Source: Planktothricoides sp. SR001
GTDB lineage: Bacteria > Cyanobacteriota > Cyanobacteriia > Cyanobacteriales > Laspinemataceae
Length of the DNA: 63,392 nucleotides
Direction: 5' to 3'
Assembly: GCF_001276715.1 (NCBI RefSeq)
Contig: NZ_LIUQ01000002.1
Span: 18,554 to 81,945, forward strand
Shown: positions 1 to 63,392 of the stretch, in pieces
Layout of the letters: every line of letters starts with the position of its first letter
Position numbering within the stretch: the first letter of the stretch is position 1
Notes under the pieces: generated by a model
What the model saw: the letters and a program-made list of their open reading frames with translations, nothing else
The model's database searches: none
What the model was told of the DNA's origin: nothing
Program-made: the position numbers and the translations under genes

Positions 1-2034
1 ACGATCTGCCATTGGGCGATCTCCTCCATAGCGATCGCTAGAAATAGAATAAGATCCAGACTCATTCCAAGAACTGCGAGAATATTCTCGGTAAGTTGAC
101 CCACCTGGGTTGATTTCATAATCATCATAAGGGTTCCTTTTCCGGGAGCGTTCCAGTTCATCCCCGGAAAATGCTCGCCGCACAGAACCGAAGAAATCAT
201 CCTCCTCTGCCTCCTCCCGCGATCGCTGATAAACCTCTCGGTTCAACTCATAAATCGCATCTTGTAAATCCGACTGGGCCAAATCCATCCCGCGCTCATC
301 ATTGCGCTGTAAACTCTCGCGTAACTCGCGAACCAACGCCTCAATCCGGGGTCGATAAGAACTGACAAATTGAATCCCATAATCCAGAGTCGCTTCGCGT
401 AATTGCCGTTGGGCACTCAAGATTAACCCTTCAATCCGATTGCGCTTTTCCACTCGTTCGCGGCGTTCTCGGTCAGTTTGGGCAAACAGCGAAGCATCCT
501 GAATCATCCGATTGACTTCTTCCTCACTCAGAGTGGAAGCCCCTTGAATCACAACACTTTGCTCCCGCCCGGTCATTCTGTCCAGGGCGCTCACCTGCAA
601 AATTCCATTGGCATCAATATCAAACGCCACTTGAATTTGTGGCACCCCTCGTGGGGCTGGGGGAATCCCGGTTAACTTAAAGCGACCCAAAGACTTATTG
701 TCTGTCGCCATCTCCCGTTCTCCCTGTAAAATATGAACCTCCACCAGGGTTTGATTATTTTCTGCCGTGGAAAAGATATCAGAACGGCGCACGGGAATCG
801 TCGTGTTGCGGGGAATCAATTTTTTCATCACCCCACCAATGGTTTCTAACCCCAAAGATAAAGGAGTCACATCCAATAGCAACACATCTCTGACTTCACC
901 GCCGAGAATTCCCGCTTGAATAGCCGCACCGACGGCGACCACTTCATCCGGGTTAACGTTTTGATTCGGCTCGCGATCGATTAAGCTGCGGACTAGCTGC
1001 TGTACCAAAGGAATTCGCGTCGAACCACCGACTAATACCACTTCATCAATTTGCATCGGACTCAAACCCGCATCGGTCAGAGCTCGTTTCACCGGACGAC
1101 GTAAGCGATTAATTAAATCCCCACATAAGCCTTCAAATTCTGCCCGGGTTAATCGGGTTTCTAAATGTGTGGGGCCTTCAGCGGTAGCGCTAATAAAAGG
1201 TAAATTAATCTCGGTGACAGGAACCCCGCTGAGTTCAATTTTCGCTTTCTCCGCCGCTTCCATCAGCCGTTGCAGGGCTTGGCGATCGCGCCGCAAATCC
1301 ACCTCTTCTGTCTCCAAAAACTTTTCGGCCAACCAATCGACAATCTTTTTATCAAAATCATTCCCACCCAACTGAGTATCCCCAGCGGTAGATTTCACCT
1401 CAAACACCCCATCCCCGACTTCCAGAATCGACACATCAAAAGTGCCGCCTCCCAGGTCAAACACCAAAATCGTCTGACTCTCGTTGCGCTCCAATCCATA
1501 AGCTAAAGAAGCTGCGGTCGGTTCATTCAGAATGCGTTTAACCTCTAGACCGGCAATCCGTCCCGCGTCCCTGGTCGCTTGACGTTGAGAATCATTAAAA
1601 TAGGCGGGCACCGTAATCACCGCCCCTGTCACGGGTTCCCCCAAATAGCGACTAGCTTCATCCGCCAACTTTCTGAGCACCATCGCCGAAATTTCCTCTG
1701 GGGCAAAGTCCCGCTGCAATCGAGGACATTTCATCCGAATATTATTTTGCTCATCGCGGCGAATCGTATAAGGAACTCGCTTAGAATCGCCAGACAGTTC
1801 TGTGTACTTCCGACCCATGAAGCGCTTGAACCCATAAAAGGTATTTTGGGGATTCAGAACTGCTTGCCGTCTGGCCAACTGTCCCACCAGGCGCTCCCCG
1901 TCTTTACTAAAGGCAACCACGGAAGGGGTCGTCCGCATTCCCTCGGAATTTGCGATTACCACTGGCTTACCGCCTTCCATCACTGCCACTACTGAGTTGG
2001 TTGTTCCCAAGTCAATGCCGACTACCTTTCCCAT
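1..2034 (-). CDS. dnaK: Hsp70 chaperone DnaK, probably DnaK3-type (3' end runs off the window)
   Basis: ATP-dependent chaperone that binds unfolded protein segments with DnaJ and GrpE partners. Reading from the ATG at 2034, 678 codons are visible. The N-terminus has the Hsp70 phosphate-loop signature (GIDLGTTNS, residues 5-13), then the [10 protein letters not shown] and [11 protein letters not shown] signatures, the substrate-binding domain ([14 protein letters not shown]) and the alpha-helical lid. After the lid the tail keeps going: an acidic [10 protein letters not shown] segment, then a disordered stretch rich in Asp, Arg, Tyr, Ser and Gly that reaches the left edge. There is no C-terminal EEVD-like end in view. 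Cyanobacteria carry several DnaK paralogues; the long charged tail after DDFFGS fits the DnaK3 type best, but that sub-call is inference. No CIRCE element was seen upstream. Confidence 0.93.
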
Positions 2035-3113
2035 GTCGTTCTAATTACCTTTTACTGTTTCCTAAACGTTCGGAGCGCGATCGCATCGTCAGAATGCGTT
2101 GCACATCAATTTTATTTTTGTCTGGCTACATTTAGCGCCTAGACATTGAACTGATCCGCGAATTCTGAAAGCTCTGTGCATCCATAAGACTCGCGATCGA
2201 TTTTTTATAGACGCTGATTTGATAATTATTGTATCCTGCCGTAGAAGTGTCATCTATTTCAAGAAGTCACTCTTGAGGGCAGGGGGGGTCAGATGTACGG
2301 CGATCGCTACCTAAACTTAACCAACATGGTGGGTAATTCCCACTCTCAGGCCATAGAAATTCTAGGATCCCGATGACAATCAGACCCCTGAATTACCCAA
2401 AATCCCCGCAGCCATGTTGTTTGAAACATCTTTACCGCTTTCATTCCACCATTGATTCCACCATTCATTCAGCGACTAAAAGACTAAAACATTGATTCTA
2501 CTACCTCAACGCGCCATTCCTTATGACTCAATATGATTCAACATCTCAATATATTTTCTCCTAAATCGAAATCCTTTAAAAAATTCAACTTATCTTATTA
2601 TCTTATGTAAAAAATGTAATATTTATTATGAAGCAGCAAAAATCATAATAAATATTATATCTTATGATTTAATCAAGATTCTTTTCATTGGGGCTATCCC
2701 TCCCTATTCTTTTATTCTCAGCCAAGGATAAGCACAAAGCACAAAGGATATTCGCGCAGCAAATACCAATCAAAATTAAATAACCAATATATTATATTCT
2801 GATCATATAGCTGCCAATCATCAATATATATCAAAAAATAAATGCTTAATTACTATTTTGTTTGTGCTTATTTATGTATGTCAAATATTAGTTTAGTAAA
2901 AAACAACCATGACCGACGATAAATTACCAAACCATAATATATATAATAGTTTTTGAGGTTTACGGTCAAACATGATTTTGATCGTAAACCTGATTTCTTG
3001 AATCTTGATCAATTTTTAAAGGTAAAATTAACTGATATCATTGTCAGAGTAATAGAATTTTCATCTAATTACCTAAACAATTTAATAATTACCCACAACA
3101 GCCTCCTTAAAAA
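2035..3113. other. AT-rich intergenic region, no gene recognised
   Basis: About 1.1 kb between the divergent-facing side of dnaK and the end of the receiver gene. Short open frames here are not protein-like. The half nearest dnaK holds HIP1-like sites and a small 6-bp hairpin (TCAAGA/TCTTGA near 2253-2270). The rest is very AT-rich and contains the hairpin listed at 2617-2657. I see no tRNA or known RNA motif. Confidence 0.6.
2617..2657. repeat. 15-bp perfect inverted repeat, 11-nt loop
   Basis: TAATATTTATTATGA (2617-2631) is exactly complementary to the arm at 2643-2657, with an A-rich 11-nt loop. It lies in spacer far from either neighbouring gene end. It could be an AT-rich terminator-like hairpin or the relic of a small mobile element; neither is shown. 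Confidence 0.7.
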
Positions 3114-3479
3114 CTATTTTTTTAGCAATTGCTTTATAGTGGTCAGCAGTTCTGTAGGCCGAAATGGTTTAGCAATATAGGCATCAGCTCCTTGTTTCAT
3201 ACCCCAATATCGATCAAAATCCTCACCTTTACTGGTACACATAATCACGGGAATACTTTGAAATTCCGCAGTATTTTTAATCCACCGACACAGTTCATAG
3301 CCATTCATTTCCGGCATCACAATATCGGTGACAACTAAATCTGGAACTTGCTTTTGAATTTCTTTTTTAGCTTCGTCGCCGTTGATTGCCTCAATCACAT
3401 TGAGGCCACTCTTTTTCAATATTTCTGATACCATTTCGCGTACCGTTGCACTATCGTCTACAATCAGAATTGTATTCAT
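3114..3479 (-). CDS. Single-domain response regulator, CheY/PilH-like
   Basis: A 121-residue stand-alone receiver domain. The acidic pocket (D8, D9), phospho-acceptor aspartate (D52 in VVTDIVMPEMNG), switch residue (T82) and lysine (K104 in AKPF) are all present, so it should be phosphorylatable. There is no output domain. Such proteins act by binding a motor, pilus or histidine-kinase partner; in cyanobacteria the closest named types are PilH/PilG of the type IV pilus chemotaxis systems. No kinase or CheW gene is adjacent, so the partner is unknown. The start is supported by an AGGAG box 6 nt upstream of the ATG. The gene stands alone between two long AT-rich spacers. Confidence 0.88.
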   Translation of the reverse strand: MNTILIVDDSATVREMVSEILKKSGLNVIEAINGDEAKKEIQKQVPDLVVTDIVMPEMNGYELCRWIKNTAEFQSIPVIMCTSKGEDFDRYWGMKQGADAYIAKPFRPTELLTTIKQLLKK

Positions 3480-5774
<2,295 letters not shown>

Positions 5775-5860
5775 ATATTGATTGTTGGTCGTTGACTGTG
5801 TACTGTTAAAAGTCAAGCGTTAATAGTCTACTGATCACGGATCATCGACAACGGACAAAT

Positions 5861-5885
5861 AGAGACGCCATAATCAAGCGTCTCT
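5861..5885 (+). terminator. Terminator-like hairpin between crtP and crtB
   Basis: AGAGACGC (5861-5868) pairs perfectly with GCGTCTCT (5878-5885) over a 9-nt loop and is followed by only a short T run. It could attenuate read-through from crtP into crtB. Confidence 0.5.
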
Positions 5886-5924
5886 TTCATAGCTGATAGC
5901 CTTCACCCTTCCAGCCTGCAATCA

Positions 5925-6854
5925 ATGCTCCAACTGTCTCAAAGCCCTCGCATGAAAACTCTGGCTGCCCGAGAGGACGCCTACGAACTCTGTCGTCAAA
6001 TTACTCAGACCTACGCGAAAACGTTTTATCTGGGTACTTTACTGATGTCAGAGTCGAAACGCCGAGCCATTTGGGCCATATACGCTTGGTGTCGTCGTAC
6101 TGATGAACTGGTGGACGGTCCTCGATCGCGATTAACAACCCCCGAAACCCTTGACCAATGGGAACACCAGTTAGAATCTGTCTTTGCTGGTGATCCGGTA
6201 GAAGATACCGATGTGGCCCTAGTCGATACTCTGGAACGCTTTCAGATCGAGATTCAACCCTTTCGGGATATGATTGCGGGGATGCGTATGGATCTATCCC
6301 GCAGTCGCTACCAGACTTTTGAAGACTTGGAACTCTACTGTTACCGGGTGGCCGGGACAGTGGGATTAATGTCCCTGCCGGTCATGGGGTTGGATTCTTC
6401 GCCTCGCTCGGCGCCTTGGTCTGGGAGCAAAGAACTGTCTAATCCCGCTGAACGGGCGATCGCGCTTGGGATTGCCAATCAACTCACAAATATCCTGCGA
6501 GATGTGGGAGAAGATGCTCGTCGGGGTCGCATCTACCTGCCTCTGGAGGAGTTAGCTTTATTTGACTACACAGAGCAGGATTTATTGAATGGTGTAGTTG
6601 ATGAGCGTTGGCGGGAATTGATGCGGTTTCAAATTCAACGAGCTCGTAAGTTCTACGTTGAAGCCGAAAAGGGGATTAGTACACTAAGTCGGGATGCTCG
6701 TTGGCCTGTTTGGTCAGCGACGATGCTTTATAGCAAGATTCTTGATGCGATTGAAAAGAATCAGTATGACGTTTTTCGGAAGCGAGCCTTTGTTCCTACT
6801 CCAGGCAAAATTACTTGTTTACCCGTGGCTTGGTTAAGAGCACAAGCGCTCTAA
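5925..6854 (+). CDS. crtB: Phytoene synthase (CrtB)
   Basis: Condenses two geranylgeranyl diphosphate molecules to phytoene, the substrate of the upstream crtP product. Both Asp-rich, Mg2+-diphosphate-binding motifs of trans-isoprenyl synthases are visible: DELVD at residues 60-64 and DVGED at 193-197, the latter inside the signature ANQLTNILRDVGED. The YAWCRRTDE and YRVAGTVGLM blocks are also intact. At 309 residues the length is normal for cyanobacteria. A second in-frame ATG nine codons in is an alternative start; the conserved region begins well after both. The gene ends about 170 bp before a long hairpin that separates it from the converging RRM gene. Confidence 0.96.
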   Translation: MLQLSQSPRMKTLAAREDAYELCRQITQTYAKTFYLGTLLMSESKRRAIWAIYAWCRRTDELVDGPRSRLTTPETLDQWEHQLESVFAGDPVEDTDVALVDTLERFQIEIQPFRDMIAGMRMDLSRSRYQTFEDLELYCYRVAGTVGLMSLPVMGLDSSPRSAPWSGSKELSNPAERAIALGIANQLTNILRDVGEDARRGRIYLPLEELALFDYTEQDLLNGVVDERWRELMRFQIQRARKFYVEAEKGISTLSRDARWPVWSATMLYSKILDAIEKNQYDVFRKRAFVPTPGKITCLPVAWLRAQAL

Positions 6855-7023
6855 GCTGACAAACAAGCTGACAAACAAATGGTTTGATCTATCTCGCATT
6901 TTTGAAAATCAGAGGGTCGGGTTTTTCCGGTAACTCTTTAGAAGAGTTGCCAACAGAAAACCACAAAAACCCCTCAAATCGGCAAACGGTTCCTGTTTCA
7001 GGATGTTTTTATCATCATCACCA

Positions 7024-7079
7024 AAGTAGCGCTTAATCACCTAAGTCTTTGAATAGTCTTAGCTGATTAAGCGCTACTT
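7024..7079. terminator. Long hairpin between convergent crtB and RRM genes
   Basis: A 16-bp perfect stem (7024-7039 with 7064-7079) continues, after one mismatch, into a second 5-bp stem (CTAAG/CTTAG at 7041-7045 and 7058-7062). It lies between the 3' ends of crtB and the minus-strand RRM gene, so a bidirectional terminator is the simplest reading. The stem contains AGCGCT. The rest of 6855-7167 holds no recognised feature. Confidence 0.7.
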
Positions 7080-7167
7080 ATTGCCTGGAAGAAATCACCC
7101 TCGTGATGGGAAAGTTCTGGTGGCGATCGCGGGTCTTGTCCCCGATGAATCTTGACCGATAGAAAAA

Positions 7168-7644
7168 TTAGGGATTCATGGCTTGAGCCGCTAACATTTT
7201 TTTGAGTTTTTCTAGGTCAGCAGCCCAGCGGGGATCCGGCTGAATGGCTTCAGGTTCAGGAGTGGTCTGAGTATTTCGCCGAGTCTTGTTGTTGTTTCCG
7301 CCCCGACGAGAAGAAGAAGAAGCAGAAGAACTGGCCGGTGCTTTATTAGCCCGTGGCGCTGGTTGTTCTTCTGCTTCGCTTTCATTCTTTTTCTTGGCAC
7401 GCGGTAATGCTTTCTCAATTTTCAGCGCACTGTCTTGAAAGATATGCCCGTTAAATTGTTCAATAATTTTATCGGCCTCTTCATCGTTTTTCACGGTGAC
7501 AAAACCAAAACCGCGACATTTACCAGTTTTGCGGTCTTTAATGACCTTAGTGGTGACAGCGGTGCCGCAATCTGCAAAAACTGCCTCTAACTCTTGGCGT
7601 TCTATTTCCTTGGGCAAATTGCCAACATAAAGACGAATTGACAT
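7168..7644 (-). CDS. RRM-domain RNA-binding protein with long basic tail
   Basis: One RNA-recognition motif fills residues 1-80: RNP2 is LYVGNL (5-10) and RNP1 is KCRGFGFV (42-49). The tail, residues 85-158, is low-complexity (Ala/Ser runs, RRGGNNNK, Pro/Glu) and ends in a short predicted helix (AADLEKLKKMLAAQA). Cyanobacterial Rbp proteins normally have an RRM and a short Gly-rich tail, as in the second Rbp gene of this window; this one is longer and ends differently. A likely role is mRNA binding or targeting, often cold- or light-regulated in cyanobacteria, but nothing here shows its target. AAAGGAGA lies about 8 nt before the ATG. The 5' side is a 1.2-kb non-coding stretch. Confidence 0.88.
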   Translation of the reverse strand: MSIRLYVGNLPKEIERQELEAVFADCGTAVTTKVIKDRKTGKCRGFGFVTVKNDEEADKIIEQFNGHIFQDSALKIEKALPRAKKKNESEAEEQPAPRANKAPASSSASSSSRRGGNNNKTRRNTQTTPEPEAIQPDPRWAADLEKLKKMLAAQAMNP

Positions 7645-8893
7645 AAAAGTTATCTCCTTTGCTTGGATTTTGATTGATTTAGGGAAAAAACTTTAACCAT
7701 TACTTGGGTGTAAGTCAGTGAATTTAGTCCTTTTTCTTGTAAAAATTTCCCATACACAGGCACCCCTCTTATCTATAAGAACATAAGGGGGATAATTTTC
7801 GCAAGTGGCGAATTTTTATGGTTGTAATAATACATTGAAAATTAAACGATCGCAAAATTTCTGTGCTTGATTTGCTTGACTTCACTCTGGAGCATTCCCG
7901 GCTGGTGAAAGGGCAAGATTCGGGATTAAGAATAGGAGTGAGTTGGTTCACAACTATTCACTGATTTGGTCACATACCAGTAATTTTATACCAGTAATTT
8001 TAGCAGTCAGGTTTTAATAAACCTATTCATTACTGCAATAGATGCTGGTGAAAGAAATCTATTGTTATGAGGCAATAGACTTTTGTAATTATAACAGAAA
8101 TGAGCCTATTTTTTCCTTTGAGCTTTTTCGCTCATTTTTGGCAAATGCTGTTCATATTTTCAACTGAAGTCGTGTAATTATTACCACACTTAAGACCCAG
8201 AGAAGCATATTCTCCGATTTTTGATCCAGTTTGAAAAAATGATACAAGAATGTTTAGCCATCACAAAAGCAGCCTTGAATTTTTTTTTCGGTGTTTAATC
8301 ATAAATCACTGAAACCCAGGATTTTTGTGTTCTGGGGCTGTCGCTATACGTTGCTTAGTCACTTAGCCTCAGAGATGACCACTCATCTGTCTGAGTAATG
8401 AGCCGGTTTTTTCCCAATCGACATCTTACCTTTGCGGTGAATGATGGTTGATGGATAATTTTGTGAATCAGCGGACTTGGCGAGTATTTGACCATGTTTA
8501 AACTTATCACATTATTTGGGAATTTTTCTAGGGATGATGCATATTTTTTGCCTGGGTGCGGAAAAATTTTATCCTGGATCGGCGTAAAAACCCAACGGAT
8601 TCGTTAATTTCTCATTTTAATTGTGGGTAAACACTTAACCTGTAATTGTGGATCTGTGATGGATATGTAAACAGCCAGTCTTGACTGGTTATGGCTTCTA
8701 ATCGATGTTTTCCCATAGGCTAATAATCAATGGTGCGATCCTGAATTGGCTGCAAAAGCTTTGATATCTGTACTCTTCGAGCCTAGATTTAGGCATGGGG
8801 GGACACAGCGGGGAATTTTGTTAAAAATTGTAACACTGTTTGGGAAAAAGTTAGTATTTTTGCTTGAAGTTGAGGGACAACTGGCCATGATGC
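7645..8893. other. Intergenic region upstream of the RRM gene, no gene recognised
   Basis: About 1.25 kb. Short open frames on the minus strand (for example around 7769-7951 and 8727-8969) are not protein-like. An 8-bp inverted repeat CAATAGAT/ATCTATTG is at 8036-8043 and 8057-8064. A long 5' leader for the RRM gene is possible but not demonstrable by eye. Confidence 0.55.
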
Positions 8894-11536
8894 TTAGAAG
8901 ACCGCACCCCCTTGCAGGTTGAGATAAACTCCCCAAATAGCGGCTATCGCGGCTAAAATCGTAGACCAAATCGGATGTCCCCCTGGGAAAGACAATCGTG
9001 AGCGTTGACTTTCAGCGATCGTTTCCATATTTTCCACATCAACCCAGACGGTGGCGCCTCGGCGAAACCAGCCGGTGATTTTTACCTGAGAACCCACCAG
9101 GTCAATGGGACGATTTTGCAACGGCCAAAGATAGGCAAATGGGCCTAATTTGGCGAAACAGTGCAATTTGATCAGTCCCTCGGATGATTGCAAGATTAAA
9201 TCTTGAGCTAAAGCATTGCTAATCCCAGAGCGCCCTAATAATTTCCCTTCTAGGTAAATAGGTTGACTATCGATGGGTAAGCTGGTGGGATTAGTCAGTA
9301 GTTCTGATAATTCAGGCAAAGAAGATGTGGGTGGGGGTAGATCGGGAAAGAATTGATTAATCCGCAGTAAGATTCCCATACTGATGCCAATGGGCAGACA
9401 ACTGAGTAGAGTTATCCGATCGCCCCATAGCCAGGTGACTTGCTCTATGCCCAAAATCCCACCGATCCCACCAATTGCCCAAAAACCTAAGCCGATCGCC
9501 AAACCCAAGGGTAAGCCAAAAAAGGGGATTACTTGGAGGATAAACCTTTGAATTGCGGATTTTTCCAGTTTTCCTTTGGGGGAAGCCACAAAATCTAACT
9601 CCGGTTCTAGCTGCCAAAACTTAGCATATAACGAAAGAATATAGAGGCGATCGCCCAATAATAAATGAGAATTATTCAGGGTCATCCAGGGGCGCCAAGG
9701 GTTAGACCGCTCCCATGTGAGCAGATTTTCCCAAGAAGTCCGACCGGCACAACTGCCGAATGTCACCGCTTGTCGGACACCCACTGGGGTCAGCAGTTCC
9801 CATCCTTCTAATAACCCACTGGTTTCTCCGACCGTTTGAATATTTTCTGCCATACCGATGGCAATTTTTAATAAAGCTCTGGATAAGCCGTTGGGGTTGC
9901 CGGTGAGTTGGGCGGCTGCGCGATCGCTATGATACAGTCGCAACCGGGAAAGCCATAAAACTGGCCAACGCAATAGCCAATAAAACCCATAAGCAACGGA
10001 AGAAATTAGGGTGGCACAGACCGTCATAAACTGACCTTGAGAGGTGGAGACTTTTTCCCAGGGTTGACCATCCTTAGCCACTTGGAGATAAATACTGTAA
10101 GGAATCTGTAACAATAACATGGCCAAGGACATCAGGGGTAAAGTGCCACTGAGAATATGTCCTAATTCCCCGGCATAGATGGCGGCAATTTCATCCGGTT
10201 CTAGTTTTTCTAATAGTCCCCGACTGACGACGATTCGCGCAAACCGGGGTAAGCAACCTAATGAGATGGCCATTGGTGCATCGGTGGGTAATAGCCCCAG
10301 CTTGCATTGGGGAATATTTTGCTCACGGGAAAACTGGAGCAGTAATTTGGAGGCTTCGGGACTGCGATCGCTTAAAGTTTTCCAGGACAACGGTTGCAGA
10401 CCGTAGCACTTTTCCAGCAGTAAATCCATCAACCAGGGAGATGCCATGAATAACCCGATTAGACCGAGCAAAACTGTCCAAGTCTGGTCTTGATAAAACC
10501 ATTGCACTGGCGAAAGCAAGGGCATTTTTAATAAAACATCATTTATTAGTAAGAAAGAAAACTCGACGAATTGGACCATGAGCCAAAATAGAGCGATCGC
10601 CGTGGTGACTTGCACTAGAAACAGTTGCCCTTGCTTCACTGGCTTCATTTTGCGCCAATTTTTTGCCCGTCCTGCTTGCCGCCAAGTAATTTCAGGGCTG
10701 GGGGCTGGGGGCTGGGTCTGGGTCAGACTCTGGGTCGGACTCGGATCCGCAGTCGGCGAATCCGATCCGTTTTGCATAAATCTGGGTTGCTGGGGAATTG
10801 GTGCCGCCGGTCGTGCAGGGGGCGGTGGGGGCGCCACAACCGAGACAGAATTTGGGGGCATATTCATCTTTGGCGGTAGGGGCGGTTTGGCCGGTCTTAC
10901 CCCATTCGATAATCCTTGCCCCTTGAGTAAAGGAGATTTTGGCGGCGCTGGCGGTTTGGGAGGTCGCTTGACCCCAGACCCAGGGTTTTTAGGGGGCTGA
11001 TTTTCTGTGGTGGGTTGAGATTTAGTTAATTTTCCCGAATTTGCCGGTCTGGGTAGGTTGCTGGGTTGAGGAGGTTTAGGGGTTACTGGCGCCGGAGATA
11101 AGGGGACAAAACCTGTCGGGTCTGCGGTGGGTGACGGGTTGACTGGGTTATTTGCCGGACTATTTGCCGGACTCTCAAAAGGCATAAAACCTGTGGGATC
11201 ATTGATTAAGCCCGGATTCTTGTTTCCTGAATTGGGTGGCGGGGGGGATGCCGCTACGACATCCTGAGATGGGCTTAATTCCCGTAACTTGGCCATTGCC
11301 CATTTTTTCGCTGGGGCATTGGTTGTCGATTGGGTGTGAATCAGGGTTTGACAAAGTTGGCAAGCTTGATAGCGATCGCCTATCTGCTGATAAGCTTGCA
11401 CCAAAGCGATCTGTGCCCGTAATCTTGTGGACTCGTGCAGTTCTGTTTCACAGATATTTTCTAAAGTGGCGATCGCGGTTTGGTAATCTCCTTGTTTTAA
11501 GGCTGCCAAACCAATCTCTAGATTAGAGTTGCCCAT
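8894..11536 (-). CDS. HtpX-like M48 membrane protein with TPR and Pro-rich N-terminus; zinc site degenerate
   Basis: An 880-residue protein. Residues 1-90 form TPR-like helices; about 95-300 is a Pro/Ala-rich low-complexity linker with repeated DPTGF motifs; then come membrane segments (around 320-380), an M48-peptidase-like region, more membrane segments (around 665-735), an OB-like C-terminal domain and a last membrane helix. M48 enzymes need HExxH plus a downstream glutamate. Here the first motif reads AGELGHI (about residues 455-461), so the first His is Gly. The usual SRxxEYxAD reads SRLRLYHSD (around 528-536), so the third ligand Glu is Leu. The fold is recognisable but zinc proteolysis as usually understood looks impossible. 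No ribosome-binding site is obvious before the ATG. Confidence 0.8.
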   Translation of the reverse strand: MGNSNLEIGLAALKQGDYQTAIATLENICETELHESTRLRAQIALVQAYQQIGDRYQACQLCQTLIHTQSTTNAPAKKWAMAKLRELSPSQDVVAASPPPPNSGNKNPGLINDPTGFMPFESPANSPANNPVNPSPTADPTGFVPLSPAPVTPKPPQPSNLPRPANSGKLTKSQPTTENQPPKNPGSGVKRPPKPPAPPKSPLLKGQGLSNGVRPAKPPLPPKMNMPPNSVSVVAPPPPPARPAAPIPQQPRFMQNGSDSPTADPSPTQSLTQTQPPAPSPEITWRQAGRAKNWRKMKPVKQGQLFLVQVTTAIALFWLMVQFVEFSFLLINDVLLKMPLLSPVQWFYQDQTWTVLLGLIGLFMASPWLMDLLLEKCYGLQPLSWKTLSDRSPEASKLLLQFSREQNIPQCKLGLLPTDAPMAISLGCLPRFARIVVSRGLLEKLEPDEIAAIYAGELGHILSGTLPLMSLAMLLLQIPYSIYLQVAKDGQPWEKVSTSQGQFMTVCATLISSVAYGFYWLLRWPVLWLSRLRLYHSDRAAAQLTGNPNGLSRALLKIAIGMAENIQTVGETSGLLEGWELLTPVGVRQAVTFGSCAGRTSWENLLTWERSNPWRPWMTLNNSHLLLGDRLYILSLYAKFWQLEPELDFVASPKGKLEKSAIQRFILQVIPFFGLPLGLAIGLGFWAIGGIGGILGIEQVTWLWGDRITLLSCLPIGISMGILLRINQFFPDLPPPTSSLPELSELLTNPTSLPIDSQPIYLEGKLLGRSGISNALAQDLILQSSEGLIKLHCFAKLGPFAYLWPLQNRPIDLVGSQVKITGWFRRGATVWVDVENMETIAESQRSRLSFPGGHPIWSTILAAIAAIWGVYLNLQGGAVF

Positions 11537-11638
11537 GATAATTAAGTTTCAGAATAATTAACAATTGATAATTAACAATTGTTAATTAAGAAATCATCAA
11601 TTATCTTAATTATCAATTATCAATTATCAATTGTCAAC
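11537..11638. repeat. AT-rich CAATTATCAATTATCAATTGTC-type filler repeats
   Basis: Most of this 100-bp spacer is a string of AATTATCA and its complement TGATAATT in both orientations, so it can fold on itself. The same words recur after rfbD (14970-14990) and near 45365. It looks like a common genome-wide spacer repeat rather than a specific site. Confidence 0.6.
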
Positions 11639-13267
11639 TTACAAAGATTCTGGTTCTTGACCTGCCACCACTGGGGCTGTGGCATTCAGTTTTAATTCTG
11701 GATGGTCGCCTTGAACTTGATGTAAATTCCATTCATTTTTAAACAGTAGCACGGGACGCCCCCAACTGTCTTTGACCGTAACAGTGTTAAACAAACGGCC
11801 TACTTTATTTAAGGCTTCCCAACCATCCGCTACCCAACGGGCTACGGTAAAGGGCAACATTTCGATTCTGGTTTCGACCCCATATTCATTTTCCAGCCGA
11901 AACTGTACCACTTCAAACTGTAGCTGACCCACTGCTGCCAAAATGGGATCCCGTTTGGATTCGTCCGTAGAATACATAATTTGTACGGCGCCTTCTTCCC
12001 GTAATTCTGAAACCCCTTTGCGGAATTGCTTGAACTTGGAAGGGTTGGGATTTTTTAAATAGGCAAAGAGTTCGGGAGAGAAACAGGGGATCCCTTCGTA
12101 TTCCAATTTTTCTCCAATATATATAGTGTCCCCAATGGCAAACATTCCCGGATTGTTCAGACCAATGGCATCCCCCGCATAAGCGACTTCGATGGATTCT
12201 CGGTCTTGGGCAAAGAGTTTCTGGGGACGAGATAACCGAATGCTTTTGCCGGTGCGAGCATGGCTGACAGTCATGTCTTTTTCAAATTTGCCGGTACAGA
12301 CCCGCACGAAGGCCACGCGATCGCGGTGTTTGGGATCCATATTAGCTTGCAGCTTAAAGACAAAGCCGGTAAAGTTCGGGTGAGTGGGGGGAACGTCCCC
12401 AAGACTACTCCGACGTACCGTTGGTTTCAGGGCATATTCTAGAAAATTATCTAAAAAGAGCTTCACCCCAAAATTGGTTACAGCACTGCCAAAGAATACC
12501 GGAGTCATTTTGCCCGCATGAACCGCTTGCAGATCCAGTTCTGCTCCGAGTTCTTCGAGAATTTCCAGTTCTTCTTTCAGTTGATAATACAGTTCTTGTT
12601 CTAAGAGGTCTTCAATGCGCGGATCGCCGAGGTTGATTACGGTATCCTGGGCTTTTTTGCTGCCGTGGGCGGTGCGTTCAAATAAGTGAATCTGCCGACG
12701 CAGGCGATCGTACACTCCTTTGAAGCGATCGCCCATGCCAATTGGCCAGTTTACGGGATAGGTACTAATCCCCAGTTCTTTCTCAATTTCGTCCAGGAGT
12801 TCCAGAGGTTCCCTAGTCGGTCGATCCAGCTTATTCATAAAAGTGAAAATGGGAATTTCTCGCATCCGACAGACTTCAAACAGTTTCCGGGTCTGGGGTT
12901 CCAACCCTTTAGCGGCATCTTCCAGCATCACCGCATTATCCGCAGCGGCCAAAGTCCGGTAAGTATCTTCACTAAAATCTTGGTGACCGGGAGTATCCAG
13001 CAGATTTATATAATAGTTTTGATATTCAAACTGCAAAACTGTGGAGGTAATGGAAATTCCCCGTTGCTGCTCCATTGCCATCCAGTCTGAGGTAGCTTGC
13101 CGCTGGGCGCGTTTCGCTTTCACGGCTCCCGCTTCATTAATTGCCCCTCCGTAAAGCAACAGCTTTTCCGTTAGAGTCGTTTTACCGGCGTCGGGGTGGG
13201 AAATAATGGCAAAGTTGCGGCGTCTTTCTACTTCTTGTGCTATTTCTGTAATCAGTTCTTGGGTCAT
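11639..13267 (-). CDS. prfC: Peptide chain release factor 3 (RF3)
   Basis: Translational GTPase that removes RF1/RF2 from the ribosome after peptide release. G1 is DAGKTT, near residue 28; G3 is [15 protein letters not shown]4 is NKLDR. The switch/GTPase region [15 protein letters not shown] is typical of RF3 rather than EF-G. The C-terminal domains II and III are complete and end in a short extension. The ATG at 13267 ([21 protein letters not shown]) matches the family start. The open frame continues 13 codons upstream to a TTG, which I regard as too early. The length of 542 residues is normal for cyanobacterial RF3. Confidence 0.95.
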
Positions 13268-13473
13268 GCGGATACCTAGCTGGACATGGAGCATTACGCT
13301 ATTCAAATTGTAGCAAAATTTCGCTTTTCGGTAAAATAAATTTTTAGCAAATTTTTTAGAATTAGTGATTTTTCCAAAAAAATTAAATGAATTATCTTTT
13401 TTTGCTCGGATTAATTGGTTAAATTTTGATGTTAAAATTCACAAGACACTGTGACAATTATGCTGGAGCATCC

Positions 13474-14022
13474 ATGAATATTATTCCCACGGAAATCCCA
13501 GATGTATTAATTATTGAACCCAAAGTTTTTGGGGACGATCGCGGATTTTTTTTTGAAAGCTTCAATGAGCGAGTGTTTGCGGAAACAACGGGCATTAAAA
13601 CTCAGTTTGTCCAAGATAATCACTCGCGATCGGGCAAAAACGTCCTGCGGGGACTGCACTACCAAATTCAACAAACCCAAGGCAAATTACTCCGGGTGGT
13701 TGCCGGTGAGATATTTGATATTGCCGTAGATATTAGAAAAAGTTCTCCCACCTTTGGTCAATGGGTCGGTTGTCTGCTGAGTGGGGAAAATAAACGGCAA
13801 TTTTGGGTGCCACCGGGTTTTGCCCACGGCTTTTTAGTGGTTTCCGACTCGGCGGATGTGTTGTACAAAGCCACGGACTACTACGCTCCCCAGTACGATC
13901 GCTGTATTCTCTGGAATGACCCTGATATTGGCATCGAATGGCCGTTAAATGGTGCCGAGCCAATTTTATCGGCGAAAGACCAAGCCGGTCAACGGTTAAA
14001 TTCTGCGGAGGTGTTCCCATAA
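13474..14022 (+). CDS. rfbC: dTDP-4-dehydrorhamnose 3,5-epimerase
   Basis: Third step of dTDP-L-rhamnose synthesis, inverting C3 and C5 of the 4-keto sugar. The RmlC cupin fold is clear: DDRGFFFESF near the N-terminus, FVQDNHSRSGKNVLRGLHYQ with the catalytic His, the basic strand GKLLRVVAGEIFDIAVDIR, and FWVPPGFAHGFLV. The start at 13474 has GGAG 7 nt upstream and gives 182 residues, the usual size. Earlier in-frame TTG and ATG codons at 13426 and 13429 would add a 16-17-residue leader without homology. It is the first of three co-directional rhamnose genes. Confidence 0.95.
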   Translation: MNIIPTEIPDVLIIEPKVFGDDRGFFFESFNERVFAETTGIKTQFVQDNHSRSGKNVLRGLHYQIQQTQGKLLRVVAGEIFDIAVDIRKSSPTFGQWVGCLLSGENKRQFWVPPGFAHGFLVVSDSADVLYKATDYYAPQYDRCILWNDPDIGIEWPLNGAEPILSAKDQAGQRLNSAEVFP

Positions 14023-14100
14023 GTCAGGGAATAACCGACATTTATGGACCGCTACGGTAAGGACGAATAAGCAAAAATTAACAAACAAACCGGGACAGAA

Positions 14101-14970
14101 ATGAAAATTTTACTCGCTGGGATTAACGGTCAACTTGGCCAAGAATTACACCCGATGTTGGTGAAATTGGGGGATGTCACCTGGGTCGATCGCGAAACCC
14201 TGGATTTATCGCAACCAGACATGATTCGTCAGGTAATCGGTGAGGTCAAACCGGATTTGATCGTCAATGCCTGCGCTTATACGGCAGTGGACAAGGCGGA
14301 AAGCGAACCGGATCTGGCGATGGCCGTGAATGGCTCTGGGGTGGGGATTTTAGCGGCAGAAGCCCTCAAACTGGGCGCCCGGTTGATTCATGTTTCTACG
14401 GACTATGTGTTTGATGGCAGCCAAAGTCATCCCTACCAAGAAACGGATCCTACTAATCCCATTGGGGTTTATGGCAAATCTAAATTAGCGGGAGAAGAGG
14501 CCATTCAGCAAGTGGGGGGCGACTATATTATTGTCAGAACCGCTTGGGTCTATGGTGTCGGGGGAGTTGGCAATTTTGTTAAGACTATGCTGCGTTTGGG
14601 CAGTAGTCGGGACGAGTTGCGGGTGGTGACGGATCAAGTGGGCAGTCCCACTTGGACGAAGGATTTGGCTGAGGCGATCGTCTGTATGATTCAAAATTCC
14701 CCAGAATCCGGGATTTACCACTATACCAATAGTGGGGTTTGTAGCTGGTATGATTTCGCGATCGCCATCTTTGAAGAAGCCAAAGCCCTGGGTTTTCCCT
14801 TGCAAGTGCAACGGGTGGTGCCCATTACCACCGCTGAATATCCCACCCCGGCAAAACGTCCCGCTTATTCCGTTCTTTCTCATCGCAAAATCTCTGCTGT
14901 TATCGGTACTCATCCCCCCCATTGGCGGCAATCATTGCGTCTTATGCTGAAAGATTATCAAGATAATTAA
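14101..14970 (+). CDS. rfbD: dTDP-4-dehydrorhamnose reductase
   Basis: NADPH-dependent last step of dTDP-L-rhamnose synthesis. It is a short-chain dehydrogenase-type fold: the dinucleotide motif GINGQLGQEL starts at residue 8, and the catalytic motif is in YGKSKLAGE with the upstream STDYVFDG. The 289-residue length is normal. It follows rfbC after 78 bp and precedes rfbA after a 137-bp spacer of AT-rich filler repeats, so the three may form one transcript. The ribosome-binding site is weak (GGGACAG). Confidence 0.95.
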   Translation: MKILLAGINGQLGQELHPMLVKLGDVTWVDRETLDLSQPDMIRQVIGEVKPDLIVNACAYTAVDKAESEPDLAMAVNGSGVGILAAEALKLGARLIHVSTDYVFDGSQSHPYQETDPTNPIGVYGKSKLAGEEAIQQVGGDYIIVRTAWVYGVGGVGNFVKTMLRLGSSRDELRVVTDQVGSPTWTKDLAEAIVCMIQNSPESGIYHYTNSGVCSWYDFAIAIFEEAKALGFPLQVQRVVPITTAEYPTPAKRPAYSVLSHRKISAVIGTHPPHWRQSLRLMLKDYQDN

Positions 14971-14993
14971 CAATTGATAATTGATAATTGTTG

Positions 14994-15022
14994 TTGGGTA
15001 GGGATTCTTTTGTTGCTTGTTG
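14994..15022 (+). repeat. 29-nt dispersed repeat, copy 1
   Basis: This stretch starting TTGGGTAGGGATTC is identical over 29 nt to 26101-26129, downstream of argD's 5' end. Both copies are embedded in TTGTTG-rich filler, so they are probably part of a longer degenerate spacer repeat. Confidence 0.7.
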
Positions 15023-15107
15023 GAAAGTTGTTTGGCTGCTCCAAATAACCACCAACTAACAACCACCAACCACTAAGCTGTTTATACTCTTTATTTTGGC
15101 AAAAAAC

Positions 15108-16181
15108 ATGAAAGCAATCATTCTTTCTGGGGGCAAAGGCACCCGGTTAAGACCGCTGACTTATTCTGGGGCAAAACAACTGGTACCCGTGGCGAATAAA
15201 CCGATTCTTTGGTATGGAATTGAAAGCATTGTTGCCGCTGGAATTACGGACATTGGGATTATTATTAGTCCCGAAACTGGAGAAGAAGTTAAACAGGTGA
15301 CTGGGAATGGCGATAGCTTTGGCGCCAAGATTACTTATATTCTCCAAGAACAACCCGCAGGATTGGCTCATGCAGTCAAAATCGCCCAACCTTTCTTAGG
15401 TGATTCTCCTTTTATTATGTATCTGGGGGATAACATTATTGAAGGCAGCGTTGACTCGTTTTTGACCCAGTTTAATCAGCAAAATCTTGATGCTTTAATT
15501 TTGTTGCGGGCAGTGTCTAATCCCAGCGCTTTTGGGGTAGCGAAAGTAGATGAAAAAGGTCGAGTTTTACAGTTAATTGAAAAGCCCAAAGAACCCCCGT
15601 CTAATTTAGCATTGGTAGGGGTTTATTTATTTTCTAGTGCTATCCATGAGGCGATCGCACAAATCAAACCTTCCGCCCGGGGTGAATTAGAAATTACCGA
15701 TGCGATCCAGCGGTTAATTGACCTAGAAAAACCTGTAGAAGCTTGTACATTACAAGGTTGGTGGCTGGATACCGGGAAAAAAGATGACCTCCTCGAAGCC
15801 AATAGAATTATTCTCGATACGCAAATTACTCCTTCTGTAGAAGGGGAAATAGATGACCGGAGTCAAGTAATTGGCCGAGTCAAAATTGGCGCCGGAACCA
15901 AAGTAATCAACTCTTCCATCCGTGGCCCAGCAATTATTGGCGAAAATTGTTATTTAGAAAACTGCTTTATCGGCCCTTATAGCAGTATCGCCAATGAAGC
16001 AACCTTAATTGATGCTGACCTAGAACATAGCGTTATTTTACGCGGGGCAAAAATCGATCGCATTCAGCAACGTTTAGTCGATAGTGTGATTGGTCGTCGA
16101 GCCAATTTAACGGTAGCTTCTCGCCGTCCCAAAGCCTTACGATTTATGATTGGCGATGACTCTCAAGTAGAGTTATTTTAA
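15108..16181 (+). CDS. rfbA: Glucose-1-phosphate thymidylyltransferase, long form
   Basis: Makes dTDP-glucose from glucose-1-phosphate and dTTP, the entry to dTDP-rhamnose. The nucleotidyltransferase signature GGKGTRLRPLT is at residues 8-18; YLGDNIIEG and LIEKPKEPPSNLALVGVYLF follow. Residues from about 240 to 357 form a left-handed beta-helix of hexapeptide repeats. This marks the long RmlA type, found in antibiotic and cyanobacterial pathways, rather than the roughly 290-residue enterobacterial enzyme. The ATG at 15108 opens the first beta strand directly; a TTG four codons earlier is an alternative. The pathway gene rfbB (4,6-dehydratase) is not in the window. Confidence 0.93.
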   Translation: MKAIILSGGKGTRLRPLTYSGAKQLVPVANKPILWYGIESIVAAGITDIGIIISPETGEEVKQVTGNGDSFGAKITYILQEQPAGLAHAVKIAQPFLGDSPFIMYLGDNIIEGSVDSFLTQFNQQNLDALILLRAVSNPSAFGVAKVDEKGRVLQLIEKPKEPPSNLALVGVYLFSSAIHEAIAQIKPSARGELEITDAIQRLIDLEKPVEACTLQGWWLDTGKKDDLLEANRIILDTQITPSVEGEIDDRSQVIGRVKIGAGTKVINSSIRGPAIIGENCYLENCFIGPYSSIANEATLIDADLEHSVILRGAKIDRIQQRLVDSVIGRRANLTVASRRPKALRFMIGDDSQVELF

Positions 16182-16183
16182 TT

Positions 16184-16253
16184 GTTGATTGTTGTTCGTT
16201 GATTGTTGTTCGTTGATTGTTGTTCGTTGATTGTTGTTGGTTGATTGTTCCTC
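16184..16253 (+). repeat. 14-bp tandem repeat, five units
   Basis: The unit GTTGATTGTTGTTC is repeated at 16184, 16198, 16212, 16226 and 16240, with the last two units changed by one to three bases. It starts just after the rfbA stop codon and runs into the paired hairpins at 16255-16299. Confidence 0.85.
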
Positions 16254-16254
16254 G

Positions 16255-16299
16255 TTCCCAGGCTCTGCCTGGGAATGCCTTCCTGGAGGCGCTGCCTCC
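16255..16299. repeat. Two adjacent GC-rich hairpins (dispersed palindromic repeat)
   Basis: TTCCCAGGC (16255-16263) pairs with 16267-16275 around TCT, and GGAGGC (16285-16290) pairs with 16294-16299 around GCT. Words like CTCGTTCCCAGGCTC are familiar as a dispersed repeat in cyanobacterial spacers. It may also stop transcription from rfbA before the ATPase gene. Confidence 0.7.
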
Positions 16300-16444
16300 C
16301 GATCTTTAAACAGCCCCCCATTCCTCCAGAGCAAAAAATCCGGCTTCTTCAGGAGGAGGGGGCGTTTCCCCGCATTGGACCCATGACTAATGCTAGAGTA
16401 AGTATTAGATGGTTACGGCAGTTTCATTTTAATCACAAAATCTT

Positions 16445-17563
16445 ATGCTCAAACGGATCTACATTGATAATTTTCGCTGCTTGGTCAATTTTGAGCTTAA
16501 TGTTGATGCAATTAATTTATTTCTCGGTGCTAACGGCTCCGGGAAATCAACGGTTTTTGAAGTATTGCAGAAAATTCAAGCATTTGTTAGCGGCGATCGC
16601 AAGATAGAAGGAATTTTTAAATCCTCAGATTGCACTCGTTGGCAAATTGCACCATTACAACGGTTTGAGTTAGAGATTATCGGCAATGGCGGCAGCTATA
16701 AATATGAGTTGGGGATTGGACATGAGCGCGATCGATGTCGGGTTGAATATGAGCGTTTGTGGTATGATAACCAGCCTTTACTAAAATTTGAGTTAGGCGA
16801 AGTTCAACTGTATCGAGACAATCATTCAGAAGGTCCTCAATACTCATTTGACTGGTCGCAGTCCATGCTGCCTTCGTTGATGCCAAGAAATGACAATACA
16901 AAGTTAACTTGGTTTAGAGAAAGAATCCAACGAATTATTATTGTCCGAATGATTCCTAGCTTAATGGCTGATGAAAGCAACCAAGAAGAAATGCGGCTAA
17001 ATACCCAGATGGAAAATTTTGTTTCTTGGTATCGGTATCTTTCTCAAGACCAAGGCAAAGTCGCTGAAATCAGCAATGTTTTAAAAGATGTTCTGGATGG
17101 TTTCAACAGCTTTAAGTTTGAACGAGTTAGCGAACAAAATCAAGTGTTAAAATTACGTTTAGCCGGTGGAAATAATAGTAACCAATTAATTGAATATCGG
17201 CTGGGAGAATTATCAGACGGTCAAAAAGCTTTAGTTGCTTTATATACCATGATTTATGGGACGCGATCAGAAGACTATACTTTATGTATTGATGAACCGG
17301 AAAACTTTTTAGCTTTGCCGGAAATTCAACCTTGGTTGATTCAGCTTTATGACTTTTGTAGTGAAAGAAAACTGCAAACTTTACTAATTTCTCACCATCC
17401 TGAGTTAATTAACTACCTTTTGGCTTCACCGATTGGTTATTGGTTTGACCGGCAAAGTAATGCCCCTGTAAGATTAAAAAGAATTAGTATTGAAGTGGCT
17501 GATAATTCTGGATTACCTGTTTCAGAATTAATTGCAAGGGGATGGTTGAATGAGCCAGCATAG
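16445..17563 (+). CDS. SMC/ABC-like AAA ATPase (AAA_21 type), first gene of a two-gene module
   Basis: A 372-residue ATPase. It has the N-terminal strand LKRIYIDNFRCL and Walker A GANGSGKS (28-35). The ABC-type signature region LGELSDGQKA starts at residue 253, Walker B is TLCIDEPEN (279-287) and the H-loop is ISHHPE (315-320). Between Walker A and the signature is an insert of about 200 residues with no recognised domain. This is the overcoming-lysogenization-defect/RloA-like layout but without a C-terminal TOPRIM. The next gene overlaps it by 14 bp and looks like a separate TOPRIM protein. Together they resemble split ATPase-nuclease defence modules; this role is inference. The pair sits between rfbA and a glycosyltransferase, suggesting insertion into a polysaccharide locus. 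Confidence 0.85.
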   Translation: MLKRIYIDNFRCLVNFELNVDAINLFLGANGSGKSTVFEVLQKIQAFVSGDRKIEGIFKSSDCTRWQIAPLQRFELEIIGNGGSYKYELGIGHERDRCRVEYERLWYDNQPLLKFELGEVQLYRDNHSEGPQYSFDWSQSMLPSLMPRNDNTKLTWFRERIQRIIIVRMIPSLMADESNQEEMRLNTQMENFVSWYRYLSQDQGKVAEISNVLKDVLDGFNSFKFERVSEQNQVLKLRLAGGNNSNQLIEYRLGELSDGQKALVALYTMIYGTRSEDYTLCIDEPENFLALPEIQPWLIQLYDFCSERKLQTLLISHHPELINYLLASPIGYWFDRQSNAPVRLKRISIEVADNSGLPVSELIARGWLNEPA

Positions 17564-18104
17564 AGTTCAAATCGTTATCCTGTGTGAAGATAGACAGCAG
17601 GAAGTTTTTGCTCGTCATTTCCTAAAAATGCGAGGTTTTACTGGTATCATCAGAGCTAAAATTTGCCCTTTAGGTAGCCAATCAGGAGAACAGTATGTAC
17701 GCAGTCAATACGCAGCAGAAGTCAAAGCCTATCGTCAGAATAGAAACCGGGTTGCGATTGGCTTAGTCGTGTTAATTGATGCAGATAAGGGAACATTACA
17801 AGAACGACTTAATCAGTTAGCAGATGCTCTTAGCGCAGATGCCCAACCAGACCGTCGATCAGATGAGGCGATCGCTATCTTTATTCCTAAACGCAATATT
17901 GAAACATGGATACATTATTTACAAGGAGAATTTGTCAATGAGGAGGATAGTTATGCAAAATTTGAGAATAATGAGGCTTTTTGTAAACCAGATGTTGAGC
18001 AGTTAGCCGAGGAATGCCGCTCTCATAAATTATCGACAAACGCACCGGAGTCTCTCCAGGCAGCTTGCGGGGAATTACAGCGTTTATTAATCCTATTAAA
18101 ATAA
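17550..18104 (+). CDS. Putative TOPRIM-like protein, partner of the preceding ATPase
   Basis: A 184-residue protein. The first strand VQIVILCED (6-14) ends in E13, a second strand reads LVVLIDADK (72-80) with D77 and D79, and a third block reads IFIPKRNIETWIHYL (110-124). A strand-Glu followed by a strand-Asp-x-Asp is the metal-binding pattern of TOPRIM domains (OLD, RloB, AriB families). The block with Asn-x-Glu-Thr-Trp recalls the similarly placed motif of RloB-like proteins. It is too short to carry more than this domain. The ATG overlaps the ATPase gene by 14 bp, so the two are surely translated together. Assignment rests on motif pattern only; another small nuclease or a DUF-type fold is possible. 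Confidence 0.6.
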   Translation: MSQHRVQIVILCEDRQQEVFARHFLKMRGFTGIIRAKICPLGSQSGEQYVRSQYAAEVKAYRQNRNRVAIGLVVLIDADKGTLQERLNQLADALSADAQPDRRSDEAIAIFIPKRNIETWIHYLQGEFVNEEDSYAKFENNEAFCKPDVEQLAEECRSHKLSTNAPESLQAACGELQRLLILLK

Positions 18105-18189
18105 TAATTGGTCAACCATGAATTAAACCAAGATATAAATAAAAACAATAATAATTTAATTTATTATTACAACTTTATTGATATAATTT

Positions 18190-19137
18190 ATGACTGAAAA
18201 TAAGGCAGAATTAAAACCATTTATCTACTTTTTGACCGTTAACTATTACTCATCAAAGTTAATTACCAATCTTTTAAAATCCCTGGAAACACAAGCCAAA
18301 ATACCCTATAAACTAATTATCGTAAATAATTCCCCGGATGATGCCGAAATTGAAGCATTAAATCAGGAAAAAACGGTAATTTTGCAGGCTGGGGAAAATC
18401 TAGGATTTGGTAAAGGGTGTAATTTAGGCATCCACTGGGTTTATGACCAAGACCCAGAAGCTATTATTTGGCTGATTAATCCCGATACCCTGATGCTGAC
18501 GGATTCTTTGGCAAAAGTGCCGGACTTTTTTAGCAATCATCCCGAAGTTTCTATTTTAGGCACAATGGTTTATGAACCCAGTGGGGATGTTTGGTTTGGG
18601 GGAGGGGAATTTAATCGCTATACTGGGTCGATTATTATTAAAGATAATTTATTTTTGCACAATCCCGATGCTGAATATATTTCTTGTGCTTGGGTGACAG
18701 GCTGTAGTTTTTTACTGAATTTAAGAAAGTTTGATACTTGTCCCGAATTTGACCCAGATTATTTTTTATATTACGAGGATTTTGATTTTTGTCAGCGTTA
18801 TGCTCAAAAAGGTCATGTTATAGCCATGACGAATCATCTGGCAGTGTTTCACCAACCTTCGCAAATTACTAATCAAAATTTATTCCATAAGTATTATCAT
18901 AGTACCTATAGTTATTTATTCACGATTAACAAGTATTGTCATCCAGTTGTTTTCTGGTTGAGATTGCTCAGATTAGGGTTAAATGGTTTATGGTTTTTGC
19001 TGCGCGATTCGCTAAAGCGATCCGCCTTGCGGAATCGCGCAGTTGGGTTAGGTAAAATTAAGGGAATTTTGAGTTATCTTAAATCCGATAAAAATTACTC
19101 AGATAATCACCACAGAGACACAGAGAACACAAAGTAG
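18190..19137 (+). CDS. Glycosyltransferase family 2, rhamnosyltransferase-like
   Basis: GT-A fold: the nucleotide-binding strand FLTVNYYSS, IIVNNSPDD (43-51), ENLGFGKGCNLGI (69-81), the metal-site motif NPD (97-99), and the acceptor-side block DYFLYYEDFDFCQRYAQKGH. This arrangement is typical of WbbL/RfbF-like enzymes that add rhamnose or similar sugars to surface polysaccharide. It follows the dTDP-rhamnose genes, separated only by the ATPase/TOPRIM pair, so a role in rhamnose transfer is plausible. Residues about 271-285 (DSLKRSALRNRA) are encoded by a palindromic repeat inserted in frame (19000-19042). The tail HHRDTENTK also comes from a spacer-like repeat, so the natural C-terminus may have been altered. 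Confidence 0.88.
   Translation: MTENKAELKPFIYFLTVNYYSSKLITNLLKSLETQAKIPYKLIIVNNSPDDAEIEALNQEKTVILQAGENLGFGKGCNLGIHWVYDQDPEAIIWLINPDTLMLTDSLAKVPDFFSNHPEVSILGTMVYEPSGDVWFGGGEFNRYTGSIIIKDNLFLHNPDAEYISCAWVTGCSFLLNLRKFDTCPEFDPDYFLYYEDFDFCQRYAQKGHVIAMTNHLAVFHQPSQITNQNLFHKYYHSTYSYLFTINKYCHPVVFWLRLLRLGLNGLWFLLRDSLKRSALRNRAVGLGKIKGILSYLKSDKNYSDNHHRDTENTK
19000..19042. repeat. In-frame palindromic repeat inside the glycosyltransferase
   Basis: CTGCGCGATTC (19000-19010) is exactly complementary to GAATCGCGCAG (19032-19042); the interior holds a second hairpin, GATCCGC/GCGGAATC. Related elements are at 24317-24352, 37484-37518, 40448-40479 and, as tandem units, 21108-21203. Confidence 0.75.
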
Positions 19138-19209
19138 TGGTAGGTTGCGTTAGGCGTGGTGTCGCTGCTAACACTACCACTACTTTATATGAGATTCCGC
19201 GATCGCATT

Positions 19210-19787
19210 TTAGTCGGAAATCAAAGCAGCCACAGAAATTTTGACATCGGGAAATGCTAATGGGGTAATTTCACCGTCGGTTAAGGTCATTTTTGAGGCA
19301 TATTCCCCATGTCTGGGTTCGCGAAATACGATGAGTTCCCCACGCTTTAAATTCACTAACCAATATTCAGGAATTCCCGTTCCGCATAGATACGATATTT
19401 TAAGGTTGAGTCTTTTTCTAAACTGCTATTGGCATATTCAATTAACCAAAAAATATTTTCAGGATAGGGATGGTGGTTGAGATATTCTCGTCCCAAACGT
19501 TGCACAATAGCAATGTCTGGTTCGGGTTCGGAGTCGTTGGGCAATGTGATGGGTTTAGCTGGACTGACTAAGGCGCGGTAAGCGTCAGCTATGCCGTCAG
19601 GCTTATCGCCCAGTAAACGGGTCAAATATTCGCCAGCTTTAGTGCTGAAATAAGCGTGAGGAACTCCTTCTGGGGACATTTCTACAATTTCTCCATTGAG
19701 TAGTTCCACGGGGCGATCGTCGAGTAAGCCAGTTTCGACGATCTGGTGATAGTCTTCCATTGTCCATTTGGCCAAAGATATAGTCAT
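19210..19787 (-). pseudogene. Uma2-family (DUF820) protein gene, frameshifted
   Basis: The frame from the ATG at 19787 gives 143 residues ending FLNIG. It has the Uma2 N-terminus (YHQIVETGLLDDRPVELLNGEIV), EPEPDIAIV and FWLIEYANSSLEKDSTLKYRIYAE. Family members then continue with GIPEYW. That sequence is present but in the next frame: from about 19376 leftward one reads GIPEYWLVNLKRGELIVFRE and on to a stop at 19210-19212. One nucleotide is missing near 19376-19382 (GCGGAACGGGAATT on the minus strand). Restoring it gives a normal protein of about 192 residues. Either the gene is inactivated or there is a sequencing error. Uma2 proteins are PD-(D/E)XK-like and abundant in cyanobacteria. Confidence 0.82.
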
Positions 19788-20010
19788 GTTCGTTAACCAT
19801 TGGAGTGGGTATTAATAATATAGTAGTCTACTGGGCAACGATGTATCCCATGAGTCGTTTCTTTATTCCATTAATTCGCGCAATCTAAGGGTAAATCCAG
19901 GCAGGGATTTAAATCCGTGGCTACAAGAACCAAGTCCGCTTTCTGGCGGACTAAAAACAATATAAAAGAGGATGGTAGATGAAACTACTGGAGAAATTTT
20001 TTGGTAAATT

Positions 20011-20355
20011 CTAGGATTTTTTATTGTTAATCTGCACTTGGGATTGGGCGATCCTTACAGCATTTAATTCTCCATAATCGCCAGTATTTCTTAAATCTTG
20101 GGCATCAATTACCAGACGATGAAATTCCTTCGGAACTATACCGCTTTTGACAAATTCCCGACCAAAAGCAGAAATCACGGCTGCATGACTCGAAAATGAT
20201 AAATCTTTCTGTAAAAGAATGGCTTCAACAGCATAAAACATACTGTAATAAGCGCGAGATGCCGCATAATCTGGAAATTCATTAGTTTGGAGAATTTTGG
20301 CTGCTTCTAAGCTGGTGATAGATTTTTGCAGTAAGTTTTCTTGTTCTGGGGTCAA
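20011..20355 (-). CDS. HEPN-domain protein (toxin of an HEPN/MNT pair)
   Basis: A 114-residue all-helical protein of the HEPN superfamily (COG1895 type): AAKILQTNEFPDYAASRAYYSMFYAVEAILL, then FVKSGIVPKEFHRLVIDAQDLRNTGDYG. In many HEPN toxins an R-x4-6-H motif forms the RNase centre. Here the region around R34 (SRAYYSMFY) has no His at that spacing, so RNase activity is uncertain. It overlaps the upstream MNT gene by 4 bp, the standard toxin-antitoxin arrangement. It lies in the repeat-rich accessory region. Confidence 0.82.
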   Translation of the reverse strand: MTPEQENLLQKSITSLEAAKILQTNEFPDYAASRAYYSMFYAVEAILLQKDLSFSSHAAVISAFGREFVKSGIVPKEFHRLVIDAQDLRNTGDYGELNAVRIAQSQVQINNKKS

Positions 20356-20672
20356 AATGTAATTCCCTCTTTTCTGATATTGAGCAGTAATGGAGTATTG
20401 GCTGTAGAGAATTTTTCCGAATCCATAAATAGACGACTGATTGTGAGATCATATTGCAGAGATAAGTCAGAAATCAAATGTCCCGTTCGTTTGATTTCTT
20501 CCCCCGGATTAACTTGACCTTTGAGGATAATCAATACATCAATATCGGAATTTTCTGTGGCAGTTCCCCGCGCTTGAGAACCAAATAAAATTAGGCGATC
20601 GAGTCGAGTTCCATATAATTCCAATAAATCTGATCGCAGTTGCTTTAGCAGGATTTGTAATTGTTCGGACAT
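20352..20672 (-). CDS. MNT-type minimal nucleotidyltransferase (antitoxin)
   Basis: A 106-residue minimal nucleotidyltransferase domain. The signature GSQARGTATENSDIDVLI runs from G31, with the catalytic Asp pair D43/D45. MNT antitoxins can neutralise HEPN partners by adenylylating them. The stop codon overlaps the start of the HEPN gene downstream, so the two are co-translated. Confidence 0.85.
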   Translation of the reverse strand: MSEQLQILLKQLRSDLLELYGTRLDRLILFGSQARGTATENSDIDVLIILKGQVNPGEEIKRTGHLISDLSLQYDLTISRLFMDSEKFSTANTPLLLNIRKEGITF

Positions 20673-20751
20673 AGGGCGTAATCACAAATAATTAATTTAC
20701 TGTAAAATTTCCACTACAAATACAGCGGTTTTCAGGGCGGCGTTGCATTCC

Positions 20752-20826
20752 GTAGGGGCGAAGCATTTCGGCAGTCCATTTAGTGTTCTAAGCAATAGGT
20801 TATCTGCCGAAATGCTTCGCCCCTAC
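20752..20826. repeat. MITE-like element family A, copy 1 (75 bp)
   Basis: The ends are perfect 23-bp inverted repeats (20752-20774 and 20804-20826) starting GTAGGGGCGAAGCATTTC. An outer, weaker pair (TACAGCGGTTTT near 20722 and AAAATTGCTGTA near 20851) suggests a larger nested structure. It fills most of the 315-bp spacer between the MNT gene and the vMAP-HTH gene. Other copies: 26318, 27174, 27361 and 30647. Confidence 0.85.
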
Positions 20827-20987
20827 AGGCACTTGTGGTAGATCCAATATAAAATTGCTGTAATTAGCAGTTAATCATTAAATATAATCGCCTCCTACCC
20901 CAAAATCAACCGGGCAAGCTTTTTACATCAGGCAATGGCCAAGGGGTAATATTACTTTACTAAAAATGTATCCCATGAATCGTTCCT

Positions 20988-21614
20988 CTATTCCATTAAT
21001 TCACGCACTTTCTCTAAGGGTAAATCTAGCACTTCGGCAATTTGTTCTGCGCTTAAACCCAGTTGGATTAATTTGGATAAACTATTTAATTTGGTTTCGT
21101 ATAAAAGAGTTTCAAAGGCGCGTTCGCGAAGCGTTGCGGATGCAACATCGCGAAGCGGCGCGGATGCAACATCGCGAAGGGGTTCCGATGCGCGATCGCG
21201 AAGCGTCCGGGAATCGCCACTGGTTTTTGTCTTGTCTTGAATTAATTCTTGATTTCCCGCATCTTCATTTTCTAATCTTGGGCGATCGGAATTAGGACAA
21301 AGATTAATATTACCAACACGAACACGATTTCCAATGAGAGTAGACTGATAATTTGCGAATCCTAACCGTTGAACTGTAGCGCAAAAATTCGACCTATTAA
21401 CATCTTCCCCAAAAGTCTTTGACAGAACTTGCCAAAGTTTATAGGCTTCATCTTTAACATGACCTTTGGTGCATTTATACTGTTTGGCAATTTCGGGATA
21501 CTTCTGACCATTGAGCACTCCCTTCAAAATTTCCACTTGCAGACTATCAAGGTGTTTCCTGGTTTGTTTAAAGACCAATTCATCAATTGACTGCAACACA
21601 GTTTCCCAGTCCAT
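20988..21614 (-). CDS. vMAP-type N-terminal HTH protein with octapeptide repeats
   Basis: A 208-residue protein. Residues 1-72 match the N-terminal helix-turn-helix of cyanobacterial vWA-MoxR-associated proteins (LDSLQVEILKGVLNGQKYPEIAKQYKCTKGHVKDEAYKLWQVLSKTFGE); the NB-ARC protein at 28192 has the same domain. Next comes a poorly conserved linker, then four 8-residue repeats of the form LRDxASxx (about residues 138-169) encoded by 24-bp tandem DNA repeats at 21108-21203. The end, LGLSAEQIAEVLDLPLEKV, is a second small helix-turn-helix-like motif seen in Rpn-type transposase relatives. No effector domain is present, so it may be a stand-alone regulator. Ten-bp-phased repeats lie just upstream of its start. 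Confidence 0.75.
   Translation of the reverse strand: MDWETVLQSIDELVFKQTRKHLDSLQVEILKGVLNGQKYPEIAKQYKCTKGHVKDEAYKLWQVLSKTFGEDVNRSNFCATVQRLGFANYQSTLIGNRVRVGNINLCPNSDRPRLENEDAGNQELIQDKTKTSGDSRTLRDRASEPLRDVASAPLRDVASATLRERAFETLLYETKLNSLSKLIQLGLSAEQIAEVLDLPLEKVRELME
21108..21203 (-). repeat. Four 24-bp tandem repeats inside the vMAP-HTH gene
   Basis: Units at 21108-21131, 21132-21155, 21156-21179 and 21180-21203. On the coding strand each begins CTTCGCGA and encodes one LR(D/E)xA(S/F)xx octapeptide. Units two and three differ at only three positions. The same words (TTGCGGATGCAAC) recur at 33477-33510 in spacer DNA, so the array derives from a dispersed repeat. Confidence 0.85.
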
Positions 21615-21640
21615 TCCTTTATGATGACTCCTCTGAAATT

Positions 21641-21740
21641 TTACCCGCCATTATCCGCCATTATCCGTCATTATCCGCCCGCTTAACATTTTTTAATAAA
21701 AGTCCCGTCTTTATCAGTCTTTTTCCGCCCTTTTCCGTCT
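21641..21740 (-). promoter_or_regulatory. Eight 10-bp-phased direct repeats upstream of the vMAP-HTH gene
   Basis: Four contiguous decamers fill 21641-21680 (TTATCCGCCA-like) and four more fill 21701-21740 (TTTTCCGCCC-like). The 20-bp gap keeps all eight in the same 10-bp register. The array lies 27-126 bp before the minus-strand start codon at 21614. In the gene's own direction the motif reads TGGCGGATAA. Sites repeating once per helical turn suggest cooperative binding on one DNA face, perhaps by the HTH protein itself. Confidence 0.65.
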
Positions 21741-22256
21741 TGTCGATTGTGTCTGTGTCAGATGACAATAGAGATTATGTGAGCGTATAGCATTTTTCAA
21801 TCAGACAGATAATTAATCTGTCATTATTTTTGATTGTTGATGCAGAAATCCAAGGAAAATCCAGAATATGCAACCTGTCTAGAAAAATATTGTTAGAAAA
21901 TAGAAGGGGGTGCAGAAAAACTCGCCTAGATACCCAAAGATTAAAGTAGCGCGGGACAAGGCTCATAACTTATGATCTTATCATAGGTGATAACGGCACT
22001 GGGAGAGAAGATATCTTACAGGATATCGTGCTGCCATTGGCATTGGTGACAGGTCGAATTTGAGATATTATACCCGATTTTGACTGGAATGGTTTTCTTT
22101 CTGGTCGCGATTAAATCTGATTATAATAGTCTAAACTGCGGGCATCCCATCTTTGTAAAAAGACTTATTCTTACTCTTTTCTCTATCCTCTCTCCTCTTT
22201 CTTACAATACAGAAAATGATCCGGTCTAAAATCAAACTTACAGGGTAGTTAAATTA
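21741..22256. other. Intergenic region upstream of the cold-shock-like gene
   Basis: About 500 bp with no supported gene; the 63-residue open frame near 21775-21966 is not protein-like. It must hold the promoter of the plus-strand gene at 22257, but no clear box stands out. Confidence 0.5.
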
Positions 22257-23258
22257 ATGAATATCGAATTTGGTCAGGTTCAGGAATATAATGGAAGAGG
22301 CTTTGGCTTTGTAAGCCGCACCCTTAAGAAAACAAATCAACGCAGTAGTAAAGGTGTTTGGTTTCACATAAGTAAAATTAAGTATGATTATCCACAACTG
22401 GCGGAACAGTTAGACTCTGGGTGTGTAGAAAATGTTAGCTTCTGGTACGAAATCGAGCATACCGAACGCGAAAAAGTTAGTCTAATTTGGCTAGATGCTA
22501 AGGATATCCCCGAACCTCATAAAACTGATTTAGTTGCCTATATGGAGAAAATTTGGTGTGATATTGACAATTCGGCACCAGAATGGCTAGGTGAAATTAC
22601 AATTGCTTTAGTTGGAGAAAATCAAAAAAATGAGTTAACTCAGAAACGTAATGACCTAATTAATCAGCGGCAAGAATTAGAGCAAAAAAATCAAACAAGC
22701 CAGCCATCTATACTTGAAAAAATTAGAAAATATAGACTTGAGGCAAGGAGCAATGAAGAACCTCAACGGGTTTATATTGGTTTGCCAGAAAATTTTGTCA
22801 ATCGTGTATTTTGGGTTGCAGATATATATCGAACAAATATTCAGTCACATGAACCTGGTGGTTATGATGTGGTTGTCGAATATGATAATGAAGTGGTACG
22901 TGGCTATGATCGGATTAAAACGCCATCAGCTTATATTGCCAGCTTTTTTTATGGAGAAATAGTGAAAGTTTATGCTAGAAAAACCGCAGACGAAGACGAA
23001 TATTCTACTGCTTCTTTTGAGGAAGTCTGGAATATTGAATCTTCTAAGGAAGATCCTTGTGAAGCATTAAAAATTTTTCAGCAAAAACAAGAACAAAAAA
23101 ATAAACCTTCTCTCTTACAAGTTTCGGGAATCTTTGAAAGTCAGGATGAATTTGAAACATTCGATTCGGGAGATGTTTGGGAAAGTTGGTACAATGAAGA
23201 CGAGGGTCAGTGGTATTTTGGAGAATGTCCTGAGTGTAATATCCCAGATAGAGATTGA
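22257..23258 (+). CDS. Protein of unknown function with a cold-shock-like N-terminal domain
   Basis: A 333-residue protein I do not recognise as a whole. Residues 1-75 resemble a cold-shock OB fold: a glycine-bracketed RNP1-like strand (GRGFGFVS, 13-20) and WFHISKI (36-42) in the expected order. Residues about 120-160 are a charged, Gln/Glu-rich predicted coiled coil (NELTQKRNDLINQRQELEQ). The remainder is rich in acidic and aromatic residues and ends with a Cys pair (GECPECNIPDRD), which might bind a metal. A DNA- or RNA-binding role is a guess from the N-terminus only. Its low GC and isolation among repeats fit an accessory gene. Confidence 0.65.
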   Translation: MNIEFGQVQEYNGRGFGFVSRTLKKTNQRSSKGVWFHISKIKYDYPQLAEQLDSGCVENVSFWYEIEHTEREKVSLIWLDAKDIPEPHKTDLVAYMEKIWCDIDNSAPEWLGEITIALVGENQKNELTQKRNDLINQRQELEQKNQTSQPSILEKIRKYRLEARSNEEPQRVYIGLPENFVNRVFWVADIYRTNIQSHEPGGYDVVVEYDNEVVRGYDRIKTPSAYIASFFYGEIVKVYARKTADEDEYSTASFEEVWNIESSKEDPCEALKIFQQKQEQKNKPSLLQVSGIFESQDEFETFDSGDVWESWYNEDEGQWYFGECPECNIPDRD

Positions 23259-23293
23259 TTTACATTGGGGTTTATAACGGTTTTTAAGTAATG

Positions 23294-23361
23294 GTAGGGT
23301 GCGTTAGGCGGGGATAATATTTTGCGGAAAATAAATAATCTCTAAGTCCGCCTAACGCACC
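23294..23361. repeat. MITE-like element family B, copy 1
   Basis: GGTGCGTTAGGCG (23298-23310) is exactly complementary to 23349-23361. Shares its ends with the copies at 23438, 23542 and 29586, but the interior differs. Confidence 0.75.
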
Positions 23362-23437
23362 AAATCATCGGCATAATCATCGACCCATTATCGAAAATTT
23401 TTATTGATTAAATTATCGGATTAATATTATATAATTA

Positions 23438-23506
23438 GGTGCGTTACGGCGCGATTGTAAATTATTGGTTGAAGTTTGAAATTATTTCGCGCCTAACACA
23501 CCCTAC
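23438..23506. repeat. MITE-like element family B, copy 2 (69 bp)
   Basis: Starts GGTGCGTTACGGCGCGATT and ends CGCGCCTAACACACCCTAC, with the next copy 35 bp away. The ends pair with a single-base bulge. Length is identical to copy 3, the middle is diverged. Confidence 0.8.
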
Positions 23507-23541
23507 GCTGAATTATCGCATTTATTTTTAGAAGAAAATAT

Positions 23542-23610
23542 GGTGCGTTACGGCGCGATTTTCAAGGGTTGGTTTGAGTTAAAGATAGTTTCGCGCCTAA
23601 CACACCCTAC
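23542..23610. repeat. MITE-like element family B, copy 3 (69 bp)
   Basis: Same 19-bp left end and 19-bp right end as copy 2, in the same orientation, with a different 31-bp middle. Together the three copies occupy most of the spacer before the DUF433 gene. Confidence 0.8.
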
Positions 23611-23702
23611 CCTGAATATGTGCGATCGCCTCTTTCCCCCCAAACAGCGATCGCCTGATGATATAATTTAATCAAAGCTTAATCAAAGCCCTAATTTTTA
23701 CT

Positions 23703-23933
23703 ATGAAAACATTAACTAGAATTACTCTTAATCCCCAAGTTATGGGTGGTAAACCTTGCATTCGAGGGATGAGAGTAACCGTAGGAGCGATCGTTGGTCT
23801 AATGGCCTCCGGTCACACCCCCGCTGACATTTTGAAAGCCTATCCTTATTTAGAAGAAGCCGATATATATGAAGCCCTAGCTTATGCAGCTTGGCGAGTA
23901 GAAGAACAAGAAGTACCCCTGATGGTGACATGA
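23703..23933 (+). CDS. DUF433-family antitoxin-like protein
   Basis: A 76-residue protein of the DUF433 family. It has the hallmark NPQVMGGKPCIRGMRVTV (residues 11-28) and a C-terminal helix-turn-helix-like part (HTPADILKAYPYLEEADIYEALAYAAWR). DUF433 proteins are typically the antitoxin/DNA-binding partner of PIN-like DUF5615 toxins. Here the stop codon overlaps the next start as ATGA, the classic arrangement for such a pair. Confidence 0.9.
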   Translation: MKTLTRITLNPQVMGGKPCIRGMRVTVGAIVGLMASGHTPADILKAYPYLEEADIYEALAYAAWRVEEQEVPLMVT

Positions 23934-24307
23934 AAATATTAATAGACATGAACCTATCACCGGATTGAGTTGGGATTTTTGCTAAATATTCAATTGAGTC
24001 AGTTCACTGGTTAAATGTGGGAGATCCAGCCGCCATAGACCAAATAATTATGAATTGGGCTAATACTAACGGCTATATTGTTTTCACTCACGACCTGGAT
24101 TTTGGCATACTTCTAGCCACTACCCAAGCTACCGCTCCAAGTGTAATTCAAGTAAGAACGCAAGATATCTTACCTACTACCTTGGAAAATATCGTAATTC
24201 AAGTTCTGCGTCAGTTTGAATCCGAATTAGATCGCGGTGCTTTAATTACGATCGATCCCGCTCGTTCTCGAGTTAAAATTTTGCCGATTATTCCATCTAA
24301 GTCATAA
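23930..24307 (+). pseudogene. DUF5615 PIN-like toxin, interrupted by an in-frame TGA
   Basis: From the ATG overlapping the DUF433 stop, the frame reads MKILIDMNLSPD and then TGA (23966-23968). It continues in the same frame as VGIFAKYSIESVHWLNVGDPAA to the end at 24307, with GYIVFTHDLDFGILLA and a normal C-terminus. Family members usually have Trp at the position of the TGA, so a single TGG-to-TGA change explains the break. Full length would be 125 residues. A GTG at 24017 opens the remaining frame but would lack the N-terminal acidic residue (D6) of the PIN-like active site. The toxin is therefore probably dead. Confidence 0.85.
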
Positions 24308-24316
24308 TTATGATGT

Positions 24317-24352
24317 GCGATTCCCGTCTCTGGATCCGCTGCGCGGAATCGC
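24317..24352. repeat. Palindromic GCGATTCC...GGAATCGC element in spacer
   Basis: GCGATTCC (24317-24324) pairs with GGAATCGC (24345-24352), with GGATCCGC/GCGGAATC nested inside. It belongs to the same family as the in-frame copies at 19000, 37484 and 40448. Confidence 0.65.
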
Positions 24353-24538
24353 CTCTTTTCCCACAAGGAAAGAACCGGGTTTTTTCGATAAATTTTGTTA
24401 GTTAATCCCTGCAATGGAATAAAAACCCGGTTTCTCAACTAAACAGCGATCGCCTCTTTTCCCACAAGGAGAGAACCGGGTTTTTTCGATAAATGTATGC
24501 TTGTCAACCTAGATGTTGGGTAAAAACCCGGTTTCTAT
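24351..24538. repeat. Two direct copies of an AACCGGGTTTTTTCGATAAA hairpin repeat
   Basis: A unit beginning GCCTCTTTTCCCACAAGGA occurs at 24351 and 24452. Each is followed by AGAACCGGGTTTTTTCG and closed by AAAAACCCGGTTTCT (24421-24435 and 24522-24536), so each can form a hairpin. A shorter relative follows argB (60330-60355). They may act as terminators for the toxin-antitoxin operon and argD. Together with the palindrome at 24317 they account for most of 24308-24714. Confidence 0.7.
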
Positions 24539-24714
24539 TCGTGAGCGATCACCCTTTCACGCTCTATTTTTCTCCAACTGACTCAAGTCATATCGACTTT
24601 ATAACTATCTTCAGCAGTCAGCTATTAGCCCCTGATACCTGATCGCTGACTGCTGATAGCTAGAATGAATTAGTGAATCACCACCAAAAAGCTTTAGACC
24701 CTTTAGAAGACCCT

Positions 24715-25992
24715 TTAGACCAGTTGCGCGATCGCACTTTCAAACAGTTGCAAAGCTCGATCGATTTCTGCGGCAGAAACAATTAACGGAGGAACAAAGC
24801 GCACCACTTTCGGGCCTGCGGGAACTAACAGCAATCCTTGAGAAATTGCCGCTTTCACCAGGTCAGTAGAAGCGATCGGGCTATCTGCCTTTAATTCCAA
24901 ACCATTAATCAAACCCCAGCCGCGCACTTCCTCCACCAGAGTGGGATATTTAGCGGCGATCGCCTGTAAACCTTGGCGCAACTGTTGCCCCCGGTCTTGG
25001 ACATTCGCCAGTAAATTTTCGCTTTCCAAAGTATGACAAACCGCCAAAGCGACCGCACAAGCAAAGGGGTTGCCGCCAAAAGTGCTGGCATGATCCCCCG
25101 GTTTAAACACATCACAATGGGATTTGCACAACAGCGCCCCAATGGGAATGCCACCGCCCAACCCTTTGGCAGAAGTAAAAATATCCGGTTCAATGCCCAG
25201 ATTTTCATAACCCCAAAGTTTGCCAGAACGTCCCATTCCCACTTGGACTTCATCCAAAATCAGCAAAATGCCTTTTTCATCGCAAATTTGGCGAATTGCT
25301 TGGAAATAAGCCACGTCACCGGGACGGACACCCCCCTCTCCTTGCAAAGCTTCCAGCATAATGGCCGCCACGCGCCGTTTTTCGCCCCCGTCGAGTTGGG
25401 CGATCGCGGCTTTAATCGCTTCCAAGTCATTAAACGGCACATAGCAAAATCCGGGCACCAGGGGATCGAAATTCTTCTGATATTTAGGTTGACCCGTAGC
25501 TGTAATAGTGGCCAAAGTCCGCCCGTGGAAACTCGCATGGGCAGTTAAAATCACTGGGTCGTCAATATTTAACACCGTATGGGCGTATTTGCGGGCCAAT
25601 TTAATCGCCCCCTCGTTCGCTTCGGCCCCGGAATTGCAGAAAAAAGCGCGATCGGCGCAAGAACGATCCACCAACCACTGAGCCAACTGACCTTGTACCG
25701 GGATATAGTACAAATTAGAAACATGGTGCAATGTTTGCATTTGCTGCGTCACTGCCGCCACCATTGCCGGGTGAGCGTGTCCTAGGGTACAAGTAGCAAT
25801 TCCCGCCACAAAATCTAGATATTCTTTCCCGTCCGTATCCCATACGCGACAGCCGTCGCCTTTGGTCAAAGCAATGGGAAAACGGCCATAAGTTTCCATC
25901 ACCGCATCGTCAAATTCAGCCGCACTAAAGGAGTTAAACTCCTTTGAAGTCGAGGTGACAGAAGGTTTTTGAGTTAAAGTTTCTGGAGTCAC
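24715..25992 (-). CDS. argD: Acetylornithine aminotransferase
   Basis: PLP-dependent class III aminotransferase of arginine synthesis, converting N-acetylglutamate semialdehyde to N-acetylornithine. The Schiff-base lysine is K276 in TSAKGLGGGIPIGA, and the PLP-binding Asp is D247 in LILDEVQVGMGRSGKLW. The block FVAGIATCTLGHAHPAM and the glycine-rich CNSGAEANEGAIKLAR are intact. At 425 residues it has a roughly 20-residue N-terminal extension before the conserved core, usual in cyanobacteria. It is a core gene embedded in the accessory region; argB, the preceding enzyme, lies 34 kb away near the other end. Confidence 0.95.
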   Translation of the reverse strand: MTPETLTQKPSVTSTSKEFNSFSAAEFDDAVMETYGRFPIALTKGDGCRVWDTDGKEYLDFVAGIATCTLGHAHPAMVAAVTQQMQTLHHVSNLYYIPVQGQLAQWLVDRSCADRAFFCNSGAEANEGAIKLARKYAHTVLNIDDPVILTAHASFHGRTLATITATGQPKYQKNFDPLVPGFCYVPFNDLEAIKAAIAQLDGGEKRRVAAIMLEALQGEGGVRPGDVAYFQAIRQICDEKGILLILDEVQVGMGRSGKLWGYENLGIEPDIFTSAKGLGGGIPIGALLCKSHCDVFKPGDHASTFGGNPFACAVALAVCHTLESENLLANVQDRGQQLRQGLQAIAAKYPTLVEEVRGWGLINGLELKADSPIASTDLVKAAISQGLLLVPAGPKVVRFVPPLIVSAAEIDRALQLFESAIAQLV

Positions 25993-26100
25993 CGGCAGTT
26001 CCTCTCATCATAATTTCAATGCCTTATTCGGATTTAGTATAGTGAAAAGCGATCGACAAGACTGTTATGTGCGATCGGACTCTCACGAATTATTTTGTTA

Positions 26101-26129
26101 TTGGGTAGGGATTCTTTTGTTGCTTGTTG
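26101..26129 (+). repeat. 29-nt dispersed repeat, copy 2
   Basis: Identical over 29 nt to 14994-15022. Confidence 0.7.
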
Positions 26130-26317
26130 TTTGTTGTTTGTTGTTGGTTATTTGTTATTTGTTGGTCGTCGCTGATAGGGAGAGAAACGAAACACTCACC
26201 ACGAATCAGTCATCACCCATAACCATCAAAAATTGGAGAAAATCCTGTTAAGAGTTATAATGATTCCAGAGTAAATGCTTTGGTATTTGGCAGCATCCCA
26301 TATTTGCAAATCAGATA

Positions 26318-26414
26318 GTAGGGGCGAAGCATTCGGGTAATTATCTTAATGGTGAAAACCGAGAATTAACTGCCCGTAGGCGAAGCTTTATCGAAGAGTA
26401 TGCTTCGCCCTTAC
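26318..26414. repeat. MITE-like element family A, copy 2 (97 bp)
   Basis: Left end GTAGGGGCGAAGCATTCGGG; right end ATGCTTCGCCCTTAC, complementary with one G-T pair. Same length as copy 4 at 27361 and similar inside (TTGCCCG, CGAAGCTTTA). Confidence 0.75.
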
Positions 26415-26473
26415 AGACCCGGACAAAACAATCATTTTTCCAGTCAACAATATTATTTTGCGGAGGCTTGAAC

Positions 26474-26764
26474 ATGACTCAAGTTACTAACCATCAAACG
26501 AATAGTCAAAAATTAACCCAAATTGTCGAAACCTTAATTAACAATAATCCGATTTACCAAGAAAACTTGGATCGCCAGGAAATGATTCTGATGATTAATC
26601 AAAATTTTAATCCGGTAGCCATTCCCGACCTGAATAGTATTTCAGAGGAAGAATTAACCAAACGGATTAAAAGTATTTTGTCTTTAAATTTAGTCTCAGG
26701 AATGCTCAATGATTTTACTCCAGAGCAAATGCGACTTTTTGATGAATCAGTTAAGCGAGGGTAA
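26474..26764 (+). CDS. Small protein upstream of a VapC-type toxin; putative antitoxin
   Basis: A 96-residue protein with no domain I can name. It is mostly helical and hydrophilic. Its stop codon abuts the ATG of the PIN-domain gene, the position expected for the antitoxin. A GGAGG box 7 nt before the ATG at 26474 decides the start over the TTG two codons earlier, which would overlap that box. No RHH, AbrB or Phd-type DNA-binding motif is visible, so if it is an antitoxin its family is not obvious. Confidence 0.7.
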   Translation: MTQVTNHQTNSQKLTQIVETLINNNPIYQENLDRQEMILMINQNFNPVAIPDLNSISEEELTKRIKSILSLNLVSGMLNDFTPEQMRLFDESVKRG

Positions 26765-27169
26765 ATGGGTTATTTATTAGATACTAACATTGTTTCCGCT
26801 TTTCTCAAACAAAATCCAGAAATCGGATTAAAAATCAGAGAACTCAGGTATCAAGGTCAATTTATTGGTATTAGTGGGATAACTTACTATGAAATCCAAA
26901 GAGGTCTGCTCAGAACTAATGCCACCAAAAAACTGGCTTTATTTGAACAATTTTGTCAAGATTATCCCATTTTATTTTTAGATGATCTGAGGATTTTTCA
27001 AAAAGCATCAGAAATTGATGCAGATTTAACCCGTCAAGGGAGGATTATTCAAGATGCAGATATTTTGATCGCCGCTACTGCGATCGCTCATGGATTAATT
27101 TTAGTTTCCCACGATTCTGACTTAACTAGGGTTAAAGACTTACAGCTAGAAAATTGGTTAATAGCGTAA
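26765..27169 (+). CDS. PIN-domain ribonuclease, VapC type
   Basis: A 134-residue PIN domain. The acidic quartet is present: D6 in YLLDTNIVSAFLK, E43 in ITYYEIQRGLL, D97/D99 in IIQDADILIAATA, and D117/D119 in SHDSDLTRV. VapC toxins cleave tRNA or rRNA when free of antitoxin. The ATG follows the preceding stop codon with no gap, so translation is coupled. The gene is followed by two MITE-like elements and a long palindrome. Confidence 0.88.
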   Translation: MGYLLDTNIVSAFLKQNPEIGLKIRELRYQGQFIGISGITYYEIQRGLLRTNATKKLALFEQFCQDYPILFLDDLRIFQKASEIDADLTRQGRIIQDADILIAATAIAHGLILVSHDSDLTRVKDLQLENWLIA

Positions 27170-27173
27170 ACCT

Positions 27174-27275
27174 GTAGGGGCGAAGCATTCCGGCAGATAA
27201 ATTATTGGTTAAAAGCAGAAACTTTATCCCGGAATGCTTCGCCCTCACTGCGGTAATGCTTCGCTAACGCCCTAC
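27174..27275. repeat. MITE-like element family A, copy 3
   Basis: Left end GTAGGGGCGAAGCATTCCGG directly after vapC. Two candidate right ends (CCGGAATGCTTCGCCCTCAC ending 27248 and ATGCTTCGCTAACGCCCTAC ending near 27275) suggest a rearranged or partly duplicated end. Confidence 0.65.
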
Positions 27276-27360
27276 CAATATTTGTGATTCAGGCAATAGA
27301 AAATTTCTGTAATGCGATCAAAGAAGGAATAAATACTTTTATTTAAATCATATTTAACCA

Positions 27361-27457
27361 GTAGGGGCGAAGCATTCGGGTAACAACTACTGTGAAAACC
27401 CATATTTATTGCCCGGTAAGCGAAGCTATGCCGTCAGGCTTTATGCTTCGCCCCTAC
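27361..27457. repeat. MITE-like element family A, copy 4 (97 bp)
   Basis: Left end GTAGGGGCGAAGCATTCGGG at 27361; right end ATGCTTCGCCCCTAC ending 27457, a perfect complement of the first 15 bp. Confidence 0.8.
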
Positions 27458-27531
27458 ATTTACGGCAAAAATTATTGAGTAAAACAATAAAAAAATAGAT
27501 TAATTTAACTTAATTTAACAAAGTAAAAACA

Positions 27532-27576
27532 TAAATCATAGTAAATTTTATTCAGAATAAAATTTACTATGATTTA
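27532..27576. repeat. 45-bp near-continuous palindrome (22-bp arms, 1-nt centre)
   Basis: Arms 27532-27553 and 27555-27576 are exactly complementary around a single A at 27554. The arm includes CATAGTAAATTTTATTC. It lies between the converging vapC and glycine-zipper genes. It could be a bidirectional terminator, but it lacks a GC-rich stem. Confidence 0.85.
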
Positions 27577-27593
27577 AATATGTAAAATAGTAT

Positions 27594-27657
27594 GTAGGAT
27601 GTACAGCTATTATAATTGTTGGTAAAAATATTAATTTATAATAGCTGCACACCCTAC
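27594..27657. repeat. 64-bp inverted-repeat element with GTAGG/CCTAC ends
   Basis: The left end, starting GTAGGATGTACAGCTATTA, and the right end, ending GCTGCACACCCTAC, are complementary over 22 bp with two mismatches. The CACACCCTAC end links it to family B elements. Confidence 0.7.
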
Positions 27658-27675
27658 GGCTGACTTTCTTGATTA

Positions 27676-27891
27676 CTAGACAGAAGCTCCTCCGTCTCCG
27701 CCCAATCCGCCAAGCGCTGCTCCTTTTGCGGCTCCAATCTTAGCACCCACAACCGCCCCTGCAGGACCTCCGAAGAAAAATCCAACAAGTCCGACTGTTG
27801 CAGCTCCTACCACTGCGGTTGTAACAACTCTAGCAGTTGTTTTTGCAACTTCTTTTCCAACTTCTTTGGCCAAATCATCACTCTCACTCAT
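27676..27891 (-). CDS. Small glycine-zipper hydrophobic peptide
   Basis: A 71-residue protein. Residues 1-20 are charged (SESDDLAKEVGKEVAK). About 21-62 is a hydrophobic stretch full of small residues with repeated GxxxG/AxxxG spacing (VVGAATVGLVGFFFGGPAGAVVGAKIGAAKGAALGG). It ends GGDGGASV. Such glycine zippers form membrane-inserting helices in bacteriocins, small toxins and outer-membrane lipoproteins. No secretion signal, peptidase or export gene is near. A GGAGG box 8 nt before the ATG supports translation. It is divergent from the vMAP-HTH/NB-ARC gene 300 bp away, so a link to that protein is possible but unproven. Confidence 0.7.
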   Translation of the reverse strand: MSESDDLAKEVGKEVAKTTARVVTTAVVGAATVGLVGFFFGGPAGAVVGAKIGAAKGAALGGLGGDGGASV

Positions 27892-28040
27892 AATTATGCC
27901 TCCAAGTCTAATAAACCTATAATTCCACTGTGAATGCAGTATCCGAATTTTTTCTTAAGCAAATCAGTCAATTTAGGATGATTTGCTTAATATCTGACAT
28001 TATACTTTGTCATTTTTAGATTGGGTTGAAATTGAAGTGG

Positions 28041-28160
28041 CATTTAGTGGGAAAATTAGATTGGCGGGATTTAGTGTGATATAGTGGGATTTAGTGGGGC
28101 GGTTTAGTTCTCGGTTTACAAAAGTTAAAAATTAGTGGCAAACAGTGGGTTTTGGTGTCA
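28041..28160 (+). promoter_or_regulatory. Phased AGTGGG repeats upstream of the vMAP-HTH/NB-ARC gene
   Basis: Motifs like TTAGTGGGAT recur in exact 10-bp steps: GCGGGA at 28064, AGTGTGA at 28073, AGTGGGA at 28083 and AGTGGGG at 28093. A second block follows with AGTGGC at 28134, AGTGGG at 28144 and GGTGTC at 28154. A further AGTGG is at 28046. They lie 30-150 bp before the start codon. The G-rich strand is the coding strand, as it is upstream of the other vMAP-HTH gene. Confidence 0.6.
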
Positions 28161-28191
28161 AAAATAAAAAAATGAGGAGGGAAAAACATCT

Positions 28192-29574
28192 ATGGATATT
28201 CAAGAATTGTCAAAATGGACGGATGAGCAGGTATTCGCTAAAACCAGACAACATCTTGATTCTTTACAAAAATCTATATTAGAAAGTGTTTTACAATATA
28301 AAAATTTTCAAAACATTGCCAACCAAAATGGATATAGTTACGATCATGTCAAAAAAGAGGGGGCAAAATTATGGAAACTTCTCTCTGGCGTTTTTGATGA
28401 AGCTATTGAGCAAAGCAATGTGCGGGCGATTTTAGAAAATAAAGCTGGATCTACTATTTACAGTTTTGGGGATTCATCGTTAATTATTAGTAATCATAAT
28501 ATTAAGAAAAATCATGTGAATATTTGTAGGGGGAATCCCCAGATTTTAGAGGATACAGAAAAGCGATCGCCCTCTGTGCCAGTTCCCAATAAAGTTCCGC
28601 TTGTGGATCTAACCACCGCCCCAGAATTAAACTATAATTACGGGCGCGATTCAGAAATTTATACTCTGAAATCATGGATGGTCGATGATCGGGCTCGGTT
28701 AATTACAATTTATGGCTTAAGTGGGATGGGGAAAACCGCTTTGATTCTTAAATTAATCTCAGAAATTCAGAGAAAATTTGATTATATTATTTATCGGGGT
28801 CTTGAACCTTTGCCTAAACTGGGGAAGCTGAAAGACCACCTGACGCATTTTTTGGCTGAATCCTCAGCCAGTCCCTTGCCAGAAATTATTGATTATTTTC
28901 GTTCATCTCGTTGTTTAGTAATCCTGGATAACGTGCAGCATCTTTTTAAACCAGGTCATTTAGCGGGTCATTATTTAGCAGAATATAAAGATTATCATAA
29001 TTTTTTTCAGCAAGTGGCGACCTCCTCTCATCAAAGTTGTTTGATTTTAAGTAGTTGGGAGAAACCTGGAGATATCGAGACTTTAGAAAAGGAAAACGAG
29101 TACACAAAATCCTTAAAGATTGAAGGCTTAGGAGCATCGGCTAAAGATATTTTTAGACAAAAAAAGTTACAAGATGAGTCAATCTGGGATGAATTAATCC
29201 AGCGATATCAAGGTCATCCGGGTTGGTTAAATATTATCTCGGCAACAATTCTGGAGTTATTTGACGGCAGGGCTGCTCATTTGATTGAAAGAGAGGAGTT
29301 GTTTTTAGGTGATATAGAAGCAAAATTAGAGTTTCAGTTAGAGCGGTTATCAGAATTAGAAAAGAAGGTGGTTCACTGGTTGGCAATTCAAGATGAGGCG
29401 ATCGCAATTTCCCAAACCTATGCTAATCTGGAAGTATCTCAAAGTAAATTTTGGCAGATTATGCAATCTTTAAATAGACGCTGTTTAGTAGAAAAAGTCG
29501 CCGGACAAGAACCTGCAAAATTTCAGCTAAATTCTATTGTTAAAGCCTATCTAGGGTTTTCATGTTTGATGTAA
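28192..29574 (+). CDS. vMAP-HTH plus NB-ARC STAND ATPase without a sensor domain
   Basis: A 460-residue protein. Residues 8-75 are the vMAP N-terminal HTH (LDSLQKSILESVLQ...GYSYDHVKKEGAKLWKLLSGVF), 76-140 a linker, and 148-420 an NB-ARC/STAND NTPase. The entry motif is YNYGRDSEI, Walker A is GLSGMGKT (175-182) and Walker B is CLVILDNVQ (241-249). A winged-helix-like part follows (LEKKVVHWLAIQDEAIAISQTY). Most cyanobacterial relatives go on into WD40 or TPR sensor repeats. This one stops at a normal stop codon right after the winged helix, so it is either a sensor-less form or a truncation. STAND proteins of this kind are thought to act in conflict or signalling systems. An AGGAGG box precedes the start by 11 nt. 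Confidence 0.85.
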   Translation: MDIQELSKWTDEQVFAKTRQHLDSLQKSILESVLQYKNFQNIANQNGYSYDHVKKEGAKLWKLLSGVFDEAIEQSNVRAILENKAGSTIYSFGDSSLIISNHNIKKNHVNICRGNPQILEDTEKRSPSVPVPNKVPLVDLTTAPELNYNYGRDSEIYTLKSWMVDDRARLITIYGLSGMGKTALILKLISEIQRKFDYIIYRGLEPLPKLGKLKDHLTHFLAESSASPLPEIIDYFRSSRCLVILDNVQHLFKPGHLAGHYLAEYKDYHNFFQQVATSSHQSCLILSSWEKPGDIETLEKENEYTKSLKIEGLGASAKDIFRQKKLQDESIWDELIQRYQGHPGWLNIISATILELFDGRAAHLIEREELFLGDIEAKLEFQLERLSELEKKVVHWLAIQDEAIAISQTYANLEVSQSKFWQIMQSLNRRCLVEKVAGQEPAKFQLNSIVKAYLGFSCLM

Positions 29575-29585
29575 AGCATTAATCC

Positions 29586-29660
29586 GGTGCGTTACGGCGG
29601 TGAAATGCCGATGATTCTGGTTGATGCCTAATTTTCATCTCACCGCCTAACACACCCTAC
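29586..29660. repeat. MITE-like element family B, copy 4
   Basis: Starts GGTGCGTTACGGCGGTGA and ends CACCGCCTAACACACCCTAC, 11 bp after the NB-ARC stop codon. Confidence 0.75.
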
Positions 29661-29709
29661 ATTATTTTTATCTCTATAAACCAAGAACAAAGAACCAATA
29701 ACCAAGAAC

Positions 29710-30579
29710 ATGAACAGTGAAGTAACCGCAGGAATTCTCTATATTGTCGCCACACCGATTGGCAATTTGGAAGATATCAGTTTTCGGGCTGTCCGAATTT
29801 TGCAGTCAGTAGATTATATTGCGGCGGAAGATACGCGGCATACAGGAAAATTACTGAATCATTTTCAAATTAAAGTGCCGCAAATTAGTTATCACGAACA
29901 TAACCAAAAACAAAGAATTCCCGAATTGCTGGATAAGTTAAAAGCAGGGAAAAATATTGCGGTAGTCACCGATGCGGGAATGCCGGGAATTTCCGATCCG
30001 GGCTATGAAATGGTGACAGCTTGTATTGATGCGGGGGTGAATGTGGTGCCCATTCCGGGGGCAAATGCGGCAATTACTGCTATCAGTGCGGCAGGATTAC
30101 CCAGCGAAAGATTTGTGTTTGAAGGTTTTTTGCCGACGAAAGGAAAAGAGCGCCAACAGCGATTAGATTTGCTAGAAACTGAGTCCCGGACGATTATTTT
30201 ATATGAGTCGCCCCACCGCTTAGAGAAAACTTTGGCAGATTTGGCTAATTGTTTAGGAAGCGATCGCCCGATCGCCCTGGGTCGAGAATTAACCAAACTC
30301 CATGAAGAATTTTGGCGCGGCACCATTGGAGAGGCATTATCCTACTATCAATCCGTGCCACCGCAAGGGGAATTTACATTAGTTATTGCCGGGAAAAGTG
30401 AAGCAACAGAGGAAATTTCTGACACCACCCTGAAAACCGAGTTAGAAAACTTATTAAAACAAGGAATATCCCGATCTGAAGCTACAAAAATCATGGCCGA
30501 ACGAACCTCTGTTTCTCGGCGCAAGATTTATCAGTTAGCGTTACTAATCCCAGAAAGCAATGAAGGGGAAAATGATTAG
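29710..30579 (+). CDS. rsmI: 16S rRNA 2'-O-ribose C1402 methyltransferase
   Basis: SAM-dependent tetrapyrrole-methylase-fold enzyme that methylates the ribose of C1402 in 16S rRNA. All family blocks are visible: GILYIVATPIGNLEDISFRA (residues 8-27), IAAEDTRHTGKLL, VVTDAGMPGISDPGYEMV, PIPGANAAITAISAAGLP and FEGFLPTKGKER, plus the C-terminal winged-helix-like part ending SRRKIYQLAL. Its 289 residues are standard. Confidence 0.95.
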   Translation: MNSEVTAGILYIVATPIGNLEDISFRAVRILQSVDYIAAEDTRHTGKLLNHFQIKVPQISYHEHNQKQRIPELLDKLKAGKNIAVVTDAGMPGISDPGYEMVTACIDAGVNVVPIPGANAAITAISAAGLPSERFVFEGFLPTKGKERQQRLDLLETESRTIILYESPHRLEKTLADLANCLGSDRPIALGRELTKLHEEFWRGTIGEALSYYQSVPPQGEFTLVIAGKSEATEEISDTTLKTELENLLKQGISRSEATKIMAERTSVSRRKIYQLALLIPESNEGEND

Positions 30580-31131
30580 CTAATTTTAGCATTAGCCCAA
30601 TTTTAGCATACAGCAATTTTCTCCGCGAGTAAACCACAAAGTATTTGTAGGCGCGAAGCATTCCGGCAGAAGTTTGATGCTTAAAATATTAATGTACGGA
30701 CGTCCTTGCGAAGCATAATCCGTCAGCCCTTATGCCTTATGGCCAGAAAGCCCCTACGGAATGCGCGGGTCCTACCGTGGTTCAGTAGGGGCGAAACCGC
30801 TGTAATTATCGGAAAATGCTGAAGATATCCTCCCAAATCAGCCCGTCGGATGATGGCAAAAGTCTATTCAAGGGGGGATATCTCCATAATTAGTTACTTG
30901 TACGGGTAATTCCAGGAAGTCGATCGCTTTTAGCCAGAAATAAACAAACACAACAATGATATAATTTACTCCTGAGTATTAATGCGGAACAAAAACCGGA
31001 ATTTTGGCCGAAAAAAAATATCGTTAACCATAAAAGTTTGGTTTACAATAGTTTTGCGAGGGTAAATTCTTAACCGTCTACCTGAAACGCAACAAACTAC
31101 AAGGAGATAGAGGCGATCGCGAGTAAATCTT
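30580..31131. other. Repeat-containing spacer upstream of the debranching-type gene
   Basis: 550 bp with the family A element at 30647 and a further half-end (GTAGGGGCGAAACC at 30785). The part nearest 31132 contains a reasonable ribosome-binding site (AAGGAGA at about 31100), but it is 25 nt from the start codon. No gene is supported. Confidence 0.5.
30647..30757. repeat. MITE-like element family A, copy 5 (degenerate)
   Basis: Left end GTAGGCGCGAAGCATTCCGG; right end GGCCAGAAAGCCCCTAC is strongly altered. An interior TTGCGAAGCATAATCCGTCAG matches the interior of copy 4 (CGAAGCTATGCCGTCAG). Confidence 0.6.
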
Positions 31132-33174
31132 ATGAAATTTGGACGAGAAATTTGTGGCAATACCATATTGGCTGAAACAAGGGAATGGCTTGTCACCAAT
31201 GGCATTGGGGGTTATGCTTCCGGCACGATCGCCGGGATGCTGACTCGACGGTATCACGGGTTACTCATTGCCGCACTCAAACCACCCGTGGAGCGAACTT
31301 TATTTCTGACTAAATTAGATGAAACCGTTGAGTACAACGGTCAATTTTATCCCCTGTTTACCAATCGTTGGGCTGATGGCAGCATCAGTCCCCAAGGGAA
31401 TTTATATTTAGAAAGCTTCCACCTGGATGGAAATATTCCCGTTTGGCGATTTGCTTTGGCAGATGCTTTGTTAGAAAAACGGATTTGGATGCAGCAAGGG
31501 GAAAATACCACTTACATTTCTTATCGGTTACGCCGGTCCACTAAACCAATGAAACTGGCGATCGCCACCTTAGTCAATTACCGGGAACACCATCAGCAAA
31601 CCCATGCCCATGACTGGCAAATGACCATGACCTCTGTAGAAAACGGCGTTTGTATCAGTTGTTCGGCCAATAATGAGATATCTTTATATTTACGCAGTTG
31701 TACTTCCTTTGCACCAGAAAAAGCAACCGGGGTGAAAATCGAACCCGTGCATCGGTGGTATTATGGCTTTTGCCTGAATCAAGAACACGATCGCGGACTA
31801 GACTATTGCGAAGATCATCTGCAAGTTGCCACCTTTCGGGCGGAACTGCAACCGGAAGAGTCTTTCACTATTGTCGCCAGTACGGAAGAATTCGCGAATT
31901 TAGATCCAGAGCAAAGCTTAAAAGCCCAAAAAAAATACCATAAACATCTGATTAGACGTTCTTACCAAAAGCAAGGAAAAAGCAAAGAGACAAAAGCTTA
32001 TCGTTTAGCCAAAAAAGCCCCGAATTGGATTAAACAATTAGTCTTAGCCGCTGACCAATTTATTGTCAATCGTCCTTTACCAAATGTCCCGGAAGGGAAA
32101 ACCATCATTGCCGGTTATCCCTGGTTTAGTGACTGGGGACGAGATACCATGATCGCCCTGCCCGGTTTAACCCTCTGTACCGGACGACCAGAAATTGCTC
32201 GCACCATTCTACAGACCTTTGCGACCTTAGTTGATCGGGGGATGTTGCCCAATACCTTTCCCGAAGCCGGACAAACTCCCCATTACAACACCGCAGATGC
32301 TACTTTATGGTATTTTGAGGCGATTCGCGCTTACCATGAGGCGACGGGTGATATCCAGTTGGTGCGAGAACTTTGGCCGGTGTTAAAGGATATTATTGAC
32401 TGGCATCGTCGGGGCACCCGCTATAACATTCATGTCGATCCCTGTGATGGCTTAATTTATTGTGGGGAGTCCGGGACTCAACTCACTTGGATGGATGCCA
32501 AAGTCGGGGATTGGGTGGTGACACCTCGGATCGGCAAACCCGTAGAAGTAAATGCCCTGTGGTACAACGCCCTGCAAATTATGGTGGAATTTGCCGACTT
32601 GATGTATTATCCGGCTGCCGAATATCAGCAAATGGCCGAACAAGCGATCGCCGGGTTTGCCCGATTCTGGAATCCCGAATTAAACTACTGTTACGATGTA
32701 GTTGATGGGCCGCAAGACCACGATGACTCTTTGCGACCGAATCAGATTTTTGCCGTGTCTTTGTGTCATAGTCCTTTAACTCCAGCCAAACAACGCGGGG
32801 TGGTTGATAGCTGTGCGCGATCGCTCCTGACTTCCTACGGACTCCGCAGCCTCAGTCCAGATCATCATGCCTATAAAGGTTATTACAAGGGCGATGCCTT
32901 TGAACGGGATGGGGCTTATCACCAGGGAACGGTTTGGGGGTGGCTGCTGGGGCCTTTTGTCCTCGCCTATCTTCGGGTTTATCACCAGCCAAAACAAGCT
33001 CTGATGTTTCTCGAACCAATGGCTCATCATTTAATGGATGCTTGTGTCGGTAGTCTCAGCGAAATTTTTGATGGCAATCCCCCCATGCGTCCCAAAGGGG
33101 CGATCGCCCAAGCTTGGACCGTCGCCGAAGTGCTGCGGGCTGCTGCCTATTTGAAAATTAAACAGTCAAAATAG
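31132..33174 (+). CDS. Amylo-alpha-1,6-glucosidase / glycogen debranching enzyme-type protein
   Basis: A 680-residue glycoside hydrolase with an N-terminal GDE_N domain (GREICGN..EWLVTNGIGGYASGTIAGMLTRRYHGLLIAAL) and a C-terminal (alpha/alpha)6 barrel starting near residue 290. The barrel has GYPWFSDWGRDTMIALPGL (from 328), FPEAGQTPHYNTADATLWYF, DQIFAVSLCHSPL-like and SLSEIFDGNPPMRPKGAIAQAW blocks. These are typical of the archaeal/bacterial debranching enzymes that hydrolyse alpha-1,6 branches left on glycogen. No other glycogen gene is adjacent. Confidence 0.9.
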   Translation: MKFGREICGNTILAETREWLVTNGIGGYASGTIAGMLTRRYHGLLIAALKPPVERTLFLTKLDETVEYNGQFYPLFTNRWADGSISPQGNLYLESFHLDGNIPVWRFALADALLEKRIWMQQGENTTYISYRLRRSTKPMKLAIATLVNYREHHQQTHAHDWQMTMTSVENGVCISCSANNEISLYLRSCTSFAPEKATGVKIEPVHRWYYGFCLNQEHDRGLDYCEDHLQVATFRAELQPEESFTIVASTEEFANLDPEQSLKAQKKYHKHLIRRSYQKQGKSKETKAYRLAKKAPNWIKQLVLAADQFIVNRPLPNVPEGKTIIAGYPWFSDWGRDTMIALPGLTLCTGRPEIARTILQTFATLVDRGMLPNTFPEAGQTPHYNTADATLWYFEAIRAYHEATGDIQLVRELWPVLKDIIDWHRRGTRYNIHVDPCDGLIYCGESGTQLTWMDAKVGDWVVTPRIGKPVEVNALWYNALQIMVEFADLMYYPAAEYQQMAEQAIAGFARFWNPELNYCYDVVDGPQDHDDSLRPNQIFAVSLCHSPLTPAKQRGVVDSCARSLLTSYGLRSLSPDHHAYKGYYKGDAFERDGAYHQGTVWGWLLGPFVLAYLRVYHQPKQALMFLEPMAHHLMDACVGSLSEIFDGNPPMRPKGAIAQAWTVAEVLRAAAYLKIKQSK

Positions 33175-33385
33175 AGCTATTGGTCAAAAGTGAATAGTGA
33201 ATAGTGAATAGTGAATAGTGATATTTCATTGAAATGCATCACTTTTCACTCTTCACTTTTCACTCTTTAGAGCTATTGGTCAAAAGTGAATAGTGAATAG
33301 TGAATAGTGAATAGTGAATAGTGAATAGTGAATAGTGGTATTTCATTGAAATGCATCACTTTTCACTCTTCACTTTTCACTCTTT
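33173..33385. repeat. Two tandem long repeats containing a 7-bp VNTR
   Basis: A block starting AGAGCTATTGGTCAAAAGTG occurs at 33173-33268 and again at 33269-33385. They are identical apart from the number of GTGAATA heptamers, four in the first and seven in the second, which accounts for the 21-bp length difference, and one base just after them. Each block can fold, because the GTGAATA run is roughly complementary to the CACTCTTCACTTTTCAC end. It follows the stop codon of the debranching-type gene. Confidence 0.85.
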
Positions 33386-33787
33386 TCTGTCTCCTCACGA
33401 AAAATCGTGAACTATCAATCTTTTAAAGTAGTCTATAAAATATCTCCTAAAATTTTGGCTCTGACCCTAAGAAATAGGCGAAGTTGCATCCGCAATGCTT
33501 CGCGATCGCCCTAATCACTCAGTCTCATTTGTCTACGCAATTTTACTGAGATTATTGAAGATTTGAGAGATTTTATCTCAGTAAAATCTCGGAGATGAGA
33601 TTAGGGAAAACATGGTTATGGGGAAAACATGATTTTGCCGAATATCAGAGGATATACGGATTGGGGCGAATTTTGGTGGGCGATCGCCTCTGAATCAGTC
33701 AGGAAAAACAAGTCATAGCCTGATGTGGATCGCACCAAAAACCGAGAAAATGTGTTAAATTATACTGAGAGAGTTTGAGGATTAAAT
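33386..33787. other. Spacer upstream of the GGDEF-FHA gene
   Basis: 400 bp with no supported gene. At 33477-33510 it holds a palindromic copy of the GCGAAGxxTTGCGGATGCAAC repeat (read on the minus strand), the same sequence as the coding 24-bp array at 21108. Around 33540-33600 a TTTTACTGAGAT/ATCTCAGTAAAA inverted repeat occurs. Confidence 0.55.
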
Positions 33788-34927
33788 ATGTCTAATTTAA
33801 TTCATTTAAGTCAAAAATATCCTCCAGAAAAAAAAAGTGCTACTTTCATCAGATATAGCCAAAATCATCAAAATTGGCAACAATTGTTTCAATTAATCGA
33901 TGATATCAAAAACCAAATCGATCACTATAGAGGAGAATACTCCCGTTTATTTGATTCACGAAAATATCAAATATTGCAAAATTTAGAAGCCAAAATAGAA
34001 AAACTAAATCAAGAGATATTTAAACATCAAGAAGAAGAACAATATTTACTAGAACTAAATGAAAAATTGCATCGATTTGCGACGATTGACAGATTAACCC
34101 AGGTAGCTAATCGGTACTGCTTTGATCGATATCTTGACCATGAATGGCATCGTTTGATTCGCTATCAAAGACCGTTATCATTAATTTTCTGTGATATAGA
34201 TTTTTTTAAGCAGTATAACGATAAGTACGGACATCCAGCCGGAGATAAATGTTTACAAAAAGTAGCCCAAGCGATTCGCGGGGCTGTCAAACGTTCTACG
34301 GATTTAGTTGCCCGTTATGGGGGAGAAGAATTTGTGGTGGTTTTGCCGGGAACCGATCTATCTGGGGCGATTAAAGTGGCTTCAACCATTCGTTCAGCAG
34401 CAGAACAACTTCGGATTCCCCATAGTCAGTCGAGTGTAAGTGAATATGTCACCTTAAGTTTGGGTCTGTCGAGTATGATTCCCAATCAGGCATCTTCACC
34501 GGAACAGTTGTTAGCGGAGGCAGATGCCAAATTATATGAAGCGAAACAGTCTGGACGCAATTGTGTCAAATATTCTATGAATTGTCAGACTTGTCAACAA
34601 AATCAAGGTGAAAAAATTTCTCTCACATTGAAAGAAATCGAAAATATTAACCGCACTATAATGATTCATTGGTCTTTTGAGAAAAAGTCCATGATTAGAA
34701 TTGGTCGGGCAGCGGATAATGATGTTGTGTTATATCATCCCCTGGTGTCGAGACACCATCTGAAGTTACAGTGGGTTGGCCAGACATGGGAATTACAAAG
34801 TTTCGGCCAAAATGGAACCTATATTAATGACAGAGAAGTTGAGCAAGCAGTGGTAAATGGTGGGGAAATTATCAAGTTAGCTCGCTTTGGCCCAGCGCTG
34901 CAAATTGATTTAATTAATAGTGAGTGA
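33788..34927 (+). CDS. Diguanylate cyclase with C-terminal FHA domain
   Basis: A 379-residue protein. Residues 40-95 form a predicted coiled coil and about 96-262 the GGDEF domain. The active site is GGEEF (178-182) with the metal Asp in FCDIDFFKQYND. An allosteric I-site RxxD lies exactly five residues before it (R169-S-T-D172), so product inhibition by c-di-GMP is expected. A Cys-containing linker (CQTCQ) leads to an FHA domain (about 295-379) with the phosphothreonine-binding signature IGRAADNDVVL..SRHHLKL..NGTYIN. The protein would make c-di-GMP and dock to a phosphorylated partner. GAGG lies 8 nt before the ATG. Confidence 0.92.
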   Translation: MSNLIHLSQKYPPEKKSATFIRYSQNHQNWQQLFQLIDDIKNQIDHYRGEYSRLFDSRKYQILQNLEAKIEKLNQEIFKHQEEEQYLLELNEKLHRFATIDRLTQVANRYCFDRYLDHEWHRLIRYQRPLSLIFCDIDFFKQYNDKYGHPAGDKCLQKVAQAIRGAVKRSTDLVARYGGEEFVVVLPGTDLSGAIKVASTIRSAAEQLRIPHSQSSVSEYVTLSLGLSSMIPNQASSPEQLLAEADAKLYEAKQSGRNCVKYSMNCQTCQQNQGEKISLTLKEIENINRTIMIHWSFEKKSMIRIGRAADNDVVLYHPLVSRHHLKLQWVGQTWELQSFGQNGTYINDREVEQAVVNGGEIIKLARFGPALQIDLINSE

Positions 34928-35023
34928 TCGAATAGTGAGTGATGGATTCGGAAACTGGGTTTTTCAGGGGTGATGTAGAAATGTAGAAATCGCCGCTGCC
35001 CAGTTGCCGATCCAGTTTGCTTT

Positions 35024-36034
35024 CTAATGTTCCGAGGCTTCGGGGTGGGGCTTTGTGGTTGAGTTTGTAGTTGGGTTTGTGGTTGGGTTTGTAGTTGGGT
35101 TTGTGGTTGGGTTGACAGAAAATTCTTGTTCGAGTTGACGATATTGGGAAATGTTGATGATTTGCTCGAATTGCTGGAAGTTGAGCAAGCGATCGAAGCC
35201 CACGGTGGTGCCATGTTCTTTCAGATATTTGTAACAGTCGGCGATCGCTTTGGTGGCAGAAAATAAACCCGCCAAGGGAAATACCGCGATTTTATAGCCG
35301 AGGGCTTCTAGTTCCGGGGGCGACATGAGGGGAGTTTTGCCACCTTCAATGGCGTTGGCAAATAACGGGGCATCGGGAAAAGCTGCGGCGATCGCTTTTA
35401 ACTCCTCAACAGATTGGGGCGCCTCAATAAATACAATATCGGCCCCGGCTTCAAAATAAGCCCGACCTCGGCGAATGGCCTCTTCAAGTCCTAGGGGCGC
35501 CCGAGCATCGGTGCGACCAATAATCACTAAACCACTTTCGCCTCTTGCTTTGACCGCTGCTTTAATTTTTTCAATATGGTCCTCTGCCGGAATCACCCGT
35601 TTGCCTTGGAAATGCCCGCATTTTTTCGGCCATTCTTGATCTTCTAAGATCACACCAGCTACACCGAGAAGTACCGCTTCGGTGACAGTGCGAATCACGT
35701 TGAGGGGATTGCCATAGCCGGTGTCAATATCCGCAACTAAGGGAATTTTCACCCCTTGAACCATGCGACTGACACTGTAAAGCATTTCCGTGGCGGTGAG
35801 GAAACCGTAGTCTGGCCGCCCCAAAGTGGAGGCGGAGATGCCAAACCCACTGGTAAAAATTACTTCAAAACCGACTTGTTCGGCGATTTGAGCGCTGAGA
35901 CAGTCGTGAACGCCGGGACAGATTAACAGTCCGGGTTCTTGGAGCAGTTGTCGAAGTTTTTGGCCGGGAGTCATAAAGCTTGCGGTGACTAAAGGGATGG
36001 TTGGATTATGATTGAATATAAAAGCATTGACCAT
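35024..36034 (-). CDS. Isocitrate lyase/PEP mutase-family protein
   Basis: Alpha/beta barrel enzyme related to methylisocitrate lyase, PEP mutase and oxaloacetate decarboxylase. Signatures: ICPGVHDCLSAQIAEQVGFEVIFTSGFG, DIDTGYGNPLNV with the metal Asp, ILEDQEWPKKCGHFQGKRVI containing the KKCGH active-site loop, and IIGRTDAR. The exact substrate cannot be told. The ATG at 36034 gives 336 residues, but the conserved part begins at MTPGQKLRQLL, so the ATG at 35974 may be the true start; neither has a good ribosome-binding site. The C-terminus ends in a repetitive NPTTNPTTNPTT tail encoded by five 12-bp tandem repeats, which looks like a recent repeat expansion. Confidence 0.88.
   Translation of the reverse strand: MVNAFIFNHNPTIPLVTASFMTPGQKLRQLLQEPGLLICPGVHDCLSAQIAEQVGFEVIFTSGFGISASTLGRPDYGFLTATEMLYSVSRMVQGVKIPLVADIDTGYGNPLNVIRTVTEAVLLGVAGVILEDQEWPKKCGHFQGKRVIPAEDHIEKIKAAVKARGESGLVIIGRTDARAPLGLEEAIRRGRAYFEAGADIVFIEAPQSVEELKAIAAAFPDAPLFANAIEGGKTPLMSPPELEALGYKIAVFPLAGLFSATKAIADCYKYLKEHGTTVGFDRLLNFQQFEQIINISQYRQLEQEFSVNPTTNPTTNPTTNPTTNSTTKPHPEASEH
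35052..35111 (-). repeat. Five 12-bp tandem repeats encoding an Asn-Pro-Thr-Thr tail
   Basis: Plus-strand units TTTGTGGTTGGG and TTTGTAGTTGGG alternate at 35052, 35064, 35076, 35088 and 35100. Read on the minus strand they encode NPTT repeats at the end of the PEP-mutase-family protein. Confidence 0.9.
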
Positions 36035-36088
36035 CTATTTTATTGATAAAAGCGTAATCTGTGTTTACCAGTTAAGAGAGGATTGCTT

Positions 36089-36481
36089 GTGACTACGACG
36101 AATACCCCCCAAATTAGAGAAACGATTCGACTGGCTCCTAGTTTTGTGATTCCTTTGGTATTGGCGATCGCAGCCATTCCTCTACTGCTGGTTCAAGTTT
36201 GGATTGGCTTGCCCGTTGAGGTATTGGCTGTATTTTTGTTGTTTCAAACCGCCACAATTCGCTTGGAGTTTACTCAAACCGCTTTGGATATTTACCGCTC
36301 AAATCAAAGAATTCGCCAGTTTCCCTACCAAGACTGGTCTCACTGGGAAATCTTTTGGCCTCCGGTGCCGATTCTATTTTATTTTCGCGAAGTGAACAGC
36401 ATTCACTTTCTGCCAATTTTGTTTAATCCCAAAATGCTGCAAACCTGTCTAGAAGAACGCTGTCCGAGAAAAATTAAGTAA
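36089..36481 (+). CDS. DUF3119-family membrane protein
   Basis: A 130-residue cyanobacterial protein. Two adjacent hydrophobic segments (FVIPLVLAIAAIPLLLVQVWI and VEVLAVFLLFQTA) form a hairpin in the membrane. They are followed by a PH-like part: RLEFTQTALDIYRSNQRIRQFPYQDWSHWEIFWPPVPILFYFREVNSIHFLPILF. The family is conserved across cyanobacteria and plastid-bearing eukaryotes; its function is not established here. I chose the GTG at 36089 because GAGAGGA lies 6-7 nt upstream; a TTG two codons earlier is an alternative. The DUF3086 gene follows after a palindrome, a pairing common in cyanobacteria. Confidence 0.85.
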   Translation: MTTTNTPQIRETIRLAPSFVIPLVLAIAAIPLLLVQVWIGLPVEVLAVFLLFQTATIRLEFTQTALDIYRSNQRIRQFPYQDWSHWEIFWPPVPILFYFREVNSIHFLPILFNPKMLQTCLEERCPRKIK

Positions 36482-36578
36482 AGAATCGGTAAATTCCAAA
36501 CGGGCAATCGTCAGGGTTTCGAGGGGCAGAAAAAGCGGCGATTCGAGATGAAAATGATTGCTCAAACCTGAGTAATGA

Positions 36579-36624
36579 CTTGCGTATATATAGATGCATC
36601 TAGATGCATCTATATATACGCAAG
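36579..36624. repeat. 46-bp perfect palindrome
   Basis: Every base from 36579 to 36624 matches its complement about the centre at 36601/36602, with CTAG in the middle and no loop. The left arm reads CTTGCGTATATATAGATGCA. It lies between the DUF3119 and DUF3086 genes, about 100 bp after the first and 45 bp before the second. Confidence 0.92.
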
Positions 36625-36668
36625 GGTGAGAAATTGCTTAAACTATTAAAGATTTTTACTGTTGACTT

Positions 36669-38117
36669 ATGATTTCAGAGCCAAGTCAAAACCCAGATTC
36701 ATTGGCAAATAATCTAGATTTTTCCACAGCGGACGTTTGGGCGGATGCCCCCGCAGACGAACCGGGGCCAGAAGTTGTGGTAAAGGCGGCGGAAAACGAG
36801 GAAAAGGTTGTGGTGAATTTGACCCCCTCGTCAGAAGTTGAGGCATCAGAAACCGAAGCATCGGTTTCTCCGGCAGAGTCTTTACCGCTGACTGATTTAG
36901 TCGAAGACAAAGAGTTGCCGGATGAAGATTTAGGCACAGCTTCGGCGATCGCCTCGCCCTCCGCAGCGGAACCCCCGGAAGTGAATAAGGCTGAACCGAT
37001 CGCGGCACCCACCCCTGTGGAAGCGATCGCACTTCAGGGGCAATCGCCAGAAATTGCTCAAGGGGAAGCCTATAAAGATATCGAGGATCAAAGAGATCGT
37101 TTGGTCAATGATGTGGCGGAATTACAACGGCAAAAAAAAGCCTTGCAAGAAGAGATTTTGCAGTTAGAAGCGAACCGGGGGCGCTTGCTGCAAGAAAATA
37201 TCGCGGAACTCCAGAACACTCTGGGGCAAATGATCCAAGAGTCTTTAGGTGAGTTGCAACAACGCAAACAGGCTTTACAAATTTCTGTGGAACAACTTGA
37301 ACGACGGCAAGAACGCATTCGCAAGGAAATGCAGACCACTTTTGCCGGTGTTTCCCAAGACTTAGCGATTCGGGTTCAAGGGTTTAAAGATTATTTGGTG
37401 GGGAGTTTGCAGGATTTGGTCAGGGCAGCGGAAGACTTGGAGATGTCTCCGAAACAGCGATCGCCTGAACCAGCTTCTGATGAGCGATTCCGCGAAGCGG
37501 ATCCCTCAAGGGAATCGCGTTCCTCCGGGCAACCAGCCGCCAGCGGTCCGAATAACCCCGAATTTGGGAATTCGTCTTTTGAAGAACAAGCCCAGCTAAT
37601 TCGGCGAATTTTAAAGCAATTTCGCACTCAACCGGACTACTACGGCCCACCGTGGCAACTGCGGCGCACCTTTGAACCCATTCACGCGGAACGAGTCTCT
37701 AACTGGTTTTTCACCCAAGGAGGACGTGGGGCTTTACGGACAATGGGCAGTCGCTTACAAAATATCTTGGTTGCCTCAGCGGTGATGTCCTGCTTGCGGA
37801 AAATCTATGGCAACCGTTTTCGGACTTTAGTCTTAGCGGATAGTCCAGAACGCTTAGGAGAATGGCGCCGAGGTTTGCAAGATTGTTTAGGCATTTCCCG
37901 CAGTGATTTTGGCCCTGAACGTGGGGTGGTATTGTTTGAGGATGCGGAAGCCTTAGTTCAAAAAGCCGAAAGATTGATTAAAGATGGTTTAATGCCACTA
38001 ATTTTAATTGATGAAACTGAAGGGCAAATTAACTTAGGAGTGCTGCAATTTCCTTTATGGTTAGCGTTTGCTGCTGAACCAAAAATGTCAGCCGCCGCTG
38101 CTTCTAGTAATTGGTAA
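36669..38117 (+). CDS. DUF3086-domain protein
   Basis: A 482-residue protein. Residues 1-130 are acidic and low in complexity. About 135-235 is a long coiled coil (DQRDRLVNDVAELQRQKKALQ...LQQRKQALQISVEQLERRQERIRKEM). The conserved C-terminal half, about 315-475, is the DUF3086 domain (YYGPPWQLRRTFEPIHAERVSNWFFTQGGRGALRTMGSRLQNIL, then LVLADSPERLGEWRRGLQDCLGISRSDFG). The function is unknown; the family is confined to cyanobacteria. Residues about 272-284, inside a variable linker, are encoded by a palindromic repeat at 37484-37518. The palindrome at 36579 separates this gene from DUF3119. Confidence 0.87.
   Translation: MISEPSQNPDSLANNLDFSTADVWADAPADEPGPEVVVKAAENEEKVVVNLTPSSEVEASETEASVSPAESLPLTDLVEDKELPDEDLGTASAIASPSAAEPPEVNKAEPIAAPTPVEAIALQGQSPEIAQGEAYKDIEDQRDRLVNDVAELQRQKKALQEEILQLEANRGRLLQENIAELQNTLGQMIQESLGELQQRKQALQISVEQLERRQERIRKEMQTTFAGVSQDLAIRVQGFKDYLVGSLQDLVRAAEDLEMSPKQRSPEPASDERFREADPSRESRSSGQPAASGPNNPEFGNSSFEEQAQLIRRILKQFRTQPDYYGPPWQLRRTFEPIHAERVSNWFFTQGGRGALRTMGSRLQNILVASAVMSCLRKIYGNRFRTLVLADSPERLGEWRRGLQDCLGISRSDFGPERGVVLFEDAEALVQKAERLIKDGLMPLILIDETEGQINLGVLQFPLWLAFAAEPKMSAAAASSNW
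37484..37518. repeat. In-frame palindromic repeat inside the DUF3086 gene
   Basis: GCGATTCC (37484-37491) pairs with GGAATCGC (37511-37518). Nested inside are CCGCGAAGCGG and TCCCTCAAGGGA. It adds about a dozen residues (RFREADPSRES) in a low-complexity linker. Confidence 0.75.
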
Positions 38118-38279
38118 TATTAGGAGACATTAGTCATATTAAAGGGCAGTCGAGCGATTGCCCCTAGTCCCTTTGTCCTAGTTTTTCCTAGTTTTTTGCT
38201 TTTTAGGCGAGCGATCGGCAAACATTGCTGACTTTTGATCTGACCTTGGATCGGCGTCTTCAAAATTTACCAAAAAAAA

Positions 38280-38311
38280 TACAATAGCAAGAAATTTCTC
38301 TTGCTATTGTA
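38280..38311 (-). terminator. Intrinsic terminator of the processing-protease gene
   Basis: TACAATAGCAAGA (38280-38292) pairs perfectly with 38299-38311 over a 6-nt loop. On the minus strand it is followed by a run of eight T residues (the A run at 38272-38279). It lies 20 bp past the protease stop codon and also faces the end of the DUF3086 gene. Confidence 0.88.
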
Positions 38312-38330
38312 AATAATTGGATTTAAGCAT

Positions 38331-39641
38331 CTAGCGATACAGTGAATCTTGGACGGCAAAAGGTTGCGGTCTAATTTGGGCTTGTAAATTGGATACGGCT
38401 TGCAGATAACAAGGATCTTCGTGAGTACCGAGGAGAGATGTATTAGTGGAAGCCCGCAGTTGTTCGGCACTGTTCATGTCCACCTGAATATCCGGGGTAA
38501 TTCCCTTGTGGCTAATATCAGTGCCATTAGGAGTGTAGTAGTGGGCGATCGTCACCGCTAAACCGGAACCGTCAGAAAGTTTATGCACCGATTGCACCAA
38601 GGCTTTGCCAAAGGTTTGACCCCCAATAATCGTGGCTCTGCCATTATCTTGGAGGGCACCGGCTAAAATTTCACTAGCACTGGCGGAGTTATTATCCACC
38701 AAAACCGCTAAGGGCAAGTTGGTTAAAGCTTTACCTTTGGCTGCAAAATCCTCCCCAAATCCATTGCGGTTGACCGTCCGCACGATGTCCCCTTCACTCA
38801 GCCACATTTTGGCAATGTCAATGCTGGCATATAATAGACCTCCAGGATTTCCCCGCAGGTCAAGGACAAAGGCGTCCACATTCTGCTGCTGCAAATTTTG
38901 GATCGCGCTTTTCATTTGTTCTGCCGCATGGGAACTAAATTCTTTCAAGCGGATATAGCCGATTTTGTTCGATCCTTCTTGTTGTAAGGTATAATGCACC
39001 GCTGGCAAGGCAATTCGGGCACGAGTCAGGGTGACTTCAAATTCGTGGGATCCAGGGCGAAATAGTTTTAGTTGAATTTGGGTGCCGACTTCGCCTCTAA
39101 TCAATTGGGCGGCTTGATCCACCTTCATGTTATCGGTGGATTGACCGTCAATTTGCAGAATGTGATCCCCTGATTTAATTCCGGCTAACATTGCCGGAGA
39201 GTTTTCCATCGGTTCTGCTACGGTGATCCGATTGCTCTGTTGATCCAGTTGCAGCCGCATCCCTACCCCAGTCAGTTCCCCAGCGGTCTGGTTGCTCAGG
39301 GCTTGATATTGCTCTGGGTCTAAAAATCGGGTGTAGCGATCGCCCAATTCAGCGAGTGCTTGGCGTAATGCGGCATAAGCTTGCTCGGTGGAACTGTATT
39401 CAGTATTGAGCAACCGAGTTCTCACCGATTGCCAATCTACTTGATTAAAATCAGGATCGACATATCTTTGGTTAACAATTTGCCACGCTTCATCCAAAAC
39501 AGTTTTCGGACTATCTTCCAGGGCGGCTAACACAGAACGATTCCAGCCCGAACTCAACGAGGATAAAGTTGCAGTGGTGGCAAGGGTTCCAGTAAATAAG
39601 GCAACTTGAAGAAAACGAAAGCCTCTTGAATATTGATTCAT
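38331..39641 (-). CDS. Carboxyl-terminal processing protease (S41 family, CtpA/B/C type)
   Basis: Exported Ser-Lys protease. Residues 1-40 include a signal segment (VALFTGTLATTATLSSL). A PDZ domain spans about 120-205 (GELTGVGMRL, AGIKSGDHILQIDG). The S41 catalytic core follows, with GYIRLKEFS, LDLRGNPGGLL, and the Ser-Lys dyad S321 in NNSASASEILAGAL and K346 in TFGKALVQ, at the family spacing of 25. In cyanobacteria CtpA matures the D1 protein of photosystem II. The three paralogues cannot be separated by eye, so the exact member is left open. Its 436 residues are normal, and a good terminator follows. Confidence 0.92.
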   Translation of the reverse strand: MNQYSRGFRFLQVALFTGTLATTATLSSLSSGWNRSVLAALEDSPKTVLDEAWQIVNQRYVDPDFNQVDWQSVRTRLLNTEYSSTEQAYAALRQALAELGDRYTRFLDPEQYQALSNQTAGELTGVGMRLQLDQQSNRITVAEPMENSPAMLAGIKSGDHILQIDGQSTDNMKVDQAAQLIRGEVGTQIQLKLFRPGSHEFEVTLTRARIALPAVHYTLQQEGSNKIGYIRLKEFSSHAAEQMKSAIQNLQQQNVDAFVLDLRGNPGGLLYASIDIAKMWLSEGDIVRTVNRNGFGEDFAAKGKALTNLPLAVLVDNNSASASEILAGALQDNGRATIIGGQTFGKALVQSVHKLSDGSGLAVTIAHYYTPNGTDISHKGITPDIQVDMNSAEQLRASTNTSLLGTHEDPCYLQAVSNLQAQIRPQPFAVQDSLYR

Positions 39642-40387
39642 GAAAATTCGCTCTGACGGAGTGGACTTGATTAAGCAGTGGGTGACAACACCAGGTAAAA
39701 CCTAGGAAAACCTTGTAATTTTTGAAACTTCCTAGATTTTTTTAGGGGTTGTGATTTCATCTGGTGATGAGCATACTTTATATTTTCAAAGTCTATCTGG
39801 CTTTGGAAAATATAAATTTAAGTTACTAAAAATTTAGCAGTATCATTAATCAAGATTCAAATTTAAACCCAAATTTAAATCAATGACTAAATTTGGCAAT
39901 GCCGCTCAATGTTTTAAGATTAAATAGATTTAACTTGTCAAACATTGCGCTTGGCTCTTCAGCCCTAGGGTGTGATTTTTGGTACAACCCAGGAGGTGTT
40001 TTCAGGCAATATAATTACTTATGAGCGATGAAAGGATTGTTTCAGCCATTTTATTGGGTGGCCTAGTTTATCCTAACTTCAACAGTCAAATCAGATTTTC
40101 CGTAAAATCTCCAACTTGACTTAGCAGATTTTTTCGGTTTAGTCTGTGTGAGAAGCAATAGAGTACAGTAAAATTACACCAGAATTACACCAGAATTACA
40201 CCAGAAATTATGTCCACATAACCGCCAGGGATTTTCCCGGTAGAAATACGGAAAGCTCCAGTCAGTGAATTGGCGCAAGCTGTCAAACACTGGTATTTTT
40301 TACTGATTATGGCTGGCGCTGTGAATCGCTGCCCTTGTTTCTAGTGTAGCTAAAATAATCATAAAAAGCAGCAGTCTGAACAAAATT
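39642..40387. other. Divergent intergenic region with an 11-bp triple repeat
   Basis: 746 bp between divergent genes, so it should carry two promoters. Three perfect copies of AATTACACCAG are at 40172, 40183 and 40194. A 32-codon open frame from the ATG at 40021 has no supporting similarity. Nothing else stands out. Confidence 0.55.
40172..40204. repeat. Three perfect 11-bp tandem repeats
   Basis: AATTACACCAG three times in a row, about 185 bp before the start of the 274-residue gene. Eleven-bp spacing puts the units on one DNA face. Confidence 0.85.
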
Positions 40388-41212
40388 ATGATCGGATCAC
40401 AACTCAAAACGGTTTACCCAAGGTGGTGGGAGGTCGCCAGTAATGGCGCGATTCGCGCAGCGATCCCTTCGGGAATCGCACTAGCAGCCCTTTGCGGTGT
40501 AGTGTTTATGCAGCAAAGTCGTTTGGATCGGGCTGCCCTGAACCCTCTGAGCCCACAGCAAGCGGATCAACAAGAGGCGTTACAGATCGAACTGATGAAG
40601 CGATCGCCCACGTTAGGGTTTGATAATGCGATCGCCAACTGGGCATTCATTAAGTTTATTGGCTACTTCGGTGACGAGGAACTGCGTGACCAGACTGGGT
40701 ATGAACTCAATGATGATTATTTTGACTTGCTGACCCAAAGGGATCCACGCTTCATGGAAGCTTACCTATTTATTTCTTCTGCGGTTTCTTTCATGCAAGC
40801 CAAGCCGGAATTAGGGGTGAAGTTAATGCAGCGGGGAACCGAAGTGCTTTCCCCAGAAATCAACCCTAGATCCTATCTCCTCTGGCGCTATAAAGGCATC
40901 GACCAGTTATTGTTAGTTAATGATATTCCTGGGGCAATTAAATCTCACGAAATCGCCGCCGAATGGGTGAAAGGAACTCCCGATGAAAAATTTGCCTCTA
41001 TCTACGCACAAACCGCTGAATTTCTCAAAAGTAACCCAGATAATACTGATGTGCGGTTTTGGGCTTGGAGTGAAGTTTATTATAGTACAGTGGATAAAAA
41101 TGTGAAAGCACGGGCTGAGGCGGAACTCTTAAAACTCGGTGCCAATAAAAGGGTTGACGAAGATGGAAATATATATTTTGCTCTGCCAGTGTCGAATAAT
41201 AAACAGCGGTAA
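40388..41212 (+). CDS. Conserved cyanobacterial membrane-anchored protein, TPR-like
   Basis: A 274-residue protein with one N-terminal membrane helix (about 28-44) and a helical, TPR-like body: LGFDNAIANWAFIKFIGYFGDEELRDQTGYELNDDYFDLLTQRDPRFMEAYLFISSAVSFMQAKPELG, with repeated alpha-hairpins after it. I recognise it only as a conserved hypothetical of cyanobacteria. Residues about 21-31 (AIRAAIPSGIA), just before the helix, are encoded by a palindromic repeat at 40448-40479. Its stop overlaps the next start as TAATG, so it is translated with the YdcF-family gene and probably works with it at the membrane. Confidence 0.7.
   Translation: MIGSQLKTVYPRWWEVASNGAIRAAIPSGIALAALCGVVFMQQSRLDRAALNPLSPQQADQQEALQIELMKRSPTLGFDNAIANWAFIKFIGYFGDEELRDQTGYELNDDYFDLLTQRDPRFMEAYLFISSAVSFMQAKPELGVKLMQRGTEVLSPEINPRSYLLWRYKGIDQLLLVNDIPGAIKSHEIAAEWVKGTPDEKFASIYAQTAEFLKSNPDNTDVRFWAWSEVYYSTVDKNVKARAEAELLKLGANKRVDEDGNIYFALPVSNNKQR
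40448..40479. repeat. In-frame palindromic repeat in the 274-residue gene
   Basis: GCGATTC (40448-40454) pairs with GAATCGC (40473-40479), with CCCTTCGGG nested inside. Same family as 19000, 24317 and 37484. Confidence 0.7.
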
Positions 41213-42015
41213 TGAAAGAAAATCCCCGAAAAAAACGCCGTTTTTTTTACTGGCTTAATCATAAGCTTCCTCGGTGGATTTCCTCTTGTAAAATATGGCC
41301 AAACCATTATGGATTAAAAAATCAAGGGAAAATCCGTAAGTTAATCCCTAAATTTATTTCGCTTTTATGCAGTTTTTTTCTGGTGGCGATTCTGATTTTG
41401 ATTGGTTTGGTGGGCAGTTGGTGGTTACTGCTCGATCGCCCAATGTTACGAGAATCAGCGAATAGACCGATTGATAGTATTTTAGTCTTAGGCGGCAGCA
41501 TTAGTCGAGAAATCTATGTGGCACAACTTGCCAAAAAATTTCCCCAAGTACCGATTTTAATTTCCCGTGGTTCTTCAGATCCTTGTATTTGGTTAATTTT
41601 TCAGACAGCCGCCGCCCCCATTCACCACGTTTGGTTGCAAAATTGTGCCACTTCTACTTTTAAAAATTACTATTTTGCTCTGCCGTTATTAAAACAGTGG
41701 AATGTGCATCATTTAAAGATTATTACTTCTGCCAGTCATTTACCCAGAGCAAAATGGTTAGCCCAAATTATTTTGGGTTCTCATGGAATTTGGACAGAAG
41801 TCGATGTGGTTGAAGAAAAAGGCATACCCGGAAATCGGGAAACATGGCTGAAAACTAGCCTAGATGTGATTCGTAGTCTAATTTGGGCAAGAGTCAGTCA
41901 ATATTATAATCCTGAATGTTCCCAGTTAAAACATTTACCAGTGGTTGATTTTTCTGCTTGGAAAAAACGGGGATTTAAATGCGAGCATCAGGCAGGCTTA
42001 AACAATAAAAATTAA
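41212..42015 (+). CDS. YdcF-family (DUF218) membrane protein
   Basis: A 267-residue protein with an N-terminal basic stretch, one membrane helix (about 57-78, FISLLCSFFLVAILILIGLVG) and the DUF218 core. The core blocks are DSILVLGGSISREIYVAQLAKKFPQVPILISRGSSDPC, then STFKNYYFALPLLKQWNVHHLKIITSASHLPRAKWLAQIIL. YdcF proteins bind nucleotides such as SAM and are linked to envelope functions, but the reaction is not known. Its ATG overlaps the stop of the upstream gene by one base, so the two form an operon. A hairpin follows at 42094. Confidence 0.82.
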   Translation: MKENPRKKRRFFYWLNHKLPRWISSCKIWPNHYGLKNQGKIRKLIPKFISLLCSFFLVAILILIGLVGSWWLLLDRPMLRESANRPIDSILVLGGSISREIYVAQLAKKFPQVPILISRGSSDPCIWLIFQTAAAPIHHVWLQNCATSTFKNYYFALPLLKQWNVHHLKIITSASHLPRAKWLAQIILGSHGIWTEVDVVEEKGIPGNRETWLKTSLDVIRSLIWARVSQYYNPECSQLKHLPVVDFSAWKKRGFKCEHQAGLNNKN

Positions 42016-42093
42016 TCCGATCATCTTATTTCACGAGTAAAAATTTCCAAATAAAAGAGATATGATAAATATGTATATTTATATAATAAAATC

Positions 42094-42110
42094 GGTGGGC
42101 TATGCCCACC
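42094..42110. terminator. Hairpin between converging YdcF and DUF1499 genes
   Basis: GGTGGGC (42094-42100) pairs with GCCCACC (42104-42110) around TAT. GGTGGGCTATGCCCACC is also a common spacer word in cyanobacteria. Confidence 0.6.
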
Positions 42111-42121
42111 ATGAGGAAAAA

Positions 42122-42664
42122 TTAGGGGTTAAATTTACTGCGAATGGCTTCGATTCTTTTCCGGTTGACCCCTAAGTCTGATTCACCGAGACGGGAAGCG
42201 GAACGAACTTGAATGGTTGCTGCTTCGGGGTCTAAATAAAATTCTACATCATCGACAAATCCCATTAATTTACTGGTAAATTCGGCATAGATATAGTTGT
42301 GTTCAGCGGTAATGATTTTGGCATTTTCGCTCGCTTCTATAATTTCCTTTAGTTGCCCGATCGCCTCTGCGGGAGTTCCTTGATAGGTCAGCGGGGCAAT
42401 TTGATGTTCCCCATCTCCGCTTTGACTAGACACGCAGTTGGGAGAAGCGGGACAAGTGGCTAAGGCACCATTTTTTACTCCTAAATTTCTGGGGCGATCG
42501 CCGGAAAAAGAAAATAGACTAGCCACCATTGTTTCTGGTAAGCGATCGTTGGCGATTGCCGGAAAAGTTGAGCCTAAAAAACCGCCGATGGTCAATACAA
42601 AAGCAAGGCAAATCGGCACAATTTTTAAGCGAAATAAGCGAAATAAGCAAAATAATCTTTGCAT
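42122..42664 (-). CDS. DUF1499-family secreted protein
   Basis: A 180-residue protein with a signal peptide (about 14-40, ending IAND) and the DUF1499 domain: CPASPNCVSSQSGDGEHQIAPLTYQGTPAEAIGQLKEIIEA, then YIYAEFTSKLMGFVDDVEFYLDPEAATIQVRSASRLGESDLGVNRKRIEAIR. The two Cys residues in CPASPNC are conserved in the family; the function is unknown. The extreme N-terminus, LFCLFRLFRLK, is encoded by a short AAGCGAAAT-type tandem repeat, so it may be a recent change. A later start is possible, but the signal peptide needs most of this region. Confidence 0.87.
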   Translation of the reverse strand: MQRLFCLFRLFRLKIVPICLAFVLTIGGFLGSTFPAIANDRLPETMVASLFSFSGDRPRNLGVKNGALATCPASPNCVSSQSGDGEHQIAPLTYQGTPAEAIGQLKEIIEASENAKIITAEHNYIYAEFTSKLMGFVDDVEFYLDPEAATIQVRSASRLGESDLGVNRKRIEAIRSKFNP

Positions 42665-43094
42665 GGGTGTTCAGTAAAAAACCACGTCAATTTAGATATT
42701 AATGGGCGATCGGCAGATTGTAAAGGAATCTTATATCTAAGAAACGCTAAAAAAACCAACCATAACAGATAACAGATAATAAACAACAAACAACAAACAA
42801 CAAACAACAAACAACAAACAACAAACAACAAACATAAGTAAATTTGCCGATTTCACCAGAGAAAAGGTTGAATGAATCTGGGTGAGGTTATCAGTGCTTT
42901 AAGAAAAATGCTACTGTGGAAATAGGGCTGGGAAAAATGTTTCATCAATAGTCTGTGCTGAATGACCCGGAAAATCCCAAACAGATTTCTGGCGCGATCG
43001 CACAGCGGGCATCTTGCTTGATGGATTTAGATTGATCCCGGTAATCCCTAAGTAAGTTCCTGATTATGCCTACTGGTCAAGAGAAAAATAACTT
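42665..43094. other. Spacer with a CAACAAA heptamer microsatellite
   Basis: From 42779 to about 42834 the DNA is an ACAACAA heptamer run of about seven to eight units. Open frames through it (Leu/Val/Cys-rich) are artefacts. The remainder, up to the hydrolase gene, shows no gene. Confidence 0.65.
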
Positions 43095-43982
43095 ATGACT
43101 GTGCTAGAAGCTGATTGGCAACACCATTTTATTGAAACCAACCGGATCCGTTTGCACTGTGTGAGTCAAGGAGAAGGTGAATTGGTGGTTTTGTTACATG
43201 GATTTCCAGAGTTTTGGTATTCCTGGCGATATCAAATACCAGCCCTGGCTCGATATTTTAAGGTTGTAGTTCCCGATTTACGGGGATATAATGATTCCGA
43301 TAAGCCGGAAAGTGGCTACGATCTCGATACGTTAACGGCGGATATCCAAGGGTTAATTAAACAGTTAGGTTATGTGAAAGCCCATATTGTGGGACATGAT
43401 TGGGGTGGGGCGATCGCCTGGAACTTGGCGCAAAAGTTTCCCCAATCTTTGGATCGGTTAGCGATTTTAAATGCCCCACATCCCCAACGGTGGTTAACAG
43501 AAATTGGCGGCAATTTCGATCAACTTCAGCGCAGTTGGTTTATCCTCGCTTGTCAATTGCCCGCATTGCCCGAATGGTTAATTCAGTTAAATTTACGCGA
43601 ATTTGTAAAGAATATTTTTCAAAACGAAGCGATTCGCAAAGGGGCTTTTACTGCTGATTTAACTAAGATTTATCAAGATGCTCTGGCAAAACCGGGTGCT
43701 TTATCGGCGGCGTTGAATTATTACCGACAGTTAATGTCTCCGGGGAATTTATTGCAGACTTTGGCGCGATCGCCCAAACCAGTAAAATCCCCTACCTTAG
43801 TCCTTTGGGGTGAAAATGATTCTTTCCTCTCGCCAAAGTTTACTGAAGGTTTGGATAAGTTAATTCAAGCGCCGTTTGAATTAAAATTAGTGCCGCAATG
43901 TGGGCATTGGATTCAACAAGAAGTCCCCCATTTAGTCAATCGGGAATTAATCTCGTTTTTGCGTCAGTCGGGGAAAGGTTAA
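43095..43982 (+). CDS. Alpha/beta hydrolase, epoxide hydrolase-like
   Basis: A 295-residue hydrolase. The oxyanion-hole motif HGFPEFWYSWRYQIPALA (residues 35-52), DLRGYNDSDKP, the nucleophile in GHDWGGAIAWNLA (Asp of HDWGG) and the C-terminal catalytic His in PQCGHWIQQE are all present. Asp as nucleophile and the HGFPE motif mark the epoxide hydrolase/haloalkane dehalogenase group. WGENDSF may supply the acid. The natural substrate is unknown. The gene stands alone, followed by repeats. Confidence 0.9.
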   Translation: MTVLEADWQHHFIETNRIRLHCVSQGEGELVVLLHGFPEFWYSWRYQIPALARYFKVVVPDLRGYNDSDKPESGYDLDTLTADIQGLIKQLGYVKAHIVGHDWGGAIAWNLAQKFPQSLDRLAILNAPHPQRWLTEIGGNFDQLQRSWFILACQLPALPEWLIQLNLREFVKNIFQNEAIRKGAFTADLTKIYQDALAKPGALSAALNYYRQLMSPGNLLQTLARSPKPVKSPTLVLWGENDSFLSPKFTEGLDKLIQAPFELKLVPQCGHWIQQEVPHLVNRELISFLRQSGKG

Positions 43983-44230
43983 TCACCACAAAGACACAAA
44001 GAACACAAAGACATAAAGAACATAAAGAACATAAAAATATTCCTAGTTCCCAGAATCCAGTAGCCAAAAATTTAAACTTTTGACTACTGGATTCTCGTTT
44101 TTTGGCCTGTTCCTGGGCTGAATTGATTAATTGATACCAAATCCGATTCTCAAAACCCACTGATAAAGCTAGATGTCATTCCCGCGAATGCGGGAATCCA
44201 CAGGCGTTTTAGGGGATTACCATAGTCAAT
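43983..44230. other. Spacer with short tandem repeats and a REP-like hairpin
   Basis: Begins with degenerate CACAAAGA repeats (43986-44035). ATTCCCGC (44178-44185) pairs with GCGGGAAT (44190-44197) around GAAT, a REP-like word common in bacterial spacers; a diverged relative occurs near 62020-62060. Confidence 0.6.
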
Positions 44231-44339
44231 ATATAGCGCGTCTAAATCAGTTGGCAAATAAACCCTCACGATGGCGGCCCCCTCTCCCATGCATGGGAGA
44301 GGGGAGCCGATTTGTCAAATTCATTTAGACTCGCTATAT
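44231..44339. mobile_element. 109-bp MITE-like element with central palindrome
   Basis: Terminal inverted repeats of 17 bp with one mismatch are at 44231-44247 (ATATAGCGCGTCTAAAT) and 44323-44339. The interior has a 26-bp perfect palindrome (44279-44304, centred on ATGCAT). No coding capacity. It ends just before the Uma2 gene; the ATG at 44338 overlaps the element end. Confidence 0.75.
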
Positions 44340-44391
44340 GAGAACGGGATTTGGTATGAATTATCATAGATATAAACTGTTGAGGCCAGAT

Positions 44392-45240
44392 ATGCAAATC
44401 AAACAATTTAAATACCCAGTGGAACAAAGTGAACCGCCACGTCCGGCGAGAGAAACTTTGCCCACCATGTATGATTTACCTAGTGAAAATCCGGAGGAAC
44501 CTGGTTTGCCTGACGAATTCCATTACCTCCAACCTAATTTTCTTAGTTTAACTTTCCGTCCGAGTAACTACTCACCAGAGGAAGTATTTAATATTGGAAA
44601 TATGAATTTGTACTACGATCCACGACACCCTTACTGGTATAAAAGACCAGATTGGTTTGCGGTAGTCGGAGTGTCCAGACTTTATGAAAATCAGGATTTA
44701 CGCTTAAGTTATGTGATGTGGCAAGAAGCAGTCCGTCCGACAGTGGTGGTGGAGTTATTGTCACCAGGAACGGAAAAAGAAGACTTGGGTTCAACAGTCC
44801 GCTTAAGTAGCGACCCACCGACGAAATGGGAAGTTTATGAGCGGATTTTAGGGGTGCCCTATTATATAGTGTTCGATCGCTACACCGATGAGTTAAAAGC
44901 GTTTGTTCTGATGGCTGGATCTTATCAGCAGATTTCGCTACAAGAACCGAAAATTTGGATGCCCCAATTAGAATTAGGTTTGGGTTTGTGGTGGGGAGAC
45001 TATGAGGGAATTACTTGCCGCTGGTTGCGCTGGTACGATGCCCAAGGTAATTGGATTTTGACTCCCAGTGAACGTGCTGCCGTTGTTCAGCAAGAACTAG
45101 AAACCGAACGAGAACGTGCTGCGGTTGTTCAGCAAGAACTAGCAATCGAACGGCAACGTGCGGAAGCGGAACGATCGCGTAGTGAGCGTTTAGCAGAATT
45201 ATTGCGTACCCAAGGAATTGACCCGGATTCTATTACTTGA
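44392..45240 (+). CDS. Uma2-family (DUF820) protein with C-terminal coiled coil
   Basis: A 282-residue PD-(D/E)XK-like protein. The core includes LPTMYDLPSENPEEPGLPDEFH, VVVELLSPGTEKEDLG and PTKWEVYERILGVPYYIVFDRYTDELKAF. The tail (about 225-275) is an Arg/Glu/Ala-rich coiled coil with two near-copies of RAAVVQQELExER. The ATG at 44392 has GAGG 6 nt upstream and suits the family. In-frame ATGs at 44338 and 44356 lie in or next to the MITE-like element and would add 18 or 12 unusual residues. These abundant cyanobacterial proteins have no settled function. Confidence 0.82.
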   Translation: MQIKQFKYPVEQSEPPRPARETLPTMYDLPSENPEEPGLPDEFHYLQPNFLSLTFRPSNYSPEEVFNIGNMNLYYDPRHPYWYKRPDWFAVVGVSRLYENQDLRLSYVMWQEAVRPTVVVELLSPGTEKEDLGSTVRLSSDPPTKWEVYERILGVPYYIVFDRYTDELKAFVLMAGSYQQISLQEPKIWMPQLELGLGLWWGDYEGITCRWLRWYDAQGNWILTPSERAAVVQQELETERERAAVVQQELAIERQRAEAERSRSERLAELLRTQGIDPDSIT

Positions 45241-45656
45241 AACAACTATTTCATTAGGGGCGATCGCTATAATAATTCCTATTCGATCGGAAATCAAACA
45301 TAGGGACGGATTTAAACCCGTTCCTATCAGAAGAAAACCCGTTTTCAGGGTGTTTAGCTGTTACGAATTATCAATTATCAACAAAACAAGGATTTTGCGT
45401 ATCTTGTTGATGTCTAACTTTAACTCGGTCTAGGTCAGTTCGTAGGGGCGCAATGTTTGCGCCATAAAATGAGCGCAGATGAGGGAATCAGTTTTTTTGA
45501 GCAGCGATCGGGAGATTCTATGTTTAGAAATAAGTTTCAAATTTTTGATTAATTTAGGGAAACTATGGGATAATATACCTGCGACACCTGCGACTACAGG
45601 GCAATGGCAGCTTACTGAGAAACGTGGCTGTAACATCTTCATATCTCAGGAGACAC
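45241..45656. other. Spacer upstream of the dynamin genes
   Basis: About 400 bp with AATTATCAATTATCA filler (near 45365) and a GGCGCAA/TTGCGCC hairpin near 45448-45464, but no gene. A TCAGGAGA ribosome-binding site stands at its right end. Confidence 0.5.
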
Positions 45657-48094
45657 ATGAATAAAAATCTCCCCGAAATCTTTGCAGCGGTTGAAAACCG
45701 AGTCAACCATTTAGGTCAGTCTTGGCAGAAATTTTCTCAAGAAATTTCTCAGTATTTACCAGAGACTTATCAGCCAGAAATTCAAGAAATTTCGACCCAG
45801 TTAGCAAAAGCAACAGAAAAGTTGTTAAATGAACTGCATCATCCTACCCTAGCGATCGCCACCACGGGCACCACTAGCAGTGGTAAAAGCACTCTGGTCA
45901 ATTTACTTTGTGGGGCGGAAATTGCCCCAGTTGCGGTAAGTGAAATGAGTGCCGGAGTTGTCACAATAGAATATAGTCTAGAAAAATCCTTAGTCATTCA
46001 GCAAACACCGGGCGCTACTTGGGAATGTGGGGAATGGCAAGGGATTAGTGAAACAGAAATTTGTCAACGCTTAAATCGAGTAATGACAAGTTATCTCGAT
46101 CGCAAACAAAGCGACCCTCAGATTGCTTGTCCAATTTCGCTAATTCGTTATCCTTTCCGGCTTCAGTCTCAGTTACAATTACCCCCAGGCACAAAGGTAA
46201 AAATCATGGATTTACCGGGTTTAGCTTATGTGGGGGATGAAGGAAATGCTAATTTAATTCGCCAATGTCGTGAAGCGTTATGTCTCGTGACATATAATAG
46301 CGCCGAAACCGATCCGAAAAAAATCAATAGTTTATTACAAGAAGTTGTAGAACAAGTCAAAGAATTAGGCGGTTCGCCAGCGCGGATGCTATTTGTGTTA
46401 AATCGAATTGATGTGTTTCGGGCTGATAATCATTGGCCTGAATCACAACGAGGATTTATTGAAAAAACTACCGCTAAGATTAAAACTGAATTAAAAGACC
46501 GATTACGCGAATATACTCAGGAGATTGAGCATTTACAGGTGTCAAAACTGAGTTCATGGCCAGCGTTATTGGCGCTTCAGATTCAATCTGATAATCTCAA
46601 TGATAGTAATCAAGCTTGTAAAAAAGCGGATAATCATTTTAATGCCTTAATTGAAGAAGTCTTAGAAGATTTACCCCGCAAGCAAGAAAAATGGTCTGAA
46701 CACGATCGCCAACGAGTGGCTGATGCTTTATGGGAAAAATCCTATGCCGCAGAATTTGAGCAACATTTGAGGGAACATATTACCCAGCATTTTCCCCAAT
46801 TAGTGATCCCGCAACTGCTCGATCAGTTTAAAACGACGGCAGGGAACACAATTCAAGAGTGGGCAATACAAACCAGTAGCGCGATTTTGAATAGTTCAGA
46901 AGCCCGTTACCAGCAAGAAATTGAGAACCTTAAACATATCAAAATCTATGTTAAAGAATTTATTGAAAATAGTGGAAAACAATTAAGAAATTCTTTTAAC
47001 AATCTTGAAGAAAAAATTAAGCATTGTTTAAATAAAAAAAAGAACCAAAACTCAGAAATAGTCCCTGAAAATACTATTTCGTAAGCAATACAAAATACTA
47101 TTCTTGAAATTCAATTCAAGGAATTACTCCTTTTACTACTTTAGAAGAACAGCTATATCCTCTTTATTTATGGCATGACGAATTAGGGAAAGAAATTGAT
47201 AAAGTCTTAACAGAGATTGCCAATTCTGTAGAAGAAGGCAAAATAAATCTATCGGATCCAATTTTTAACAAAGCAGATTCTCATGCTCGCAGATTACTGG
47301 AAGATCACTTAAATCGCTTAGTCAACTTAGGTTATACAGGAGAAATTGCTAAAAATGGTAAAACAGTGAAAGCCAAAACAAATTCTGAAAAAGAACGACT
47401 TCAGCAATTAAATAATGAATTTAATAATTTACCAGAACATTTAAATCGAGTGATGAAGAATATTATAAATTCTATTTGTAATCAGGCAGTAAATAAAATT
47501 TATGATGCTGTTAATCAACTGTTTAATTGCTATTTAGATTATTTACAAAAAGAATTAGAAACAACCGCCCAGAACTTATCTATCCAATTTCCTCATTATC
47601 AACTCAGTCAAGTAGAGCGTGATTTAAAATTTAATTTTGATTTGAAAGCTAATTTTGCGATCTTAGAAAAATTGGAAGAAGAACGGATCCCAATGATGAA
47701 ACTATGTAGAACTTGGTGGAGTTTATGGCTAATAGAAGTTCCTGTTAGCAAAATTCAATATAAAAAATTTTATATTGATAATGCAAATCTTCCGAGTACA
47801 CTGGATCTACTAGGTGGCTGGATACTGCAAGCTAAACAAGTAGAAATTGAGATTGTTAATCAACTTGCAGAATGGTTATTAAGACAAATTGATGATTTAA
47901 TAAAAAATGTAGATAACGTACAAAGAGAAATTGTCGATCACTATGAAGATAGACTAAAAAAAGCATATCAAGAAATTCAATTAGATTATCAAGTACAAAG
48001 AGAACTTTATGATAAAATTAGAAGTATCTCTGACCAAATGACTGAAAAACTATTAGATATTAGCTGGGCAAAAATTAACGAATTAGAGGAGTGA
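45657..48094 (+). pseudogene. Dynamin-like GTPase, broken by a stop codon and a 5-bp duplication
   Basis: The first part (45657-47084, 475 residues) has the dynamin GTPase domain: G1 GTTSSGKS (71-78), G3 in IMDLPGLAYVGDEGN and G4 in LFVLNRIDVF. Then comes TAA (47082-47084). The same frame continues as AIQNTILEIQ until a tandem duplication ATTCA-ATTCA (47109-47118). Removing one copy restores a continuous frame through GITPFTTLEEQLYPLYLWHDEL and on to a stop at 48094. The total would be about 810 residues, close to the intact dynamin-like neighbour. The 3' open frame has no start of its own before a GTG at 47366. The N-terminal fragment keeps the whole GTPase domain and might still be made. 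GGAG lies 5 nt before the ATG. Confidence 0.85.
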
Positions 48095-48171
48095 ATCACA
48101 AAAAAATCCAAAAAAATCGATCCAATTATGGAAAAATTTAATCGCATTTAGGGAGTTAAAAAATAGCAACA

Positions 48172-50475
48172 ATGGACTGGAAAACAGCATCATCACATTA
48201 TGCAGCGCGTCTTAGCGAGACTCTCACCGTTCATCGCCATGCGCTTGATTTAGCCAAATTACCTCAAGCACAGGTTCCTGATAACTTAAAGCAAATTCTG
48301 ATCGAAGAAGCTGACCCTACGCGGCGTCAATTAGAAAGACTCCAAAAAGGGGAATTTCGCATCGCCGTGGTGGGCTTGGAAAAAGCGGGCAAAAGTACCT
48401 TTATTAATGCGTGGCTAGAATGCGACTTGCTACCAGCAAAAGGCGGCAGATGTACCTTTACCACCACTCAAATTTATTCCGTTGCCAACGAGTCTGACCA
48501 ACGGCTAGAAGTTCAAGTGAGAACTGAAAAAGAATTTCAAAGTTTTTTACAAGAACTCGAAGCAGTGGGTGCTCAAGAGGATTTGAAAACCATAGAAGCT
48601 AATCAAGAGACTTTAGAGCAAGTCAAACGAGCAGGCACCCAGACAATTCCCTTTACTCGTTTAGAAGATATTCGCGAACCCTTAAAAAAATATGTAGCTG
48701 ATGAAAAATATGCTTATGCGGTCTTAGAAGCGCGACTTTATACCAATAAATTAGCCCAAGCCGATGGCATTGTGTTTTATGATGTTCCCGGTTCTGACTC
48801 TGGTTTGGCTAAACATAGTGATGAAGCCAAAGCAATTCTTTCTGATTGTGATGCGGTAATTGTCATTCAGCGGTTTCGGAGTATTCGTGAGGCAGAACTA
48901 GAGATTATCGAGTTTACAGAAATTGGCGATAAAAATGTCAAGATTGCTGATAAGCTGTTTGTCTTTTTGAGTCATATTGATGCCCTGGGAACTGCTGCCG
49001 CTTTACAACAACATATCGCCGAAGCTTCGCAAGATTGGCAGAAACGGGCGAAGTTACCAAAAAAACGGATTGTTGCTGGTTCTGCTGGGGCTTATTTGAT
49101 TTTAAATAATCTCGCAGGAGAACAAACAAAATTAGAAATTGGCAACCCTGAGACGATTCGCCGCAAGTTACAAGATTTAACCAATATTAATGAGGAAAGT
49201 GGGTTAAATACCGAAGCCACGGGTATTCCTGAAATTAAACAGCGGATTGAGGATTATATTAACAATGAACGGGTTCATGTATTAAAAAAACGCTGCGAAT
49301 CTTCCATTCATAAAATTCTTGACACCTCTGAGGAAATTTATCGCCTAGTGCGTCAAAGATATCCAGAAAATCCTGAAGAAGCCAAGCAACTAGCCGAAGA
49401 ACATCGGCGAATTGCTTTTACAGAATGGTGGCACCACAAATGGGAAGAGATTAAAGCAGACCTTCAGAATTTTTATAATTCTTCTGTGGTGGGCGGTCAG
49501 CAAAAAAATAGCCTTGATTCTTTGAAGAGTCTGGAAAACTTTAAGCAACGATATTTGCAAGTTGTCCAGGAGGAAATGCAAGCACTACGCCAGCAAACTT
49601 TAAAGAAAAAAGATATAATTTTTGCGGCCAACTCGAATCCCGTGTTTGACCGAGATAAGGCCAATATATTATGGCGGGAAGATTTATATAATGACTTGAC
49701 TAAAGTTTTAAATACGATCGCCAATAACCTAGCATTGGAATTACAACAAGAGGCGGTTAAGTTAATTGCTTATATGACTAAGTTGTTGTGGGGCAGCAAG
49801 GAAGTAGAAGCCAGACTGAGCAAAAATTCACAAGCATATCTAGAAAAATTAGAGAATAGTTTGAGTGTGCTATTTTTACGGTTTGCCCGTCCGGTGGCTG
49901 AAGCGTTAATTCGCGGGCCAGTTAATAGTGATACTCGGAATGAAATCGTGAAAAGTTTGGGGGTTGATATTGAAATTGTTGATAACTACTATACCGGGAA
50001 GGAACCGGCTTTTGAGGTTCTAAAACGATATGTTAAATATGGGGTTGAGTTATTGATTAGTTCTCAGCTAAGAAAAGATATTTTAGGGGTGGCAGAAGTC
50101 GCCCAACAAGTTGCCGGAATTGCCTTAGAAATTAAAGAGGATATTGCTGAAAGTCAAATCCCTCCCCCAGAGAAAGTTGTGCGGGAAGTGACCACGGATC
50201 TGGCGGCGTTTCAGGAATCTTTAATGTTTGCTATTTTTGCTGCTGCGAATTTTGAGTCTTATTGTATTCAAGAGTTGCGCGGTTTAGTGGATAATTTCCG
50301 GGAAAAAGAAGGGGTTTGGAGTGGGGTGGCGATGAATGAATGGTATAGAAAAAATCCCGCGTTGTTGTCCCAGTTACCAGAAAGTTTACAACCCCAAGAG
50401 TTTAATGTAGAGGTCAGTCATTACCTGCGGCAGTTGGGGGTGGCTTTGAAGCGCGATCGCACATTTGATGATTAG
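48172..50475 (+). CDS. Dynamin-like GTPase (intact)
   Basis: A 767-residue bacterial dynamin-family protein. G1 is GLEKAGKS (68-75), switch I carries the TTTQ run in CTFTTTQIYSV, G3 is DVPGSDSG, and G4 is in FVFLSHIDALG. The rest is helical with predicted coiled coils, and a hydrophobic helix-rich part near 530-620 may contact membrane. Bacterial dynamins often occur as tandem pairs that act together on membranes, and some give phage defence or stress tolerance; here the other member of the pair is broken. Low similarity between the two suggests distinct subunits rather than a recent duplication. Confidence 0.88.
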   Translation: MDWKTASSHYAARLSETLTVHRHALDLAKLPQAQVPDNLKQILIEEADPTRRQLERLQKGEFRIAVVGLEKAGKSTFINAWLECDLLPAKGGRCTFTTTQIYSVANESDQRLEVQVRTEKEFQSFLQELEAVGAQEDLKTIEANQETLEQVKRAGTQTIPFTRLEDIREPLKKYVADEKYAYAVLEARLYTNKLAQADGIVFYDVPGSDSGLAKHSDEAKAILSDCDAVIVIQRFRSIREAELEIIEFTEIGDKNVKIADKLFVFLSHIDALGTAAALQQHIAEASQDWQKRAKLPKKRIVAGSAGAYLILNNLAGEQTKLEIGNPETIRRKLQDLTNINEESGLNTEATGIPEIKQRIEDYINNERVHVLKKRCESSIHKILDTSEEIYRLVRQRYPENPEEAKQLAEEHRRIAFTEWWHHKWEEIKADLQNFYNSSVVGGQQKNSLDSLKSLENFKQRYLQVVQEEMQALRQQTLKKKDIIFAANSNPVFDRDKANILWREDLYNDLTKVLNTIANNLALELQQEAVKLIAYMTKLLWGSKEVEARLSKNSQAYLEKLENSLSVLFLRFARPVAEALIRGPVNSDTRNEIVKSLGVDIEIVDNYYTGKEPAFEVLKRYVKYGVELLISSQLRKDILGVAEVAQQVAGIALEIKEDIAESQIPPPEKVVREVTTDLAAFQESLMFAIFAAANFESYCIQELRGLVDNFREKEGVWSGVAMNEWYRKNPALLSQLPESLQPQEFNVEVSHYLRQLGVALKRDRTFDD

Positions 50476-50504
50476 GTTAAAAAATATAAGTCCAAAAAAT
50501 ATCA

Positions 50505-50541
50505 GGAAACGGCAATGCCAGGACACGGCATTGCCGTTTCC
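50505..50541. terminator. Hairpin between converging dynamin and Uma2 genes
   Basis: GGAAACGGCAATGCC (50505-50519) pairs perfectly with 50527-50541 around AGGACAC. Likely bidirectional terminator. Confidence 0.75.
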
Positions 50542-50578
50542 CTACGGGATGTTTTTTAACCATATATAATCGCAAAAT

Positions 50579-51154
50579 TTAATCATCATTTTCGATCTCA
50601 TCAAAAACTGGCGGCCAAAGTTCCACAATGGGCAACTCCCAACCGGGGAATAATTCGGGGATGGTTAATGTGTCTTCATTACCCAATGTAACAGCTTCTC
50701 CCGTCGGACGATAAATAGTTAATGTTTCCTCATCCGGGTCAATCAACATCCCCACCTTTGCCCCTAATTCTATAAAGGAAAGCAATTTTTGTTCTAAGGG
50801 TTTTATCCTGTCGCTTTGGGACTTAATTTCTACCACCAAATCAGGAACTAATTCGCCAAAATACCGCACGCTACGGCGCAACCGTTCCGCTTTGACAAAA
50901 GAAACATCCGGGGCTTTTAAATTAGCATCTGGCAGAATAAAACCTCCCGCAGAGTCAAACACGCGGCCCAACCGACGCGGATAAATCCAGTTACCTAGCA
51001 ATCTAATTAATTGAACGCCCACTTCACTCGATATAATATCTGACGGCCCCATAACAGAAATTTGTCCTTTTTCCAGTTCTAATTGATAATCTAATCCGGC
51101 TTCCCGTAAGGTTGCTTGAACTTGTTCTAAGTCTTTGACGGTCATCGTGGCCAT
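50579..51154 (-). CDS. Uma2-family (DUF820) protein
   Basis: A 191-residue PD-(D/E)XK-like protein with a full domain: GQISVMGPSDIISSEVGVQLIRLLGNW, the acidic strand LKAPDVSFVKAERL, LVPDLVVEIKSQSDRIKPLEQKLLSFIELGAKVGMLIDPDEETLTIY, and the C-terminal LTIPELFPGWELPIVELWPP. Unlike the copy at 19210, it is intact. GGAG about 9 nt before the ATG at 51154 supports that start; a TTG 5 codons earlier is less likely. Confidence 0.88.
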   Translation of the reverse strand: MATMTVKDLEQVQATLREAGLDYQLELEKGQISVMGPSDIISSEVGVQLIRLLGNWIYPRRLGRVFDSAGGFILPDANLKAPDVSFVKAERLRRSVRYFGELVPDLVVEIKSQSDRIKPLEQKLLSFIELGAKVGMLIDPDEETLTIYRPTGEAVTLGNEDTLTIPELFPGWELPIVELWPPVFDEIENDD

Positions 51155-51915
51155 GACAACAGACTCCAATAATAAAGACTATGCTCATTTTAGCGAGGGA
51201 TTGACTCGCTTGTTGGGGGCGATCGCCCTGGAAAGCTTCAAGAAATGAGCGCGATCGCTCACTCATCGCTCATTCATCGCTAATTATAAGTATAAACGCC
51301 GAGTATCAATACCGAGTATTAACACCGATGAGCGATCGCGGCCAATCCCACCCAGGGGATTTTGTAAAAAAATTTATCGTGAAACTTTAAGTGAGAATTA
51401 CTAAAACCCAACTTTTGTAAGAAAATAGACCAAAGGATTGCAATTTAAAACGCTGATTATTGATTGATGATTGATTTTATCGAAGCGATCAACGATAGCG
51501 CCTACCAGATTGTAGAGAAAAATTTTTATACTAAAGTGTGAATTTATATCACTATAGTATCAAATTAGGAGCAAAATCACAAAAATCAAGGGGAATGGCT
51601 TTTCTGATTTAGGATCCGATTTTGATTCTCTCTGGTGTTGGTCGGCCTTGGATCAAACTCCCCAAAAATTAGCCCTGTATTGAGCGATCGGAGTTGACAA
51701 ATTGACACAAACAAGCTATCTTTACGAAAAAAAGATGAATGTTCGTCGTTGGCCGGTCTTTAAAGGAAAGCTTTTTTGCTGAACGAATAGAAACCGTCAG
51801 AAATTCACTAGAAATTGGCGTCGGTTTGCTAACTAAATAGTAAATCTATTTAAAATTTCTGAGTAATTTCCCACGACCAATCATCGGAATGGCTTGTTAA
51901 GGTTGAGGGTTTTTT
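51155..51915. other. Long spacer upstream of the Rbp gene
   Basis: 760 bp. The left part is rich in GCGATCGC sites. Nearer the Rbp gene lies AT-rich DNA with a small AAATAG/CTATTT hairpin (51835-51851). Rbp genes in cyanobacteria often have long, cold-responsive 5' leaders; this one could, but no conserved motif is visible. Confidence 0.5.
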
Positions 51916-52209
51916 GTGACAATTTACGTTGGCAACCTGTCCTACCAGGCAACTGAAGAGGACTTGAAAACTGTTTTTGCCGAATACGGCTCAGTTAAGC
52001 GAGTGGTGCTTCCCACCGATCGCGACACAGGCAAGATGCGGGGCTTTGCTTTTGTAGAAATGACAGATGAAGCTCAAGAAGATGTAGCGATCGAAGAATT
52101 AAACGAAGCTGAGTGGATGGGGCGTGTCTTGCGAGTCAATAAAGCTCGTCCAAAAGAGAATAACCGATCGGGTGGTGGCGGTCGTCGCGGTGGGGGTGGC
52201 AGATCGTAA
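51916..52209 (+). CDS. Rbp-type RNA-binding protein (RRM, Gly-rich tail)
   Basis: A 97-residue cyanobacterial Rbp. One RRM has RNP2 IYVGNL (3-8) and RNP1 MRGFAFVEM (about 41-49); the short tail is Gly/Arg-rich (GGGGRRGGGGRS). Such proteins bind RNA and are often cold-induced. The start is GTG, placed so that the protein opens directly with RNP2, as in relatives. A strong terminator lies 160 bp downstream. Confidence 0.92.
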   Translation: MTIYVGNLSYQATEEDLKTVFAEYGSVKRVVLPTDRDTGKMRGFAFVEMTDEAQEDVAIEELNEAEWMGRVLRVNKARPKENNRSGGGGRRGGGGRS

Positions 52210-52364
52210 CTCGTCGATCTGCTTTCGCCTATAAACGCCCATAAATATTTGCTTTGGCTGCCAAAGGTGATTTAATTGTGAGTCGCCGGTTAAAGTGAAT
52301 AAGCGAGTCATCGCCAAAAGCGATCGCCTCTGGTTGGAGCATAAAACATTTGATTAAATCGTTG

Positions 52365-52430
52365 AACCCCTCACCCCGATCCGATCTCTGATTACACAGA
52401 GAAACTGTACGGGCAGTGAGGGGTTTTTTT
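52365..52430 (+). terminator. Branched intrinsic terminator after the Rbp gene
   Basis: AACCCCTCAC (52365-52374) pairs with GTGAGGGGTT (52416-52425), with an inner stem TCTCTG/CAGAGA (52385-52390, 52397-52402), followed by a T run to 52430. Confidence 0.88.
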
Positions 52431-52483
52431 ATTAAAAAGTATCAGGAACTACCATTTCCATCATCAATTCTAAAACTTAATTT

Positions 52484-53782
52484 ATGTCTGCGACGATTGC
52501 ATTAATTGCCCATGACCGGAAAAAAGACGAATTAGTCGCTTTTGTGAAAAAATATTCAGCCGTCTTTGCTCGGTATAAATTGATCGCCACAGGAACCACC
52601 GGACAACGCATTCAACAAGGAACAGGGTTAGAAGTTGAGCGATTATTATCCGGGTCAATGGGAGGGGATATTCAAATCGCCGATCGCCTAGTCACAGGAC
52701 AACTAGCCGCCGCGATCTTTTTAATCGATCCCCTCTACGCACAACCCCACGAACCAGATATTCAACCATTACAGCGGCTGGCAGCGGTTCATAATGTGCC
52801 ATTGGCGATTAATTTAGCCACCGCAGAGGCGATCGCTTCCGCCTTAGCCAAATCTTATGTCGCCCACTTAATTTATAACCCGATTGCCGGTCAAGGCAAT
52901 GCGGAAGAAGACTTAAATTTAATCCAAAAAATATTAGAACCGCAACTCCATTTAGAAGTTCACTTAACCACCCCAGAAATTAGCGCCGAAGAATTAGCTA
53001 ACCGGGCGATCGTGGCTCAACCGGATATCATCATTGCCTCTGGAGGAGATGGCACAATTTCTGCGGTAGCAGGCCAATTAATTAACACCAACATCCCGTT
53101 AGGAATTATTCCCAGGGGAACCGCCAATGCCTTTGCCGCAGCCCTAGGAATTCCCACCACAATTACCCCGATTAGAAGTGCTTGTGAAGTTATTTTAGCC
53201 GGCAAAACTGTGGTCGTTGATGCCGCTTACTGCAACGATTTACCCATGATATTACTGGCCGGTATTGGCTTTGAAGCAGAAACCGTTGAACGGGCTTCGC
53301 GGGAAGCCAAAAACCGCTGGGGGCCATTGGCTTATATTATCGCTGGTTTTCAACAGTTAAATCAGCAACAACTCTTTGAAACAGAAATAGAAATCAAAGA
53401 GGTAGTTAGAACCCTTAAAGCAGCGGCAGTCACCATTGCCAATGCAGCGCCCCCCAGTTCAATTATGGCACAAGGCATGGGCGAAGTAATAGCAACTGAT
53501 GGCTTATTAAATGTCACCATTGCCGCCCCAGAAAATGAACTAAAAATTGTCAACACAATGGTGGATCTGTTGGGCGCTGCCTTACTGGGAACTCCCACAA
53601 ATCGCCTAGATATTATTAACTTGCGAACTCAAAAAATTAAAGTGCGGACAAACCCCTCGCAAAAAGTTGTGCTAGATGGGGAAATTATTGGCACCACTCC
53701 CATAGAAATCCAATGTATTCCTAATGCATTAACTGTATTGGCCACCCCCAAGAAAGGGGGAGAAATCGTTCCGGTAGAGTAA
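52484..53782 (+). CDS. Methylglyoxal synthase fused to a YegS/DAGK-type lipid kinase
   Basis: A 432-residue fusion. Residues 1-125 are a complete methylglyoxal synthase domain: AHDRKKDEL, ATGTTGQRI, SGSMGGDIQIAD and DPLYAQPHEPD motifs bind dihydroxyacetone phosphate. Residues 128-430 are a diacylglycerol/sphingosine-kinase catalytic domain: YNPIAGQGN, the nucleotide loop ASGGDGTISAVAGQL, PRGTANAFAAALGIP and AGIGFEAETVERA. The fusion is known from cyanobacterial annotations. It would pair a triose-phosphate bypass enzyme with a lipid kinase, or the MGS part may only sense DHAP. It stands alone after a terminator. Confidence 0.9.
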   Translation: MSATIALIAHDRKKDELVAFVKKYSAVFARYKLIATGTTGQRIQQGTGLEVERLLSGSMGGDIQIADRLVTGQLAAAIFLIDPLYAQPHEPDIQPLQRLAAVHNVPLAINLATAEAIASALAKSYVAHLIYNPIAGQGNAEEDLNLIQKILEPQLHLEVHLTTPEISAEELANRAIVAQPDIIIASGGDGTISAVAGQLINTNIPLGIIPRGTANAFAAALGIPTTITPIRSACEVILAGKTVVVDAAYCNDLPMILLAGIGFEAETVERASREAKNRWGPLAYIIAGFQQLNQQQLFETEIEIKEVVRTLKAAAVTIANAAPPSSIMAQGMGEVIATDGLLNVTIAAPENELKIVNTMVDLLGAALLGTPTNRLDIINLRTQKIKVRTNPSQKVVLDGEIIGTTPIEIQCIPNALTVLATPKKGGEIVPVE

Positions 53783-53913
53783 AAACCATATAATAACAAT
53801 TTATGCCCCACTTATGCCCCACCATTTCTCATACTAAATTATCACATATGGTGGGGCATAAATTATCGCTGATAATCGCTGATTTTACCTCAAATTAACA
53901 CAAATTACCCCGA

Positions 53914-55293
53914 TTATTCCGCCACCCAAATGGCATGGAATCCATAAGGAACTCGCTGGGGAATCATCACCCTGGCCACAGGTGCATCGGTCAAATTTTG
54001 AGCATCAAAAACCACCAATTCTGATTGCTGCTCATTCTCGTCATGGACAAAAGTGATTAACCAACCATCATCTTCAACCGTCGCACCGGGACGAGGGGCA
54101 AATACTGCTTCTCCCCCATAACGACCAGCCCCAAAGTGATGAGTTTCTGACTGACCTTTTTCTAGGTCATACTTAATCAAACCTTCAAACAAAGGCATGG
54201 GATTATTGGCCATTTTTCCGGTGTAACCATATCGGTTTTTACGTCCTACTAAGGTTTCATTCATCCGAGGAAACTCTGAAGCCACATCATCAAGCATTTG
54301 TTCGCTAACATTGCCGGTTTTGAGATTAAATCGCCACTGATATAAACGAGGAATCCCCGCATCCGGGTCACTATTTGCCTCTGGAATTGGCACAATATTC
54401 ATCGCACTCATGCGACAGGCGATCAAGATTACTTCATCTCCTGCCTCGTAAGCGTTGAGAATATGAAACAGGAAGCAACTAGAACTTTCAAACCAGCGAA
54501 TATTATCGTTATCGCCATGACGGGGAACGATGCCAAAACGACTGGGTAAATCCCGTTCAAACATTAAAAAAGGTTGCCCTTTTTGCATCCGTTCGGGGCG
54601 AAAAGTCAGGGGCAAGTCCATAAAGATAGTGTAATTTTCAGTAATAGCAAAATCGTGCATCATTACTGGGGTTGGCAACTCAATGGGGACAGTCTGTAAC
54701 AGTTCGCCAGCGGCAGAAACCACACTATATTTTAAGTAGGGTGGTTGGGCTAATGAATACCCAAAAAACATCATTTCCCCCGTCACGGGGTCTACTTTCG
54801 GATGGGCGGTAAAGGCCGATGCTAATTTGCCATTGTAATTATATGCGCCGATGGTGTCTAAGTCTGGTAGCCGAATGGCGTGGGGGGCTCCAGCTTCCCA
54901 AAGGGCCAGCAGTTGCCCGGAATGCCAGACTAAGGCGGTGTTGGCGACATTTTTCACCGGGCCATAGGGATTATCCATTTGCGGTGGTTCTAAAAGTCCT
55001 GACCAGATGGCTTTTCCGGCTTGATGTTCGATTTGATATCCTTGGGTGCGGACATAGCGGTTACGATAGGAGGCTTTGCCGTTGTGAATTCTCACCCCAT
55101 GTAACATTCCATCGCCATCAAACCAGTGATATTGCCCGATCGCCGGAAATTGAGGATTTGGGCCATTGCGAACAAACATCCCAGAAAGATCCGCAGGCAG
55201 TTCACCAATGACTTTGAGGTTTTCTGCCGTAATTTCTTGGTGAATTGGGGCAAAATTGCCGTCCAGATAAGGATTGACTAAAGTTGAGACCAT
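53914..55293 (-). CDS. Carotenoid cleavage oxygenase
   Basis: Non-heme iron beta-propeller enzyme that splits carotenoids or apocarotenoids. The four iron-binding histidines are seen in TAHPKVDP, MMHDFAIT, FHILNAYE and the C-terminal GFHAIWVAE. N-terminal family blocks are LPADLSGMFVRNGPNPQF and YHWFDGDGMLHGVRI. The ATG at 55293 (MVSTLVNPYL) matches the family start; a GTG 11 codons earlier would add a short unconserved leader. Product type cannot be told by eye. With crtP and crtB it is the third carotenoid gene in the window, but 47 kb away. Confidence 0.93.
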   Translation of the reverse strand: MVSTLVNPYLDGNFAPIHQEITAENLKVIGELPADLSGMFVRNGPNPQFPAIGQYHWFDGDGMLHGVRIHNGKASYRNRYVRTQGYQIEHQAGKAIWSGLLEPPQMDNPYGPVKNVANTALVWHSGQLLALWEAGAPHAIRLPDLDTIGAYNYNGKLASAFTAHPKVDPVTGEMMFFGYSLAQPPYLKYSVVSAAGELLQTVPIELPTPVMMHDFAITENYTIFMDLPLTFRPERMQKGQPFLMFERDLPSRFGIVPRHGDNDNIRWFESSSCFLFHILNAYEAGDEVILIACRMSAMNIVPIPEANSDPDAGIPRLYQWRFNLKTGNVSEQMLDDVASEFPRMNETLVGRKNRYGYTGKMANNPMPLFEGLIKYDLEKGQSETHHFGAGRYGGEAVFAPRPGATVEDDGWLITFVHDENEQQSELVVFDAQNLTDAPVARVMIPQRVPYGFHAIWVAE

Positions 55294-55622
55294 GATTTTT
55301 TCAGGGATACCAGTCAGTTGAATCACTTTTATGATTAATTCAGCCTAACGCAATTTTCTATCGGCTGAACCAATGCCCGCCCATTTTTGACCAAATTTAT
55401 CGGACAAATCCGCCGCCCCAAGCCAAAAATGCGCGGGAAGAGAGTCCCACTTCCCTATTCCCTACACTCATTCCCTACACTCCTTTTATTCCCACCTTAA
55501 ATGTAAATGCTAAATGTAAATGCTATATTTATGATTCTTAATAAAATATCTTTAATTCATTTGGACAGTTTAAGTAAATGCAGTTAAAATATAAGGGTTG
55601 ATAAATCATTCAAATAAAACCA
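55294..55622. other. Divergent spacer between carotenoid oxygenase and ABC transporter
   Basis: About 330 bp, with a CTAAATGTAAATG direct repeat (55497-55522). It should hold both promoters; no clear box is recognised. Confidence 0.5.
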
Positions 55623-57344
55623 ATGAAGACGTTAAAAATTGACTTTAGTGCTTGCAGGCGTTTTTGGGCGGTAGCCAAACCATACTGGTGGGATTCTCAA
55701 GAAAGATGGAAAGCCATTGGGTTACTGTTATTGTTGATATTTTTATTAATGCTCCAAGCCAAGATGAATGTTCTCCAAAATGCCCAAAGAGGAGAGTTCA
55801 CATCAGCCCTGGCTGAAAAAAATGCAGGCAGATTTTGGCAATCTGTCCTGACATATCTCGTGGCTTGTATGATTTTTGTGATTCTGCAAACTTTTGGTCA
55901 CTATTTAGAAGATAAGATTCGCTGGTTTTGGCGCGGTTGGCTGACGAATTTATATCTTCAGAAATACATGAATAATCGCAACTTTTATTGGTTAGGAGAT
56001 TGGAGGGCAAAAATTGATAATCCCGATCAGCGAATTTCTCAAGATATTGAAAATTTTTGCTATATGTCTCTGGTTTTGTTTATGCACTTTAGCTCATCTT
56101 TGGTTAATCTTATTGCTTTTGGGGTCGTTCTCTGGTCAATGTCTCACAATCTGGTGATTTTACTGATCGTTTATGCGGGTGTGGGAATGCTGATCGCGAC
56201 GGTGGGATTTGGCCGGATTTTAATTCCCCTAAAAACCGAGCAACTCAAACGAGAAGCTAATTTCAGATTTGGCTTGGTACGCATTCGGGAAAATGCTGAG
56301 GCGATCGCCTTTTATGAAGGAGATAATCGGGAGTTAAATAATGTTAAGCAGATATTTAAGGCGGTTTTAAGTAATTACAACAAAATTATCCTCTGGGAGA
56401 GAAACTTAGAATTTTTTAGCAGTGGCTATCAGGTAATTACTTGGATATTACCGGCGGTAATTCTCGGTCCGAGGATCTTAGCTGGTGAAACGGAGGTAGG
56501 AATTTTGATCGAAGCAGGAGGGGCTTTTATCACTGTATTTAACTCTCTCATTGTGATTATCAGAGAGTTTGAAAAAACGACTCAGTTTGTGGCAGGAATT
56601 GAGCGTTTAGAAAGCTTGGAAAAAGTCCTAGAAGAACCAAAAGTATCGCCCAGTGATGGCAATCCAGCGATTGATACGATTGAAGATGCCAGTTTAAGTC
56701 TAGAACATCTGACTTTGCAAACTCCCAACTATCAACGGACTTTAGTTAAGGATGTATCTGTAGAGATGCAACCGGGAGAAAGATTGCTCATTGTCGGGGT
56801 AAGTGGTTGCGGTAAGAGTTCGATTTTACGAGCGATCGCCGGTTTGTGGAACTCTGGAACTGGGGCAATTCACCGACCGAAATTAGGGGAGATTCTTTTC
56901 TTACCCCAACGTCCTTATATGATTTTAGGTTCTCTGCGCGATCAACTGCTTTATCCCAGCACAAACCTGAATATTTCCGAGGAAGAAATATATCAGGTAT
57001 TAAAACAAGTTAACTTGCCAGAGTTAGCGGAAAGGTTCGGTGGTTTAGATGCGATCGAAGACTGGGATCATGTGTTGTCAATGGGAGAACAACAGCGGGT
57101 GGCTTTTGCTCGTTTGTTGCTGACACATCCTCGTTATGCCATTTTAGACGAAGCTACGAGTGCGCTAGATGTGAAGAATGAGCAAAGTCTTTATAACCAT
57201 TTGCAAAAGCTATCTACGATTTATCTTAGTGTGGGTCACCGTCCGACTTTGTTGCAATATCACCACAAAGTTTTGGAAGTCCATAATGATGAAACATGGC
57301 GCGTGATTTCTGCCCAAGATTACAATTTTATGTCAATGAATTAG
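55623..57344 (+). CDS. SbmA/BacA-like (ABCD-type) ABC transporter, fused permease-ATPase
   Basis: A 573-residue half transporter. An N-terminal membrane domain (helices near 35-48, 75-95, 145-200 and 270-315) carries the family blocks QRGEFTSALAEKN, WRGWLTNLYLQKYMNNRNFYWL and NPDQRISQDIENF. The ATPase domain has Walker A GVSGCGKSS (about 390-398), signature LSMGEQQRVAFARLL (from 485) and Walker B YAILDEATSALD (505-516). EAA-like NPDQR and LSxGEQQR mark the YddA/SbmA/ABCD family, known to move peptides, fatty acids or cobalamin-like compounds. The substrate here is unknown. Confidence 0.9.
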   Translation: MKTLKIDFSACRRFWAVAKPYWWDSQERWKAIGLLLLLIFLLMLQAKMNVLQNAQRGEFTSALAEKNAGRFWQSVLTYLVACMIFVILQTFGHYLEDKIRWFWRGWLTNLYLQKYMNNRNFYWLGDWRAKIDNPDQRISQDIENFCYMSLVLFMHFSSSLVNLIAFGVVLWSMSHNLVILLIVYAGVGMLIATVGFGRILIPLKTEQLKREANFRFGLVRIRENAEAIAFYEGDNRELNNVKQIFKAVLSNYNKIILWERNLEFFSSGYQVITWILPAVILGPRILAGETEVGILIEAGGAFITVFNSLIVIIREFEKTTQFVAGIERLESLEKVLEEPKVSPSDGNPAIDTIEDASLSLEHLTLQTPNYQRTLVKDVSVEMQPGERLLIVGVSGCGKSSILRAIAGLWNSGTGAIHRPKLGEILFLPQRPYMILGSLRDQLLYPSTNLNISEEEIYQVLKQVNLPELAERFGGLDAIEDWDHVLSMGEQQRVAFARLLLTHPRYAILDEATSALDVKNEQSLYNHLQKLSTIYLSVGHRPTLLQYHHKVLEVHNDETWRVISAQDYNFMSMN

Positions 57345-57447
57345 TCAATTAATTAATCGGGAGATAACATAAGCGCGATCGCCCCTTTAATTTGCTGAAA
57401 ATAATACTATTTACAAAAATTCATCCAAGATACCCTAACATTAGCAT

Positions 57448-57508
57448 CCTCTTTCCTCTTTCCTCTTTCCTCTCTCCTCTCTCCTCTCTCCTCTCTCCTC
57501 TTTCCTCC
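57448..57508. repeat. CTCTCCTCTT pyrimidine tract
   Basis: About 60 bp of alternating CTCTTTCCT and CTCTCCT units after the transporter gene, purine-free over nearly its whole length. Such mirror-like tracts can form triplex DNA. Confidence 0.75.
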
Positions 57509-57600
57509 CATAAGTGTGGACTTTTGCCCACCCTACAATATAAATACTGATTGTTGCATAATTTTGTGTAAATGGTATTACCGCTGTTTTTGGTTAATAG

Positions 57601-58452
57601 TTAGCGATCGCCTCTAAACCGGATGCAGTAAACGGGGGATTGGTCAATTTTGATGGTTTTTAACAAAGCCAAATTTTTACCCTGCCAAAGTTTAATCGTC
57701 CGGTCTTCACTGGTAGTTGCCAGTAAATTTCCTGCCCCATTAAAACTAACACTATATATAATATGTTCATGGGCGGGAATTTTCTGGAGTAATGTGCCAT
57801 CTAAACGCCAAATATTCACAATTCCATCAGCCCCAGCAGAGGCGATTAAATCCCCATCAGGATGAAAAGAAGTAGCGATCGCCGCATTATCATGTCCCCG
57901 GAATGTTTGCACCTGTCCACCCCTACCCCAAACTCGATCTCTGAGCCATAATTTTACGGTGTTGTCCCGACTCCCAGAAACAATTTTTTCACCTTCGGGG
58001 CTAAAATTTACCGAGTAAACGATATCTTGATGACCGGATAAAGTTCTTAAACAAATACCATCTAGATAGCAAATTTTCACGGTTCCATCTGCTCCTCCAG
58101 TGGCAATTAATTTTCCTGCGGGCATGAAACTGAGGCCAAAAACTCCATTCATTTGAGCTTTAATCGTTTTGCTTAAATCGCCATTTAAACGCCAAATTTT
58201 TATGGTATCGTCAGCACTGCCTGAAGCAATTTTTTGTCCATCTGGACTAAAATTTAGGGCAAATACGGCATCACGATGGCTGTTCAATGTTCGCTCAAAT
58301 ACATAATTACTGGTAAACAAATTCCACCGCCAAATTTTGATTTGGCCATCAGCACTGCCAGAAACTAATAAATTGCGATCGGGACTAAAAGCTATGGTTA
58401 ATACAGCAGATTTATGCCCTTTGAGAGTGGTCTGTAACTTGCCATTTGCCAT
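57601..58452 (-). CDS. WD40-repeat protein, probably 5'-truncated by a frameshift
   Basis: A 283-residue WD40 propeller. Six repeats are clear, each ending in a DxxIKIW-like strand (ADGQIKIWR, ADDTIKIWR, ADGTVKICY, RDNTVKLWL, ADGIVNIWR, EDRTIKLWQ), and a partial last blade. A seventh opening strand seems to lie upstream in another frame: from an ATG at 58529 one reads MPNSHQPYHQTEELLAEALG, then DRSIRLW. That frame would join the annotated one by a one-base insertion near 58449. So the original gene may have been 57601-58529. WD40 proteins are scaffolds; no partner is suggested by neighbours. Confidence 0.78.
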   Translation of the reverse strand: MANGKLQTTLKGHKSAVLTIAFSPDRNLLVSGSADGQIKIWRWNLFTSNYVFERTLNSHRDAVFALNFSPDGQKIASGSADDTIKIWRLNGDLSKTIKAQMNGVFGLSFMPAGKLIATGGADGTVKICYLDGICLRTLSGHQDIVYSVNFSPEGEKIVSGSRDNTVKLWLRDRVWGRGGQVQTFRGHDNAAIATSFHPDGDLIASAGADGIVNIWRLDGTLLQKIPAHEHIIYSVSFNGAGNLLATTSEDRTIKLWQGKNLALLKTIKIDQSPVYCIRFRGDR

Positions 58453-58628
58453 AGTCTGATGGAGCGATCGCCTAATGCTTCAGCCAGCAATTCTTCTGTT
58501 TGATGATATGGTTGATGAGAATTTGGCATCAAGATATTGAGTAAAGTTAATAAAAATTTCCAAAATTAAATAATTTAAATATGCTCAATATGTCATAATA
58601 TTCATAAAAATAAAAAAATCTCAAGATT

Positions 58629-59186
58629 ATGAGTAACGTAGTCAAAGGACTGAATATCTATCTCATTGGCATGATGGGTGCGGGAAAAAGTACCGTAGGA
58701 CGGCTGATCGCCAATCAGCTAGACTATCACTTTTTTGATACTGATGGCTTAATTTCTCAAGTAGCCGGACAATCAATTAATGAAATTTTTGCCACCGCTG
58801 GGGAAGAGGGTTTTCGGGATTTAGAAACTCAGGTAATTAGCGAACTTTGTGCCTATAAAAATTTGGTGGTAGCTACGGGGGGCGGTCTGATTATCCGACA
58901 AAAAAACTGGAGCTATCTACAACATGGGGTGGTGGTATGGTTGGATGTACCTGTGGAGCAACTTTATGCCCGTCTTCAAGAAGATACAACGCGACCTTTG
59001 TTAAGAGATCCTGACCCATTGGGCAAATTAAAGCGTCTTTTAAGCGATCGCCTCAATATGTATGCTCAAGCGGATCTCCACATCCAAGTGGACAGCCATG
59101 AAACTGCCGATGAATTAGCCGCCCGAATCTTACAAGAAATTCCCCAAGCTTTCAAGTCTGAAAACCAGAATGGAAAATTATCATAA
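58629..59186 (+). CDS. aroK: Shikimate kinase
   Basis: Phosphorylates shikimate at the 3-hydroxyl in aromatic amino acid synthesis. Walker A is GMMGAGKS (14-21). The substrate-binding blocks FFDTDGLI, FRDLETQVI and VATGGGLI (with the GGG loop) and the lid region TTRPLLRD are intact. Its 185 residues are usual. Confidence 0.95.
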   Translation: MSNVVKGLNIYLIGMMGAGKSTVGRLIANQLDYHFFDTDGLISQVAGQSINEIFATAGEEGFRDLETQVISELCAYKNLVVATGGGLIIRQKNWSYLQHGVVVWLDVPVEQLYARLQEDTTRPLLRDPDPLGKLKRLLSDRLNMYAQADLHIQVDSHETADELAARILQEIPQAFKSENQNGKLS

Positions 59187-59333
59187 TTGGTTAAGATTTT
59201 GCCGTTTTTTCCTTTATAATCTCTTATTATCTCTGAGATAAGCGAAATCATCCCATGAGTCGATTCACATCAAGAATTAGTGACAAGACTTAGTGACAAT
59301 CTTGAATGCTCATTTTAAGGAATGTAGACAAAT

Positions 59334-60242
59334 ATGATGACTGATACGATGAATGAAAATCAATCCCTGAAAAACTTGCCGGATAGCGTGCGCGTGAAAG
59401 TGCTCAGTGAAGCACTGCCTTACATTCAAAAGTTTTCCGGTCGGACGGTGGTGGTAAAATATGGCGGCGCGGCCATGAAAGATAGCACTCTCAAAGATCA
59501 AGTCATGCGGGACTTGGTATTTCTCTCCTGTGTGGGAGTGCGTCCGGTACTCGTTCATGGGGGCGGCCCAGAAATTAATTCTTGGCTGGCCAAATTAAAT
59601 ATTGAACCGCAGTTTAAAGATGGTTTACGAGTAACTGATGCGGCCACAATGGATGTGGTAGAAATGGTGCTCGTGGGCAGAGTTAATAAAGAAATTGTGT
59701 CATTAATTAATCAAGCTGGGGGCAAAGCCGTCGGTATTTGTGGCAAAGATGGCAATTTGATTAAAGCACGGCCAGAAGGTCGTAAAGGAATTGGTTTTGT
59801 GGGGGAAGTCAATTCGGTGGATATCAAAATTTTAGATTGCTTGGTGAATAACGGTTATATCCCCGTGGTTTCCAGTGTCGCTGCTGATGAAAGTGGCCAA
59901 GCATATAATATTAATGCGGATACGGTGGCCGGAGAAATTGCCGCCGCTTTAAATGCCGAAAAATTGATTTTAATGACCGATACGGTGGGGATTTTGGAGG
60001 ATTACCACGATCCTTCTACTTTACTGGATAAATTAGATATTAATAAAGCCCGCACTTTAATTCAAGATGGGATAGTTTCTGGGGGGATGATTCCCAAGGT
60101 GAATTGCTGCGTGCGATCGCTGGCCCAAGGGGTTCGTGCTGGTCATATTATTGATGGTCGGATTCCCCATTCTCTCCTCTTAGAAATTTTCACCGATAAG
60201 GGCATTGGTTCGATGATTGTGGCTTCAGAATATATTCGTTAA
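59334..60242 (+). CDS. argB: Acetylglutamate kinase
   Basis: Phosphorylates N-acetylglutamate; in cyanobacteria the enzyme is controlled by arginine and the PII protein. Amino-acid-kinase-fold motifs: [58 protein letters not shown] and [14 protein letters not shown]. Residues around the N-terminal helix ([20 protein letters not shown]) are those needed for the arginine-sensitive hexameric form. 302 residues. AAGGA lies 12 nt before the first ATG; a second ATG follows immediately. Confidence 0.96.
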
Positions 60243-60329
60243 CTTTCTCTCTAGACTCAATCATTGGTGTCTGGAAAATATGTGCATTGCTGCTCTGGTG
60301 AGATGACGGATTTCTTTAATCCGATCGAA

Positions 60330-60355
60330 AACCGGGTTTTTTCATAAACCCGGTT
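60330..60355 (+). terminator. AACCGGGTTT hairpin after argB
   Basis: AACCGGGTTT (60330-60339) pairs with AAACCCGGTT (60346-60355), followed by GTTTC. Shares its stem with the repeats at 24351-24538. Probably terminates argB. Confidence 0.65.
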
Positions 60356-60460
60356 GTTTCACTGGTTTTTAATGATTTCTTATTGTACAGCAGAACAAAT
60401 CATATTCCCATAGAAAATAGGGAAATCCAAGCCCAAAAATCAGCAGTGAAAATATATTTT

Positions 60461-60490
60461 TGCAGATTTTTGCAGATTTTTGCAGATTTT
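60461..60490. repeat. Three 10-bp TGCAGATTTT repeats
   Basis: Perfect tandem decamers at 60461, 60471 and 60481 followed by a diverged fourth (TGCATATTCT). Lies just past the stop of the minus-strand TPR gene. Confidence 0.8.
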
Positions 60491-60510
60491 TGCATATTCT
60501 TGCCGTAAAT

Positions 60511-61848
60511 TTATTCTCTTTCTGATTCTAATTGTTGCAATGCTTCTTGACGATAACCGAGCACATCTGCATCATTGGGTTGCAAGGCCAAGGCTTGATC
60601 GAAAGAGCCGATCGCCTCTTGGGGTTGCTGACAGTTCATCAAGGCCAAACCACGCACCACCCAAGCCGGATGGTAATTCGGTTGTTGCTCAATCACTCGA
60701 TCCAAAGAAGCGATCGCCTCTGGGTAATTTTTGTCATTCATAAAACACATACCTCGGTTAAACCAAGCATCGGGATAATGCGGTTGATGGGCAATAGCTT
60801 GATCGTAAGAAGCGATCGCCTCCGCATATCTGCCCAAATGCAATAAAGCATTACCTCGATTACTCCAAGCTTCGGCAAAATCTGGCTTTAACTTTAGCGC
60901 TTGTTCGTGAGAATAAATCGCCTCATCATATCGTTCTAATTGGCAAAGAACAACCCCGCGATTTTGCCACGCATTCATAAAATCGGGCTTGATTTGCAAG
61001 CATTTCTCATAAGAATCATTCGCTTCTTGGGGACGCTTCAGTAAAGTAAAGGTAAATCCCCGATTGAACCATAAATTCGGGTTATCAGGACTCAAATCGA
61101 TCGCCGTATTAAAGATAATCAACGCATCTTCATATTCTTGTAAATTAAACAGTACCGCCCCTAAATTACTCCAAGCTTCAATAAAATCTGGCTTTAGCTT
61201 CAACGACTGCTGATAAGCGGCGATCGCCCCGGCAAAATCCCCGGCCTGAAATTTCTGGTTGCCCTCCTCAAACAAAGTCTTGACCACTTCCAGATTCTCT
61301 GGTGTCAGATTTTCTGATGTCAGATTTTCTGATGTTTCGGCTTCCGAACGATCCACTCCTGCTTCCTCGTCCGTCGGTGTAGAAGTCCACGACCCTTGAC
61401 CCGCTTCTGTCCCTGTGGTTTCCTTTTCCTTTGAAACCGGAGAAGTTGCTGCCCCTGGTTGAGATGAAGATGGCGAAGTTGTCACCCGTTGAGATAACAA
61501 CTGACTGCCGAGGTGATAAGCTACGGTACTGAATTCCCCACAATTGAACTGTCCCAGCTTCACCAGTCGTCTGCCTAAATCCATATTCTGAGTATTTTTC
61601 TTCAGCTTAGTCTCGCCAAACCGCTGTAACCAAGCCGCCCATAAAGCAAAATTGCCGCGATCGCCCAACGCTTCCAGGTATTTGACCACATCCTGTCGTT
61701 CCCAACCCAAACGCAACCCTTCAAGAATCTGATTAAACAATAAAAGATAATCCGCATCCTCCAGAGGAGGAAGTGGACCCTTGGGTGTAGAGTCCTCCAA
61801 AGCCCGATGTCGGTTTCCTGTCTTGTTAAACAACGGCCAAATCCCCAT
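60511..61848 (-). CDS. TPR-repeat protein
   Basis: A 445-residue protein. Residues 1-130 are a unique helical N-terminal region (LEGLRLGWERQDVVKYLEALGDRGNFALWAAWLQRFG). A Ser/Thr/Glu linker contains a small repeat (SENLTSENLTPENL). About 195-440 are seven TPR units of the DFIEAWSNLGAVLFNLQEYEDALI / DFAEAWSNRGNALLHLGRYAEAIAS type. TPRs mediate protein contacts; the partner is unknown. The ATG at 61848 has AGGAG 9 nt upstream. The open frame continues 12 codons to a TTG, which would cover that box, so I reject it. Confidence 0.87.
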   Translation of the reverse strand: MGIWPLFNKTGNRHRALEDSTPKGPLPPLEDADYLLLFNQILEGLRLGWERQDVVKYLEALGDRGNFALWAAWLQRFGETKLKKNTQNMDLGRRLVKLGQFNCGEFSTVAYHLGSQLLSQRVTTSPSSSQPGAATSPVSKEKETTGTEAGQGSWTSTPTDEEAGVDRSEAETSENLTSENLTPENLEVVKTLFEEGNQKFQAGDFAGAIAAYQQSLKLKPDFIEAWSNLGAVLFNLQEYEDALIIFNTAIDLSPDNPNLWFNRGFTFTLLKRPQEANDSYEKCLQIKPDFMNAWQNRGVVLCQLERYDEAIYSHEQALKLKPDFAEAWSNRGNALLHLGRYAEAIASYDQAIAHQPHYPDAWFNRGMCFMNDKNYPEAIASLDRVIEQQPNYHPAWVVRGLALMNCQQPQEAIGSFDQALALQPNDADVLGYRQEALQQLESERE

Positions 61849-62583
61849 ATCACCTTTTCTCCTATAAATCATCACTCGTGGCAAATTCTATCGGATCCTC
61901 AAAAGCGATCGCCTCCTTTGCCGCGTTTTCATATTAATCACTACCGATCAATATATCGCTCGTTATATCGATCGTTACAGCACTTGTCAGAGTTATGAAG
62001 TACAAAAAAACCCTGTCATTCCAGCCGATGGCGGCCTTCGCGGGGGTAAAGGCGGGAATCTGTGAAAACCTCTGTACTTCCCGAACGATAATAACCGCTA
62101 TATAACGATCGCTATATCACTCGTTATAAAGTGCAAGTGTTTCCGTCTCTTTTCCTGAAATTCTCGGCAATTTTCCCATCACCGCGATCGGTCTATCGGG
62201 GGGCGATCGCCTCTTGAACCAGAGTCTGAGAATCCTTCGCCAACATATCTGTGGTCATTACTCAAATATCAGACAATTCTCAGAAAAAATACCTAATCAG
62301 CAACCGGCGATCGACCATCAAACGGAATCATCTCATCTATGGGATCGAAGGGCGATCGGGCTAATGGCTACTAGATATCCGCATCCAAGGCTGTTATGAT
62401 TTAATCATTATTTAACGTCAGTGAATTACAATAATAAGTTTTGGGCAAATTTATTAGGCCAATTTAACTAACAAAATTCACCCTGGATTTAAGTCCCTGA
62501 ATCTTGATATTCCGGCTTGACTTTCTCAAGGGATGTATTATGATTAAATCAAGCATAATGTTATTTAAAATACAAAATAGGGG
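61849..62583. other. Spacer rich in ATATCGATCG-like words, with a REP-like hairpin
   Basis: 700 bp. It contains ATATCGATCGTTA/TATAACGATCGCTATA-type inverted motifs (61950-61980 and 62097-62130) and a diverged REP-like element around 62020-62060 (GTCATTCCAGCCGATGGCGG). No coding region is supported. Confidence 0.5.
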
Positions 62584-63240
62584 GTGAGGTTTGTGCTAGA
62601 GGTAGTCAAGCAACAAAACTTCATGGTCGTTGATCTGAAAGAGGGCGTGAAAGTTCACACTCTCATCCCCAGCGAAAATCACGCAGCACTTCGGTGTGGT
62701 TTTGCCGGTTATCCTACTAATCCACGGTGGACCGCTGCCAAATTTCATGCATGGAAAACTGGGCAACAGTTAAAAGAATCACTCAGTCGAGGGGAAATGA
62801 TTGTCCGTTCGGCTGATTCGATGCTAGTTGCCGCCTGCGAAACCCAGGACCAGCGCAAAAGTTCCCCACAAACTTCTGAATCAGAGAAATGTTCACCGAG
62901 TTTTTATGAATTTCTGATTAGTAGTTTCCGGATGTCGTTGCACATTAATCATCCGAGTGAAGGAGAGAGTCAACTAACCCCGTCTACGACTTCTCCCAAT
63001 TCTCAGTCAAATAATCTCAATAATCATGACATGAAACAAGCTAACCAAAACCGGGTATCTCACAAATACAGTCGTGAATTTATAGAGGTTTATGCCGATC
63101 AAGGTTATTCTCAAGATGTCAGAAAAAAGTGTCTCCATCTCTACCTAGAAGGCAATGGATTCCGTCGTATAGAACGTCTAACTGGAGTGAGTCGTCATAC
63201 ACTGATTAACTGGGTCAAAGAAGCAGGGTCTTCTCTATAA
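62584..63240 (+). CDS. Orphan protein with IS1-type helix-turn-helix at the C-terminus
   Basis: A 218-residue protein I cannot name. Residues 1-90 form an unrecognised domain (VDLKEGVKVHTLIPSENHAALRCGFAGYPTNPRWTAAKFHAWKTGQQLKESL). Residues 90-165 are a Ser/Asn-rich linker. The last 45 residues (YSQDVRKKCLHLYLEGNGFRRIERLTGVSRHTLINWVKEAG) match the InsA-type helix-turn-helix of IS1-family transposases. No InsB-like catalytic part follows, so it is not a working IS1. A DNA-binding regulator that has borrowed the transposase HTH is plausible. The start is uncertain: GTG at 62584, or GTG at 62593 with GGTGAGG just upstream. Confidence 0.65.
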   Translation: MRFVLEVVKQQNFMVVDLKEGVKVHTLIPSENHAALRCGFAGYPTNPRWTAAKFHAWKTGQQLKESLSRGEMIVRSADSMLVAACETQDQRKSSPQTSESEKCSPSFYEFLISSFRMSLHINHPSEGESQLTPSTTSPNSQSNNLNNHDMKQANQNRVSHKYSREFIEVYADQGYSQDVRKKCLHLYLEGNGFRRIERLTGVSRHTLINWVKEAGSSL

Positions 63241-63392
63241 AGCGAACCCGGTTATCAAGAAAATGCTTAATCTGACTGAAAAATCTATTCATTGTTGACC
63301 GTTGACCGTTATTGGTTGACGGTTATTTGTTGGTTTTTGGTTGGGGAACGGGGAAAGGGGAACGGGGAAAGGGGAACGGGGAACGGGGAACG
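63241..63392. repeat. Terminal spacer with TTGACCG and GGGGAACG repeats
   Basis: Contains GTTGACCGTTGACCGTT and then GGGGAACGGGGAAA repeated to the window edge. No gene. Confidence 0.6.

Follow-up and report, generated by a model that had tools for sequence, protein, structure and literature searches.

The window, a 63,392-nucleotide stretch of contig NZ_LIUQ01000002.1 from Planktothricoides sp. SR001, holds two genes that encode a related helix-turn-helix (HTH) domain. Gene 1 (20988-21614, minus strand) encodes P0001, a 208 aa HTH-only protein without a P-loop motif, in which the domain spans residues 1-84 (21363-21614, minus strand). Gene 2 (28192-29574, plus strand) encodes P0002, a 460 aa protein in which the HTH domain (28192-28443, plus strand) is joined to a probable STAND-type ATPase with the P-loop GLSGMGKT; against Pfam, AAA_22 exceeds its cut-off, NB-ARC and NACHT, at 22.2 bits each, fall slightly short of theirs (23.5 and 26.7), and no C-terminal or sensor repeats are detected. 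Across 80 residues the HTH domains of these proteins share 43% identity (E = 5.7e-14), which bears out the initial annotation in assigning the same domain to both genes; as for the label vMAP-HTH that it used, no Pfam or NCBIfam HTH model reaches its cut-off for these proteins. PADLOC defence models give no match to P0001 (E up to 1) and only short matches around the P-loop of P0002, the best at E = 3.4e-4 and 17.6 bits.

The AlphaFold model of P0001 residues 1-96 consists of five helices and no strands, and the best-ranked folds for it are of the NarL/LuxR type (GerE), with sigma region 4 also matched. Searching the HTH profile against solved structures by sequence returns no relative, only one chance-level match (E = 0.59), and neither an OmpR-type winged HTH nor a bacterial transcriptional activation domain is matched by Pfam in P0001 or P0002 at E up to 1. 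In the model the recognition helix comprises residues 50-68, and its N-terminal part, residues 50-60, which contains the covarying residues discussed below, is encoded at 21435-21467 (minus strand) in gene 1. P0001 carries Gly51, His52, Lys54 and Asp55 in this helix, and P0002 carries Asp51, His52, Lys54 and Lys55.

Arrays Upstream of the Two Genes

Upstream of gene 1, a distal block of four units (21700-21743, minus strand; cores at 21739, 21729, 21719 and 21709) and a proximal block of four (21644-21683, minus strand; cores at 21679, 21669, 21659 and 21649) are set apart by a 30-bp step, with cores of the form G(A/G)C(G/T)G; the eight units thus occupy a single 10-bp register, at the positions first proposed. 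The -10-like box TAAAAT (21638-21643, minus strand) begins 6 bp past the last core G, which is the register found across the HTH family. The array scores 5.19 against a shuffle maximum of 2.89, and none of 400 dinucleotide shuffles reaches its score.

Gene 2 is preceded by a block of four units (28064-28099, plus strand), reading GCGGGA (28064), GTGTGA (28074), GTGGGA (28084) and GTGGGG (28094), where GCGGGA was placed by reading the sequence and the search pattern put its start at 28063. A block of three follows (28135-28160, plus strand; starts at 28135, 28145 and 28155), so that the four and three cores at exact 10-bp steps were correctly described, and after it no clear -10 box stands in the usual register. 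A further pair, GTGGCA and GTGGGA, lies 10 bp apart at 28037 and 28047 (28037-28052, plus strand) and is absent from the initial annotation. The gene 2 array scores 3.21, a slight margin over its shuffle maximum of 2.96 (again 0 of 400 dinucleotide shuffles reach the score).

The motifs of the two genes had been described as similar, and they do share the same unit; there is no single common motif, however, as the specifying bases differ, with in-register words of G(A/G)CGGA for gene 1 and GTGGGA for gene 2. The suggestion that the arrays present one DNA face is likewise retained in part. With 10.5 bp per turn of the DNA helix, 10-bp steps drift by about 17 degrees per unit, so a block of four faces one side while all eight units strictly do not.

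Occurrence of Arrays Across the HTH Family

The genome of the window encodes the HTH domain at 50 places (49 at E < 1e-3), of which 32 have a P-loop motif. Autocorrelation of the 50 upstream regions over lags 3-33 peaks at 10, 20 and 30 (z = 5.1, 5.3 and 5.5, the reference being 160 control upstreams from that genome), in agreement with the expectation of a 10-bp periodicity upstream of homologues that other genes lack. In a local-repeat scan (lags 7-15), 16 of the 50 HTH upstreams score at least 20, 12 of these at lag 10, in comparison to 27 of 160 controls, with 1 at lag 10 and 13 at lag 7. These two scans are the unbiased evidence for the 10-bp step, since the array finder used for the wider family favours steps of 9-12 bp, 10 most, and its step counts are biased accordingly.

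The finder combines a word-chain finder with register EM, uses DNA only and is blind to proteins. It was applied to 282 HTH genes remaining from 324 records after removal of rows with a duplicate protein or upstream, an HMM score under 40 bits, a late profile start or an upstream shorter than 120 bp. Among these non-redundant upstreams, 198 of 282 beat all 40 of their own shuffles, compared with 26 of 159 controls (one control with masked bases was omitted) and about 7 expected; 114 of the 282 have an array score below 2.5. The 168 array genes carry 3-9 units, mostly 3-5, in steps mostly of 10 (9-11) bp. Across 50 ortholog-like pairs, cores are 91.1% identical and linkers 89.2%; the stretch between the last unit and the ATG follows with 87.3% and the upstream flank with 77.6%, a profile that adds little. 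A literature search returned no description of such operator arrays for these HTH genes.

Unit, Orientation and Promoter Register

The unit can be written (A/T)4-G-T-N-G-G-A, in which the A-tract, G at position 1, T at 2 and A at 6 are common across arrays. As the linkers are A-rich and recur about every 10 bp, the arrays could be phased A-tracts or slippage repeats that curve the DNA or are neutral and are read by no HTH protein; the commonest local repeat in control upstreams, at 7 bp, shows that short repeats of some kind are frequent in this genome. Such repeats would predict neither an orientation nor a promoter register. Yet in 166 of 168 array genes the units read along the sense strand, and they keep register with the -10 box: core G bases stand 6 bp from the box in 49 cases, 16 bp in 50, 26 bp in 39, 36 bp in 25 and 46 bp in 16, and 204 of 480 distances equal 6 modulo 10. 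Nor would they predict the covariation of core bases with helix residues described in the next section, and this explanation is considered highly improbable.

The register also bears on how an occupied array would act. In the manner of the SARP regulator AfsR, the arrays could serve positive autoregulation, the repeats covering the spacer and a missing -35 element so that RNA polymerase is recruited by sigma adaptation; this departs from the leading explanation, given below, in sign only. The exactness of the -10 lock suits activation, as does the scarcity of -35 elements: just 32 of 110 array promoters and 21 of 94 controls have at least 4 of the 6 consensus bases. The control start codons are those of mechanical ORFs rather than annotation, which may lower the control share with a -10 box. 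Furthermore, if the -10 box starts at -12, the units that stand 16 and 26 bp away from it lie close to the AfsR repeats (-19 to -40), and AfsR likewise has a nucleotide-binding oligomerization domain, according to the portions of the AfsR study available (PMC10936776). On the other side, in 66 of 114 promoters (4% in shuffles) a unit occupies the 6-bp slot and abuts the -10 box, where a clash with RNA polymerase is expected, and the boxes agree with the consensus at 5 or all 6 positions, partly through the cut-off chosen, so the promoters need not be weak. Activation of this kind is regarded as possible, though only tentatively.

Core Bases and Recognition-Helix Residues

For covariation, the 195 genes with an array score of at least 2.3 were reduced to 84 representatives below 70% identity, undetermined core bases were left out, and 504 pairs were compared with motifs extracted blind to the proteins. 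The highest values belong to base 1 with residue 54 (z = 13.1), base 5 with residue 52 (11.8), base 3 with residues 55 (11.5), 51 (11.0) and 58 (9.6), and base 4 with residue 55 (8.9), all six reached by none of 400 permutations. In the base 3 code, Gly51 occurs with C in 31 of 32 cases, Asp51 with G in 9 of 11 and Ser51 with A in 10 of 18; the window genes fit it, with Gly51 in P0001 and Asp51 in P0002. Covariation of this kind is what would be predicted if the encoded HTH were the binder, and the earlier choice of this domain as the candidate is thereby supported at the level of sequence.

Shared descent alone could produce related arrays without direct readout, as HTH genes would duplicate along with their promoters. 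Close relatives do have cores in common, residues outside the helix covary to some extent, with residues 10 and 8 also among the top five in a test within one genome, and the out-of-sample gain is weak. Descent alone does not account for the clustering of covarying residues in the recognition helix (mean z of 2.74 for residues 49-58 versus 0.48-0.73 elsewhere), for a signal that remains in 41 representatives below 60% identity, or for its survival when similarity of the remaining domain is held fixed. This survival is seen above all for base 3, for which residues 51 and 55 give odds ratios of 7.2 and 7.0, the next residue 2.1 and the median 1.0. With the same stratification, the leading residue is 18 for base 4 and 65 for base 5, both at invariant or near-invariant positions, and none of residues 51-55 stands out as a partner for base 2. 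Taken with these results, shared descent as the sole cause appears very unlikely.

In predicting bases out of sample, the gain is only partial. Residues 51 and 55 together give base 3 correctly in 46 of 55 cases at an 80% identity cut, versus 35 by always guessing C, and in 23 of 29 versus 25 at a 70% cut; residue 52 gives base 5 in 47 of 54 versus 49, and in 28 of 30 versus 28. By nearest neighbour, the helix predicts base 3 not much better than the rest of the domain (60.5 of 80 versus 53.5 of 81) and base 4 worse (58.8 versus 62 of 84).

The common A-tract, G1, T2 and A6 would also suit occupation of all arrays by some other DNA-binding protein. Yet cores vary within a single genome, where 30 genes give 22 different 5-base strings (several calls are noisy), and they follow the helix of the downstream gene, leaving only a very slight chance that one protein other than the encoded HTH occupies them all. 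The arrays are gene-specific and are not shared between HTH genes.

Arrays Elsewhere in the Genome, on Plasmids and in Phage

In the genome of the window, the pattern G(A/T)N(G/C)G, repeated in steps of exactly 10 bp, is matched 36 times, versus 26 for a reversed control, and 12 of the 36 matches are located at five HTH genes; at eight inspected of fifteen other places, six arrays fall within ORFs of 90 aa or more. On this showing, the pattern gives no sign of a large regulon in that genome. A family profile scanned over 463,392 bases of the genome gives 23 hits scoring at least 18; three of the top six are the arrays of the window, and the best hit is an orphan array. With this profile, 181 of 282 HTH upstreams attain a score of 18 and 0 of 160 controls do so, a result that is partly circular since the profile was built from those genes.

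Divergent plasmid-borne relatives and a phage copy are without clear arrays. The plasmid homologues of P0002, with identities of about 27-32%, carry NB-ARC or WD-40 annotations; in eight inspected of the 72 plasmid records matching P0002 there is no array of four or more units, two (L367 and L368) having three short units and the others at most two. The copy in phage PaV-LD has no array.

Comparison with Known Systems

The sites of MalT, too, are direct repeats. Its HTH is C-terminal, unlike that of P0002, in which the HTH is N-terminal, the length is 460 aa and no sensor repeats were found. The probable combination of a STAND ATPase with a LuxR-type HTH is like that of MalT and other STAND activators (PMC4381067).

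In the SARP regulators, as the available excerpts describe them, tandem direct repeats about one turn apart keep a constant spacing to the -10 box and cooperative binding of monomers has been proposed (PMC10936776, PMC5930380). The arrays resemble these in repeat and register, and in AfsR an N-terminal DNA-binding domain is likewise followed by a nucleotide-binding domain. The step and end point differ: SARPs use an OmpR-type domain on two or three repeats spaced by 11 or 22 bp, with 8 bp between the last of them and the -10 box (same sources), whereas here the HTH appears to be NarL/sigma-4-like, 3-9 units are stepped mostly by 10 (9-11) bp, the last unit often abuts the box, and dozens of paralogues have differing cores.

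BldC, in the excerpts consulted, binds promoters with a variable number of 9-bp direct repeats as a head-to-tail cooperative array shown by structure (PMC5859096); for the present family a head-to-tail array is proposed from the repeat geometry. BldC differs in being MerR-like and in controlling a regulon, and that source, in the part available, describes no paralogues with private operators. Among recombination directionality factors, Apl has direct-repeat sites one helical turn apart and also regulates transcription, and RdfS is an oligomeric winged HTH; these factors act in excision, with no family of private-word paralogues in the excerpts at hand.

Proposed Self-Addressed Regulation

The array-bearing members of this cyanobacterial HTH family, alone or fused to a STAND/NB-ARC-type ATPase, are in all likelihood self-addressed regulators. 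Since the word of each gene tends to match the DNA-reading part of its own protein, the HTH genes very probably control themselves and not one another. From the computed arrays, their orientation, the -10 lock and the covariation, we infer that the core bases of each promoter would suit the recognition helix of the directly downstream gene product, and that HTH copies would bind side by side, cooperatively, as a head-to-tail array. Once filled, the array would begin immediately upstream of the -10 box, reach to around -50 or farther, and control the gene through its occupancy, with oligomerisation possibly coupled to the ATPase. Repression by the filled array has an even chance of being the outcome; SARP-like activation is a lesser possibility, and a mixed switch or some other arrangement is unlikely.

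If self-addressed regulation holds, the uncharacterised HTH/NB-ARC-type genes, about 50 in the species of the window, become a testable system with predicted operators. They also amount to a natural experiment on how a single cell could keep many paralogous transcription factors apart, and their base-by-residue table is readable from genomes. Self-specific arrays could also act as separate promoter parts in cyanobacteria, and were the ATPase modules to assemble on the array, STAND oligomerisation would be linked directly to DNA.

A more far-reaching and rather doubtful extension is a two-part address code in phylum-wide STAND-type switches, in which helix residues 51, 52, 54 and 55 would specify the core bases, a second surface around residue 24 would set the step, and the array would template ATPase assembly. 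In this way each of dozens of paralogues per cell could have a promoter array to itself, the promoter being both operator and ruler for an oligomeric signalling complex. With respect to the step, a spacing of 9 bp occurs in all 7 representatives that have Tyr24, in comparison to 2 of 79 with other residues.

Arrays Upstream of the Window Genes

Gene 1 (P0001; 20988-21614, minus strand) and gene 2 (P0002; 28192-29574, plus strand) encode the same small HTH domain in proteins of 208 and 460 aa, the latter also carrying a STAND-type ATPase. The initial annotation had placed arrays of repeated units upstream of both genes, and their positions are correct in both cases. Upstream of gene 1 a single 10-bp register holds eight cores in two blocks of four, and upstream of gene 2 four units and then three follow at exact 10-bp steps, with two more further upstream. 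The array score, the output of a word-chain finder blind to the protein, was matched by 0 of 400 dinucleotide shuffles for either gene, with gene 2 passing narrowly (3.21 vs. a shuffle maximum of 2.96). Gene 1 further contains an in-frame 24-bp tandem repeat of 3.4 copies (21124-21205) between the HTH and the C-terminal end, and P0001 residues 163-206 (20997-21128) resemble the end of Rpn-family nuclease/transposase proteins, with a match below cut-off (TIGR01784, E 0.0029).

Distribution of Arrays Across the HTH Family

The genome containing the window is 7.07 Mb, and its named near relatives are filamentous cyanobacteria. It encodes the HTH domain at 50 places (49 with E < 1e-3), some of which are fragments. 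When the 200 bp upstream of each place were compared with those of 160 control genes (400 kb, same genome), autocorrelation peaked at lags 10, 20 and 30 (0.342, 0.317 and 0.302 vs. 0.285, 0.275 and 0.264; z = 5.1, 5.3 and 5.5); no peak at these lags was found in the 160 control upstreams, where 7 bp was the commonest local repeat. The periodicity that the initial annotation expected of HTH genes and not of others is thereby borne out.

Homologues were drawn from all 14 genomes of the host's family, from 80 of 292 genomes sampled phylum-wide and from the 80 best of 126 named loci (including Microcoleus, Planktothrix, Okeania, Laspinema, Oscillatoria and Spirulina), giving 282 non-redundant HTH genes with sufficient upstream DNA. 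A word-chain score of at least 2.5 was reached by 168 of the 282 vs. 19 of 160 controls, and 198 of 282 scored above all 40 of their own shuffles vs. 26 of 159 controls (about 7 expected). Arrays are not universal, as the remaining 84 homologues did not exceed their own shuffles. Adjacent steps among the 236 listed outside the first set were 10 bp in 187 cases, 9 bp in 33, 11 bp in 12 and 12 bp in 4, though the finder itself favours steps of such lengths.

Register with the -10 Box and Proposed Sign of Control

Register EM on DNA only gave the unit (A/T)4-G-T-N-G-G-A, which 166 of the 168 array genes carry in sense orientation. A -10 box (T1, A2 and T6, at least five of six matching, starting 25-55 bp before the ATG) was found in 114 of 168 array genes vs. 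44 of 160 controls. Core G distances from it cluster at 6, 16, 26, 36 and 46 bp; of 480 distances, 204 equal 6 modulo 10, so the array fills the spacer and the place of the -35 box. Of 110 array promoters, 32 match TTGACA at the usual spacing in at least four of six bases, vs. 21 of 94 controls. Gene 1 conforms to the family register, GGCGGG being followed by TAAAAT (21649-21638); no clear -10 box in register was found for gene 2.

HTH copies would line up along the DNA in a head-to-tail row, with one word read by each copy and the step fixed by contacts between neighbours; a filled array would cover the promoter, and the protein would thus control its own gene. The ATPase, with a P-loop motif at 32 of the 50 paralogue places, probably gates oligomerisation. 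In 66 of 114 promoters (4% in shuffles) one unit extends as far as the -10 box, which argues for repression, a reading we hold at about even chances; repression is also suggested for BldC, which forms a head-to-tail coat on DNA (PMC5859096). Activation is a tentative alternative, as array promoters resemble SARP promoters in the -10 lock and the missing -35 box; SARP repeats are spaced by 11 or 22 bp and stop 8 bp short of the -10 box, and activation by the protein involves a mechanism resembling sigma adaptation (PMC10936776; PMC5930380). A mixed switch or some other arrangement is unlikely.

Residues Linked to Step Length and Core Bases

The strongest difference between genes with 9-bp and 10-bp steps is at residue 24, which lies outside the recognition helix; residues 83, 70, 48 and 46 come next at lower scores. 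Steps of 9 bp occur in 7/7 representatives carrying Tyr24 vs. 2/79 others. As the Tyr24 genes may form one clade, residue 24 is kept only as a lead to a possible subunit interface setting the step.

Covariation between core bases and the HTH domain carries the caveat that both protein and promoter are common to related genes. In a stratified test, gene pairs were binned by similarity of the remainder of the domain. For base 3, residues 51 and 55 were far in front, with odds ratios of 7.2 and 7.0 against 2.1 for the next residue; residue 54 led narrowly for base 1 (3.4; next 3.0). For base 4, residue 18 was above or level with residue 55, and for base 5 the same held for residue 65, which sits in the recognition helix at its far end, relative to residue 52; positions 18 and 65 are invariant or nearly so. 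Base 2 had no stand-out partner among residues 51-55. A table learned within the host's family was then applied to cores of genes outside it. Base 3 was predicted in 46/55 cases vs. 35 by majority at an 80% identity cut, a gain lost at 70% (23/29 vs. 25), and base 1 kept a small gain (48/57 vs. 43 at 80%; 26/31 vs. 23 at 70%). There was no gain for base 5 (47/54 vs. 49; 28/30 vs. 28).

Known Systems, Mobile Relatives and Additional Arrays

The mode, direct repeats with a cooperative HTH and a STAND partner, is already known; gene-by-gene words across a family of dozens, a readable code and the -10 lock are new. No description of such arrays was found in titles and abstract openings of the literature searched, which held no subscription papers or preprints, and the portions of the vMAP and cyanobacterial sigma-factor literature consulted do not mention them.

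P0002 relatives occur on cyanobacterial plasmids (72 records matched, 33 from Nostoc and 21 predicted conjugative). The eight examined (L361-L368) are ~1,200 aa with a divergent HTH, four annotated as WD-40 and four as NB-ARC. ORF120L of Planktothrix phage PaV-LD (L360, 2983-3300), annotated as hypothetical, encodes the same HTH at 45% identity. It lies in a gene run that also encodes a junction endonuclease and an FtsK/SpoIIIE-like protein, and a DNA adenine methylase is encoded close by. No clear arrays were found at these eight plasmid relatives or the phage copy.

Elsewhere in the window's genome, an array of this type with seven units directly follows a 107-aa ORF (L060, 1420-1489, minus strand; G000:C138 about 101419-101488), and no HTH gene on the same strand was found within 1.4 kb downstream; the array may be left over from a lost gene, or it may mark a target under regulation. 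At locus L002, an HTH-ATPase gene with an array already at its start has a second one of three units (GTCGGATTAA steps) 588 bp upstream (913-939).
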